Shown piece after piece: positions 1 to 38,998 of a stretch of 38,998 bases of DNA (within the stretch, counting starts at the first letter, position 1; each line of letters starts with the position of its first letter). The notes under the pieces are model-generated. The model was not told the origin of the DNA. It ran no database searches and saw only the letters and a program-made list of their open reading frames with translations. The DNA lies in assembly GCA_005880315.1 (NCBI GenBank), contig VBHB01000089.1, forward strand, positions 1-38,998, given 5' to 3'. The DNA is from Chloroflexota bacterium. Lineage in GTDB: Bacteria; Chloroflexota; Dormibacteria; Dormibacterales; Dormibacteraceae. Both the position numbers and the translations under genes were made by a program.

Positions 1-41
1 GGGCCTGGCAGGAGGCGGTAAGGGCAAAGGCAGCGCCATCG

Positions 42-587
42 CTACAGCTCCGCCGGCGGGAGCGTTGCGGATGCCACCCAGCGCCTGCCATCCCAGTAAT
101 CAGCCAAATCGGCGCCCGGTACCTGCGCAGCAACCGGATAGCCCTGCCTGCTGAGCACGAGTGTGCCTGCAAACAGGTCGTGGAGCGCCTGCTTGCGCGG
201 CGTGAAAGCGGCGAGCAGCCAACCCACCCCAAGGGTCCAGGTGGACAGCAGTTTCAACCAGTAGCGCGCGGAGGCGCGCCAGAACGCGATGGGGTCGCCG
301 TACCGGTCGGTGACGTAAATCCCGACGGCGTACTTGCCGACGGTCCCCTGCATCGGTGAGCTCTCGAAGAGCGCGAAATAGGCCCACGACAAGGCCGCCG
401 TCACGAGAGCGAAGTTGACCAATCCATAGAGGATGTCCACGACACCGAACACGCGAGGGCTCATCATCACGACGCCGACCGCGAGGACGCCCTCGACGAT
501 ATAGATGAGCGTGAGGTCGATGAGATGCGCGGCAAGACGCAGCCAGAAACCCGCGTAATGGTGCTGGTCCGGAATGGCTCGACTCAT
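42..587 (-). CDS. RDD family membrane protein
   Basis: An RDD-family integral membrane protein; the biochemical role is not established for most members. The family signature is visible as an Arg-Leu-Ala-Ala-His-Leu-Ile-Asp stretch opening the first helix (RLAAHLIDL), a second hydrophobic hairpin, a TVGKYAVGI stretch after it, and the closing PRKQALHDLFAGT motif. The tail carries YWDGRRW, like the short W-rich motifs found beside membrane domains in actinobacterial proteins. I chose the ATG at 587 (181 aa) because the protein then begins just before the domain; a TTG at 647 would add 20 unremarkable residues. Upstream lie two DosR-box-like palindromes (766-779, 835-848), so it may be a target of the neighbouring response regulator. 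That link is inference. Confidence 0.85.
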   Translation of the reverse strand: MSRAIPDQHHYAGFWLRLAAHLIDLTLIYIVEGVLAVGVVMMSPRVFGVVDILYGLVNFALVTAALSWAYFALFESSPMQGTVGKYAVGIYVTDRYGDPIAFWRASARYWLKLLSTWTLGVGWLLAAFTPRKQALHDLFAGTLVLSRQGYPVAAQVPGADLADYWDGRRWVASATLPPAEL

Positions 588-765
588 CTGGCTTCGTTCA
601 CCGCTGAACGCCGATGAGGTCTCGAGTAACAGGGCACGCGGTAACAACGCGCTCCGCGCGCCTTCATCCCTTCGGATGCGACAGCACTTGCCGGCGTGCG
701 ATCACCTCCCACCACAGGTACCTAGGTCGGGCTCACGTTAGTAGCGGCCACCCCCCTCCACAAGG

Positions 766-779
766 GGGACTTTTGTCAC
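766..779 (-). promoter_or_regulatory. DosR-box-like palindrome 1
   Basis: On the minus strand the site reads GTGACAAAAGTCCC. It matches 12 of 14 positions of the DosR/DevR core GGGACTWWAGTCCC known from mycobacteria. It lies upstream of the leftward RDD gene. The 11-mer GACAAAAGTCC recurs exactly at 1871-1881, upstream of the response regulator. Confidence 0.5.
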
Positions 780-834
780 CATGAGCTCGAAGGGTCATCC
801 GGTTCGCCAGCATCGTGCGAGCATGAACAGCATT

Positions 835-848
835 GGGACTAAAAACCC
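835..848 (+). promoter_or_regulatory. DosR-box-like palindrome 2
   Basis: GGGACTAAAAACCC matches 12 of 14 positions of the DosR core and is flanked by ATT on each side. Its centre is 69 bp from that of palindrome 1, in the same intergenic region. Confidence 0.45.
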
Positions 849-920
849 ATTGAGCGCACACCCGACGACGATTAGGGTCGGCAAAGACCGCACGTACTAA
901 CCTGCCGACCAATCACGCGC

Positions 921-942
921 CGCGAAGCACAGACGCTTCGCG
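921..942. repeat. Perfect 8-bp inverted repeat
   Basis: CGCGAAGC, six-base spacer, GCTTCGCG. It lies downstream of the response-regulator stop on the minus strand and just past the larger hairpin at 955-990. It could be part of a tandem terminator or a structured 3' end. Confidence 0.45.
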
Positions 943-954
943 CGACGCAGAGAG

Positions 955-990
955 GAAGGGGGGCTACCTTGCCGGAGGTGGCTCCCCTTC
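955..990. terminator. Strong hairpin after response regulator
   Basis: A 14-bp stem (955-968 with 977-990) closes an 8-base loop, 25 nt downstream of the leftward response-regulator stop codon, as expected for a terminator. No U-tract follows, only a pyrimidine-rich run. In plus-strand RNA the two imperfect positions are G-U pairs; in minus-strand RNA they become A-C mismatches. The stem is therefore more stable as a rightward transcript, which is unexpected for a terminator of the leftward gene. Confidence 0.5.
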
Positions 991-1014
991 CCCCACCGGA
1001 CGGTCTCGCGCAAA

Positions 1015-1800
1015 TCAGACGGTCAGCAACCCAAGCCGCATGGCTTTCATGACGGCCTCGGTCCGGTTACCGGCACGGAGCTTATGGAAGATCCTGCTGA
1101 GGTGATTGCGCACTGTCTTCTGACTGATCCCCAGCACCTTTCCGATCTGCTTGTTGGATTGGCCCGCCGCGACGGATGACAGGACGCTCAACTCCCGCTT
1201 CGATATTTCCGGGCGGCGCTGCGGAGCACTCTCGTCGTTCGCGGGATATAGAGCCAGGATCCGAGAAACGACCCCACCGGAAATTACGTCGTTTCCCAAA
1301 TCGCGGGCAGCGCCGTTGTTCTGCATCGCCCGCATGGTGTCGAGATCGAAGTCGGCCGCGAGGACGACGACCTTGAACCTGGACATAGGAGAGCTGCTTC
1401 CATTGTTCTCAGCGCCAGCCAAACCTGGGACCTGCACATCCATCAGAACGATGTCCGGCATGAGCTGGAGAGTCCGCTCTACCGTGTTGAGGCCGTCGTC
1501 CGTCGGGTTGACCACTCTCAACTGAGCATCGGCTGCCATCAGCCGGGCCAAACCGGCACGGAAAAGTGCCTGGTCGTCCGTGATCAGAACTCTGGGGCGA
1601 TCGGTGACAGCGCCCACCGGCGGGTTCGCCAGCGACAGGGCCAGGTCCACCCGCGCTGAGGTCGGCGCCGGCCCTTTCAGGCGGGCGTGGTTTTTCTCCA
1701 GCCCAATAGGCTTGGAAAACTCAAGCGCCAAATCCCTTCCCTTCCCTTCAAACCGCGGGGATGCCTTAACGGAGGCTGAAATCCCCTCGCGGAAACCCAA
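1015..1800 (-). CDS. NarL/LuxR-type response regulator, degenerate receiver
   Basis: A two-component-type transcription factor. Residue numbers use the TTG start at 1800. The receiver runs from about residue 69 to 185, with the acidic pair D75/D76 and phosphoacceptor D121 in VLMDVQVPG. The conserved Thr/Ser switch is Ala148 (VVVLAAD), and the conserved Lys of the GAxGYLxK motif is Asn170, so classical phospho-switching may be impaired. The C-terminal GerE/LuxR helix-turn-helix (about 199-261) is intact, with ISQKTVRNHLSRI as recognition helix, close to the KTVKN pattern of NarL and DosR proteins. The first ~65 residues resemble no domain, so the true start may be internal: TTG at residue 25 follows a purine-rich GGGAAGGGA, and GTG at residue 62 directly precedes the receiver. 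A DosR-like palindrome lies 68 nt upstream of 1800, suggesting autoregulation. The cognate kinase is unknown. Confidence 0.85.
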   Translation of the reverse strand: MGFREGISASVKASPRFEGKGRDLALEFSKPIGLEKNHARLKGPAPTSARVDLALSLANPPVGAVTDRPRVLITDDQALFRAGLARLMAADAQLRVVNPTDDGLNTVERTLQLMPDIVLMDVQVPGLAGAENNGSSSPMSRFKVVVLAADFDLDTMRAMQNNGAARDLGNDVISGGVVSRILALYPANDESAPQRRPEISKRELSVLSSVAAGQSNKQIGKVLGISQKTVRNHLSRIFHKLRAGNRTEAVMKAMRLGLLTV

Positions 1801-1868
1801 CTATGGTCGCCTTGCTGCCAGACGTCAAGCACCGCCTTTACCCACCGCAAAGCGGACCCCTCCCCATT

Positions 1869-1882
1869 GGGACAAAAGTCCT
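1869..1882 (+). promoter_or_regulatory. DosR-box-like palindrome 3
   Basis: GGGACAAAAGTCCT matches 12 of 14 positions of the DosR core. It sits between the Flp pilin stop and the response-regulator start. It could serve autoregulation of the leftward regulator. Confidence 0.5.
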
Positions 1883-1918
1883 ATAGGAAAGTCGTTGGCC
1901 TGGTCGCGGACGTCGGAT

Positions 1919-2083
1919 TCAGCCCAGCGCGGCGACGATGTTCGAGAACACGTTTTGGATCTGGTTGCCCATCGTCAGCAAGATGACTATGACCACGATC
2001 GATACCAGTACCAGGATCAGCGCGTACTCGACCATTCCCTGGCCGCGTTGGGTCCGCGAAGCAAAGCCGGCAGGATTTGACAT
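1919..2083 (-). CDS. Flp/type IVb pilin
   Basis: A 54-residue Flp-family pilin subunit, the major component of Tad (tight adherence) pili. From ATG 2083 it has a short polar leader, then RGQGMVEYALIL, which fits the prepilin peptidase site G|xxxxEY with Glu5 and Tyr6 of the mature chain, then a hydrophobic helix (LVLVSIVVIVILL) and a short tail. The start is supported by GAGGTGG nine bases upstream; the TTG at 2137 would give a leader too long for the family. It follows the proline-rich membrane protein (stop at 2134) by 50 bases and is probably co-transcribed. No tadABC, tadV or rcp genes lie in this window, so the assembly machinery must be elsewhere. Confidence 0.85.
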   Translation of the reverse strand: MSNPAGFASRTQRGQGMVEYALILVLVSIVVIVILLTMGNQIQNVFSNIVAALG

Positions 2084-2133
2084 CACTCGAAACCACCTCG
2101 TGAACAACGTGGCCGGCAACCTTTCCCTCGCGA

Positions 2134-2601
2134 TCAAGCGCCCCGAGCAGCTGAGGCTCGAGCCCTCTGCCCTTTGGCGTTAGCTCTCACGAACAAGGCG
2201 AAGACGTAGAGCCAGAAGGCCGCAACCGCGAGCGCAAGCGCGAGCGGTAACCACCAATCCTCATCCCTGTCAGGTGTTGGCTGAGGCAAAGCCTCGGTTG
2301 GAACAACCGAGCTCGCCGACGTCTTGACAGCCACGTCATTCCCCCCGCCGCCGACCGTATCGGCACCAGCTGTTGCGTCCCGGCCATGGGTGGCGGATGG
2401 GGGCGACGACGGAGGTTGTGCCGGATGCGGCGCAGGTACTTGTGGCGGCGGACTGTGATGCTGCTTGTACCAGCCGTAGTGATGGCCGTGGTTGTCGGGA
2501 TCTGCGTCGGCATGCACGCTCAAAGTTGATAGAGGGAACAGTGCCAGCGATGCGACCAATGCCAGAGCAGTTCTGCTCACGGCCAGACGAACACGTTTCA
2601 C
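2134..2601 (-). CDS. Proline-rich secreted or membrane-anchored protein
   Basis: Not a family I recognise. From GTG 2601 (155 aa) it has a basic start (KRVKRVRLAVSR), a hydrophobic signal segment ending near SVHADAD, a His/Pro-rich extracytoplasmic stretch (HGHHYGWYKQHHSPPP, then PAPHPAQPPSSPPS), and a C-terminal membrane helix (LPLALALAVAAFWLYVFALF) followed by basic residues. This is an outside linker with an inner-membrane tail. A purine-rich GAGGA five bases before the GTG supports the start. A longer frame to 2664 would overlap the DosR-like palindrome at 2649-2662, which fits better as an upstream operator. It precedes the Flp pilin gene, so a cell-surface or pilus-related role is possible but unproven. 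Confidence 0.6.
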   Translation of the reverse strand: MKRVRLAVSRTALALVASLALFPLSTLSVHADADPDNHGHHYGWYKQHHSPPPQVPAPHPAQPPSSPPSATHGRDATAGADTVGGGGNDVAVKTSASSVVPTEALPQPTPDRDEDWWLPLALALAVAAFWLYVFALFVRANAKGQRARASAARGA

Positions 2602-2648
2602 CCTCTTCCTCAGCGCCAACCCTAAACGCAGTGCCTGGCAGTCGCATT

Positions 2649-2662
2649 GGGCCAAAGGTCCC
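2649..2662 (-). promoter_or_regulatory. DosR-box-like palindrome 4
   Basis: On the minus strand GGGACCTTTGGCCC matches 11 of 14 positions of the DosR core and sits in a near-perfect 18-base palindrome (TTGGG ... CCCAA). Its nearer edge is 47 nt upstream of the proposed GTG start of the proline-rich protein, a natural distance for an activator site at a promoter. Confidence 0.5.
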
Positions 2663-2706
2663 AACGCGTCAGGTTCATGGCCAACGTGAACTGACTGTCG
2701 ACTGTC

Positions 2707-3717
2707 TTAGGTCACGCTGGAGGCGGCCCAGATGTTGATCCCGCTCTCGGTCGCGTAGCGGTCGATCTCCTCGAGCTCGCCAGGCGAAAACTCGAGCTTG
2801 TCCAGGGCGGCGACGTTCTGCTCGAGCTGCGCAACGCTGCTCGCTCCGACCAGCGCCGAGGTCACCACTGGGCCGCGCAGCGCCCAGGCCACCGCCATCT
2901 GGGCCAGCGATTGGCCGCGCCGCTTCGCGATCTCGTTGAGGGCGCGAATCTTGGCGAGGTTCTCTTCGGTGAGCATGTCCGGCGACATGGGACTGGCATG
3001 GCTGGCGCGCGAGCCTTCGGGAATGCCTTTGAGGTACTTGTCGGTGAGCAGTCCCTGCGCGAGCGGGGAGAAGACGATGCAGCCGACGCCTTCATCCTTC
3101 AGCGTCTCAAGCAGGTCCGGCTCGATCCATCGGTTGAGCATCGAGTACGACGGCTGATGGATGAGCAGTGGCGTACCCATGCGCCGCAGGATGTCCACTG
3201 CCTCGTGTGTACGCCCGGACGAATACGACGAGATGCCGGCGTACAGCGCTTTGCCCTGGCGCACCGCGGTGTCCAGCGCCCCCATCGTCTCTTCGAGGGG
3301 AGTGTCGGGGTCGAAGCGGTGTGAGTAGAAGATGTCGACGTAGTCCAGGCCCATGCGCTTCAGGCTCTGGTCGAGGCTCGCCAGCACGTACTTGCGCGAG
3401 CCCCACTCCCCATAAGGGCCGGCCCACATCAAGTAACCGGCCTTGGTCGAGATGACGAGCTCGTCGCGATGACCGGCAAGGTCGGTCGCCAGGATCCGGC
3501 CGAAGTTCTCCTCCGCCGAGCCGGGCGGCGGGCCGTAGTTGTTGGCGAGGTCGAAATGCGTGATCCCGAAGTCGAACGCCCGCTGAACGATCGCCCGCTG
3601 AACGGCGACTGGGCCCTCGCCGCCGAAGTTCTGCCACAGGCCGAGCGAGACGGCGGGCAGCTTCAGCCCACTGCGACCGCAGCGTCGGTACTGCATGCGC
3701 GCATATCGGTCGCTCAT
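2707..3717 (-). CDS. Aldo/keto reductase, YghZ/Gpr-like
   Basis: An NADPH-dependent aldo/keto reductase of the YghZ type (AKR14-like); characterised relatives reduce L-glyceraldehyde 3-phosphate and methylglyoxal. The 336-residue length is typical. The catalytic tetrad is complete: D56 and Y61 (FDLANNYG), K92 (STKAGY) and H133 (FYSHRFD). The subfamily stretch PPGSAEENFGRIL and the cofactor-binding region near FSPLAQGLLTDKYL are present, with the NADP-binding SALVGASSVAQLEQN near the C-terminus. It starts at ATG 3717, divergent from the DUF6457 gene across 80 bases. Its role here is probably aldehyde detoxification; the exact substrate cannot be read from the sequence. Confidence 0.9.
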   Translation of the reverse strand: MSDRYARMQYRRCGRSGLKLPAVSLGLWQNFGGEGPVAVQRAIVQRAFDFGITHFDLANNYGPPPGSAEENFGRILATDLAGHRDELVISTKAGYLMWAGPYGEWGSRKYVLASLDQSLKRMGLDYVDIFYSHRFDPDTPLEETMGALDTAVRQGKALYAGISSYSSGRTHEAVDILRRMGTPLLIHQPSYSMLNRWIEPDLLETLKDEGVGCIVFSPLAQGLLTDKYLKGIPEGSRASHASPMSPDMLTEENLAKIRALNEIAKRRGQSLAQMAVAWALRGPVVTSALVGASSVAQLEQNVAALDKLEFSPGELEEIDRYATESGINIWAASSVT

Positions 3718-3797
3718 TCGCCTACCCAGACGACCAGAAGGAGCTCCGCTGAGATCGTTCCATGATCGAACTTGATTTTCCGTGATATAGGTGACGC

Positions 3798-4097
3798 ATG
3801 AATCGATTCTTCGACGACCTGGGTGAGCGTTGGGTCGCCGCGGCGGGCCGTCGGTCGGCCCAGATCGAGCCGCCTACTCTCGACGCCGAGCTGGCGCTGG
3901 AGCTGCTGGAGCTGGCTCGCGTGGCGGCCCGCACCCAGGAACGGCGCTTTGCCCCGCTGGCTTGTTACATGGCGGGAGTCGCGGCAGAGCGCCTGCGCGC
4001 GGCAAAGGGCGGCGTCGATGACGCGGCGGTAGCAGCCTTGATCCTCGAGGTGAGGCAAGAGCTCGAGACGGAGTATCCGCTGCCTACCGAACGCTGA
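3798..4097 (+). CDS. DUF6457 domain protein
   Basis: A 99-residue helical protein matching DUF6457 as I recall it, with the pattern LLELARVAARTQERRFAPL followed by a small hydrophobic ACYMAGVAAER helix. The domain also occurs attached or adjacent to molybdenum-cofactor guanylyltransferase (MobA-like) proteins, which would fit the molybdenum-dependent formate dehydrogenase operon next door. An AGGTGA precedes the ATG closely and may be the ribosome site. Its 3' end overlaps the 3' end of the convergent mrp gene by 14 bases. Function is unknown; the cofactor link is inference from family context. Confidence 0.65.
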   Translation: MNRFFDDLGERWVAAAGRRSAQIEPPTLDAELALELLELARVAARTQERRFAPLACYMAGVAAERLRAAKGGVDDAAVAALILEVRQELETEYPLPTER

Positions 4098-5178
4098 TCA
4101 CCGGCAGCTGCCGGAAGCTCTGCACCGACACCCGCGCCGCGATGGCCGAGGCGACGTCGCGGAACGCTTTCGCGCCGGCCGAGTCCGGGCGGGACACCAC
4201 GACCGGCGCACCGGCGTCGGCCTCTTCGCGGATCACCTTCTCGAGAGGAATGCCACCGAGGTAAGGGACGCCCAGACGCCGCGCCGCCCGCTCCGCACCG
4301 CCGTGATCGAAGATGAAATGCTCCTCGGCGCACTTGCCACAGACGAACCAGCTCATGTTCTCCACCAAACCCAGAGGCGCCACGTTGAGCCCTCGAAACA
4401 TCTGGAGTGCCTTGATCGCAATGTTGAGCGCAGAGGCCTGGGGAGTGCACACGATGGCGACGCCGGTAAGGGGCACGGCCTGGGCCAACGTCAGCGAGGC
4501 GTCGCCGGTGCCAGGCGGCAGATCGATGACGAGATAGTCGAGCTCGCCCCAGCGAACGTCGCTGAGCATCTGCTCGATCGCCCGCGAAACCATCGGCCCT
4601 CGCCATACCATCGCCTTGTCGGCGCCGGCCAGGAATCCGATCGACATGAGCCTGACTCCGAAAGCCTCGAGGGGTACGAGCTTGGAGTCCACGACCTTGG
4701 GCTCGGCCTGGACGCCCATCATGCCGGGGATCGACGGGCCGTAAATGTCCGCGTCGAGCAGTCCGACCCTGGCCCCGCTCGCGCCGAGGGCGCAAGCGAG
4801 GTTGATCGCCACTGTGGACTTGCCGACGCCTCCCTTTCCGGACGCGACCGCGATCACCTGCTTGACGCCGGGCAGCATCTGGTCGGGCCGCCGGCCGTTG
4901 AAGGCCGAGCGCACGTTGGCCGTCATTTTCAAATCGACCGCGGTCACGCCGGGAAGATCGCCGACCAGCTTCTTGGCCATGGCCTGGAAGCGGTCGCGAA
5001 CCGGGCAGGCGGGCGTCGTCAACTCGAACGTGAAGCTGACCCTTCCGTCGCCGCCGATGTCGAGATCCTTGATCATGCCGAGGCTCACGACATCGCGACC
5101 GAGGTCGGGATCCTGGATCGCGGCCAATACGCCCAGGACCTCATCGGACGTTGGCAGCCGGGGTCCCCACGAGCTCAA
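4084..5178 (-). CDS. Mrp/ApbC-type iron-sulfur cluster carrier ATPase
   Basis: A Mrp/NBP35-family P-loop ATPase that carries and inserts Fe-S clusters in the cytoplasm. Residues 1-95 form a MIP18/DUF59 domain with C58 in TTPACPV. The ATPase has the deviant Walker A SGKGGVGKST (113-122), LLDADIYGPS (140-149), the DLPPGTGD motif (219-226) and a cluster-binding CxxC at C280/C283 (FVCGKC). The TTG start at 5178 has GGAG eight bases upstream. It begins 30 bases after nrfD on the same strand and may be the last gene of the formate dehydrogenase operon, where a carrier for the [4Fe-4S] clusters of FdhA and FdhB would be useful. That coupling is inference. Confidence 0.92.
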   Translation of the reverse strand: MSSWGPRLPTSDEVLGVLAAIQDPDLGRDVVSLGMIKDLDIGGDGRVSFTFELTTPACPVRDRFQAMAKKLVGDLPGVTAVDLKMTANVRSAFNGRRPDQMLPGVKQVIAVASGKGGVGKSTVAINLACALGASGARVGLLDADIYGPSIPGMMGVQAEPKVVDSKLVPLEAFGVRLMSIGFLAGADKAMVWRGPMVSRAIEQMLSDVRWGELDYLVIDLPPGTGDASLTLAQAVPLTGVAIVCTPQASALNIAIKALQMFRGLNVAPLGLVENMSWFVCGKCAEEHFIFDHGGAERAARRLGVPYLGGIPLEKVIREEADAGAPVVVSRPDSAGAKAFRDVASAIAARVSVQSFRQLPVISVR

Positions 5179-5208
5179 GACGAAGTCTCCGACATCGTGG
5201 GGTAACTG

Positions 5209-6129
5209 CTACTGGGCACTGAAGATCACCGCCGCCCGCAGGGCGAGCACACCGAGCAGCACGAGGAGGGACACGATCAGGGTATCCGTCCCAGCGCGGG
5301 CGATGACGGCCGAGCTCCCGGCGGGCCGGACTCGCATATGCCCCCTCCCCGCCACCAGTGACGACCCGATGCCGACCAGTGCGAGCAGCCACAACGGGAG
5401 CAGAGGCAGCGTCCTCCCTGCCGTTCCAGCCGCGGCTACGGTGATGAAGAATGCGACCAACAGGACGAGCTCAAGGATCGAGAAATACGCGTCCGCCTCG
5501 TGGAGGCGGCCAAGGCTGAAGGCGGCCTCGGGACGATACCGAGTGAGGAGGCCGATCAAGGCCGCCGAGCCGCTGAGACCCGACGCCAGGAACAATCCAC
5601 CGAGCATCCACGTGTCGCTCCAGACGGGTTGATTGCTCACGCTGAGCAGCACGCCGGTATATGACGCGATGAACAGGCCGAAGATCGCACCCACGAGGTT
5701 GAAGGCGCGCCCGATGATTGCTCCCAGCAGCCCTTCGGAGCGACCGCCGCGGTCCCTCGCCCAGGTGTCCAACGCTGAGATCCCGACGAAGAATCCGAAA
5801 AGCAGCAGCGCCCAGACTCCGACTGACATCGGCGACCCAGATTTGAAGTTGAGCCCAGTGTCGCCAGGGGTTACGTCCACGAGCATGTGCCAGAACCTGG
5901 CCCAGCTGACGCCGAGGTCCGCGGTTAGCAGGATCGGACAGATCGCGGTGGCGACCAGGCTGATGTAGAAACCGAGCCGGGCGGCGGGCTCGTCGCGCAC
6001 ATCTCCGGCCAGGCGGAGAAGCGTTGACACCACGTAGGAGCCTCCCGCCAGGCCGGCGAAGAAGAAGTAGAAGAGGATGTACCAGGTCCACTGCGGCGAT
6101 CGGACGAAGTGTTCCGCGGCGAGGTGCAT
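5209..6129 (-). CDS. NrfD/PsrC-type membrane anchor subunit
   Basis: A polytopic membrane subunit of the NrfD/PsrC family, which links periplasmic molybdoenzymes to the quinone pool. The protein (306 aa) has about eight hydrophobic segments, beginning with WTWYILFYFFFAGLAGGSY, the typical family opening. The ATG overlaps the fdhB stop as TGATG, so translation is coupled. It stands where a cytochrome b FdnI-type subunit would be in E. coli formate dehydrogenase-N; the NrfD family binds no haem, so electrons would pass from FdhB clusters directly to quinone. Whether it also pumps protons cannot be seen. Confidence 0.88.
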   Translation of the reverse strand: MHLAAEHFVRSPQWTWYILFYFFFAGLAGGSYVVSTLLRLAGDVRDEPAARLGFYISLVATAICPILLTADLGVSWARFWHMLVDVTPGDTGLNFKSGSPMSVGVWALLLFGFFVGISALDTWARDRGGRSEGLLGAIIGRAFNLVGAIFGLFIASYTGVLLSVSNQPVWSDTWMLGGLFLASGLSGSAALIGLLTRYRPEAAFSLGRLHEADAYFSILELVLLVAFFITVAAAGTAGRTLPLLPLWLLALVGIGSSLVAGRGHMRVRPAGSSAVIARAGTDTLIVSLLVLLGVLALRAAVIFSAQ

Positions 6130-6932
6130 CAGGACTCTCCTCGGCGCCTGAAGGCGACGATTCCCGCCACCACACCGACCACCGCAGTCACGAACGCGGC
6201 GAGGTAGCCGCCGACGTCGTTGCGAGAAGGCAGCCCGGCGTTGGCCGCGTTCGGAAGCCCGTACGTCTCAGGCTTGTCCATGAGCAGGAAGAAGGCGTTG
6301 AGCCCTCCGTAGACCGTGTCGTCGCGGCCGTAGAGCTGCGCCTGCGTCGAGCCTTGCGAGTGCAGGGCCGCAAGGCGGACGTCGGCTTTCTTCTGGAGGT
6401 CGGCAAGCGGACCGAACTGAATCGATTGGGTTGGGCAAGCTTTGGCGCACGCAGGTTCAAGCCCGCCTTGCAGGCGGTCGTAGCAGAGCGTGCATTTGTG
6501 CGCGGTCCCGGTGGTTTCATTCATGGCGATCACGCTGTACGGACACGCGGCAACGCAGTTGCGGCAGCCATTGCAGACGTCCTGCTGGATGAAAACCGTG
6601 TCGAACTCGGTGCGGATGATCGCGCCGGTGGGACAGACTTCCATGCAGCTGGCGTGCTTGCAGTGCTTGCAGACGTCGGACATCATCAGCCAGGCCGTGC
6701 CGTTGCCGGCATCGACGGTCTGCTCGGGCACGTTGTCGATGAACTTCACATGGCGCCAGTTCTGCGCGTCGAGCTGGCCGGTGTTGTCGTAGCTGTCGGC
6801 GAGGAACTTCGGACTGTTGCCCTGGAGCTGGTTCCACTCTTTGCAGGCGACCTCGCACGCCTTGCAGCCGATGCAAATGCTCGTGTCGGTGAAGAAGCCA
6901 TACGACTCGCCGGGCTTGATAGTTGTTGCCAC
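6129..6932 (-). CDS. fdhB: Formate dehydrogenase iron-sulfur subunit FdhB
   Basis: The electron-transfer beta subunit of a respiratory formate dehydrogenase. Sixteen cysteines form four [4Fe-4S] motifs: C20-C23-C26-C30, C88-C91-C96-C100, C120-C123-C126-C130 and C147-C150-C162-C166. A C-terminal membrane helix (YLAAFVTAVVGVVAGIVAF) followed by RRRGES anchors it, as in FdnH. The length (267 aa) is a little shorter than E. coli FdnH. It lies between fdhE and nrfD, four bases after the fdhE stop. It has no signal peptide and is presumably exported by piggy-back with Tat-targeted FdhA. Confidence 0.93.
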   Translation of the reverse strand: MATTIKPGESYGFFTDTSICIGCKACEVACKEWNQLQGNSPKFLADSYDNTGQLDAQNWRHVKFIDNVPEQTVDAGNGTAWLMMSDVCKHCKHASCMEVCPTGAIIRTEFDTVFIQQDVCNGCRNCVAACPYSVIAMNETTGTAHKCTLCYDRLQGGLEPACAKACPTQSIQFGPLADLQKKADVRLAALHSQGSTQAQLYGRDDTVYGGLNAFFLLMDKPETYGLPNAANAGLPSRNDVGGYLAAFVTAVVGVVAGIVAFRRRGES

Positions 6933-6935
6933 CAG

Positions 6936-7811
6936 CTAAAAGCCCATGAGGTTCGGGGTGATCTTGGAGAAGCCCTTTTCCCTCGCATACAGGTCGAGCG
7001 GGAGGGCTGCGAGCTCGTCGACGATCGGGATGGCGGCAGGGTCGGCCAGGAGATCGATGTTGAGCAGGTAGTGGCGGCAGGTCTCGCACGCTTCGATGCG
7101 GACGTGCGGAAAGACAGCCTTGTTGTCTTTGCGATGATCGCCCAGTCTTCCTTCGAGCCCGCGGACCAGGCTGCCGCGCTCACCGGAGGCATTGCCTTCC
7201 TCGTTGAAGATCGGAAGGCGTGAGCTCGAGTCCTCACCGCACCCGGGACACGTCATCCGGGCATAGCCCCACGTGGCATGGCAGCGCGCGCACCCCAAAA
7301 AACGGCCGCCGGCCGCCAGGTCTTCGCTCGCGACCGCGAAGTAGCTGAGCTGCGGCAAACCTCCGCAAGAGGGGCAATGCCGCTCGTCGCGTACCCCGGT
7401 GCAGGTCGCCGCCACCTCCGCGCCCAATGCTTCGAGCACCGGGCTCAGCGACGCCCGCGCCACGTAGCGGTCGAGCGCGCCCTGCTCCTCACCCCCGATC
7501 CAAGCGGCGATGAGCTCGCGCGGATCGGTGCTGTTCAGGCGATCGGCCACGCCCTCGCGCAGCTTTAGCGGCCCTGCCGCGACGGTCATATCCACCACCG
7601 CCGGCACCACGTTCTCGGCCACATAGGCGATCAGGTCGAGAGCCCCGGGCCGGGCCGATTGCGCCTCCGCGTACGCCTGTTCCTGGACCCCCAGGAGTGC
7701 GCCGTAGAAGTCCAGCACCTCACCCGCGAAGAGATACCGGGCCCGGAGGTCTCGGGTACGGGCACGCCTGTCTGTATATGGCCCGGTCGCGACGGCTGTC
7801 TGCGCCATCAC
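6936..7811 (-). CDS. fdhE: Formate dehydrogenase accessory protein FdhE
   Basis: FdhE, a cytoplasmic rubredoxin-like protein needed for maturation of exported formate dehydrogenases. It has the family's paired zinc-ribbon cysteines: CPSCGG, CARC, CPGCGED and CETC in the C-terminal half, with the typical ending HYLLNIDLLADPAAIPIVDELA. The length (291 aa) fits the family. The GTG start at 7811 overlaps the fdhA stop by four bases (GTGA), with an ATG as the very next codon. Its place between the alpha and beta genes, rather than at the end of the operon, is a minor difference from E. coli. Confidence 0.92.
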   Translation of the reverse strand: MMAQTAVATGPYTDRRARTRDLRARYLFAGEVLDFYGALLGVQEQAYAEAQSARPGALDLIAYVAENVVPAVVDMTVAAGPLKLREGVADRLNSTDPRELIAAWIGGEEQGALDRYVARASLSPVLEALGAEVAATCTGVRDERHCPSCGGLPQLSYFAVASEDLAAGGRFLGCARCHATWGYARMTCPGCGEDSSSRLPIFNEEGNASGERGSLVRGLEGRLGDHRKDNKAVFPHVRIEACETCRHYLLNIDLLADPAAIPIVDELAALPLDLYAREKGFSKITPNLMGF

Positions 7812-10800
7812 ATCTTCTCCACGTTGACCAGGAAGGCTTTGAACTCAGGCGTGCGTGCGTTCGCATCGCCGACGAAAGGGGTGAGCGCGTTGGCCAGCCA
7901 ATACCGGCCGTGGCTCGGGTCGGCGTCGGCGGCAATGCCGACGTAGCCCCAGTGGATCGGAATTCCGATCTGGTACACCTTCTGCCCGGCCACGGTCATC
8001 GGCCCCAGCCGTTTGGTGACGACGGCGAGCACCTCAAGCTTGCCGCGCTTCGACGAGACCCGAACCTTGTCACCCGTCTTGATGCCCTTGGTCTGACCGA
8101 GCTCCCATGGAATCTCCACGAACGGTTCCGGCTGCAGCTGGACGAGGTGCGGAACGTGCTGCGTCACGTAATGCTCATGCTCGGTGAGCCGGTAGCTGGT
8201 GGCGATGTAGGGGAACTCCTGTGGGGTTCCGAATCGGTTGGAGCGGCCGGCCGCCTGGTCGTAAAGGAACGCGACCGGCGACGCAGAGTTGGTTGCGTGT
8301 AGCGGGTTCGCGACCGGTGACTCGACTGGCTCGTAGTGCTCGGGGAAGGGGCCGTCGACCATGCCGTTGCTGAACAGCCGCCCGACGCCCTCGCCGTTCA
8401 TGATGAACGGCAGCCAAGCCTTCGGATCGTGGGGGTCCATGGTCACCGGGTAGTCCGGCACGTCGCCCACCCACCTGGTCCCGTTCCAGCTGATCCCCGG
8501 CCGCGCGGGATCCCAGGGCTTGCCGTCGAGGTCGGCGGAGGCGCGGTTGTACATCACCCGGCGGTTGAGCGGCCAGCTCCATGCCCAGTTCGAATAGAAG
8601 CCCATCCCGGTGGGGTCGTTCGCCTTCGGATCCTGGATGCCGTTGCGCCGCTTCATGAGGTTGCCTGTGTCTAGGTAACTGCCGGTGTAGATCCAGTCGC
8701 CGGCGGTTGTGGTGCCGTCGTCCTTCAAGTTGGCGAACGAAGTCATCTGCTTACCGGAGGACAGATCCTTACCGTTGATCTCCTTGGCGATCTCGTCCAG
8801 CTCAGGCTTCAGCGGATCTTTGTAATCGAACGTCACGGCCATGACCGGGTCGGGGAACTTGCCTCCTTGCTGCTTGTACTGGTCCTTCACGCGGTTGAAG
8901 AGGTCGCTCAGGACCCAGTGGTCATGGCGCGCCTGGCCCTGCGGCGGGATGACCTGATCCTTCCACTGCGACCAGCGACCACTGTTGACGAACGAGCCGT
9001 CTTTCTCGATCCAGTGGGTGGTCGGGAGCATGAACACCTCTGTCTTGACCTGGCTCGAGTCGACGCCAGGGGCGCGCCAGAACTCAGAGCTCGTGGTCGG
9101 CAGCGGGTCCATGACCACCAGCCATTTGAGGTTCGCCAGCGCCTGCTGAACCTGGTTGGCGTCCGGACCGATGCTGGCGGCCGTCATGCCGGACAGGATT
9201 ACGCCCTCCATCTTGCCCTTCAGCGCCTGGTCGTAGATCGACATCCAAGACGAGTTCTGGCCAGGCTTGGGCACGTAGTCGAATGCGAACTCATTGGCTT
9301 TGGTGGCGGCATCGCCGTACCAGGCCTTGAGGGTGCTGACCATGAACTTGCGGTAGTTGGTCCCGAAAAAGTTCCACGAGTTCGGATCCGACTTCTTGGG
9401 CGCGCTCTGGGCCACATAGTCGTCAAGGTTCTTCTGGCCAGGCGCTGGGATCTTCAGATAGCCAGGGAGGATCTCCCACGAGATTGCGTGGTCGGTGTTG
9501 CCCTGGATGTTGGCATGGCCGCGCTCGGCATTCATGCCCCCACCCGGCCGGCCCATGTTGCCAAGTAACAGCTGCAGCACCGCCCCCGATCGGATCAGCT
9601 GCCCGCCCGTCGTGTGGTGGGTCAGGCCGACCGCGTAGACGATGGTCATCACCTTGTCGGGCTTGCCCATCTGGCCGACCAGCTCGGCGACCTTGTTGAA
9701 CTCGTCGACGGGAATTCCCGTGATGCTCGACACCACATCCGGCGTGTAGCGCGAGTAATGCGTCTTCATCAGCTGGAAGACCGACCTCGGGTCCTGCAGG
9801 GTCATGTCGCGCTTGGCGAAACCGTCGGCCCCGACTTCATAGCTCCAGCTGCTGATGTCATATGAGCGCTTGGCTGGGTTATAGCCCGAGAAAAGCCCGT
9901 CCGTGAAACCGAATCCCTGCTTGACGATGAAGGACGCGTTCGTGTAATTGCGAACGTATACGTCGTGGAAGAGGTTGTTCTGCAGGACGTGGTTGATGAG
10001 CCCGCCGAAGTACGCCACGTCCGTGCCCGTGCGGATGCGGAGGTACATGTCAGCGACCGCGGAGGTGCGCGTGAAGCGAGGATCCGCGTGGATGATCTTG
10101 GCGCCGCGATCCAGCTTGGCGCGCATGAACCACTGGAACCCGACCGGGTGCGCCTCAGCGGGGTTGGCTCCATTGATGAGGATGAGGTCGGCGTTCTTGA
10201 TGTCGCGCCAGTGGTTTGTCATCGCTCCCCTTCCGAATGTGGCGGCCAAACTGACCACCGTGGGGCCGTGTCAAACCCTGGCCTGCTGCTCGAGGTGTAC
10301 CAGTCCCAGGCCCCGCATCAGCTTGGTGGCGAAATAGCCCTCCTCCGAGCTGAATGCGGCGCCTCCCGCGAAGGCGATGCCTTCGGTGCGGTTGACCACA
10401 TTGCCGTTTCCGTCCGTCGCCACGAAAGTCGCGTCCCGCGACGCCTTGATGTTCTGGGCGATCTTGCCGAGCGCGAAGTCCCACGACACGCTCTTCCAGC
10501 TCCTCGCGCCCGCAGCACGGTACTGAGGCGAGTCGACCCTTCGGGGCGATGTCGCGAGCTGCATCGCGGTGGCGCCCTTCGGGCACAGGCGGCCTTCGTT
10601 GACAGGGCTGTCGGGATCGCCCTCGATCTGAAGGAGCTGCACGCTGCCGTCGCTGTTCTGGCGCGTGTACGCGACCAGTGAGCAGCCGACCGCGCAGTAT
10701 GGGCAGACCGAGTGAGACTCCTTGGCCCCGGCGATGCGAAGGTTCTGCTTGACCTTGGTCGACTCGGCAAGGGCGATCTCGAAGCCGAGACCGGTCGCGA

Positions 10801-10882
10801 CAACAGCGCCGGCGCCGGCCAGCCCGACTTTCAAAACGTCGCGACGTGTGACTCCAGGCAACGCAGCCAGCTCCCCTATCAC
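7808..10882 (-). CDS. fdhA: Selenocysteine formate dehydrogenase alpha subunit (Tat-exported)
   Basis: The catalytic subunit of an FdnG-type formate dehydrogenase, a molybdenum or tungsten bis-MGD enzyme oxidising formate to CO2 outside the cytoplasmic membrane. The reading frame is broken by one TGA at 10273-10271, which is the selenocysteine codon (Sec204): the context QARV-U-HGPTVVSLA is that of FdnG, and the reading frame continues unchanged. The full product is 1024 aa, close to FdnG. Twin-arginine signal TRRDVLKVG (12-20) leads a hydrophobic stretch ending near EIALAE. The [4Fe-4S] motif is C60-C63-C67-C100. The GTG at 10882 is one possible start; a TTG at 10861 has AGGGGAG nine bases upstream and may be preferred. 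Automatic callers will split this gene in two, at 10271-10882 and 7808-10258. Confidence 0.95.
10241..10273 (-). promoter_or_regulatory. Selenocysteine UGA and SECIS-like hairpin
   Basis: The UGA (10273-10271) is followed by an 11-base spacer and then a 19-base hairpin (10259-10241): 7 bp with two G-U pairs and a five-base loop AGUUU. The UGA-to-stem distance equals that I recall for E. coli fdhF, whose SelB-binding loop is GGUCU. The loop here keeps a G followed by U residues. SelB recognition is inferred. Confidence 0.75.
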
Positions 10883-10900
10883 ACCCGCCGGAGTGGCTTG

Positions 10901-10929
10901 ACGCTAGCTCAGGCCCGAATTCGTGTCAA
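10901..10929 (-). promoter_or_regulatory. Sigma-70-type promoter of the fdh operon
   Basis: On the minus strand a perfect -35 TTGACA (10929-10924) and a -10 TAGCGT (10906-10901) are separated by exactly 17 bases. Transcription would start near 10894, only about 12 bases before the GTG at 10882, which favours the downstream TTG at 10861 with its AGGGGAG ribosome site. Confidence 0.7.
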
Positions 10930-10933
10930 GTTC

Positions 10934-11539
10934 TCAACCGGTTGACATCAACAGGTCGGAGCGGTCATCGGGCTGGGAGTTTCGCAGCAGATCGACAAGG
11001 CGATCTCCCCACGGCACGATCACACCGCTCGCTCCCGCCACCTCATAGGCGTTGAGAGTGCTCGTCCACGCCTCACGATCGGGCGGCATGGCGATCGAGG
11101 CCCATACCTCTATATGTGTGGGGGCGGCATCGCTGATCTGATCGGCCGATTCAACGGCCACGATGACGCCGTCAGAAGCCTTATCCGGCGATCCGAAGCT
11201 GAGGATCTTCGATGCGGCCGCGTGAAGGGCTACAACGTGCTTGCTCGCATCGCCCCCCTTCGGCAGCCCGACCACGGTCCGGCCGCGGCTCAGCAGCTGT
11301 AGTGCGGCGACGGAGACGGCGAGCCGCGATGGAGGCCACGCACGAAGTGAGGTGAGCCGGCAACCCAACCTGACGCGGTGGGTCAACGCCGCCATCGCAC
11401 CGAGCAAGATCCAGGGGTCGAGCGTGGAGTCGTCAACCCAGATCGTGTCGGCGCCTGCGGACTCCAGCGCGGTGACGTCCGCCAGATACTCCCCCACATC
11501 GGCGACCGCCACGGGGAGGCGGACCGCGACCTTGAGCAC
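10934..11539 (-). CDS. Short luciferase-like monooxygenase family protein
   Basis: A luciferase-like (flavin-dependent) TIM-barrel family protein. The N-terminal half fits well: a first strand KVAVRLPV, then EYLADVTALESAGADTIWV and the strand HRVRLGCRLTSL followed by PPSRLAVSVAALQLLSRGRTVVGL. At 201 residues it is much shorter than the usual 290-350, and the middle of the barrel seems missing, so it may be a reduced F420/flavin protein or a decayed one. The frame itself is intact. It starts at GTG 11539 and ends 51 bases before the formate dehydrogenase start, which has its own promoter. No substrate can be assigned. Confidence 0.65.
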   Translation of the reverse strand: MLKVAVRLPVAVADVGEYLADVTALESAGADTIWVDDSTLDPWILLGAMAALTHRVRLGCRLTSLRAWPPSRLAVSVAALQLLSRGRTVVGLPKGGDASKHVVALHAAASKILSFGSPDKASDGVIVAVESADQISDAAPTHIEVWASIAMPPDREAWTSTLNAYEVAGASGVIVPWGDRLVDLLRNSQPDDRSDLLMSTG

Positions 11540-11564
11540 GGGCTCAAGGCTACTTCACATGGGG

Positions 11565-12293
11565 TCACAGCCCGAGATATGCCTTTCGGACGCCAGGGTC
11601 GTTCTTGACTTCTCCAGCCGGTCCGCTCAAGGCGACCTTTCCGTTCTGAAGGACGTAGGCGCGGTCCGCCGCATCGAGCGCGACGAGCACATCCTGTTCG
11701 ACCAGGATCAAGGCGGTGCCCTCGCGGTTGATCTCTCGCACGACCTCGATCAGGTGGTCGACGACTTTGGGTGCGAGGCCCAGCGACAGCTCGTCGATCA
11801 TCAATAGCTTCGGCCTGGCCATCATCCCGCGCCCGATGGCGACCATCTGCTGCTCGCCACCAGACAGCGTGCCGGCCTCGCGAGGCAGCTTGTCCTTGAG
11901 CGCGGGAAAGTGGTCGAGGACGCGGGTCATGTCGTCGCGGATCTCGCGGTCGCGCCGCAGGTAAGCGCCGAGCAGCAGGTTCTTCTCGACCGACATCGTC
12001 CCGAACAATCGACGGCCCTGCGGGACGTGCGCCACGCCTTTGCGAACCAGGCTCTCAGCACGCTCGTTGGTCACGTCTGCTCCGGCCAGCGAGATCTTCC
12101 CGCCCGCGGCAGGGACCAGTCCGCTGAGCACGCCGAGGAGGGTCGACTTGCCCGCGCCGTTGGCGCCGACCAGGGCCACGAGCGCCGCCGGTTCGACTTC
12201 GAGGTCGATCCCGAACAGCACCGGGCCGGCGTCAAAGCCCGCCGTCAGCCCGCGAACTTTGAGCAGCGGCTCAGGACTTGAGGCGTTTTGCAT
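11565..12293 (-). CDS. livF: Branched-chain amino acid ABC transporter ATPase LivF
   Basis: The second ATPase of a LivFGHMK-type importer. It has Walker A GANGAGKST, the signature LSGGEQQMVAIGRGMM, Walker B LLMIDELSLGL and LILVEQD in place of a His-switch, as is usual for LivF. I chose ATG 12293 (MQNASSPEPLLKVRG, 242 aa), which overlaps the end of livG by 23 bases; an upstream start at 12332 adds only residues that overlap livG. It is the last gene of the transporter operon, 26 bases before the luciferase-like gene on the same strand. Confidence 0.9.
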   Translation of the reverse strand: MQNASSPEPLLKVRGLTAGFDAGPVLFGIDLEVEPAALVALVGANGAGKSTLLGVLSGLVPAAGGKISLAGADVTNERAESLVRKGVAHVPQGRRLFGTMSVEKNLLLGAYLRRDREIRDDMTRVLDHFPALKDKLPREAGTLSGGEQQMVAIGRGMMARPKLLMIDELSLGLAPKVVDHLIEVVREINREGTALILVEQDVLVALDAADRAYVLQNGKVALSGPAGEVKNDPGVRKAYLGL

Positions 12294-13032
12294 ACCGCTC
12301 GCCCAGGTAAGCCTGGATAACCCGCTCGTCACGCAGAACGACGTCCGGCTCGCCCTCGGCCAGGACCTGGCCGAAATCGAGGACGATCGCCCTGCGGCAG
12401 ACGCCGATGATCACACGCATGACGTGCTCGATCAGCAGCACGGTGACGCCGGTCGCGTGCACCTTGCGGATCATGTCGAGCGCTTGGTCGATCTCGACGT
12501 TGTTGAGCCCGGCCATCACCTCATCGAGCAGCAGCAGGTGCGGCTTGGTGGCCACGGCGCGCGCAACCTCGAGGCGCTTGCGGTCTGGGATCGTGAGCGT
12601 CGACACCGGATGGCCGGCCTTGGCCGCGAGCCCGACCAGCTCGAGCACCTCGTCCGCGATCTCGAACGCCTCCTTAGGCTTGCGACGGGCCTCGGCGCTG
12701 CCGAACAGGGCACCGATGGCGGCGTTCTCGCGCACGGTCATGGACCCAAATGGCCGGACGATCTGGAACGTGCGGCCGATGCCGAGCCTGGCGACGCGAT
12801 GGGGCGCCATGCCCGAGATCGAGGCTCCATCCCAGCGGATGTCGCCGCCGTCCAGCCGGTACAGGCCGCTGATGCAGTTGAGCAGGGTGGTCTTGCCCGC
12901 GCCATTGGGGCCGATGATGCCGACGATGTCGCCCTTGGCGACCTCGAATGTGACGCCGTCGACGGCAGCGACGCCACCGAATCGCTTGGTGACCTGCCGC
13001 AGCTCCAGCTGTGGCTTTGTCTCCGCACTCAC
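12271..13032 (-). CDS. livG: Branched-chain amino acid ABC transporter ATPase LivG
   Basis: The first ATPase of the importer. It has Walker A GPNGAGKTT, the Q-loop in GRTFQIVRPFGSMTV, Walker B LLLLDEVMAGLN and His-switch LIEHVMRV. The signature loop reads VSTLTIPDRKRLEVARAVA rather than the canonical LSxGxQR, a variant I recall in LivG-like proteins. GTG at 13032 overlaps the livM stop as GTGA, giving 253 aa and beginning VSAETKPQLELRQVTKRF. A frame extending upstream to 13371 is an artefact of overlap with livM. Confidence 0.9.
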   Translation of the reverse strand: MSAETKPQLELRQVTKRFGGVAAVDGVTFEVAKGDIVGIIGPNGAGKTTLLNCISGLYRLDGGDIRWDGASISGMAPHRVARLGIGRTFQIVRPFGSMTVRENAAIGALFGSAEARRKPKEAFEIADEVLELVGLAAKAGHPVSTLTIPDRKRLEVARAVATKPHLLLLDEVMAGLNNVEIDQALDMIRKVHATGVTVLLIEHVMRVIIGVCRRAIVLDFGQVLAEGEPDVVLRDERVIQAYLGERYAKRLKS

Positions 13033-14111
13033 AGCGACGTCTCTCGAAGCGACCGGCGGAGGTAGGCGAGGCTCAGGCGCGTGCGGCCGCCGAAGAAGTC
13101 GATCACCCCTCGAGGTACGAAGATGACGACCACGACCAGGAGCACGCCGAGGATGACCTGCGCGACGATCGGGCGCGCGGCATCGGAGACGAACGGGATG
13201 TCCGCCGATATCGGCAGGCTGCCGCCTAGGAACTGGATCAGAAGCTGCAGCAGCACGGCGCCCGCCGCCGGGCCGAAAACCGTGCCCGTGCCACCGAGCA
13301 GCGCCATCAGGATCATCTGGACGTTGTATTCGATGGGAAACGCGTTGTCCTGGTTGATGAACACGTTCCACTGCGAGAAGATCCCGCCCGCCATCCCGGT
13401 GAGCGCGGCGGCGAGCGCGAAGGCGGCAACCTTGTAGGCGGTGGTGTTGACCCCGAGGACCGCGGCGGCTTCCTCATTCTCGCGAATCGCGATCAACCCG
13501 TAGCCGAAACGGCTGCGCAGCACCCACCAGGTGACGGCGATGGAGATCCCCGCCGCGAGCACCATCAGATAAAAGAAGAAGAGCCCCCGGTTGTCGATCG
13601 AATAGATGGGCAGGAACAACCCGCTCGCGCCACCGAAGATCGGCTGCCCGTGATATTCGACGTTCTGGACCAGCTCGCCCACGGCCACGCCCACCCCGAG
13701 GCTCGCGACTGCGAAGTAATGTCCGCGCAACCTGAGCAAAGGCAGCCCGATGAGGGTGGCGAAGGCCGTGGCAATGATCGGCGCGACGGGCAGCGCGACC
13801 AGAAACGGCCACCTTGCCTTGGCGATGAGCATGCCGGTCGTGTACGCGCCGATGCCGAAGAAGGCCACGTTGCCGAAAGCGGCATAGCCGGTGATCCCGC
13901 CGATGATGTTCCACGCGGTCGCCATGACGACGAACATCGCGATGAACGTCGCGATCCGGAACCACAGCCGATCCGCCAGAAGTGGCACGCCGGCCGATTG
14001 GGCGGCATCGAGAGAGGTCAGCGGAGCCAGCAAGGCGTAAGCGGCGACGACGATGCCCAGGATCAAGAAAATGCGCCGCCAGCGACGATCGGAGTCGCCC
14101 CTGACGATCAC
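13029..14111 (-). CDS. livM: Branched-chain amino acid ABC transporter permease LivM
   Basis: A LivM-type permease of 360 aa from GTG 14111, which overlaps the livH stop as GTGA. It has about eight to ten membrane segments. The family core is visible at AWNIIGGITGYAAFGNVAFFGIGAYTT (given by its ends AWNIIGG and GIGAYTT), with the cytoplasmic coupling loop AIRENEEAAAVLGVNT and LGGTGTVFGPAAGA near the end. It forms the channel with LivH. Longer upstream frames belong to the overlap with livH. Confidence 0.9.
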   Translation of the reverse strand: MIVRGDSDRRWRRIFLILGIVVAAYALLAPLTSLDAAQSAGVPLLADRLWFRIATFIAMFVVMATAWNIIGGITGYAAFGNVAFFGIGAYTTGMLIAKARWPFLVALPVAPIIATAFATLIGLPLLRLRGHYFAVASLGVGVAVGELVQNVEYHGQPIFGGASGLFLPIYSIDNRGLFFFYLMVLAAGISIAVTWWVLRSRFGYGLIAIRENEEAAAVLGVNTTAYKVAAFALAAALTGMAGGIFSQWNVFINQDNAFPIEYNVQMILMALLGGTGTVFGPAAGAVLLQLLIQFLGGSLPISADIPFVSDAARPIVAQVILGVLLVVVVIFVPRGVIDFFGGRTRLSLAYLRRSLRETSL

Positions 14112-14977
14112 CGCAGGCGCCCCAGCAGGCCCTGGGGGCGCGTGACCAGCACCAGCACCATCAGGCTGAACGCGATCGCGTTGGCGAAAACCGAGCCCGA
14201 GCCCGGGATCGACTGGCCGAACGCCTCGACCAGCCCGAAGGCCAGCCCGCCAACCACGGTCGCGCTTACCCTTCCCAGCCCGCCGAGGATCACGACCACG
14301 AACGCTTGCAGCGTGTATGGCTCTCCGGCTGTCGGCGTGATCGCCTGGATCATCGCGATCAGGCCGCCGGCCACTCCGGCACACGCCGCCCCCAGGCCGT
14401 ATGTCACCGCGTATGCGTGGCGCAGGTCGATGCCCACGAGCTGGGCCGCGTCGCGGTCAGCCGCGATCGCGTTGATCGCCAGACCCGTCCGCGTCCGGTT
14501 CAGGACGAAGGCGAGGGATGCCGACAGGGCGATGGCCACGCCAAGCGAGATCAGTCGCACGTAGGGGATCACGATGCTTCCGAGCTCGAGCCCCTGGCCT
14601 GAGTAGGAGGGTGTGACCGAGCGGAAGTCAGACCCGAAGATCAAAAGGAGCATGTTGACGACGATCAGGTTCAACCCGAACGTGAGCAGAAACGTGAACA
14701 GCAGCGGGGCGCGGATGATCCGGTTGATCACGCCGCGCTGGAGGGCATAGCCGAACACGAAAAGCGCCACAGCGTCCACCGGCAGCGTGAGGAAGGGGTC
14801 GAGGTGGAGAGTGGTGAACAGCTGCCAGGTGAGATAACCGCCGACGATCACCAGGGAGCCGTGCGCCAGGTTGACGATGTTGAGGACTCCCCACACGAGG
14901 CCGAAGCCAACGCCCACCGCCACATAGACGCCTCCGGCCAGCAGGCCGAGAATGACCAGCTGGACGAAGTCGGCCAC
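14108..14977 (-). CDS. livH: Branched-chain amino acid ABC transporter permease LivH
   Basis: A LivH-type permease of 289 aa. The N-terminal LLAGGVYVAVGVGFGLVWG followed by NIVNLAHGSLVIVGGYL is diagnostic, as is the coupling-loop region AINAIAADRDAAQLVGID. LGGLGRVSATVVGGLAFGL lies near the C-terminus. It follows livK by 21 bases and overlaps livM by four. With LivM it forms the membrane channel of the importer. Confidence 0.92.
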   Translation of the reverse strand: MADFVQLVILGLLAGGVYVAVGVGFGLVWGVLNIVNLAHGSLVIVGGYLTWQLFTTLHLDPFLTLPVDAVALFVFGYALQRGVINRIIRAPLLFTFLLTFGLNLIVVNMLLLIFGSDFRSVTPSYSGQGLELGSIVIPYVRLISLGVAIALSASLAFVLNRTRTGLAINAIAADRDAAQLVGIDLRHAYAVTYGLGAACAGVAGGLIAMIQAITPTAGEPYTLQAFVVVILGGLGRVSATVVGGLAFGLVEAFGQSIPGSGSVFANAIAFSLMVLVLVTRPQGLLGRLR

Positions 14978-14998
14978 CGTATTAGCTTCGCGTTCGGA

Positions 14999-16240
14999 TC
15001 AGCGCTGGTCCCAGGCTGGAGTCGGGTACATGGGCTGGGCGTCCGCAACGTCCGCGGGGAAGACGGTGTGGTGAACCCCACTCTGAATCTGTTCGACCAC
15101 CATCGGCTTGTAGATGTTGATGCCGCGGCTGTCGAACTTGATCTGGCCGAAGAAGACCGTCACGTCCAGAGCCGCAAGCGCGTCGCGGACCTTCTTCGGA
15201 TCCAGGGAGCCCGCGTTCTCGATCGCGCGCTCCAATGCAAGGCACGCGGCCGTCGACTCGGCGACGTGGTAGTCCGGGTCGCCGAGCGAAGGATATTTCG
15301 CCTTGTAGGCGGCGACGTACTGGGCCACGGTCAGGTAGAAAGCCGGCGTGTACTTCACCTGCGGTGTCCACTGGGAGCCGTCGTAGACGAAGTTGGCGTC
15401 TGCGCCCAGGGCGGTGATGAAGTCGGGGGTCGAGGGACCGACCGAGTAGGCAAAGATCTTCGCGTTCAGCTTCTGTTCCTTGGCCGCTTTGTTGATGGCG
15501 ATCGCCTCGGTCAAGTGACCGGAGTTGAGCACGATGTCCGGGTTGACCGCCTTGGCCGCCTGCACCTCGGCCGCGAGGTTGGTGGCTCCGTTCTTGTATT
15601 TCTTGAACAGGACGACGTTCATTCCCTTCGTGGGGGCGTAGGTGTTGATCGCATTGGCGACCTCGAGGCTGAAGTTGTCATCTGCGCTCAGCATCGCGAT
15701 GGTAGTCGGCTTGGGGTTGAGGGTGGCCGCCATGTCGATGACGCCCTGGAGGTATTTGTTGGCCGGGCTGAGCACGCCGAAGGTGTACTTGTAACCCTGG
15801 TTGAAGATCGATTGGGCGGCGCCGTTGGCTTCGACCATGGGGATCTGGTTTTGTTCAGCTATCGCGGCGTCAGTCGCGGTAGCGGCGCTGCCATACGGGC
15901 CGAGGAGGAAGTTCGCCTTGTCTTCGGTGATCAGCTTCTGCATCAGCACGGCCGACTGGTTGGCGCTGCTGGTGTCGTCGTAGTACTTGATCTTGACCGG
16001 GTGCTTGACACCGTTCACGACGATGCCACCGCGGGCGTTGATCCAGTCGAGCCAAAGGTTGTAGCCCTGCTGGGTCAGCGTCGACTCCTTGGTCAGCGAA
16101 CCGGTGAGGCCGAGGGGCGCCCCGAGTGTGATCGTCGAGCCGGTCGTGTTCCCGCCAGACTCGCTCCCGCCGCATGCGACCACGGCCACAACGGCCATCG
16201 CGAGCATTGCCCACCTGCGCACCGTCATCACCCCCATCAA
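14999..16240 (-). CDS. livK: ABC transporter substrate-binding lipoprotein (LivK-type)
   Basis: The periplasmic or surface-anchored binding protein of the importer, in the amino acid/amide-binding family (Peripla_BP_6 type). A basic start and hydrophobic stretch end in a lipobox AVVAC with the modified Cys at residue 23. The mature part opens with TITLGAPLGLTGSL, the family's first strand, and later shows GGIVVNGVKHPVKIKYYDD. Members bind branched-chain amino acids, amides, urea or aromatic acids, and the substrate cannot be told from the sequence. It is the first gene of livKHMGF. TTG 16240 and ATG codons at 16237 and 16228 are all possible starts. Confidence 0.9.
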   Translation of the reverse strand: MMGVMTVRRWAMLAMAVVAVVACGGSESGGNTTGSTITLGAPLGLTGSLTKESTLTQQGYNLWLDWINARGGIVVNGVKHPVKIKYYDDTSSANQSAVLMQKLITEDKANFLLGPYGSAATATDAAIAEQNQIPMVEANGAAQSIFNQGYKYTFGVLSPANKYLQGVIDMAATLNPKPTTIAMLSADDNFSLEVANAINTYAPTKGMNVVLFKKYKNGATNLAAEVQAAKAVNPDIVLNSGHLTEAIAINKAAKEQKLNAKIFAYSVGPSTPDFITALGADANFVYDGSQWTPQVKYTPAFYLTVAQYVAAYKAKYPSLGDPDYHVAESTAACLALERAIENAGSLDPKKVRDALAALDVTVFFGQIKFDSRGINIYKPMVVEQIQSGVHHTVFPADVADAQPMYPTPAWDQR

Positions 16241-16285
16241 CCAGCGCCCCAGCCGATAGTGCCTGACCCATCTTAGCCCGCTCGG

Positions 16286-17473
16286 CTAGGAGCCGGCCAC
16301 CTCGCCCACGCCGGCCGCCACCGCCGCGCCGGGATAACGCGCCCTCATCACAGCCGCCAGGATGACGACCGGCACGCTGAGCGCCACAGCGGCTCCAAAG
16401 AGCTCGCCGAAGTGCCGCTGCTGGGCGAGCAGAGCACCCACACCCGATCCGATCGCACCCCCTGTGAACGCGCTGGTGACGAAAAGCGCTGCGGCGGTGC
16501 CGCGCACCTCAGGGGCGATGTCCGTCGCCCAGGCCTGCATCGTCGAATGCATGAAGGCGTAACAGCCGCCGATCATCACGCTGGCGAAGAGGATGGCGGC
16601 GGCGTGCTGGTCGAGGGCCGCGGCCCCAAAGCCGGCCACCGCCATAACGCCACCTATCGTGATCGGAACCCATGCGGGGACTCGCGGCGCGAGGACCTTG
16701 ACCACGCGAGTCCCGACCAGAACGGCGCCTCCATAAGCCGCGACGACCAGGCCGGCGACGGCCGGGTTGGTCCCGGTGGACTCCAGGGCAGGGGCGAAGT
16801 AAACAAGGAAGCCCAACACCATTGCGCCCTCAGGAAGGCCGAAGAGGATGAGGAAGCGAGCCCACGGCCGCCGCAGCGCCTCGCGAACCTGAGCGGCTGG
16901 GCCCCCTGCCGCAGGTGCGATGTCCGATTCAGGGAGCCGGCGCATGGCCACGACGAGCGCGGCGGCGACCACGGCGGTCAACCCGAATACGAGTCTCCAG
17001 CTCGCGTAGTGCGCGAACAGGCCGCCCCCCAGGCTGCCGGCAGCCGTGCCGATCGCGACCGCCGCCAGGACATCGGCGATGACGGCATGCCGTGCGTTGA
17101 AGGGGACCATGTCGCCGACGTAGACGAGTGCCGTCGGCAAGATTGCGCAAACCGCCGCGCCGTCCACGATGCGGGCGGCGATGAGCAGGCCGAGGTTGGG
17201 TGCCAGGGCGGAGAGAGCGCAGCCCGCCGCAGTGGCGGCCAGGCTCAGCCGCATCACGCGTATCCGTCCAAAGCGATCGGATGCAAATCCCCACGCGGGC
17301 TGCGCCAACCCGTATGCAAGGTAATACGCCGTGGCCCCGATCGCGACCGCGCCCAGGGGGGCATGGAAATCGAGCGCGATCGGGATCAGGACCGGTGCGA
17401 AGGCGAAGCGATCGACCATGGTCACGAGCGGGCCGGCCGAGAGCAACCGGACGTTGAGCCCGTGCCGGCTCAA
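16286..17473 (-). CDS. MFS transporter
   Basis: A 12-helix major facilitator superfamily transporter, 395 aa. The conserved loop between helices 2 and 3 reads GFASDRFGRIRVMR, the MFS motif A. Helices are Ala/Gly/Val-rich and the halves are joined by a short loop near RRLPESDIAPAAGG. Drug or metabolite efflux is the usual role, and the substrate is unknown. The first possible start is a TTG at 17473 immediately after the TAG of the dehalogenase-like gene; helix 1 is LVTMVDRFAFAPVLIPIAL, so a slightly later start is possible. Its stop is 45 bases before livK. Confidence 0.88.
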   Translation of the reverse strand: MSRHGLNVRLLSAGPLVTMVDRFAFAPVLIPIALDFHAPLGAVAIGATAYYLAYGLAQPAWGFASDRFGRIRVMRLSLAATAAGCALSALAPNLGLLIAARIVDGAAVCAILPTALVYVGDMVPFNARHAVIADVLAAVAIGTAAGSLGGGLFAHYASWRLVFGLTAVVAAALVVAMRRLPESDIAPAAGGPAAQVREALRRPWARFLILFGLPEGAMVLGFLVYFAPALESTGTNPAVAGLVVAAYGGAVLVGTRVVKVLAPRVPAWVPITIGGVMAVAGFGAAALDQHAAAILFASVMIGGCYAFMHSTMQAWATDIAPEVRGTAAALFVTSAFTGGAIGSGVGALLAQQRHFGELFGAAVALSVPVVILAAVMRARYPGAAVAAGVGEVAGS

Positions 17474-18193
17474 CTAGTCGCAGTCCAGCTTGTCCGCGAG
17501 GTCCATGAAGTCGCTGGCTTGGATTTCCGCCTTCTCATCAGGCAGTAGGTCGGCACCGCCGCCAGGTCCCTTCTCCAGCGGCCGCTCTACGAACGCCGTC
17601 CGCAGGCCGGCGGCCTGAGCCGCCCGGAGGTCAGCCTTGTGCGCCGCCACCATCATCACCTGGCCCGGGCTCAGCCCCAGGGCGGAAGCCGCACCGAGGT
17701 ACACCTCGGGGTCGGGTTTGTAGTGGTGAAAGTCCTCGGCCGATATGAACCGCTCGAAAGGCAGGCCGGCGAATCGGATCAGCGTTGCCTGCTGGGATCG
17801 ATTGCCATTGGAAAGGGTTGCCACCTTGAACCTCCGCGCGAGCCGCGTCAATCCCGGCGCAGCGTCGGGCCACGCAGGCAGGCGCTCCCAGGCCGTGGTC
17901 AGCTCCTCGCGCGCGGCCGCGTCGAAGCCTTCCGCGCCAACGTCACGCAGGACCTGGTCCAGCGACAGGCGGTGAAGCCTGTCGAAATTGGTCCAGGGCA
18001 GCTCACCTCGCCGCACCCTGTCCATGGAAGGCATGTACAGGGCGCGCCAGGCGTCAGCCAGGCGTTCCCAGTCGGCACTTACGCCCGTGAGCGCACCGAT
18101 TCGCCGAGCCTCGGCCGCGATTCCCGAGCGCCAATCGACGCAGGTGCCGAAGACATCGAACGTAAGGGCATGCAAATTGCGCGGGGACGCCAT
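17474..18193 (-). CDS. Haloacid dehalogenase type II family hydrolase
   Basis: A HAD-superfamily hydrolase resembling L-2-haloacid dehalogenases (type II). It has the nucleophile D13 in LTFDVFGTCVDWR, the motif II Ser in ATLSNGN, the motif III Lys in HHYKPDPEVY and an end motif MMVAAHKADLRAAQAAGLRTAFV. In true type II enzymes the chloroacid is hydrolysed through an ester on the Asp; the subgroup also includes phosphatases, so the substrate is uncertain. The 239-residue length is typical. It abuts the MFS gene directly and is divergent from the hybrid kinase across 191 bases. Confidence 0.87.
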   Translation of the reverse strand: MASPRNLHALTFDVFGTCVDWRSGIAAEARRIGALTGVSADWERLADAWRALYMPSMDRVRRGELPWTNFDRLHRLSLDQVLRDVGAEGFDAAAREELTTAWERLPAWPDAAPGLTRLARRFKVATLSNGNRSQQATLIRFAGLPFERFISAEDFHHYKPDPEVYLGAASALGLSPGQVMMVAAHKADLRAAQAAGLRTAFVERPLEKGPGGGADLLPDEKAEIQASDFMDLADKLDCD

Positions 18194-18384
18194 TGCGTGA
18201 ATGATCCAGCACCGACGGCGAGGGGTGCTGGAGAGCGACGTGATGAGAACCAGACCGTTAAGTGACTCTGATCAAACGATAGGGCCCGAGATAACAGGCA
18301 GCTGGTCCCTGTGACAGCCGATTTGAACTCGATTTGGGACCTAAAGTGGCCGCTTGTCGACTGGACGTGGAATAGAGTTGCGCC

Positions 18385-20931
18385 ATGTCAACCGGCGAGC
18401 ATGGACCGCAGGATGCGGTTCCGAGCGACGATCCCGTTCGCCTGGCTGCAATCGCGGCCGCGTCGGATGCCTTCAGCGATGCGGTTCCGGACATGGAAGC
18501 GCTGCTCGCCATCGTCGCAGAGCACATCGCGCGTGCGACCGGAGACTTCTGCTCTGTGGTCTTGCTCTCGCCTGATGGCAAGCGAATCGAACCGGTAGCG
18601 GCCTATCACCCGAACCCCAAAGTGCTGAAAGAGGCGCAGGCGCTTCTCGGCGTACCCATCGAGCTCGATGCCGCCGGGCCCTGGAAAACGGTGGTGCGCG
18701 AGAGACGGAGCGTTGTCGTCAAGATCGATCCCGATCACCTGCCGGCAAACGTTGCACCGCACCAAGCACGGCACATCCGAACGTGGCGCATACGTGAGGC
18801 GGCGATGATTCCAATGGTCGCCCAGGACAGGGTGGTAGGCGGGCTCAACCTCAATCGCATGGAGGGGAGCACTCCCTTAGGCGAGGAGGACGTCAAGCTT
18901 CTGGAGGTCCTTGCCAACCGCGCGGGGCGGGCGATCGCCGTCGCGCAGCTCATGCGCGACCAGCAGATGACCGCGAGCGAGCTCGAGATCAAAGTCGCGG
19001 AGCGAACCACCGAGGTCAGCGCAACCAATCACTTCCTGGACTCGGTGATCGAAAACATCCCCAACATGATCTTTGTCAAGGACGCGAAGGATCTCCGATT
19101 CATCCGCGTCAATCGCGCCGGCGAGGAGCTGCTCGGCTTTTCTCGTCACGAGCTCATTGGCAAGAACGACTTCGATTTTTTCCCGGCCGACCAGGCGGAG
19201 CAGTTCATCTCAGCGGACGGAGAGACACTGCGAGGTGGTCATCTCGTCGACATCCCGGAGGAGACCATCCAGACCAAGCTCAAGGGAACTCGAACACTGC
19301 ACACGAAGAAAATCCCGATCCTGGACATGGCCGGGGAACCGGCTTTCTTGCTTGGCATCTCTGATGACATCACTGAGGCAAGGCTGGCGCAACAGGCATT
19401 GCGACAAGCGCAAGGGGAGGCGGAACAAGCCAATCGAGCGAAGAGCCAGTTCCTCGCCAGCATGAGCCACGAGCTGAGGACACCGCTCAACGCGATCCTT
19501 GGATTCTCGGAGCTGCTCAGCGACGACGCGACTCACCGGTTCGACGACGCGACCCGACGCCGCTTCCTGGATCAGATCCACAGCAGCGGTGCGCATCTGC
19601 TCCAGCTCATAAACGACATCCTCGACCTTTCGAAAGTGGAAGCCGGACAGATGGAGCTGCACCTTCAGGAGATTGAGCTCGGAGATTTGATCGATGAGGT
19701 TCGCGCAAGCGTTGAGCCGTTGGCTCGGAGCAAGTCGATAGCGCTGAATGCCGAGCGCTCGCCCGAGCTCCGTCTCAGTGCGGACCCTGCGAGGTTGAAA
19801 CAGATGCTGTTGAACCTGGTCTCAAACGCCATCAAGTTCACTCTCAGCGGAGGCCGGGTCGACATCCGAAGGCGGCGCATCGATTCGTGGGTGGAGATCT
19901 CCGTGAGCGACAGTGGCATCGGGATTGCCAAGGAGGACCTGGGTCGCCTCTTCAGGGAGTTCCAACGGTTGGACGCGGGCCTGGGCCAACAGCAGGAGGG
20001 AACGGGTCTCGGCCTGGCCCTGACCAAGCATTTCGCTGAGATGCACGGCGGCCAGGTCACGGTCGAAAGTGAGCTTGGCCGGGGCAGCACGTTCACCGTG
20101 CGCTTGCCCCTTCAGGCTGGAGCCACTCTAGAGCCGGCGCCAACTGACCGGCACCGGGTCGAGGCGGCCGACCCAGGGCTACCCCTGGTTCTGGTGGTCG
20201 ACGACAACCCGGCGGCGGCGGAGATTCTGTCGCGCCACCTCAAAGCCGGCGGATTCCGAATCCAGATCGCGAATACGGGCCGCCAGGCCCTGCAGATGGC
20301 CCGCGACTTGAGACCGGTGGCGATCACCCTGGACATCCTGCTGCCCGAGGTCGACGGCTGGGAGGTACTCGCCCGCCTCAAGGCCGACGAGGGCACGCGC
20401 GACATCCCGGTGGTTGTCGTCTCGGTGGTCGACAGTCCGGCACTCGGCCGAGCACTGGGTGCGTTTGATTATTTCGTCAAGCCCGTGGACGGCAAGGCAC
20501 TCCTGTCGCGCCTGAGTCGGTACACGTTCACGAGCAAGGTGAAGACCGAACCGGTGCGCGTGCTGCTGGTGGACGATGAGCCGGCCAACCTCGATCTGCT
20601 CGACGCTCTTCTGACATCAGCTGGTTTCAGCGTCCTCAGGGCAGGCAGTGGCAAGGAGGGAATCGACATGGCAAAGTCCCAGCTCCCCAACCTGATCCTG
20701 CTCGACCTGATGATGCCGGGCCTGACCGGATTCGACGTCGTCGAGTCGCTTCGAGCCGAGGAGGCGACGCGCTCGATCCCGATCATGGTCCTGACCGCCA
20801 AGACGCTCACCGAGGACGACAAGCGGACCCTCAACGGTGAAGTGGCCGCGATATTCCAGCGCAACTCTGTCGCAGGAACGGAGCTGACCGGCTGGCTTCG
20901 CCGCATCCTCGCGAAGAAAGAGCTCGTCTGA
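18385..20931 (+). CDS. Hybrid sensor histidine kinase (GAF-PAS-HisKA-HATPase-REC-REC)
   Basis: A soluble hybrid histidine kinase of 848 aa. In order: GAF domain (about 20-190), a short coiled coil (about 190-215), PAS domain (about 215-335), HisKA with phospho-accepting H362 in SMSHELRTPLN, HATPase with N-box LNLVSNAIKFT (476-486) and G-boxes DSGIGI and EGTGLGLALTK, and two receivers. REC1 has D650 (ITLDILLPE) and K699. REC2 has D774 (ILLDLMMPG) and T804 but Arg/Asn where the Lys is expected (FQRN). There is no membrane helix, so the signal is intracellular, perhaps bound by GAF or PAS; no haem or flavin motif is evident. No output regulator is adjacent. It is convergent with the CitE-like gene, 18 bases apart. 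Confidence 0.92.
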   Translation: MSTGEHGPQDAVPSDDPVRLAAIAAASDAFSDAVPDMEALLAIVAEHIARATGDFCSVVLLSPDGKRIEPVAAYHPNPKVLKEAQALLGVPIELDAAGPWKTVVRERRSVVVKIDPDHLPANVAPHQARHIRTWRIREAAMIPMVAQDRVVGGLNLNRMEGSTPLGEEDVKLLEVLANRAGRAIAVAQLMRDQQMTASELEIKVAERTTEVSATNHFLDSVIENIPNMIFVKDAKDLRFIRVNRAGEELLGFSRHELIGKNDFDFFPADQAEQFISADGETLRGGHLVDIPEETIQTKLKGTRTLHTKKIPILDMAGEPAFLLGISDDITEARLAQQALRQAQGEAEQANRAKSQFLASMSHELRTPLNAILGFSELLSDDATHRFDDATRRRFLDQIHSSGAHLLQLINDILDLSKVEAGQMELHLQEIELGDLIDEVRASVEPLARSKSIALNAERSPELRLSADPARLKQMLLNLVSNAIKFTLSGGRVDIRRRRIDSWVEISVSDSGIGIAKEDLGRLFREFQRLDAGLGQQQEGTGLGLALTKHFAEMHGGQVTVESELGRGSTFTVRLPLQAGATLEPAPTDRHRVEAADPGLPLVLVVDDNPAAAEILSRHLKAGGFRIQIANTGRQALQMARDLRPVAITLDILLPEVDGWEVLARLKADEGTRDIPVVVVSVVDSPALGRALGAFDYFVKPVDGKALLSRLSRYTFTSKVKTEPVRVLLVDDEPANLDLLDALLTSAGFSVLRAGSGKEGIDMAKSQLPNLILLDLMMPGLTGFDVVESLRAEEATRSIPIMVLTAKTLTEDDKRTLNGEVAAIFQRNSVAGTELTGWLRRILAKKELV

Positions 20932-20949
20932 GGCGGCGCGCCCTCTAGG

Positions 20950-21774
20950 TCAGCCCTGCAGGATCCGGCGTGCCCGCTCGGCCACCGGCATGTCCACGAA
21001 CTCACCATCCGGAGTCCTGGTCGCCGCCCCGCCCGACGCATCGAACGCCGCGATCACTCTTCGGGCCCACTCCAGCTCTTCGGCCGTCGCAGCGAAGACT
21101 TCGTGGATGATCGGCACCTGGCGCGGGTGGATCGCCGACTTGCCGAAGAAGCCCAGCCGGCGGGCGGCCTCGGCCTCCCGGCGTAGCCCGGCATCGTCCT
21201 GGAGCATCGGATACACGCCGTCGCTGGGCGATGGCTTGCCGGCGGCACGGGCGGCAGTCACCAGGTGCGAGCGCGCATACAGCGTCTGGGGTTCGCCGAC
21301 CGCGATGCCAAGGTCCGCCGCGAGATCCAGGCCTCCGTAGGAGAGCAGCGCGCACGCCGGCACAGAAGCGATCTCGAAGGCGGCCAGGACACCGCGCGCC
21401 GATTCGATGGTGCAGTCGAGCGGCACGCCAGATGCGCGTTCGGCCACCCACTCGACGTCGGCTGCCGAATCGACCTTGGGGATTCGAAGTCCCAGCGCCG
21501 AGCCGGCCAGAGCGTCCAGGTCCCGCGCGCAGACCTCGCTTCGAGCGCGGTTGACCCGTACCCAGCAATGCCGCGACGCGACCACCTCGCCGACCATCGC
21601 GCGCGCGCGATCCTTCATCTCGAGCGGCACCGCATCCTCGAGGTCGAGCAGCACCACGTCCGCGCCCACGTCGAAAACCAGGCGCAGCAGCTTCTCGTCA
21701 TGGCCCGGGGCGAAGAGCCAGCTGCGCGGCGACCGGGTCGCGCCGCCGCCGGCGCGGTTAGGAAATGTCTTCAC
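20950..21774 (-). CDS. HpcH/HpaI (CitE-like) acyl-CoA lyase
   Basis: A CitE-like TIM-barrel lyase of 274 aa. RSWLFAPGHDEKLL opens the family; DVVLLDLEDAVP holds metal and CoA-site acids; WVRVNR and IPKVDSAADVEW follow; TIESARGVL carries the metal-binding Glu; GKSAIHPRQVPIIHEVF is the CoA-binding end. Relatives cleave citramalyl-, malyl- or beta-methylmalyl-CoA. It overlaps the acyl-CoA dehydrogenase gene by 17 bases and follows the MaoC gene in the same run. This gene set recalls mycobacterial citE (Rv2498c), Rv2499c and fadE19, linked to leucine and C5-dicarboxylate acyl-CoA metabolism. The exact substrate is inference. Confidence 0.88.
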   Translation of the reverse strand: MKTFPNRAGGGATRSPRSWLFAPGHDEKLLRLVFDVGADVVLLDLEDAVPLEMKDRARAMVGEVVASRHCWVRVNRARSEVCARDLDALAGSALGLRIPKVDSAADVEWVAERASGVPLDCTIESARGVLAAFEIASVPACALLSYGGLDLAADLGIAVGEPQTLYARSHLVTAARAAGKPSPSDGVYPMLQDDAGLRREAEAARRLGFFGKSAIHPRQVPIIHEVFAATAEELEWARRVIAAFDASGGAATRTPDGEFVDMPVAERARRILQG

Positions 21775-22915
21775 GTACCAGCTGGCGGGCGATCACGGTC
21801 CGCAGGATGTCGTTGGTGCCTTCGCCAATCGCCATCAGCGGTGCATCCCGATAAAAACGTTCGATCTCATATTCGGTCGAATATCCGTAGCCGCCATGGA
21901 TGCGCATCGCCTCCAGCGAAGCCTTGATGCAGACCTCGGACGCGTAGAGCTTCGCCATGCCGGTTTCGAGGTCGGCCCGGCGACCCGAGTCGAGCGCCGA
22001 CGCCGCCCACCACGTCAACAGCCGAGCGGCCTGCACCTCGGTTGCCATGTCCGCCAGCTTCAGCTGAATGGCCTGGAAGTCGGCGATGGGCCGGCCGAAC
22101 GCGTGACGCTCGCGCGCGTAGGCTAGGGCCCGGTCCAGGCTCGCCTGCGCGACGCCCACCGCACGCCCCGCGATGTTGACCCGCCCGAACTCAAGCGCTG
22201 ACAGCGCTTGCTGCAGCCCATGCCCTTCCTCGCCGCCGAGCACGTTCTCGATGGGAACTATGCAATCGCTCAAGAAAACCTCTGACGATTCGGGCCCTTT
22301 GTAACCGAGCTTCTCGAGGTCCTTCCCGACGGTGAAGCCTGGGGTCCCCTGCTCGATCATCAGGATGGTCATGCCTCGGTGGCGGGGCTGTGCGTTTGGA
22401 TCGGTCTTGACCAACACCGGCAGAGGATCGGCGTGGCGCGCGTTCGTGATCCAGGTTTTGGAGCCGTTGACGAGGTAGTGATCACCCTCGCGCCGAGCCA
22501 CCGTCGCGATGCCCTGCAGGTCGCTGCCCGCCTGTGGCTCGGTGAGCGCGATGCCAGAACGGCGCTTGCCGGTCGCGAGGTCGGGCAGCCAGCGCGCACG
22601 CTGCTCGGGCGTGCCATATCGAGTGAGCATCAGCGTCGCCAGCGAATGCGAGCCCAGGATCCCAGCCACGCCCATCCATGCCTTCGAGATCTCTTCGAAC
22701 ACGACGGAGTAGGAAACCGCATCTATGGCGATGCCCCCGTACTCGTCCGGCACCAGCATCCCGAACAGGCCCATGGCCTTCATCTCTTCGACGATCTCTT
22801 CCGGGTAGCGGCCGGCCAGCTCCCACTCGCGCGCCACGGGGGCGATGCTCTTGCGCGCGAAATCGCGCATGAGGTCGCGGAACGCCGCCTGCTGCTCCGA
22901 CAGCTCGAAGTCCAA
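21758..22915 (-). CDS. Acyl-CoA dehydrogenase
   Basis: An FAD-dependent acyl-CoA dehydrogenase, 385 aa. It has GIALTEPQAGSDLQGI (FAD and substrate binding), the YLVNGSKTWITNA segment, and the C-terminal IGEGTNDILR, whose Glu is at the usual catalytic-base position. SALEFGRVNIAGRAVGVAQ is also a family motif. It transfers electrons to ETF. It lies between the MaoC gene (4-base gap) and the CitE-like lyase (overlap), so its substrate is probably a branched or dicarboxylic C5 acyl-CoA. Mcd of the ethylmalonyl-CoA pathway is much longer, which argues against that assignment. Confidence 0.9.
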   Translation of the reverse strand: MDFELSEQQAAFRDLMRDFARKSIAPVAREWELAGRYPEEIVEEMKAMGLFGMLVPDEYGGIAIDAVSYSVVFEEISKAWMGVAGILGSHSLATLMLTRYGTPEQRARWLPDLATGKRRSGIALTEPQAGSDLQGIATVARREGDHYLVNGSKTWITNARHADPLPVLVKTDPNAQPRHRGMTILMIEQGTPGFTVGKDLEKLGYKGPESSEVFLSDCIVPIENVLGGEEGHGLQQALSALEFGRVNIAGRAVGVAQASLDRALAYARERHAFGRPIADFQAIQLKLADMATEVQAARLLTWWAASALDSGRRADLETGMAKLYASEVCIKASLEAMRIHGGYGYSTEYEIERFYRDAPLMAIGEGTNDILRTVIARQLVREDIS

Positions 22916-22919
22916 TCCC

Positions 22920-23417
22920 CTAGGCCTTGCGCAACGGCCGGGCGGTCGGGCCCTGCCCGCGCCGGTAGACCATCGCGGTGCGCTTGAAAGTGATCACCTC
23001 GGTCCCATCTTGATTGAGACCGGTCGTGCGCACGGTGACGATGCCGACGTTCTTACGCGACTTCGACTCGCGGGTCTCGAGCACCTCGGATCTCGAATAC
23101 ACGGTGTCGCCCTCGAAAACCGGGTTGGGCAGGCTCACCTCGTCCCACCCAAGGTTCGCCATCACGTTCTGTGAAACGTCGGTGACGCTCTGCCCCGTCA
23201 CCACCGACAGCGTGAGGCAGCTGTTGACCAGAGGTTTCTTGAACTCGGTCTTCGACGCGTAGTTATGGTCGAAATGAATCGGCTGCGTGTTTTGGGTCAG
23301 CAGGGTGAACCAGATGTTGTCCGCGGTCGTGATCGTCCGGCCGAGTGGATGCTCATAGATGTCGCCGACGACGAAGTCCTCGAAGAATCTGCCCCGCCAC
23401 CCCTCTTTGACTGTCAT
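22920..23417 (-). CDS. MaoC-family (R)-hydratase
   Basis: A hot-dog fold MaoC-like enoyl-CoA hydratase of 165 aa. FFEDFVVGDIYEHPLGRTIT is the usual opening, TQNTQPIHFDHNYA carries the hydratase Asp/His region, and FEGDTVYSRSEVLETRESKSR resembles the mesaconyl-CoA-hydratase-like branch. It would add water to a branched or dicarboxylic enoyl-CoA, giving the hydroxyacyl-CoA that the CitE-like lyase splits. It is the first gene of the three-gene run and starts at ATG 23417. Confidence 0.88.
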   Translation of the reverse strand: MTVKEGWRGRFFEDFVVGDIYEHPLGRTITTADNIWFTLLTQNTQPIHFDHNYASKTEFKKPLVNSCLTLSVVTGQSVTDVSQNVMANLGWDEVSLPNPVFEGDTVYSRSEVLETRESKSRKNVGIVTVRTTGLNQDGTEVITFKRTAMVYRRGQGPTARPLRKA

Positions 23418-23469
23418 CGCCCGATCGCGCTGATCATGGCAGCCTGGGCGGGCGGGTGTTGGCGCCCCC

Positions 23470-23958
23470 CTAGTAGGTGCGAGCCTCCAGGTGCACCTTG
23501 ATCCGCCGAACGGTGCGGTCGAGCACGTCGGCCACCACCAGGTCCACGAGGCCCCGACTCGCGAGCTTGCCCATGAGCGTTACCCGGAACGACATGCGCA
23601 GCTCGGCGCCGGGACCATCCGGGGAAATCACCATCGACATGCGCACCCGTGTCCGCGGCATGCCGGCTCCCGCGCCGGTGATGGTGAGGGAGGCAGCACG
23701 AGAACCCGGATCTGAGTCCTCGATATGCCCGGTGCCGGCGTACGTGATCCTGAACGGACCCACACCCGCCATCACGCACGCCTCGAACCTGTGGTCGTCG
23801 AAGACCCTGGTAAGTCGGCCGCCCGGCACGCAGCCAAGTAGCGCCGCGGGATCGTGCAGCTCGTGAAACACCGAATCGGCGTCGCGGTCAACACGCAGGA
23901 GCGCTCTTCGGGTCAATACAGTCGCGGCCTGCGAGCGGCGAAGCTGATTAATAGCCAC
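23470..23958 (-). CDS. CoxG/SRPBCC family protein
   Basis: A START-like SRPBCC protein resembling CoxG (carbon monoxide dehydrogenase subunit G family). FHELHDPAALLGCVPGG is the characteristic opening; GPFRITYAGTGHIEDSDP and the last helix GLVDLVVADVLDRTVRRIKV agree. The GTG at 23958 (162 aa) has GGAG upstream and overlaps the end of the COG4315 gene by 11 bases; longer frames are overlap with that gene. No CO dehydrogenase genes are nearby, and many CoxG-like proteins are unrelated to CO. Function is unknown. Confidence 0.75.
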   Translation of the reverse strand: MAINQLRRSQAATVLTRRALLRVDRDADSVFHELHDPAALLGCVPGGRLTRVFDDHRFEACVMAGVGPFRITYAGTGHIEDSDPGSRAASLTITGAGAGMPRTRVRMSMVISPDGPGAELRMSFRVTLMGKLASRGLVDLVVADVLDRTVRRIKVHLEARTY

Positions 23959-24475
23959 CAGAGCTCCCCGACGAATCGGTGTCGATCTTGGCTCCGCTTG
24001 GCGAAACCACGTACCAGGCAGCGCCGAAGCTGCTAAGTGCCTGGCCGGTGACATCGCCGGACTTCTTGTCGCCACTGAAGAAATAGAGCGGGTGGCCGTT
24101 GTAGACCACCTCGAGCGTGCCATCGCTGCGCTTCGTGGTGCCGAGAAGCGATGCATTCACCCCGGAACCCGCCACCGGAGCTCCGGCGGTGACCACCGCC
24201 GGCCATACGCCGACGCAGGCGTCGTAGCAAGACGAGGTCGCCCCTTTGTCGGCCTGGAACAGGTACACGGTTCGTCCGCTGCCGTCGACCAGAATTTGGC
24301 CTCGGCTCGAAGTCGCGACCGAGATGGTTGCCGCTCCTGGGGCGGCGGGTGTTCCGGCGCTGGCATTGGGCGCATAACTTCCGTACGTGCCGGTGCCGCC
24401 GCACGCGGCGGTGACTAAGGCAGTGCCCAAAGACACCGCCACGAGCAAAAGCATCCGTTTCAATTTCATCTCCAA
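23948..24475 (-). CDS. COG4315-type secreted-repeat lipoprotein
   Basis: A lipoprotein of the COG4315 'secreted repeat' family (PF03640). A basic, hydrophobic signal ends in the lipobox VTAAC (Cys25), then comes a low-complexity Gly/Ala/Pro linker and two copies of the repeat: ILVDGSGRTVYLFQADKG with SSCYDACVGVWPAV, and LEVVYNGHPLYFFSGDKKSGD with GAAWYVVSP. No biochemical role is established for the family. It follows the second Rieske protein by 22 bases and probably shares its transcript. A Ser/Gly-rich tail ends the protein (175 aa). Confidence 0.88.
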   Translation of the reverse strand: MEMKLKRMLLLVAVSLGTALVTAACGGTGTYGSYAPNASAGTPAAPGAATISVATSSRGQILVDGSGRTVYLFQADKGATSSCYDACVGVWPAVVTAGAPVAGSGVNASLLGTTKRSDGTLEVVYNGHPLYFFSGDKKSGDVTGQALSSFGAAWYVVSPSGAKIDTDSSGSSGGY

Positions 24476-24497
24476 TCTCCTTGGTTCTAGTTGCGAT

Positions 24498-25031
24498 TCA
24501 GTTGGCGAGGGTCATCCCATCTATCTCGATCTCGTCGGCGGCAGCGCCCGGGCGCCACGTGAGGTGTGAGAGGGGCGATGTTGCCGGTCCGTGCACGATG
24601 CTTCCGTCGAGAGCGAACTGGGAGCCGTGGCAAGGACAGAGAAAGTGGCGTAGGCCGTCGTCGTACGCATATGAGCAGCCCAGGTGCGGACATGTGATTG
24701 CGAATGCCCGCAGCGTGCCTCGGTCTCGAGTCACGAAGCCTCCGAAAGTCGGGTCCCCGGCGGCGTTGGCCTCGCCGCCATCCGCCATCGTGAAAGCCAT
24801 GCCCGCAGGCGAGTCAAATCGCACAGCGGAGCCCTCCGCAATGTTTGCCAGCGAGGTGCCGAGCGCGACGCGGATCTTGCCGATCCCCTGATTTGCGCCT
24901 CGTGGCGGAAACAGGTACACGGTCAGCGGAGCGACCACAGAAGCCACGGTCGCGCCGAGGAGCCCCGCGATCCACCAGCCGAGAAACGCCCGCCTGGTTG
25001 GCGACTTGGTTCTGTTCACGTTGGTGCTCAT
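24498..25031 (-). CDS. Rieske iron-sulfur protein (QcrA-like)
   Basis: A membrane-anchored Rieske [2Fe-2S] protein. The N-terminal SPTRRAFLGWWIAGLLG resembles a Tat signal-anchor, followed by a helix up to VYLFPP. The cluster motifs are CPHLGC and CPCHGS, with the usual Cys/His ligands and the disulfide Cys pair. I chose ATG 25031 (177 aa); an ATG at 25055 is also open. No cytochrome b gene follows, so it is not part of a visible bc complex and may act with the COG4315 lipoprotein in extracytoplasmic electron transfer. That is inference. Confidence 0.85.
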   Translation of the reverse strand: MSTNVNRTKSPTRRAFLGWWIAGLLGATVASVVAPLTVYLFPPRGANQGIGKIRVALGTSLANIAEGSAVRFDSPAGMAFTMADGGEANAAGDPTFGGFVTRDRGTLRAFAITCPHLGCSYAYDDGLRHFLCPCHGSQFALDGSIVHGPATSPLSHLTWRPGAAADEIEIDGMTLAN

Positions 25032-25096
25032 TGCGCCGACAACTACGAGGCGCATTACAGGTGGGCCTTCCGTAACGACCGTCGTAGTTGGGATGC

Positions 25097-25252
25097 GTGC
25101 GCGATCCGCGAACTGTTCAGGCCGCGATCAAGGCTCGCGACTCAATTGTCGAGCTGCAAGTGACCGTGCTGATGTCCGGTGTCCTCGCGGCCGTCCTTTG
25201 GGTGGCGCTTCACGCGATCGGCCTAGCGTGGCGTACGATCCTCCGCCACTAG
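25097..25252 (+). CDS. Possible small membrane protein (51 aa)
   Basis: A short open frame from GTG 25097 to TAG 25250-25252, on the opposite strand to both Rieske genes and filling most of the gap between them. The product starts VRDPRTVQAAIKARDSI, has one strong hydrophobic helix (VLMSGVLAAVLWVALHAIGL) and ends WRTILRH, a plausible single-pass protein with a positive C-terminus. There is no clear ribosome site. Coding status is uncertain. Confidence 0.3.
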   Translation: MRDPRTVQAAIKARDSIVELQVTVLMSGVLAAVLWVALHAIGLAWRTILRH

Positions 25253-25262
25253 GGCGACGAGA

Positions 25263-25943
25263 TCAGACGACAAGCAGCTCTATCTGTCCGTCGCGGACGC
25301 GCGACTGGATGCGGGGGAGGTCCGGCGGGGCCGCTTTCAATCGGTAGTAGAGAACCTTGCCCGACCACGAGAACGCTGTTTGGTGGCATGGGCAGCTCAG
25401 CCTCTTGTCGGCCTCGTCGGGCTGAAGCTTGCAGCCCAAGTGCGTGCAGACTCCCGAGACGGCTCCAATCTGGCCGCCCTCGTTGAAGACGACCGCATCG
25501 ACTGAGCCGGTCGACACCTGCAACGCATGCCCTTCTGGGAGCTGTTCTACCGCGGCCACCGGCCGCCACTGGGCGCCGTCAGGCGTCAGCACCGCCTGCC
25601 CTTCCGCCGCGGGTCCGATCGCCCCACCTCGAGTCAGCGCTTCGTCGAGGCCGACACCAACGACCGCCGCCGCCGCCGCCGTGCCCAGCGTGCGCAGCCA
25701 GACGCGCCGGGTGAAGCGAGCGTCTACGCGCGGGCTCTCGTCGAGGCGCTCGCTGAGGCGGCGATGGATCCTGTCCAGGGCAGCCTTGTCGGGCAGATCG
25801 GCGCCGGTACGTCCGGCGGCGAGGCCGGCCGCGGCCCCCATCGCCTCGGTTTCCTCCGGCGTCGCATGGAATCGGCGCGGGCGCCGGCCCCGTAAGAGGT
25901 CGTCGACAAACCTCGCGACGCGATCGGCAGCTGAAGATGTCAC
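25263..25943 (-). CDS. Rieske protein with cytoplasmic anti-sigma-like domain
   Basis: A 226-residue membrane protein with three parts. Residues 5-67 form a small helical domain (RVARFVDDLLRGRRPRRF, then DLPDKAALDRI) that aligns without gaps to the C-terminal domain of the sigma-like protein at 26527-27348. Residues ~79-104 hold a twin-arginine-like start (TRRVWLRTLG) and one membrane helix. The outer part is a Rieske domain with ligands C166/H168 and C184/H187 and the disulfide pair C171/C186. GTG 25943 overlaps the stop of the ECF sigma gene as GTGA, so the two are translationally coupled. A cytoplasmic domain, one helix and an outside sensor next to an ECF sigma gene is the plan of an anti-sigma factor; here the sensor would be a redox-active [2Fe-2S] cluster. 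That role is inference. Confidence 0.8.
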   Translation of the reverse strand: MTSSAADRVARFVDDLLRGRRPRRFHATPEETEAMGAAAGLAAGRTGADLPDKAALDRIHRRLSERLDESPRVDARFTRRVWLRTLGTAAAAAVVGVGLDEALTRGGAIGPAAEGQAVLTPDGAQWRPVAAVEQLPEGHALQVSTGSVDAVVFNEGGQIGAVSGVCTHLGCKLQPDEADKRLSCPCHQTAFSWSGKVLYYRLKAAPPDLPRIQSRVRDGQIELLVV

Positions 25944-26497
25944 GCGAGCACCTCCCGTTCGAACTGAGCGGCTTTGCGAAGAGCGCGGAACTGAAGCACG
26001 CGCGCGTTGGATTCCGTCACGCCCATCTCGTGGGCGACCTCGCGGACGCTGTATCCGCGTAAGAAGCGGAGCTCCAGGACCTGCCGGAATTGGTCGGGCA
26101 GAAGACCCAGCAGACGCTGTGCCCGCTCGGACGCGACCGTGCTCGCCGCGTTGCCGAGTCCGGACGGCGGCAGCTGCTCCAGCTCGAGTTCGACGTTTTG
26201 AGCCGCGTAGTGGCTCCGCCAATGGTCCGCAAGCACCGTCTTCGCGGTCTTGACCAGGTACGAGCGCACGTTGTGGACCGGCGCGGGAAGGCGAAGTGTC
26301 TTGAGCGTGCGGATCAACACGTCTTCGGCCAGGTCCTCAGCGTCGGCTGCGTTCCCGACCCTGCGAAACACGAGTTGGTAGATCCCGACCACGTTGTCCT
26401 GGTAGACGGACTCCCAATCCGTGTAGATGGAGCTTGCTGGGTCATTTACCGGTTCGGGTTCAGGGTCGTCGGCGCCTCTGAGGTTGATCACGCCCAT
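25940..26497 (-). CDS. ECF-type RNA polymerase sigma factor
   Basis: A 185-residue extracytoplasmic-function sigma factor. Region 2 runs over VYQDNVVGIYQLVFRRVGN and ADAEDLAEDVLIRTLK with VRSYLVKTAKTVLADHWR; region 4 is LLPDQFRQVLELRFLRGYS followed by the helix-turn-helix VREVAHEMGVTESNARVLQFRAL. The N-terminal 25 residues are acidic and extra. It is coupled to the Rieske/anti-sigma-like gene by a GTGA overlap and begins 29 bases after the sigma-like fusion gene. Its target promoters are unknown; the divergent haloperoxidase-like gene is a natural candidate. Confidence 0.92.
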   Translation of the reverse strand: MGVINLRGADDPEPEPVNDPASSIYTDWESVYQDNVVGIYQLVFRRVGNAADAEDLAEDVLIRTLKTLRLPAPVHNVRSYLVKTAKTVLADHWRSHYAAQNVELELEQLPPSGLGNAASTVASERAQRLLGLLPDQFRQVLELRFLRGYSVREVAHEMGVTESNARVLQFRALRKAAQFEREVLA

Positions 26498-26526
26498 GGC
26501 ACGCCGCGCCCATCCACGGACAGCAA

Positions 26527-27348
26527 CTACATGGGTGCGTTACATCGCGGCCATTCGCCCGAGTAGACGCGCTGCTCCAGCGACCTCATGAATCGTGCCC
26601 TGGGCAGGTCGTTGCCCGCGATCGCGGCGTGCACGCAGGTTGCCGCCAGCAACGCCTGGAATGCAGCCGCGGTCGCTACGAACCTCGGAGGTCTTCGCCT
26701 CGTGACCAGGTGATCGATGAACGCTGCCACCTCGCGCGCTTGAGACGGGTCGTCCAGGGCCGGACCGAATCCCATCTCCGCGCCGATGTCCTCCAGCGCT
26801 CTGAACATCAAGATCGCCGTGGCCTGCTGGCTCACGCCAAGCTGCGTAGCAATCTGGCCGACCGTCCTCCGGCGTAGAAACCGAAGCACGGTCACCAGGC
26901 GGAGCTCACCTGGCAGCGGATCGAGCAGGGCCCGAAGGCTCAGGGTCGATCGCCAGGGCGCCGCCACCTCGCACGCAGGGAAGGCCGACCACCTCAGCGG
27001 CGAGACGCCATACCCATCCCCCCAGTGCTTGCCGAGGGCCTCGACCGTGGCGTCGACGAGCTGTTCGTCGACAGCCATCACCATTTGCGGCAGATCGAGG
27101 CGCCCGAATTCGTTGACGATGACCCGGGCCGTCACATCTTCCGCATCGAGCCTGTTGCCCGTCCATCGATAGGACGTCTGGTACACGGGCATGAGGCAGC
27201 GGTTGAAGACTTCAGAAATCTCGCCATACCTATGACCCGCGATGACCGTCAGATGTGCACCGACTTGTTCCAACGAGCGCATCTCGATCACAAGTACGTC
27301 TTTCGTTACGAGAGATCGACCCAAAGCGGTCGTGTAACGACCTCGCAT
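26527..27348 (-). CDS. Sigma-70-like protein with C-terminal Rieske-linked domain
   Basis: A 273-residue sigma-like protein. Residues about 38-88 resemble region 2 (ISEVFNRCLMPVYQTSYRWT, LDAEDVTARVIV), though they are divergent. Residues 141-192 are a good region 4 (LLDPLPGELRLVTVLRFLRR, then TVGQIATQLGVSQQATAILM). The extra domain at 203-262 (EVAAFIDHLVTRRRPPRF, AGNDLPRARFM) is homologous to the N-terminus of the Rieske protein two genes downstream. ATG 27348 has GGAG six bases upstream (CAGGAGCAGAT); a longer frame to 27630 overlaps the divergent gene and has no domain. It may be a sigma factor, or a decoy that competes for or titrates the partner of the shared domain. Confidence 0.75.
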   Translation of the reverse strand: MRGRYTTALGRSLVTKDVLVIEMRSLEQVGAHLTVIAGHRYGEISEVFNRCLMPVYQTSYRWTGNRLDAEDVTARVIVNEFGRLDLPQMVMAVDEQLVDATVEALGKHWGDGYGVSPLRWSAFPACEVAAPWRSTLSLRALLDPLPGELRLVTVLRFLRRRTVGQIATQLGVSQQATAILMFRALEDIGAEMGFGPALDDPSQAREVAAFIDHLVTRRRPPRFVATAAAFQALLAATCVHAAIAGNDLPRARFMRSLEQRVYSGEWPRCNAPM

Positions 27349-27451
27349 ATCTGCTCCTGGCAGAGGCTCTGCGCTGCCGCGGCCGGCGTGTGACACCCAC
27401 ATCGCACGCTCGGCCGCTCCCAAAAACAGCTCTCGAGGAGAAGGCACCGAT

Positions 27452-28765
27452 ATGAAGAAATCGTTGATCGCATTCGCGGGCGTGGTATTGACGCTCACAG
27501 CCACTGCGGCGGCGTTCGCGTACCAGCACGCGACCGGAGGCGGCACCGTAGCCGCGGCCGCATCTGCTGGATCCGGTTCCGGCGCCATCGTCGTCGACTG
27601 GAACAGGCAGCTCGTCAAGATCGTCAACACGCCCGGAGCCCAACCGGCGACGATTCATCCCACCCGCAGCTTCGCGATCCTGCACGTCGCCATTTACGAC
27701 GCGGTCGTCTCCATCACGGAGCGAGGCGAGCCCTATCTGTTCTCACCCGATGCGCCTGCCGGCGCGCGACCTGATGCGGCGGCGGCCGAGGCGGGGCACG
27801 ACGTGCTCCTGGCCCTCTACCCGTCTTGGCAGACGAGCCTCGACCAGCAGCTGGCCGATGAGCTGGCAGCGGTCACGAACGGCCCCCCCAAGCTGGAGGG
27901 AATCGCGGTCGGCCATCTCGCGGCAACGCTGGCGCTTGCGTCGCGTGCCAACGATGGATCATCCGCGGGGCAGCCGGCAATTCCGGCCGGGACCGAGCCC
28001 GGTCAGTACCGTCCGGCGCCACCCGCATTCACCCCGCCGGTGTTCACGCAGTGGCCGGGCGTGACCCCGTTCGTGCTTCGCTCGGCAGACCAGTTCCGGC
28101 CGCCGGCGCCGCCGGCCGTCACCTCAACGGCATACGGCCAGGCTCTCGACGAGGTCAAGTTCCTCGGCGAGAAAACGAGCACCGCCCGCACCGCCGACCA
28201 GACTGTCATCGCTAGGTTCTGGCCCGGCCCCATCTGGGTGACCTGGAACGAGATCGCCGAGAAGTCCGCGCTCGCCCACCACACCGATCTCACGCGCACC
28301 GCGCAGCTGTTTGCGCTGCTTGCCCTTTCGTTCGCCGACACCACGATCGCCTTCTACGACGCCAAGTACCACTTCCTCGTCTGGCGGCCCATCACCGGGA
28401 TTCGCGAAGGCGGCTATGGCACGCCGGCCACCGCCGGCGACCCGAGCTGGACTCCGCTTCTCGGCACCGCCCCAGACCCGTCGTATCCCGGTGCGCACAG
28501 CGCCATCAGCGCGGCCGGCGCCGCAGTGCTCGCCCGGTACTTCGGCGACCGCGATTCGATCAGCGTCACCTCCGACGTGCTGCCGGGAGTCGTCAGGACC
28601 TTCAACAGCTACAGCGCGGCCGCCACCGAGGCGGGCCTGAGCCGGATCTACGGTGGCGTACACACGCGACTCGACCACGTGGCCGGACTCGAGCTCGGCA
28701 TTGACGTCGCCGGCTTCGTCCTTACCGAATCGCGTTCCTCGGGCTTCGGGTTCATCGGCACCTGA
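27452..28765 (+). CDS. Secreted vanadium haloperoxidase-like (PAP2 superfamily) protein
   Basis: A 437-residue protein of the vanadium-dependent haloperoxidase/PAP2 superfamily. A signal peptide covers about residues 1-23 (MKKSLIAFAGVV...). The oxyanion-binding set is placed as in vanadium chloroperoxidase: K305 and R312 (KYHFLVWRP, spacing 7), YPGAHS with H349, and R398 and H404 (RIYGGVH, spacing 6). Gly347-Ala348 replace the Ser-Gly before the first His, a common variant in bacterial homologues. It may be a haloperoxidase or a phosphatase; activity needs testing. GAGGAGAAGG stands before the ATG. It is divergent from the sigma-like gene across 103 bases and is followed by a strong hairpin terminator. 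Confidence 0.85.
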   Translation: MKKSLIAFAGVVLTLTATAAAFAYQHATGGGTVAAAASAGSGSGAIVVDWNRQLVKIVNTPGAQPATIHPTRSFAILHVAIYDAVVSITERGEPYLFSPDAPAGARPDAAAAEAGHDVLLALYPSWQTSLDQQLADELAAVTNGPPKLEGIAVGHLAATLALASRANDGSSAGQPAIPAGTEPGQYRPAPPAFTPPVFTQWPGVTPFVLRSADQFRPPAPPAVTSTAYGQALDEVKFLGEKTSTARTADQTVIARFWPGPIWVTWNEIAEKSALAHHTDLTRTAQLFALLALSFADTTIAFYDAKYHFLVWRPITGIREGGYGTPATAGDPSWTPLLGTAPDPSYPGAHSAISAAGAAVLARYFGDRDSISVTSDVLPGVVRTFNSYSAAATEAGLSRIYGGVHTRLDHVAGLELGIDVAGFVLTESRSSGFGFIGT

Positions 28766-28806
28766 CGCACGACGCCGCGTAACCAACGAGCCGATCTCGA
28801 CATGCC

Positions 28807-28842
28807 GTGCGACCGTCCCTGACCCCCGCAGGGCGGTCGCAC
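28807..28842 (+). terminator. Hairpin terminator of the haloperoxidase-like gene
   Basis: A stem of nine plus five base pairs with a single bulged T (28816) and a seven-base loop: GTGCGACCG pairs with CGGTCGCAC and CCCTG with CAGGG. It lies about 40 bases after the stop codon. There is no T-tract. Confidence 0.7.
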
Positions 28843-28927
28843 GCAACCACCGACCACGCAGGCGAACACGACGTGAACGAAAAGACGTATTGAGCTGACG
28901 GCGGCGGGGTCTTGATGCCACGCGCTT

Positions 28928-28950
28928 TTTGACGGCTCAGTCAAATTGAC
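28928..28950 (+). promoter_or_regulatory. TTTGAC/GTCAAA inverted repeat upstream of DUF485-actP
   Basis: TTTGAC, six bases, GTCAAA, then directly TTGAC. The two TTGAC copies could be -35 elements or a palindromic operator, about 110 bases upstream of the DUF485 gene. No convincing -10 follows at 17 bases. The remainder of 28843-29062 shows nothing else recognisable. Confidence 0.35.
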
Positions 28951-29062
28951 GCGCTGCATGGTTGAACAACTTCGTGCGTAGCCGTACGTTTTTACATGCT
29001 GCGGCCTTGGGGGGCCAAATGAATTGGGTGCGGGGCGTCCCGCCGTCTCTAAGGAGGAGCCC

Positions 29063-29461
29063 ATGGAGGTTGGCAAGTCGTTACCGGCGCAACCGGGGTT
29101 ACGTAAGGAGGCGCCCCCGCCCGAACCCGCGGCTGCTGAGACGGCCCACTGGGAAGGCCTCGAGCAGACTGACGAGTTCCGACAGCTGATCCGGGCCCGC
29201 CTTCGGTTCGTGCTACCGGCGACAGTTTTCTTCCTCGTCTATTACTTCTTGCTGCCGATCGGAAACGGCCTCGCGCCCGACCTGATGAAGACAAAGGTCG
29301 TCGGTCAGGTCAACATCGCCTACCTCTTCGCGCTCTCCCAGTTCGTGATGGCCTGGCTGCTTGCGTATCTCTATATCCGCAGGGCCAATACCGTGTTTGA
29401 CCCGCTCGCCGCAAAGCTGCGCGCTCGCGCCGCCGCCGGCAAGGATGGTGGGGCGCGATGA
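29063..29461 (+). CDS. DUF485 membrane protein (YjcH-like)
   Basis: A 132-residue two-helix membrane protein of the DUF485 family, the usual partner of ActP-type symporters (yjcH-actP in E. coli). A polar, proline-rich N-terminus precedes DEFRQLIRARLRFVLPATVF, the family signature, then helices at FFLVYYFLLPIG and LFALSQFVMAWLLAYLY and the motif YIRRANTVFDPLAAKL. AAGGAGGAG sits five bases before ATG 29063 and fixes the start against an upstream frame at 29024. Its stop overlaps the symporter start by four bases. Confidence 0.92.
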   Translation: MEVGKSLPAQPGLRKEAPPPEPAAAETAHWEGLEQTDEFRQLIRARLRFVLPATVFFLVYYFLLPIGNGLAPDLMKTKVVGQVNIAYLFALSQFVMAWLLAYLYIRRANTVFDPLAAKLRARAAAGKDGGAR

Positions 29462-31155
29462 CCATCACCCTTGCACTCTTTCTGATCGTCGTCGCGGTCA
29501 CGCTCGGCATCACAGCCTGGGCTTCGCGCCGCGCAAGGACCACCGTCCAGTTCTGGGCCGCCGGCCGCCAGATCAAAGGCTGGCAGAACGGCCTCGCCAT
29601 CGCCGGCGACTATATGAGCGCGGCCTCGTTCCTCGGCATCGCCGGCCTGATCGCGTTCAACGGCTACGACGGATTCATGTATTCGGTGGGCTGGCTGGTC
29701 GCCTACCTCACCGTGCTCTTTTTGATCGCCGAGCCGATGCGGAACACAGGCAAGTACACGATGGCCGACGTACTGGCGTACCGGATGTCTCCGGTGCCCG
29801 TCCGGTCGGCGGCCGCGTTCGCGACGGTCGCCGTCAGCGCCTCGTACATGATGGCCCAGATGATCGGAGCGGGAAGCCTGATCAAGATCCTGATTCCGAC
29901 CCTCGACACGAACCTCAAGCCCTACTTCAACTGGACCGTCTTCGGCACCCACCTCGACCCCTCGATCACTCTGGTCGGGCTCCTGATGATGATCTACGTC
30001 ATCGCCGGGGGCATGGTCGCCACGACCTGGGTGCAGATCATCAAGGCCATTCTCTTGATGAGCGGAGCTGTGCTCTTGAGCATCCTCGTCATGCTCCACT
30101 TCGGGTTCAACTTCGGAAATTTCTTCAACGCCGTCGCCGGCGTCAAGGACTCGGCCACCAAGCTCAACTTCACCCAGCCCGGCATCCTCTACCCGTATGG
30201 CAAGAAGCAGGTCTTTGGTGTCGACCTCGCCCTGCTCGACAACATCTCGCTGGGCATGGCGCTGATCCTCGGCACGGCCGGCCTGCCGCACATCCTGATG
30301 CGCTTCTTCACCGTCCCGAACGCCAAGGCAGCGCGCCAATCGGTGGCGTGGGCGATGGGCTTGATCGGGTCCTTCTACATCATGACCACGTTCCTCGGGT
30401 TCGGCGCGGCGACGCTGGTCGGCAAGGCCCACATCTGCGCGTCCGTGGTCAACGGCAAGTGTGTCGGCAAGCCGAACAGCAACCTCGCGGCTCCGCGCCT
30501 GGCGGAGTTCCTGGGCGGCCAGTTCTTCGGCACCACGGGCGCCGAGTTCCTGCTCGCATTCATCTCCGCCGTGGCCTTCGCGACGATCCTCGCGGTGGTG
30601 GCTGGGCTAACCCTGGCTGCCGCCGGCGCGTTCAGCCACGACTTCTATGTCAACGTGATCCGGACCCACCTCCTCCACGGCCAGGTGAGCGAGCGCGAGC
30701 AGGTGACCGTCGCTCGCATCACGGCCGGGCTCGTGGGCCTTCTCTCGATCTGGCTTGCGGCCCGTGTCGGCGCCACCGCCAACGCTGCGGCGCTGGTCGC
30801 CGGGGTAGCCTTCGTGATCGCCTCGGCGGCGAACCTGCCGGCGATCCTGTTCACTCTCTTCTGGAAGCGGTTCAACACCTGGGGCGCGGTCGCCTCACTG
30901 GTCGGCGGCACGGTGGTCACGATCTGGCTGGTCGCCATCGGACCGGGCTGGACGCTGCCGGCCAACGCCCACCCTGCATTCCCACTTCAGAACGTGGGCA
31001 TCGTCAGCATCCCGATCGGATTTGCCCTGGCGATCATCGGCACGTACCTGGGCGAGCTGGTCAAGGCCGACAAGCTGGCCGAGGTGAAATTCCACGAGAT
31101 CGACGTCCGGGCCCAGACGGGGTTGGGGGCCGAGCCCACCCCGGTGCCGGCCTGA
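29458..31155 (+). CDS. actP: Cation/acetate symporter ActP
   Basis: A sodium:solute symporter family protein, 565 aa, very like ActP (acetate and glycolate uptake). After helix 1 it has the SSS-family segment FWAAGRQIKGWQNGLAIAGD followed by YMSAASFLGIAGLI. Later motifs include MRFFTVPNAKAARQSVAWA and ALVAGVAFVIASAANLPAIL. Around 13 membrane helices are expected. It is coupled to DUF485 upstream through an ATGA overlap, as in known acetate-uptake operons. A strong hairpin follows at 31171-31206. Confidence 0.92.
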   Translation: MTITLALFLIVVAVTLGITAWASRRARTTVQFWAAGRQIKGWQNGLAIAGDYMSAASFLGIAGLIAFNGYDGFMYSVGWLVAYLTVLFLIAEPMRNTGKYTMADVLAYRMSPVPVRSAAAFATVAVSASYMMAQMIGAGSLIKILIPTLDTNLKPYFNWTVFGTHLDPSITLVGLLMMIYVIAGGMVATTWVQIIKAILLMSGAVLLSILVMLHFGFNFGNFFNAVAGVKDSATKLNFTQPGILYPYGKKQVFGVDLALLDNISLGMALILGTAGLPHILMRFFTVPNAKAARQSVAWAMGLIGSFYIMTTFLGFGAATLVGKAHICASVVNGKCVGKPNSNLAAPRLAEFLGGQFFGTTGAEFLLAFISAVAFATILAVVAGLTLAAAGAFSHDFYVNVIRTHLLHGQVSEREQVTVARITAGLVGLLSIWLAARVGATANAAALVAGVAFVIASAANLPAILFTLFWKRFNTWGAVASLVGGTVVTIWLVAIGPGWTLPANAHPAFPLQNVGIVSIPIGFALAIIGTYLGELVKADKLAEVKFHEIDVRAQTGLGAEPTPVPA

Positions 31156-31170
31156 GTCTTACCTTCCAAT

Positions 31171-31206
31171 CTCGCGGGAGGGGGCGCCCAACGCCCCCTC
31201 CGCGAG
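31171..31206 (+). terminator. Hairpin terminator or attenuator after actP
   Basis: CTCGCG pairs with CGCGAG and GAGGGGGCG with CGCCCCCTC around a five-base loop CCCAA, with one bulged G (31177). It lies 15 bases after the actP stop and 11 bases before the next gene. It may end the actP transcript or protect its 3' end while allowing read-through. Confidence 0.7.
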
Positions 31207-31216
31207 GTCCGTTTTC

Positions 31217-31474
31217 GTGAGCAGCAACGAGCTGGTCGCACTTGGTGCCCTCGCGGCCGCCTGCCTGTTTGCGGCCGGAACCCTGTTCCGCTCATGGCGT
31301 CGCCGCCGGTCTCGGCCGCCGCTGATCGCGGCCGTCGCCGTCCTGGGTCTGGGCGCTGCAGCGGTAGTGCTCGCGCTGCTCGGGGTGCCCTACAAGCTCG
31401 TGGTCGGCCCGGCATTCATCGCAGCGATGATTGCGGTCCTGGTCTCGGCAAGGACTGAACGCGGCACCCGGTAG
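31217..31474 (+). CDS. Small hypothetical membrane protein
   Basis: An 85-residue protein with about three hydrophobic helices: LVALGALAAACLFAAGTLF, then after FRSWRRRRSRPP the segment LIAAVAVLGLGAAAVVLALL, then VVGPAFIAAMIAVLVSA. The Arg-rich loop after helix 1 should be cytoplasmic. The start is GTG 31217, just after the hairpin that follows actP. The position suggests an accessory of the symporter, but I recognise no family. Confidence 0.6.
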   Translation: MSSNELVALGALAAACLFAAGTLFRSWRRRRSRPPLIAAVAVLGLGAAAVVLALLGVPYKLVVGPAFIAAMIAVLVSARTERGTR

Positions 31475-31575
31475 TCGCTGGCCGGGTTGGATCGCAGCTG
31501 AGGCAAACTCTTCGGTGTGGCCGGCCGTTGCGTCGGCGAACTTTTCAAGCGGGGAAGGCTTCGAGGATTAGGCGA

Positions 31576-32379
31576 TTGAGCTCAGCAGCGATTGGGGTGT
31601 TCGGCGGCTCTGGTTTGTACACCTTGTTCGACGAGGTGGAGCACGTGGAGATGGGTACGCCGTACGGCAAACCTAGCGATGTGATCACCATCGGCACGGT
31701 GGCCGGCCACCGAGTTGCCTTCATGCCCCGCCACGGAGCCAAGCACACGATCCCGCCGGCGGCGATCAACTACCGCGCCAACGTATGGGCTTTCAAAGAG
31801 CTCGGCGTCGAGCGGGTCATCGGCCCGGCCGCGGTCGGCAGCCTGCAGGCGGAAATCAAGCCGGGCCACTTCGTCGTCTGCGATCAGCTCGTCGACCGGA
31901 CCTGGGGGCGGCCCGACAGTTACTACATGGAAGGACCGCGGGTTGCCCACCTGCCGGCGGCGGACCCGTACTGCCCGGAGCTACGACCGCTGGCCGTCGC
32001 GGTCGGCCGCGAACAGGGCGTCGACATCCATGACCGCGGAACCGTGGTCGTGATTCAAGGACCCCGCTTTGCGACTCGTGCTGAGAGCCGCTGGTACTGG
32101 ACCCAAGGTTGGCACGTCATCAACATGACGCAGTATCCCGAGGTCGCACTGGCCCGCGAGCTGGAGATGTGCTACGTGAACGTTGCGCTCGTCACCGATT
32201 ATGACGCCGGGCTCGAAGGCGATCCGAGCGTGGCTTCTGTCAACGTCGCCGACGTCGCATCGGTCATGACCGCGAACAACGAGCGAGTCCGGCGCCTGAT
32301 CCTGGCGCTCATCGAGCGGATGCCCGACGGCCGATCCTGCACCTGTGCCAACACTATGCGGACCGCTTTCATCAATTAG
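31576..32379 (+). CDS. mtnP: S-methyl-5'-thioadenosine phosphorylase
   Basis: A purine nucleoside phosphorylase-family enzyme (MTAP/MTIP branch) that cleaves methylthioadenosine to adenine and methylthioribose-1-phosphate, for methionine and polyamine salvage. The phosphate-binding loop GVFGGSGLY opens the protein; MPRHGAKHTIPP, INMTQYPEVALARELEMCY and the catalytic-Asp region VTDYDAGLEGDP follow. I chose TTG 31576 (267 aa) because GAGG stands nine bases upstream and the family begins just before the GGSGLY loop; a TTG at 31528 would add 16 Arg-rich residues. Related methylthioinosine phosphorylases cannot be fully excluded. It overlaps the convergent SRPBCC gene by four bases. Confidence 0.9.
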   Translation: MSSAAIGVFGGSGLYTLFDEVEHVEMGTPYGKPSDVITIGTVAGHRVAFMPRHGAKHTIPPAAINYRANVWAFKELGVERVIGPAAVGSLQAEIKPGHFVVCDQLVDRTWGRPDSYYMEGPRVAHLPAADPYCPELRPLAVAVGREQGVDIHDRGTVVVIQGPRFATRAESRWYWTQGWHVINMTQYPEVALARELEMCYVNVALVTDYDAGLEGDPSVASVNVADVASVMTANNERVRRLILALIERMPDGRSCTCANTMRTAFIN

Positions 32380-32795
32380 CTGGATTCCGCCTGCTTGGCC
32401 AGGTTGGCGAGCAGAGTCCCGAACTCCTTCGAGACCTGCGGGCCCATCATCCCGCCCAGCACTGGTCCGAGTGGTCCCTTCACCTCGACCCACTGGCCGA
32501 CCGTCGTCTTGCCGCCCGCTGAACCGATCCGGCAGTTGAAGCGAAAGGTGGTCAGCGGTACCACGCTGGTCTCCAGCGCGAAGCCGCGCCCGGGCATGAC
32601 GTCGAGAAGCTTCATCTTGTGGTGCTGGCCGGCACGGGTGTTCATGACCCCGGTGGTGCCGGATTGAAAGCCGCCCTGCCAATCCATGGTCGACACGTTG
32701 GGATTCCATTCGCCCCACGTCGACATGTCCGACCAGATCTTCCAGACCTTGTCCGGCGAGGCCGTGGTTTCGACCGAGGTCCCGTATTCAGCCAT
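32376..32795 (-). CDS. SRPBCC/polyketide-cyclase-like protein
   Basis: A 139-residue START-like protein of the SRPBCC superfamily. SPDKVWKIWSDMSTWGEWNP is the typical opening; VVPLTTFRFNCRI and the terminal helix with KEFGTLLANLAKQAE agree. It could bind a small hydrophobic ligand; no function can be given. The ATG at 32795 follows an AGGAGAAAAGGAG stretch, a clear ribosome site. It lies downstream of the cupin gene on the same strand. Confidence 0.82.
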   Translation of the reverse strand: MAEYGTSVETTASPDKVWKIWSDMSTWGEWNPNVSTMDWQGGFQSGTTGVMNTRAGQHHKMKLLDVMPGRGFALETSVVPLTTFRFNCRIGSAGGKTTVGQWVEVKGPLGPVLGGMMGPQVSKEFGTLLANLAKQAESS

Positions 32796-32877
32796 GACTA
32801 CTCCTTTTCTCCTGGCAGCAAATAGCCGGTATCTCTGATGACGACGAATGGCGACGGCCTAGATCGACACCTGCCAA

Positions 32878-33276
32878 CTAAGCAGGGACTGTTGGTTCCC
32901 ACCGACCGGCAACCTTGATGGCTTCCGAGTCACCCGGCCACGGCGGCATGGTGACCCCGATCGCCGAGAGCGGCTCTCGGCCGAGCGACCGGAACTGGAA
33001 TCGAGTACCCATTGGAATGGTCAGGCACAGGCCTGCCGAGACTTCGGTGATCTCGTCGGTTCCATCATGCTCGCGCCACATCTCGCCTCGACCGCTAAGG
33101 AAGTACCAGATCTCGTCGACGGTCCGATGCTGGACGGCCGTCGAGGTCTGCCCGGGCGCGAGCTCGAAATGAGCCATTCCGCCACCGGCCACGCCGAGCA
33201 GAACCCGAACATCGGAACCATCCGGAGCGACGCTGGTGCGCTCCGCGGGTAGCCACATGGACGTGAAATGTTCCAT
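32878..33276 (-). CDS. Cupin domain protein
   Basis: A single-domain cupin of 132 aa. GQTSTAVQHRTVDEIWYFLSG corresponds to cupin motif 1, with His and Glu in the expected places, and LCLTIPMGTRFQFRSLG to motif 2, though the motif 2 His appears to be absent. Metal binding may therefore be weak or altered. It lies 31 bases after the DppB-like permease and before the SRPBCC gene, likely in one transcript. The substrate is unknown. Confidence 0.8.
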   Translation of the reverse strand: MEHFTSMWLPAERTSVAPDGSDVRVLLGVAGGGMAHFELAPGQTSTAVQHRTVDEIWYFLSGRGEMWREHDGTDEITEVSAGLCLTIPMGTRFQFRSLGREPLSAIGVTMPPWPGDSEAIKVAGRWEPTVPA

Positions 33277-33307
33277 CGCCGTCTCCTTCCATGACCACGC
33301 CCGGCGC

Positions 33308-34276
33308 TCAGTAGCGGATGCGTGGGTCCAGGATCGCGTATGTGATGTCAGCCAGCAAGTTGAACAACACGGTAAGGACGGCGACCAGCATCACCACCCC
33401 AAGAATCAACGGGTAGTCGCGGTCGGCGGCGGCCTGAAAGGCGAGGAGGCCCATGCCAGGCCAGCTGAAGATGCCCTCGATGATCACGGCCCCGCTCACG
33501 AGCTGCGGCATCTGCAGCGCGAGCAGCGTGACGATGGGCAGGATTGCGTTTCGCAGCGCGTGCCGGTAGTTGACCGTTCGAGCGTCGAGACCCTTTGCCC
33601 TGGCCGTCCGCACGTAGTCGAGGTGCAAGACCTCGAGCATCCCCGCGCGCAGGAACCGGCTGAAACGCGCGATGTTGAAGATCGAAAGCGCGGTGCCCGG
33701 CAGCGCCATGTGCCATGCCAGGTCGGTCAGGCTCGTGTCGTTGGCACTGGCGTGCATGCCAAACAGTGGGAAATAGAGCAGGCTGCCGGTGACGTGCCGC
33801 AGCCATACGCCTCCCACGAGCAGCAGAAGGATTCCGACCACAAAGCTGGGTGTTGAGATCCCGACGTAGCTGACCACTGAAGTGACCATGTCGAGCCATG
33901 AGTACTGGTGCGTCGCAGCGTACGTGCCCATAGGGACAGCAATCAAGATCGATATGATCAACGACGCTCCCAGCAAGAGCAGCGAGTTCGGCACTCTCTC
34001 GACGAGCAGGCGTCCGACCGGGCGGCCGTAGGCGAACGAGCTGCCGAGGTCGCCGTGCAGGAGTGAGCTCACATAGGCCGGGTACTGTTCGAACCACGGC
34101 CGGTCCAAACCGAGGGCGTGCATCCTGCGCTGCGCCTGGGGCGTGTCGAAGATCTCATTCTGGGTCGTTCCGAAGGGCGAGCCCGGGACCGCACGTGTGA
34201 GTGCAAAGAACAGGAAGGACATGAACACCAGCACGAGAAACCCGATGCCGATGCGCCTGACGATGTAGAGGGTCAC
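33308..34276 (-). CDS. DppB-type peptide ABC transporter permease
   Basis: A 322-residue permease of the DppB/OppB family, with six membrane helices. MTLYIVRRIGIGFLVLVFMS is the family opening, then TRAVPGSPF, LGLDRPWFEQY and LHGDLGSSFAYGRPV. The cytoplasmic coupling loop is DYVRTARAKGLDARTVNYRH. It overlaps the upstream hydrolase by four bases. No DppC, ATPase or binding protein is adjacent, which is unusual since these transporters need two permeases. Partners may be encoded elsewhere, or the locus may be a remnant. Confidence 0.88.
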   Translation of the reverse strand: MTLYIVRRIGIGFLVLVFMSFLFFALTRAVPGSPFGTTQNEIFDTPQAQRRMHALGLDRPWFEQYPAYVSSLLHGDLGSSFAYGRPVGRLLVERVPNSLLLLGASLIISILIAVPMGTYAATHQYSWLDMVTSVVSYVGISTPSFVVGILLLLVGGVWLRHVTGSLLYFPLFGMHASANDTSLTDLAWHMALPGTALSIFNIARFSRFLRAGMLEVLHLDYVRTARAKGLDARTVNYRHALRNAILPIVTLLALQMPQLVSGAVIIEGIFSWPGMGLLAFQAAADRDYPLILGVVMLVAVLTVLFNLLADITYAILDPRIRY

Positions 34277-35442
34277 CGAGACAAGACTTGCATCATCCAG
34301 GCCCTCAGCGCTGGCACCAATTCTGGAGCCAGGCCGGGCGATTGGTCGTCATCGCGGAGCAGCCCTGTCGGATTGACGAGCAGGCCGTGCCCGGTCGGCA
34401 GGAGCTGGACTGTGAAATTCGGCTTGCGCATCGCGCTCAGAATCTCTACGCAAACGGCCGTTGGTACGGTGCGATCGTTGCTCCCCAGCAGCCACAGCGC
34501 CGGCACGGCGAGCGCGCGCAACGCAGGCGCTGGGTCGTAGCCGGAATGAGTGTCGCGAACCTCGGCCAGCATCTGGCCGGTCGACTCGGTGGGCATCACC
34601 GCGCCTCCGCCGCTGAATCCGGCCCAAAGGTCGGTCTGGTCCACCGTCGTCGCCGGGGCTGAGGCAAGCACGGCAAATGCCCCCCGCCGATGACGCTCGC
34701 CGGCCAACGGAACCGTCCACCCGCCCTGGCTGCCGCCGTGGAAACCGACTCGTTTGGGGTCTATGCCTGGCCAAAGGGACAGAAAGCTGAGAGCCGCGAA
34801 CGCATCATCGGCATAGACGTTCAAGGCTTGCACGGTCGGGAAATCTCCCGGGTACGTTCCAGTCGAAGATCCGATTCCACGCTTGTCGTAAGTCAGCACA
34901 GCCAGGCCCAGGCTCGTGTACACCCCCACCCAGATGTCGTAGAAGTACCGCTCGCCGCGCTCGGCGCCATGAACGACGACGATTCCCGGATGGGGGCCGG
35001 CACCAATCGGCTCCGTTATGGTGCCGGAGAGTTGAGCCCCGATTGCCGGGACGCTGACATCGGTGTGCCGATAGCCGATGTGGTGGGCGGTCCTCGCTCG
35101 AGCCGATTCGGCGATCGTGAGAGTGCCGTTTCCGAAGAGCAGATCCGCAAATTTCGGCAGCGGCTCATGGAAGCGCGTGCCAATCGTGAAGCGCGCCGGC
35201 GAACTCGTCGCATAGATCGTGCGGTACACGCTGGTCCGCATGTCGAAAAACCACCCGAGCCGGGCGATGACAACCACGTCGCCCGTGTCGGTGGAGTAGC
35301 TGCCGTAGTACGGAAGCAGAGATTGCGGTGAGGCTTCGGTGGGCGGGCTTTCCATGGAAGGTGAAGGCCGCCCGACGCCGGCTCCCGGCCCACATGAGAG
35401 CAGGCAGGTCGCAGTCAGCACGACCGCCGCCCCGATCCGCAC
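34273..35442 (-). CDS. Alpha/beta hydrolase lipoprotein
   Basis: A 389-residue extracytoplasmic alpha/beta hydrolase. The lipobox LLSC places the modified Cys at residue 17. The core starts near residue 130: PGIVVVHGAERGERYFY (oxyanion region), LTYDKRGIGSS, nucleophile elbow GGSQGGW with S238, acid D323 (GSNDRTVP) and H352 (PTGHGLL). It resembles dienelactone-hydrolase and acyl-peptidase-like esterases; the substrate is unknown. It is divergent from the MarR gene across a palindromic operator and is probably repressed by it. It overlaps the permease downstream by four bases. Confidence 0.87.
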   Translation of the reverse strand: MRIGAAVVLTATCLLSCGPGAGVGRPSPSMESPPTEASPQSLLPYYGSYSTDTGDVVVIARLGWFFDMRTSVYRTIYATSSPARFTIGTRFHEPLPKFADLLFGNGTLTIAESARARTAHHIGYRHTDVSVPAIGAQLSGTITEPIGAGPHPGIVVVHGAERGERYFYDIWVGVYTSLGLAVLTYDKRGIGSSTGTYPGDFPTVQALNVYADDAFAALSFLSLWPGIDPKRVGFHGGSQGGWTVPLAGERHRRGAFAVLASAPATTVDQTDLWAGFSGGGAVMPTESTGQMLAEVRDTHSGYDPAPALRALAVPALWLLGSNDRTVPTAVCVEILSAMRKPNFTVQLLPTGHGLLVNPTGLLRDDDQSPGLAPELVPALRAWMMQVLSR

Positions 35443-35459
35443 CGATGGACACTAACACG

Positions 35460-35496
35460 AACCCGTGGCATTTGCCACGAATCCGTGGCAATCGCC
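35460..35496. promoter_or_regulatory. MarR-type operator: palindrome plus tandem copy
   Basis: CGTGGCA-TT-TGCCACG (35464-35479) is a perfect 7+7 palindrome. A second CGTGGCA half-site stands 20 bases further on (35484-35490) in a near-repeat of the surrounding 17 bases (35460-35476 and 35480-35496). It fills the short gap between the divergent hydrolase and MarR genes. Binding by the adjacent MarR protein is inferred. Confidence 0.7.
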
Positions 35497-35502
35497 TATA
35501 GT
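35472..35502 (+). promoter_or_regulatory. Putative marR promoter
   Basis: A -35-like TTGCCA (35472-35477) and a -10 TATAGT (35497-35502), 19 bases apart, overlap the palindromic operator. The TTG start lies only eight bases after the -10, so the mRNA may be leaderless or nearly so. Confidence 0.5.
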
Positions 35503-35510
35503 CGAAGCAC

Positions 35511-35993
35511 TTGGCCAAGCACGCGGACGTCTCCCTTCTGTTCGACTTCTTCGTCACCGCTCAGCGGCTGCGTCGCGTGCTCTCCGACTCGCTGGCAGAG
35601 GCTGGAATGCGCCCCGATGAGTACGCTGTTTACAGCCTCCTCTTCGACAGGGGACCTCTCACCGCGACCGAGATGGCCGATTTCCTCGGCATGCCCCTCA
35701 GCACCGTGCTCGACTACCTGAAGGCCATGACCGCGGCAGGCCACCTCGTTCGCACGTCCCACCCCTTCGACGGGCGGGCCCTCGAGCTGAGCCTGAACCG
35801 GTCGGGAGTCGCGGCCCACAGCCGCGCGCACGCCCACTGGGAGGTAATACGGAAGCAGATCGAGGGCGAGCTGTCGATGCCAATCGATCAGGTGAGGCGA
35901 GCCCTCACCGCACTCGACGATTCCGCAGAGCTGGCCGGGCGGCGCGCGAAGCCGGCCGCCGCACATCGCTCACGACGAGCTCGGCGCGCTTAG
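35511..35993 (+). CDS. MarR-family transcriptional regulator
   Basis: A winged-helix MarR-family regulator of 160 aa. The dimerisation helix covers DVSLLFDFFVTAQRLRRVLS; the wHTH runs from RPDEYAVYSLLFDRGPLTAT through EMADFLGMPLSTVLDYLKAM to a wing with SHPFDGRALELSL. A basic tail (RRAKPAAAHRSRRARRA) follows. The TTG start at 35511 is the first possible start; the upstream region is all promoter and operator. It probably represses itself and the divergent hydrolase-permease-cupin genes until a small ligand binds. Confidence 0.9.
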   Translation: MAKHADVSLLFDFFVTAQRLRRVLSDSLAEAGMRPDEYAVYSLLFDRGPLTATEMADFLGMPLSTVLDYLKAMTAAGHLVRTSHPFDGRALELSLNRSGVAAHSRAHAHWEVIRKQIEGELSMPIDQVRRALTALDDSAELAGRRAKPAAAHRSRRARRA

Positions 35994-36014
35994 CTGCTTC
36001 GAGCGGCAAGCAGC
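35993..36014. terminator. Bidirectional hairpin between marR and lysozyme-like gene
   Basis: GCTGCTT, eight bases, AAGCAGC: a 7-bp stem beginning at the marR stop and lying between two convergent genes. It could end both transcripts. It has no T-tract. Confidence 0.45.
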
Positions 36015-36048
36015 GTTGCCTGCCGGCGATGCGGGCCCAACCGACCGA

Positions 36049-36963
36049 TCAGGCTTGCTGAAGCTGCGAGCCGGCCTTCGACAGCGCGGATTCGATCTTG
36101 TTCACCGTGCCACCGACCGCTGTGAGCTGCTGCTCGACTGGCGTTAGGTCAACAGGAGTTCCGGAGACTGGAGTGAGCGAACCGATGGCCGCAAGCTGAC
36201 CGTTGCTGAGGTTGCCGCCAAGGTTCACGTACGGAGACCATGTCGCACCATCGTCATTCGAGGCTATCAGGTACGCGGCGTTGTCCTGACCCACGATGAA
36301 AACGTCGATGCCGGTCAGGGTTCGCATCGCGATGATGTCGGGCGTAGCCATCCGCCCGCCGAGACTGCGCCAGCCGGACCAGGCCGACCCGTCGAAACGA
36401 TTCTGATAGAGCGCGTTGTCGGTGCCGCGCACGAACAGGTTCACTGTATTTTGTGTCGCCAAGATAGTGACCGCCCTCCTTAGCTTTGGTTGAGGATCGA
36501 CCGAATCAAACTCTGTTTGCCACGACGCGATGAGCGAACAGCCGGCGTAACCGCACTCCTTGAGACCGTAATGACCCGCATCCCACGGGGATGCTCCAAT
36601 CGCAAGCAGCTGGGTGCGCACCGGCTGGCCCGCGGTGGCGAGCACAGCTCCGTAGAAGCCGTTCTCCCAGGTCGCGATGGCGGCGGCGCCGAAGTCGGCA
36701 AGCGTGGCGTACTGGCAAAAGGTCGTGCTGCTGCAGCGGATGTTGCCGAGGTTGTTGCGATTGAGAATTTGCGTGCCGGTGGCGGTCTCTTTGGCCCACT
36801 GGACGAGCAGCGCCCACCGGCTGAGGCCGGTCCCAGCCGCGACCTGGTCGGCCACTCCGCCGAAGTTCGCGATGAACGTGAGCGCTTGTGGGGTCATTTG
36901 GGTCCAGGCTTCATGGCGCTGGTCAGGCAAGCCCCCATTTCGCGCAATGTACCCGACGGGCAT
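36049..36963 (-). CDS. Lysozyme-like glucosaminidase with lectin-like repeats
   Basis: A 304-residue protein with a glucosaminidase/lysozyme-like N-terminal domain and a PLL-type beta-propeller-like region. The first domain has TPQALTFIANFGGVADQVAA, the catalytic-type E59 in LLVQWAKETATG, and N71-LGNIR, as in FlgJ/endo-beta-N-acetylglucosaminidase proteins. The second part has at least two repeats: VNLFVRGTDNALYQNRFDG and IDVFIVGQDNAAYLIASNDDG, each ending in W...LGG. A short coiled coil closes it. There is no signal peptide. It may cleave peptidoglycan, as an endolysin or toxin-like enzyme; no phage genes are near. A later ATG at 36897 is also possible. Confidence 0.75.
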   Translation of the reverse strand: MPVGYIARNGGLPDQRHEAWTQMTPQALTFIANFGGVADQVAAGTGLSRWALLVQWAKETATGTQILNRNNLGNIRCSSTTFCQYATLADFGAAAIATWENGFYGAVLATAGQPVRTQLLAIGASPWDAGHYGLKECGYAGCSLIASWQTEFDSVDPQPKLRRAVTILATQNTVNLFVRGTDNALYQNRFDGSAWSGWRSLGGRMATPDIIAMRTLTGIDVFIVGQDNAAYLIASNDDGATWSPYVNLGGNLSNGQLAAIGSLTPVSGTPVDLTPVEQQLTAVGGTVNKIESALSKAGSQLQQA

Positions 36964-37024
36964 TGGGCCTGCCGAGATAAGGCCGAGCGCAAGTGTCGTT
37001 CAGGGTGTAGGCTCGGGGGTCTCC

Positions 37025-37939
37025 ATGGCTGTGCTCAGGAAAAGCGACCCGGTCGAGGTCATCCAGCCGGACGGCGGGCCGGAAACCGACGGCTCAGAGG
37101 CGTACCGGCTCGCAAGCGACCCCTTCGGGCTTGACGCGATGCGATCCTGGCTCGTGAGCGGCGTCCAATTCGTCGATCCCCGCCGCCGGTTTGGAAGCCA
37201 CGGCCGAGCCAGGGAGCTGCTGGTTGCCGACCCGCAGGGGATCCAGGACACCTCCCACCGCTGGCAGGGCCTGGCGGCGGCGCTGCACCGGCACACGGTC
37301 CGAGGCGGTTTGTCAGAGCTCCGACCCGATGAGCGGCATGTGATCACTCTTGCTTACCTGGAGGGCCGCACCAATCGCGAGATCGCCGCCCTGTTGGGCG
37401 TGTCGGTCACGACCGTTCAGCGCCGGCTCCTGTTCGCTCTCGGCCGTCTCGAGGCGTACATCGGCCGCACGGGAGTCTGGCTTTCAGCGTTGATCCTGGT
37501 GGCGGCGGGTTACGCGATGCGCCCCGTCGCTCATGTGGGGCGATTGGCGAACGTTGCGGCCGCGTCGCCCGACCGGGCCCAGAGGCTTGCCTCGACACTG
37601 ACCGCCGGTGCGATGTCGGCCGCCGTGCTGGGCGTCGTCGCATTCACCTCCGATTCCAGCATGCTCAGCAAGGGGCCTCATTCCACCACGGCACCGTCCG
37701 TTGCGCAGACGAATGCTGCTTTACCCCCGATCGTCTCGATCGCGTCGCAACTATCGCCGCCAGAATCGGCTCAACTGGCGCTTGTGATTGAGGCCACCAT
37801 CCCGGCCACTGATACGAAGACCATCGACTCCCCGGCCACGGCCCGCCACCACGGTAAGGGCTGCGGCCACCACGCGGTTCCCGTGGGACCGCGCGGCGGC
37901 GCAACCGGACCTCCCGGAGGCTGCCGGGCTACGGGCTAG
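37025..37939 (+). CDS. Membrane-anchored sigma region 4-like protein
   Basis: A 304-residue protein with an unassigned N-terminal part (1-93), a sigma region 4 / helix-turn-helix (about 95-145: LSELRPDERHVITLAYLEGR, then TNREIAALLGVSVTTVQRRL), and two hydrophobic segments (about 150-166 and 194-208). The tail is Ser/Thr/Pro-rich and ends in a His/Cys-rich stretch HHGKGCGHH. Region 2, needed for -10 recognition and core binding, is absent. It would be a DNA-binding domain tethered to the membrane. ATG 37025 is preceded by GGGGG; a longer frame to 36677 overlaps the lysozyme-like gene. It overlaps the convergent CHRD gene by four bases. Confidence 0.7.
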   Translation: MAVLRKSDPVEVIQPDGGPETDGSEAYRLASDPFGLDAMRSWLVSGVQFVDPRRRFGSHGRARELLVADPQGIQDTSHRWQGLAAALHRHTVRGGLSELRPDERHVITLAYLEGRTNREIAALLGVSVTTVQRRLLFALGRLEAYIGRTGVWLSALILVAAGYAMRPVAHVGRLANVAAASPDRAQRLASTLTAGAMSAAVLGVVAFTSDSSMLSKGPHSTTAPSVAQTNAALPPIVSIASQLSPPESAQLALVIEATIPATDTKTIDSPATARHHGKGCGHHAVPVGPRGGATGPPGGCRATG

Positions 37940-38460
37940 TCGCCCGACCTCACCAGGCCGCGGATCTCACCGCCCGGGAATGCGGTCGTATGGACATTCA
38001 CGTATGCGTCGCCACTGGCGATGATGCTCAGCGCCCCGGCAAAGTCCCCGGCCGACAGGTTTTGCGCTGAGATGCCCTGGATGTCGGCGGCGGTGACGCC
38101 ACTCCTCGACACCGTGCCCCCATCGGGAGGACAGGTTGGCGTTCCCGCGGGACCCGGAGCGGCCGCAGACCCACAGAGCCATAGGAAGATGCCGCCATTC
38201 ACCGCCGGCTGACCGAAGTGGATGTGAGCCATGAAGGCCGGAGTCGAGAGCTTCGAATAGGTGAGTGTGTAGGAGAGAGTCGACCCTGTCAGAGTGGCCT
38301 CAAAGCGCCCCGTGCTTGGACTCAACTTCGGCGGTGACTCCTGGAACCCCGTGAGCTTGGCCCGCATGGACACCGTCGCTTCGTCTGCATTCGTGGCCGC
38401 GACGGTGAGCCCGAGAACCAACGCCAAGGCGGCGAACCGAAGGATGGATTTCGGATTCAT
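37936..38460 (-). CDS. CHRD domain secreted protein
   Basis: A 174-residue exported protein with a CHRD domain, named from chordin; the bacterial function is unknown. A signal peptide (KSILRFAALALVLGLTVAA) precedes the domain, which reads MRAKLTGFQESPPKLSPSTG at its start, MAHIHFGQPAVNGGIFLWLC in the middle and YVNVHTTAFPGGEIRGLV at the end, the family's hallmark His/Gly motifs. I chose ATG 38460 because the signal peptide starts there; an upstream start at 38514 adds 18 polar residues. It is divergent from the methyltransferase gene. Confidence 0.88.
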   Translation of the reverse strand: MNPKSILRFAALALVLGLTVAATNADEATVSMRAKLTGFQESPPKLSPSTGRFEATLTGSTLSYTLTYSKLSTPAFMAHIHFGQPAVNGGIFLWLCGSAAAPGPAGTPTCPPDGGTVSRSGVTAADIQGISAQNLSAGDFAGALSIIASGDAYVNVHTTAFPGGEIRGLVRSGD

Positions 38461-38645
38461 GGACGTACCCCCGTTCTTGTCTCGGCCGACCGGCTCTAGC
38501 CCAGAGCCGCGCACCGAGGCCTGACCGACTAAACCTCGCGCTCCCCTGCTCCGATGTCAAGAAACGAACTTGGCGCCCTGCTCGCCTGACTATTGCCGTC
38601 ATGGTCGAACCCCACCGCGCGGGACGGCCCGAGCACAATGGCTCT

Positions 38646-38998
38646 GTGCCGAAGAACTACTTCGACGGGCGGATAGCCAAGACATACGACGAGAGATCGC
38701 CGGAGCTGTTCGAGCAGTCGGCCGTTGAACCGGCAGTGAGCTTCCTCGCCGATCTAGCCGGCACGGGCGCCGCACTCGAGCTCGGCATCGGAACCGGTCG
38801 CCTCGCCTTACCGCTCAGCCGGCGAGGCGTTCGCGTGCATGGGATCGATCTTTCGCCGGCGATGGTTGCACAGCTCCAGGCGAAGCCGGGCGCCGCCGAC
38901 ATCGCAGTCACGATTGGCGACTTCTCGACCACCAAAGTAGCCGACTCATTCAAGCTCGCTTATCTAGTACGCAATACCATCACGAACCTGACCACGCA
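38646..38998 (+). CDS. SAM-dependent methyltransferase (partial, cut at window end)
   Basis: The 5' part (117 codons) of a class I methyltransferase, running off the window. From GTG 38646 the product begins VPKNYFDGRIAKTYDER. It shows motif I ALELGIGTGRLALPL (SAM-binding glycine loop) and the acidic end of strand 2 in VHGIDLSPAM, then AVTIGDFSTTKV. The substrate is unknown. No in-frame ATG lies closely upstream. Confidence 0.8.
   Translation, partial: MPKNYFDGRIAKTYDERSPELFEQSAVEPAVSFLADLAGTGAALELGIGTGRLALPLSRRGVRVHGIDLSPAMVAQLQAKPGAADIAVTIGDFSTTKVADSFKLAYLVRNTITNLTT

Follow-up and report, generated by a model that had tools for sequence, protein, structure and literature searches.

Does a Rieske iron-sulfur protein control a sigma factor across the membrane of a Chloroflexota bacterium? 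The question is raised by three leftward genes at positions 25263–27348 of the window, the 38,998-nucleotide stretch of DNA analysed here, all of which are present in the open reading frame calls as the initial annotation described them. The middle gene (25940..26497, minus strand) encodes a BldN-like ECF sigma factor of 185 aa. The gene downstream of it (25263..25943, minus strand) encodes a membrane-anchored Rieske protein of 226 aa, our candidate anti-sigma factor, and its GTG start overlaps the TGA stop of the ECF gene (GTGA), so that the overlap described earlier is visible in the sequence itself. The upstream gene (26527..27282, minus strand, in an open reading frame that extends to 27348) encodes a degenerate sigma-like protein that ends in a fused anti-sigma-like domain. 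We consider it probable that these genes specify a membrane-bound sigma/anti-sigma switch in which the Rieske iron-sulfur domain serves as an outward-facing sensor. Direct support comes from the architecture, the conservation of the gene pair, the cluster ligands, the Tat motif, the domain common to the Rieske and sigma-like proteins, and a promoter-like element together with its genes; from these we infer the binding of sigma, the direction and chemistry of the signal, the mechanism of release and the role of the sigma-like protein.

The ECF protein matches Sigma70_r2 (E=5e-10) and Sigma70_r4 (E=7e-12) of Pfam, both above cut-off, and has the sigma2 plus sigma4 composition with no sigma3. Its best match among solved structures is 6dxo (E=8e-12), sigma BldN in the RsbN–BldN complex, and within NCBIfam it comes nearest to the ECF superfamily and the BldN family. 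Judged by these profiles, the BldN family is the nearest relative, yet the protein lies outside that family proper, with 65.5 bits for TIGR02952 against an NCBIfam cut-off of 206 bits.

The Rieske protein is built from three parts. Residues 1–75 (25719..25943, minus strand) form a cytoplasmic three-helix domain, with helices predicted at residues 2–17, 29–43 and 53–68 ahead of the membrane anchor. The anchor, residues 79–100 (25644..25709, minus strand), corresponds to the membrane helix noted before and can now be described more closely as a twin-arginine (Tat-type) anchor, TRRVWLR..., with R79 and R80 as its arginine pair. Residues 125–226 (25266..25571, minus strand) constitute the extracytoplasmic [2Fe-2S] domain, which matches PF00355 of Pfam (E=3e-16) and adopts a Rieske fold in the predicted model, with 8hn2 as the best structural match (mean pLDDT 82 for the whole protein and 91–98 for the Rieske domain). 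Both conserved ligand motifs, CTHLGC (25431–25448, minus strand; ligands C166 and H168) and CPCH (25383–25394, minus strand; ligands C184 and H187), are present, so that the C-x-H ... C-x2-H cluster ligands occur together with the fold that defines Rieske proteins.

What does the cytoplasmic domain do? A clue comes from the sigma-like protein, whose extra C-terminal domain (26536..26745, minus strand) is by sequence comparison a homologue of Rieske residues 4–75, a relationship that the initial annotation had missed: BLASTP aligns the two domains with 41% identity over 74 aa (E=2e-5), and a profile of the N-terminal domain matches the C-terminal domain with E=3e-11. Since the domain occurs in natural fusion with a sigma-like protein, we argue that it binds sigma factors, which supports its designation as a candidate anti-sigma domain. 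Residues 1–75 contain neither a cysteine nor a zinc motif, and the Hx3Cx2C motif of class I zinc anti-sigma domains (ASDI) is missing, as it also is from many ASDI proteins (PMC7406223). A three-helix non-zinc cytoplasmic domain followed by a membrane segment is the class III, or RsbN-type, layout, and to this class the Rieske domain is similar in layout; at the sequence level, a profile search of the PDB with the N-terminal domain did not recover RsbN at E up to 10. Profile searches of Pfam and the PDB with the domain returned only chance matches, none of them to a Pfam anti-sigma family.

A structural prediction of the pair was made with locus L012, where the ECF gene, a TAG codon and the Rieske start follow one another in frame with no gap; the ECF protein and the N-terminal domain were modelled as a single chain with the TAG read as Gln purely for modelling, and no read-through is proposed. 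The chain gives a mean pLDDT of 85 and a pTM of 0.66. The third helix of the N-terminal domain has a pLDDT of 90–97 in this sigma-containing chain versus 66–79 in the free Rieske protein, a comparison between different proteins whose gain in confidence would fit docking on sigma and is supportive only. Contact between sigma and the N-terminal domain, which the earlier proposal had also named as a test, thus has only indirect support, from this helix and from the natural fusion. No sigma/anti-sigma interface is claimed from the fusion model, for which the Foldseek match recovers the sigma domains and no known arrangement.

Conservation of the ECF–Rieske pair had been set beforehand as a test of the proposal, and the pair proved to be widespread. 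A search of 400 genomes of the phylum gave matches, many of them full length, in 188 genomes, two of which are MAGs that bear the name Chloroflexi. Among the loci examined, a same-strand ECF gene immediately precedes the gene of each of 85 non-redundant Rieske proteins that carry the N-terminal domain; these come from at least 14 Chloroflexota families, and the two genes usually overlap, most often by 4 or 8 nt. The adjacency to a sigma gene expected of an anti-sigma factor is therefore seen at 85 loci, where the two genes are presumably co-transcribed, and since the pair recurs across the phylum we reject chance as its source. The genome of the window itself holds a second, diverged ECF–Rieske pair (L002), the Rieske protein of which is 40% identical. 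When 151 genomes were searched with the N-domain profile, 31 strong matches were inspected, with a few weak ones (E 1e-5 to 3e-4) outside this inspection: 29 lie on a Rieske protein, one on a fragment at a contig end and one on the sigma-like protein, and an ECF gene is nearby for 30 of the 31. Among strong matches, the domain thus occurs only on Rieske proteins or the sigma-like protein, while no ECF gene stands beside eight Rieske loci that lack it. This distribution supports, at the level of sequence, an anti-sigma domain joined to a Rieske sensor. Evolutionary distances of the ECF proteins and the N-terminal domains are correlated (r=0.81, permutation maximum 0.08), a correlation that partly reflects shared ancestry and is no proof of contact.

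Clade-wise alignment of upstream regions yielded the element GTAAC(C)-N6/7-CGTA, which precedes about 77 of the 85 ECF–Rieske operons and none of the eight control Rieske genes without the N-terminal domain. The form GTAAC-N8-GTA lies within 300 nt of 58 of the 85 operons, where 0.3 would be expected, and within 800 nt of 64, and 13 more have a form that is one base shorter. At the locus under study, GTAAC-N8-GTA lies before the ECF–Rieske operon, inside the sigma-like gene at its 3′ end (26528..26543, minus strand), and GTAAC-N6-CGTA is found both 12 nt ahead of the sigma-like gene's ATG 27282 (27295..27309, minus strand) and 10 nt before a GTG (25072..25086, plus strand); these three sites fall within 2.3 kb. 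Both ECF–Rieske operons of the genome carry the element. The whole genome contains 15 N8-GTA and 6 N6-CGTA sites, each fewer than its reversed-pattern control, and none of the 15 N8-GTA sites adjoins any of the other ECF genes listed for the genome. Across the family the element is sparse, at about three sites per genome, which is fewer than the reversed control gives, and single targets therefore need confirmation.

The words of the element are those of BldN promoters, CGTAAC-N16-CGTTGA (PMC2375139), with a spacer of 6–7 bp in place of 16 bp, which sets it apart from a BldN promoter. The difference of 9–10 bp is about one helical turn, and the compact element does not fit standard sigma/RNA polymerase geometry. 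Canonical spacing of GTAAC to CGT (14–20 bp) was looked for upstream of the operons and is absent, and a blind search for two-word motifs with spacers of 15–19 bp gave nothing clearly above shuffles. There are two readings: the ECF proteins recognise a promoter of this compact form, or another protein occupies part of the element. Tentatively, and at somewhat less than an even chance, we propose a Rieske-sensing ECF family that uses GTAAC/CGTA promoters 6–7 bp apart, roughly one turn of DNA below known ECF promoters. It is nearly as credible, if a little more doubtful, that GTAAC-N6/7-CGTA is the operator of another DNA-binding protein and that the ECF promoter lies elsewhere; the spacer, 9–10 bp below the 16 bp of BldN (PMC2375139), speaks for an operator, in that standard holoenzyme geometry would not fit it. 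Several features speak against an operator: the two words equal the −35 and −10 words of BldN, no other conserved element surrounds the sites, the genome's other ECF genes are without the element, and the sites are oriented towards their genes, whose start codons peak 9–14 nt downstream of CGTA, the distance expected if CGTA is the −10 element of mRNAs with a short leader or none.

The genes behind the element bear on what the sigma factor would control, and they mostly encode secreted proteins. In the window's own genome these include Lipoprotein_15, CHRD/SOD-like and other secreted protein genes. In relatives, a haloperoxidase-like gene beside the Rieske gene has a perfect element (L183, genome G354), a cupredoxin lipoprotein gene lies behind the element at L186, and a secreted protein at L191 resembles one found behind two sites of the own genome. 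The regulatory role that had been put forward for the three genes gains support from this set of secreted redox-type protein genes and from the conserved element before the operon. A nucleotidyltransferase-like protein ('SVAGSLASGGFR..DDVDLNLIVDDG'), whose first 150 residues have no Pfam match, is encoded behind the element in six relatives (L192, L195, L197, L198, L199 and L201) and in the own genome (G000:C90:88655). In two related genomes (L181 and L184) the element stands 16 nt upstream of the start of a different ECF sigma gene, suggesting a sigma cascade.

Near the locus, the element at 25072 would serve a possible 51-aa single-helix membrane protein recognised by translation (25097..25252, plus strand) and opened by the GTG behind that element. 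Its gene is convergent with the Rieske gene, and a 90% identical copy occurs in just a single further genome of the genus. A Lipoprotein_15 family lipoprotein gene (23948..24475, minus strand; PF03640, E=3e-27) is also present, and a member of this family elsewhere in the genome carries the element. The divergent gene on the other side encodes a PAP2/vanadium-haloperoxidase-like protein (27452..28765, plus strand; PF01569, E=2e-13) with a weak element, one mismatch, upstream at 27334–27349 (plus strand); the gene with the perfect element at L183 is similar to it.

The sigma-like gene stands under the same element. That it is a sigma-like gene with an additional C-terminal domain holds as first described; its start probably does not, since the element lies 12 nt upstream of ATG 27282, as another lies 12 nt before the ATG of the orthologue in another genus, and ATG 27282 is thus the most likely start rather than 27348. 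The protein aligns to the ECF protein across both sigma domains (32%, E=8e-20). It may still function as a sigma factor whose C-terminal domain regulates it in cis, a possibility to which its retained Sigma70_r4 match (E=1.5e-6) and a dN/dS of 0.18 within the genus, indicating purifying selection, lend some weight. We regard this as rather unlikely, because region 2.3/2.4 is degenerate in the alignment with ECF proteins, Sigma70_r4 is the only Pfam match and Sigma70_r2 finds none, and the gene evolves faster than the ECF gene. Instead of a working sigma factor, we favour a probable cytoplasmic brake, a protein made from the same element that has the shared domain and lacks a sensor.

We turn to the signal. 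In the family alignment, 79 of the 83 complete Rieske proteins retain the cluster ligands and the additional cysteine pair; R79 is conserved in 100% and R80 in 94%, RR is present in 84 of 85 proteins, and the anchor has a mean peak hydropathy of 1.78 over 84 proteins. From the conserved cluster ligands, redox sensing may be deduced. Tyr after CPCH raises the potential in bc1 proteins, as bc1 mutants demonstrate, and 95% of the family have Phe at this position; a midpoint potential lower than that of bc1 is therefore expected. In four proteins (L018, L034, L047 and L077) Asp replaces the first His ligand, so that not every member strictly needs the complete set of Rieske ligands. In these proteins the cluster may be Asp-ligated or lost. 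The first ligand motif of these four reads CTDQGC twice, CSDLPC and CTDVGC, and they come from at least three families.

The main rival on mechanism keeps the anti-sigma function and changes the signal: the Rieske protein would sense cofactor supply or Tat export rather than the redox state outside, with an unloaded or unexported protein failing to hold or release sigma. Tat substrates are exported folded, and this, together with the invariant twin-arginine and the conserved ligands, speaks for such a signal. We nevertheless think such a signal unlikely, given that the element-bearing genes are mostly of the secreted redox type and that none of those found encodes Fe-S assembly or Tat components.

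The gene directly after the anti-sigma candidate encodes another Rieske protein, which is PetC-like and lacks the N-terminal domain (24498..25055, minus strand; PF00355, E=4e-11, with a weak PetC anchor). Its position is kept in another genus (L037), no cytochrome b is seen beside it, and it is a possible redox partner. That the candidate itself is merely an electron-transfer protein under ECF control, its N-terminal domain being a targeting or assembly extension, would agree with the usual role of Rieske proteins as electron carriers and with the PetC-like gene next door, but is very improbable because the domain is confined to proteins with an ECF neighbour and has a counterpart joined to a sigma-like protein, and because the eight Rieske loci without it have no ECF neighbour.

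With outward redox sensing as the preferred reading, the switch could operate as follows. At the membrane, the three cytoplasmic helices of the Rieske protein would bind the BldN-like ECF factor and keep it from acting. The [2Fe-2S] cluster would be loaded into the Rieske domain in the cytoplasm, after which Tat would export the folded domain while the anti-sigma domain stays in the cytoplasm. Outside, the cluster might be oxidised, reduced, or lost under oxidants, and this might alter the anchor or trigger its proteolysis; either event could free the sigma factor. Once free, sigma would transcribe the operon that encodes it, along with a few secreted-protein genes, from GTAAC(C)-N6/7-CGTA elements. 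The sigma-like protein, made under the same element, would probably restrain the response from the cytoplasm.

The Rieske protein looks like an anti-sigma factor with a new type of sensor. The earlier remark that no characterised anti-sigma factor is known to use a Rieske domain agrees with our search of the open-access literature, in which no Rieske anti-sigma factor or Rieske–ECF system was found; the main ECF catalogue lay outside this search, and absence there is not established. The iron-sulfur anti-sigma factors that we found described, RsmA and RshA, are cytoplasmic and not of the Rieske type, and if a sigma factor is indeed linked to an exported Rieske cluster, the cell would have a direct means of reading redox conditions beyond its membrane. 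Should the element be a sigma target, the compact promoter would challenge the fixed −35/−10 geometry of bacterial promoters, and sigma or an extra protein would contact promoter DNA in a way unseen so far. Chloroflexota are an abundant soil phylum that is poorly studied, and the pair, being widespread, simple (two genes) and equipped with a ready reporter promoter, is quick to test.

Several known systems invite comparison with the candidate. To our knowledge, RsbN has no Rieske domain. The BldN/RsbN system of Streptomyces is alike in that BldN is the closest solved ECF protein and in that the promoter words CGTAAC and CGTT are common to both (PMC2375139). RsbN is a membrane-anchored anti-sigma factor of three short helices and the founding member of the class III anti-sigma domains (PMC7406223, PMC8103513), but no sequence similarity between it and the Rieske N-terminal domain was detected. 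ECF41 and ECF56 resemble the sigma-like gene, as sigma factors with a fused C-terminal regulatory domain and a conserved autoregulatory promoter motif. ECF41 promoters have a spacer of 16 ± 1 bp, and the group includes Chloroflexi members (PMC3426412); the extension of ECF56 is a SnoaL-type domain (PMC7730460), whereas that of the sigma-like gene is an anti-sigma-like domain. RsmA and RshA of Actinobacteria are anti-sigma factors with a bound [2Fe-2S] cluster; RshA has cysteines as cluster ligands and carries the zinc-anti-sigma motif, RsmA belongs to the HATPase_c family, and neither a Rieske fold nor export is described for them (PMC3427169). As for the Rieske subunit of bc/b6f complexes, the candidate scores below the NCBIfam cut-offs for such subunits, no cytochrome b occurs among the open reading frames around it in the window, and the genome's cytochrome b adjoins another Rieske gene (L006). 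With these subunits the candidate shares the Tat-type anchor, the Rieske fold, the C-x-H-x2-C ... C-x-C-H ligand pattern and the extra cysteine pair, but it differs from them in its 75-aa cytoplasmic extension and its ECF neighbour.
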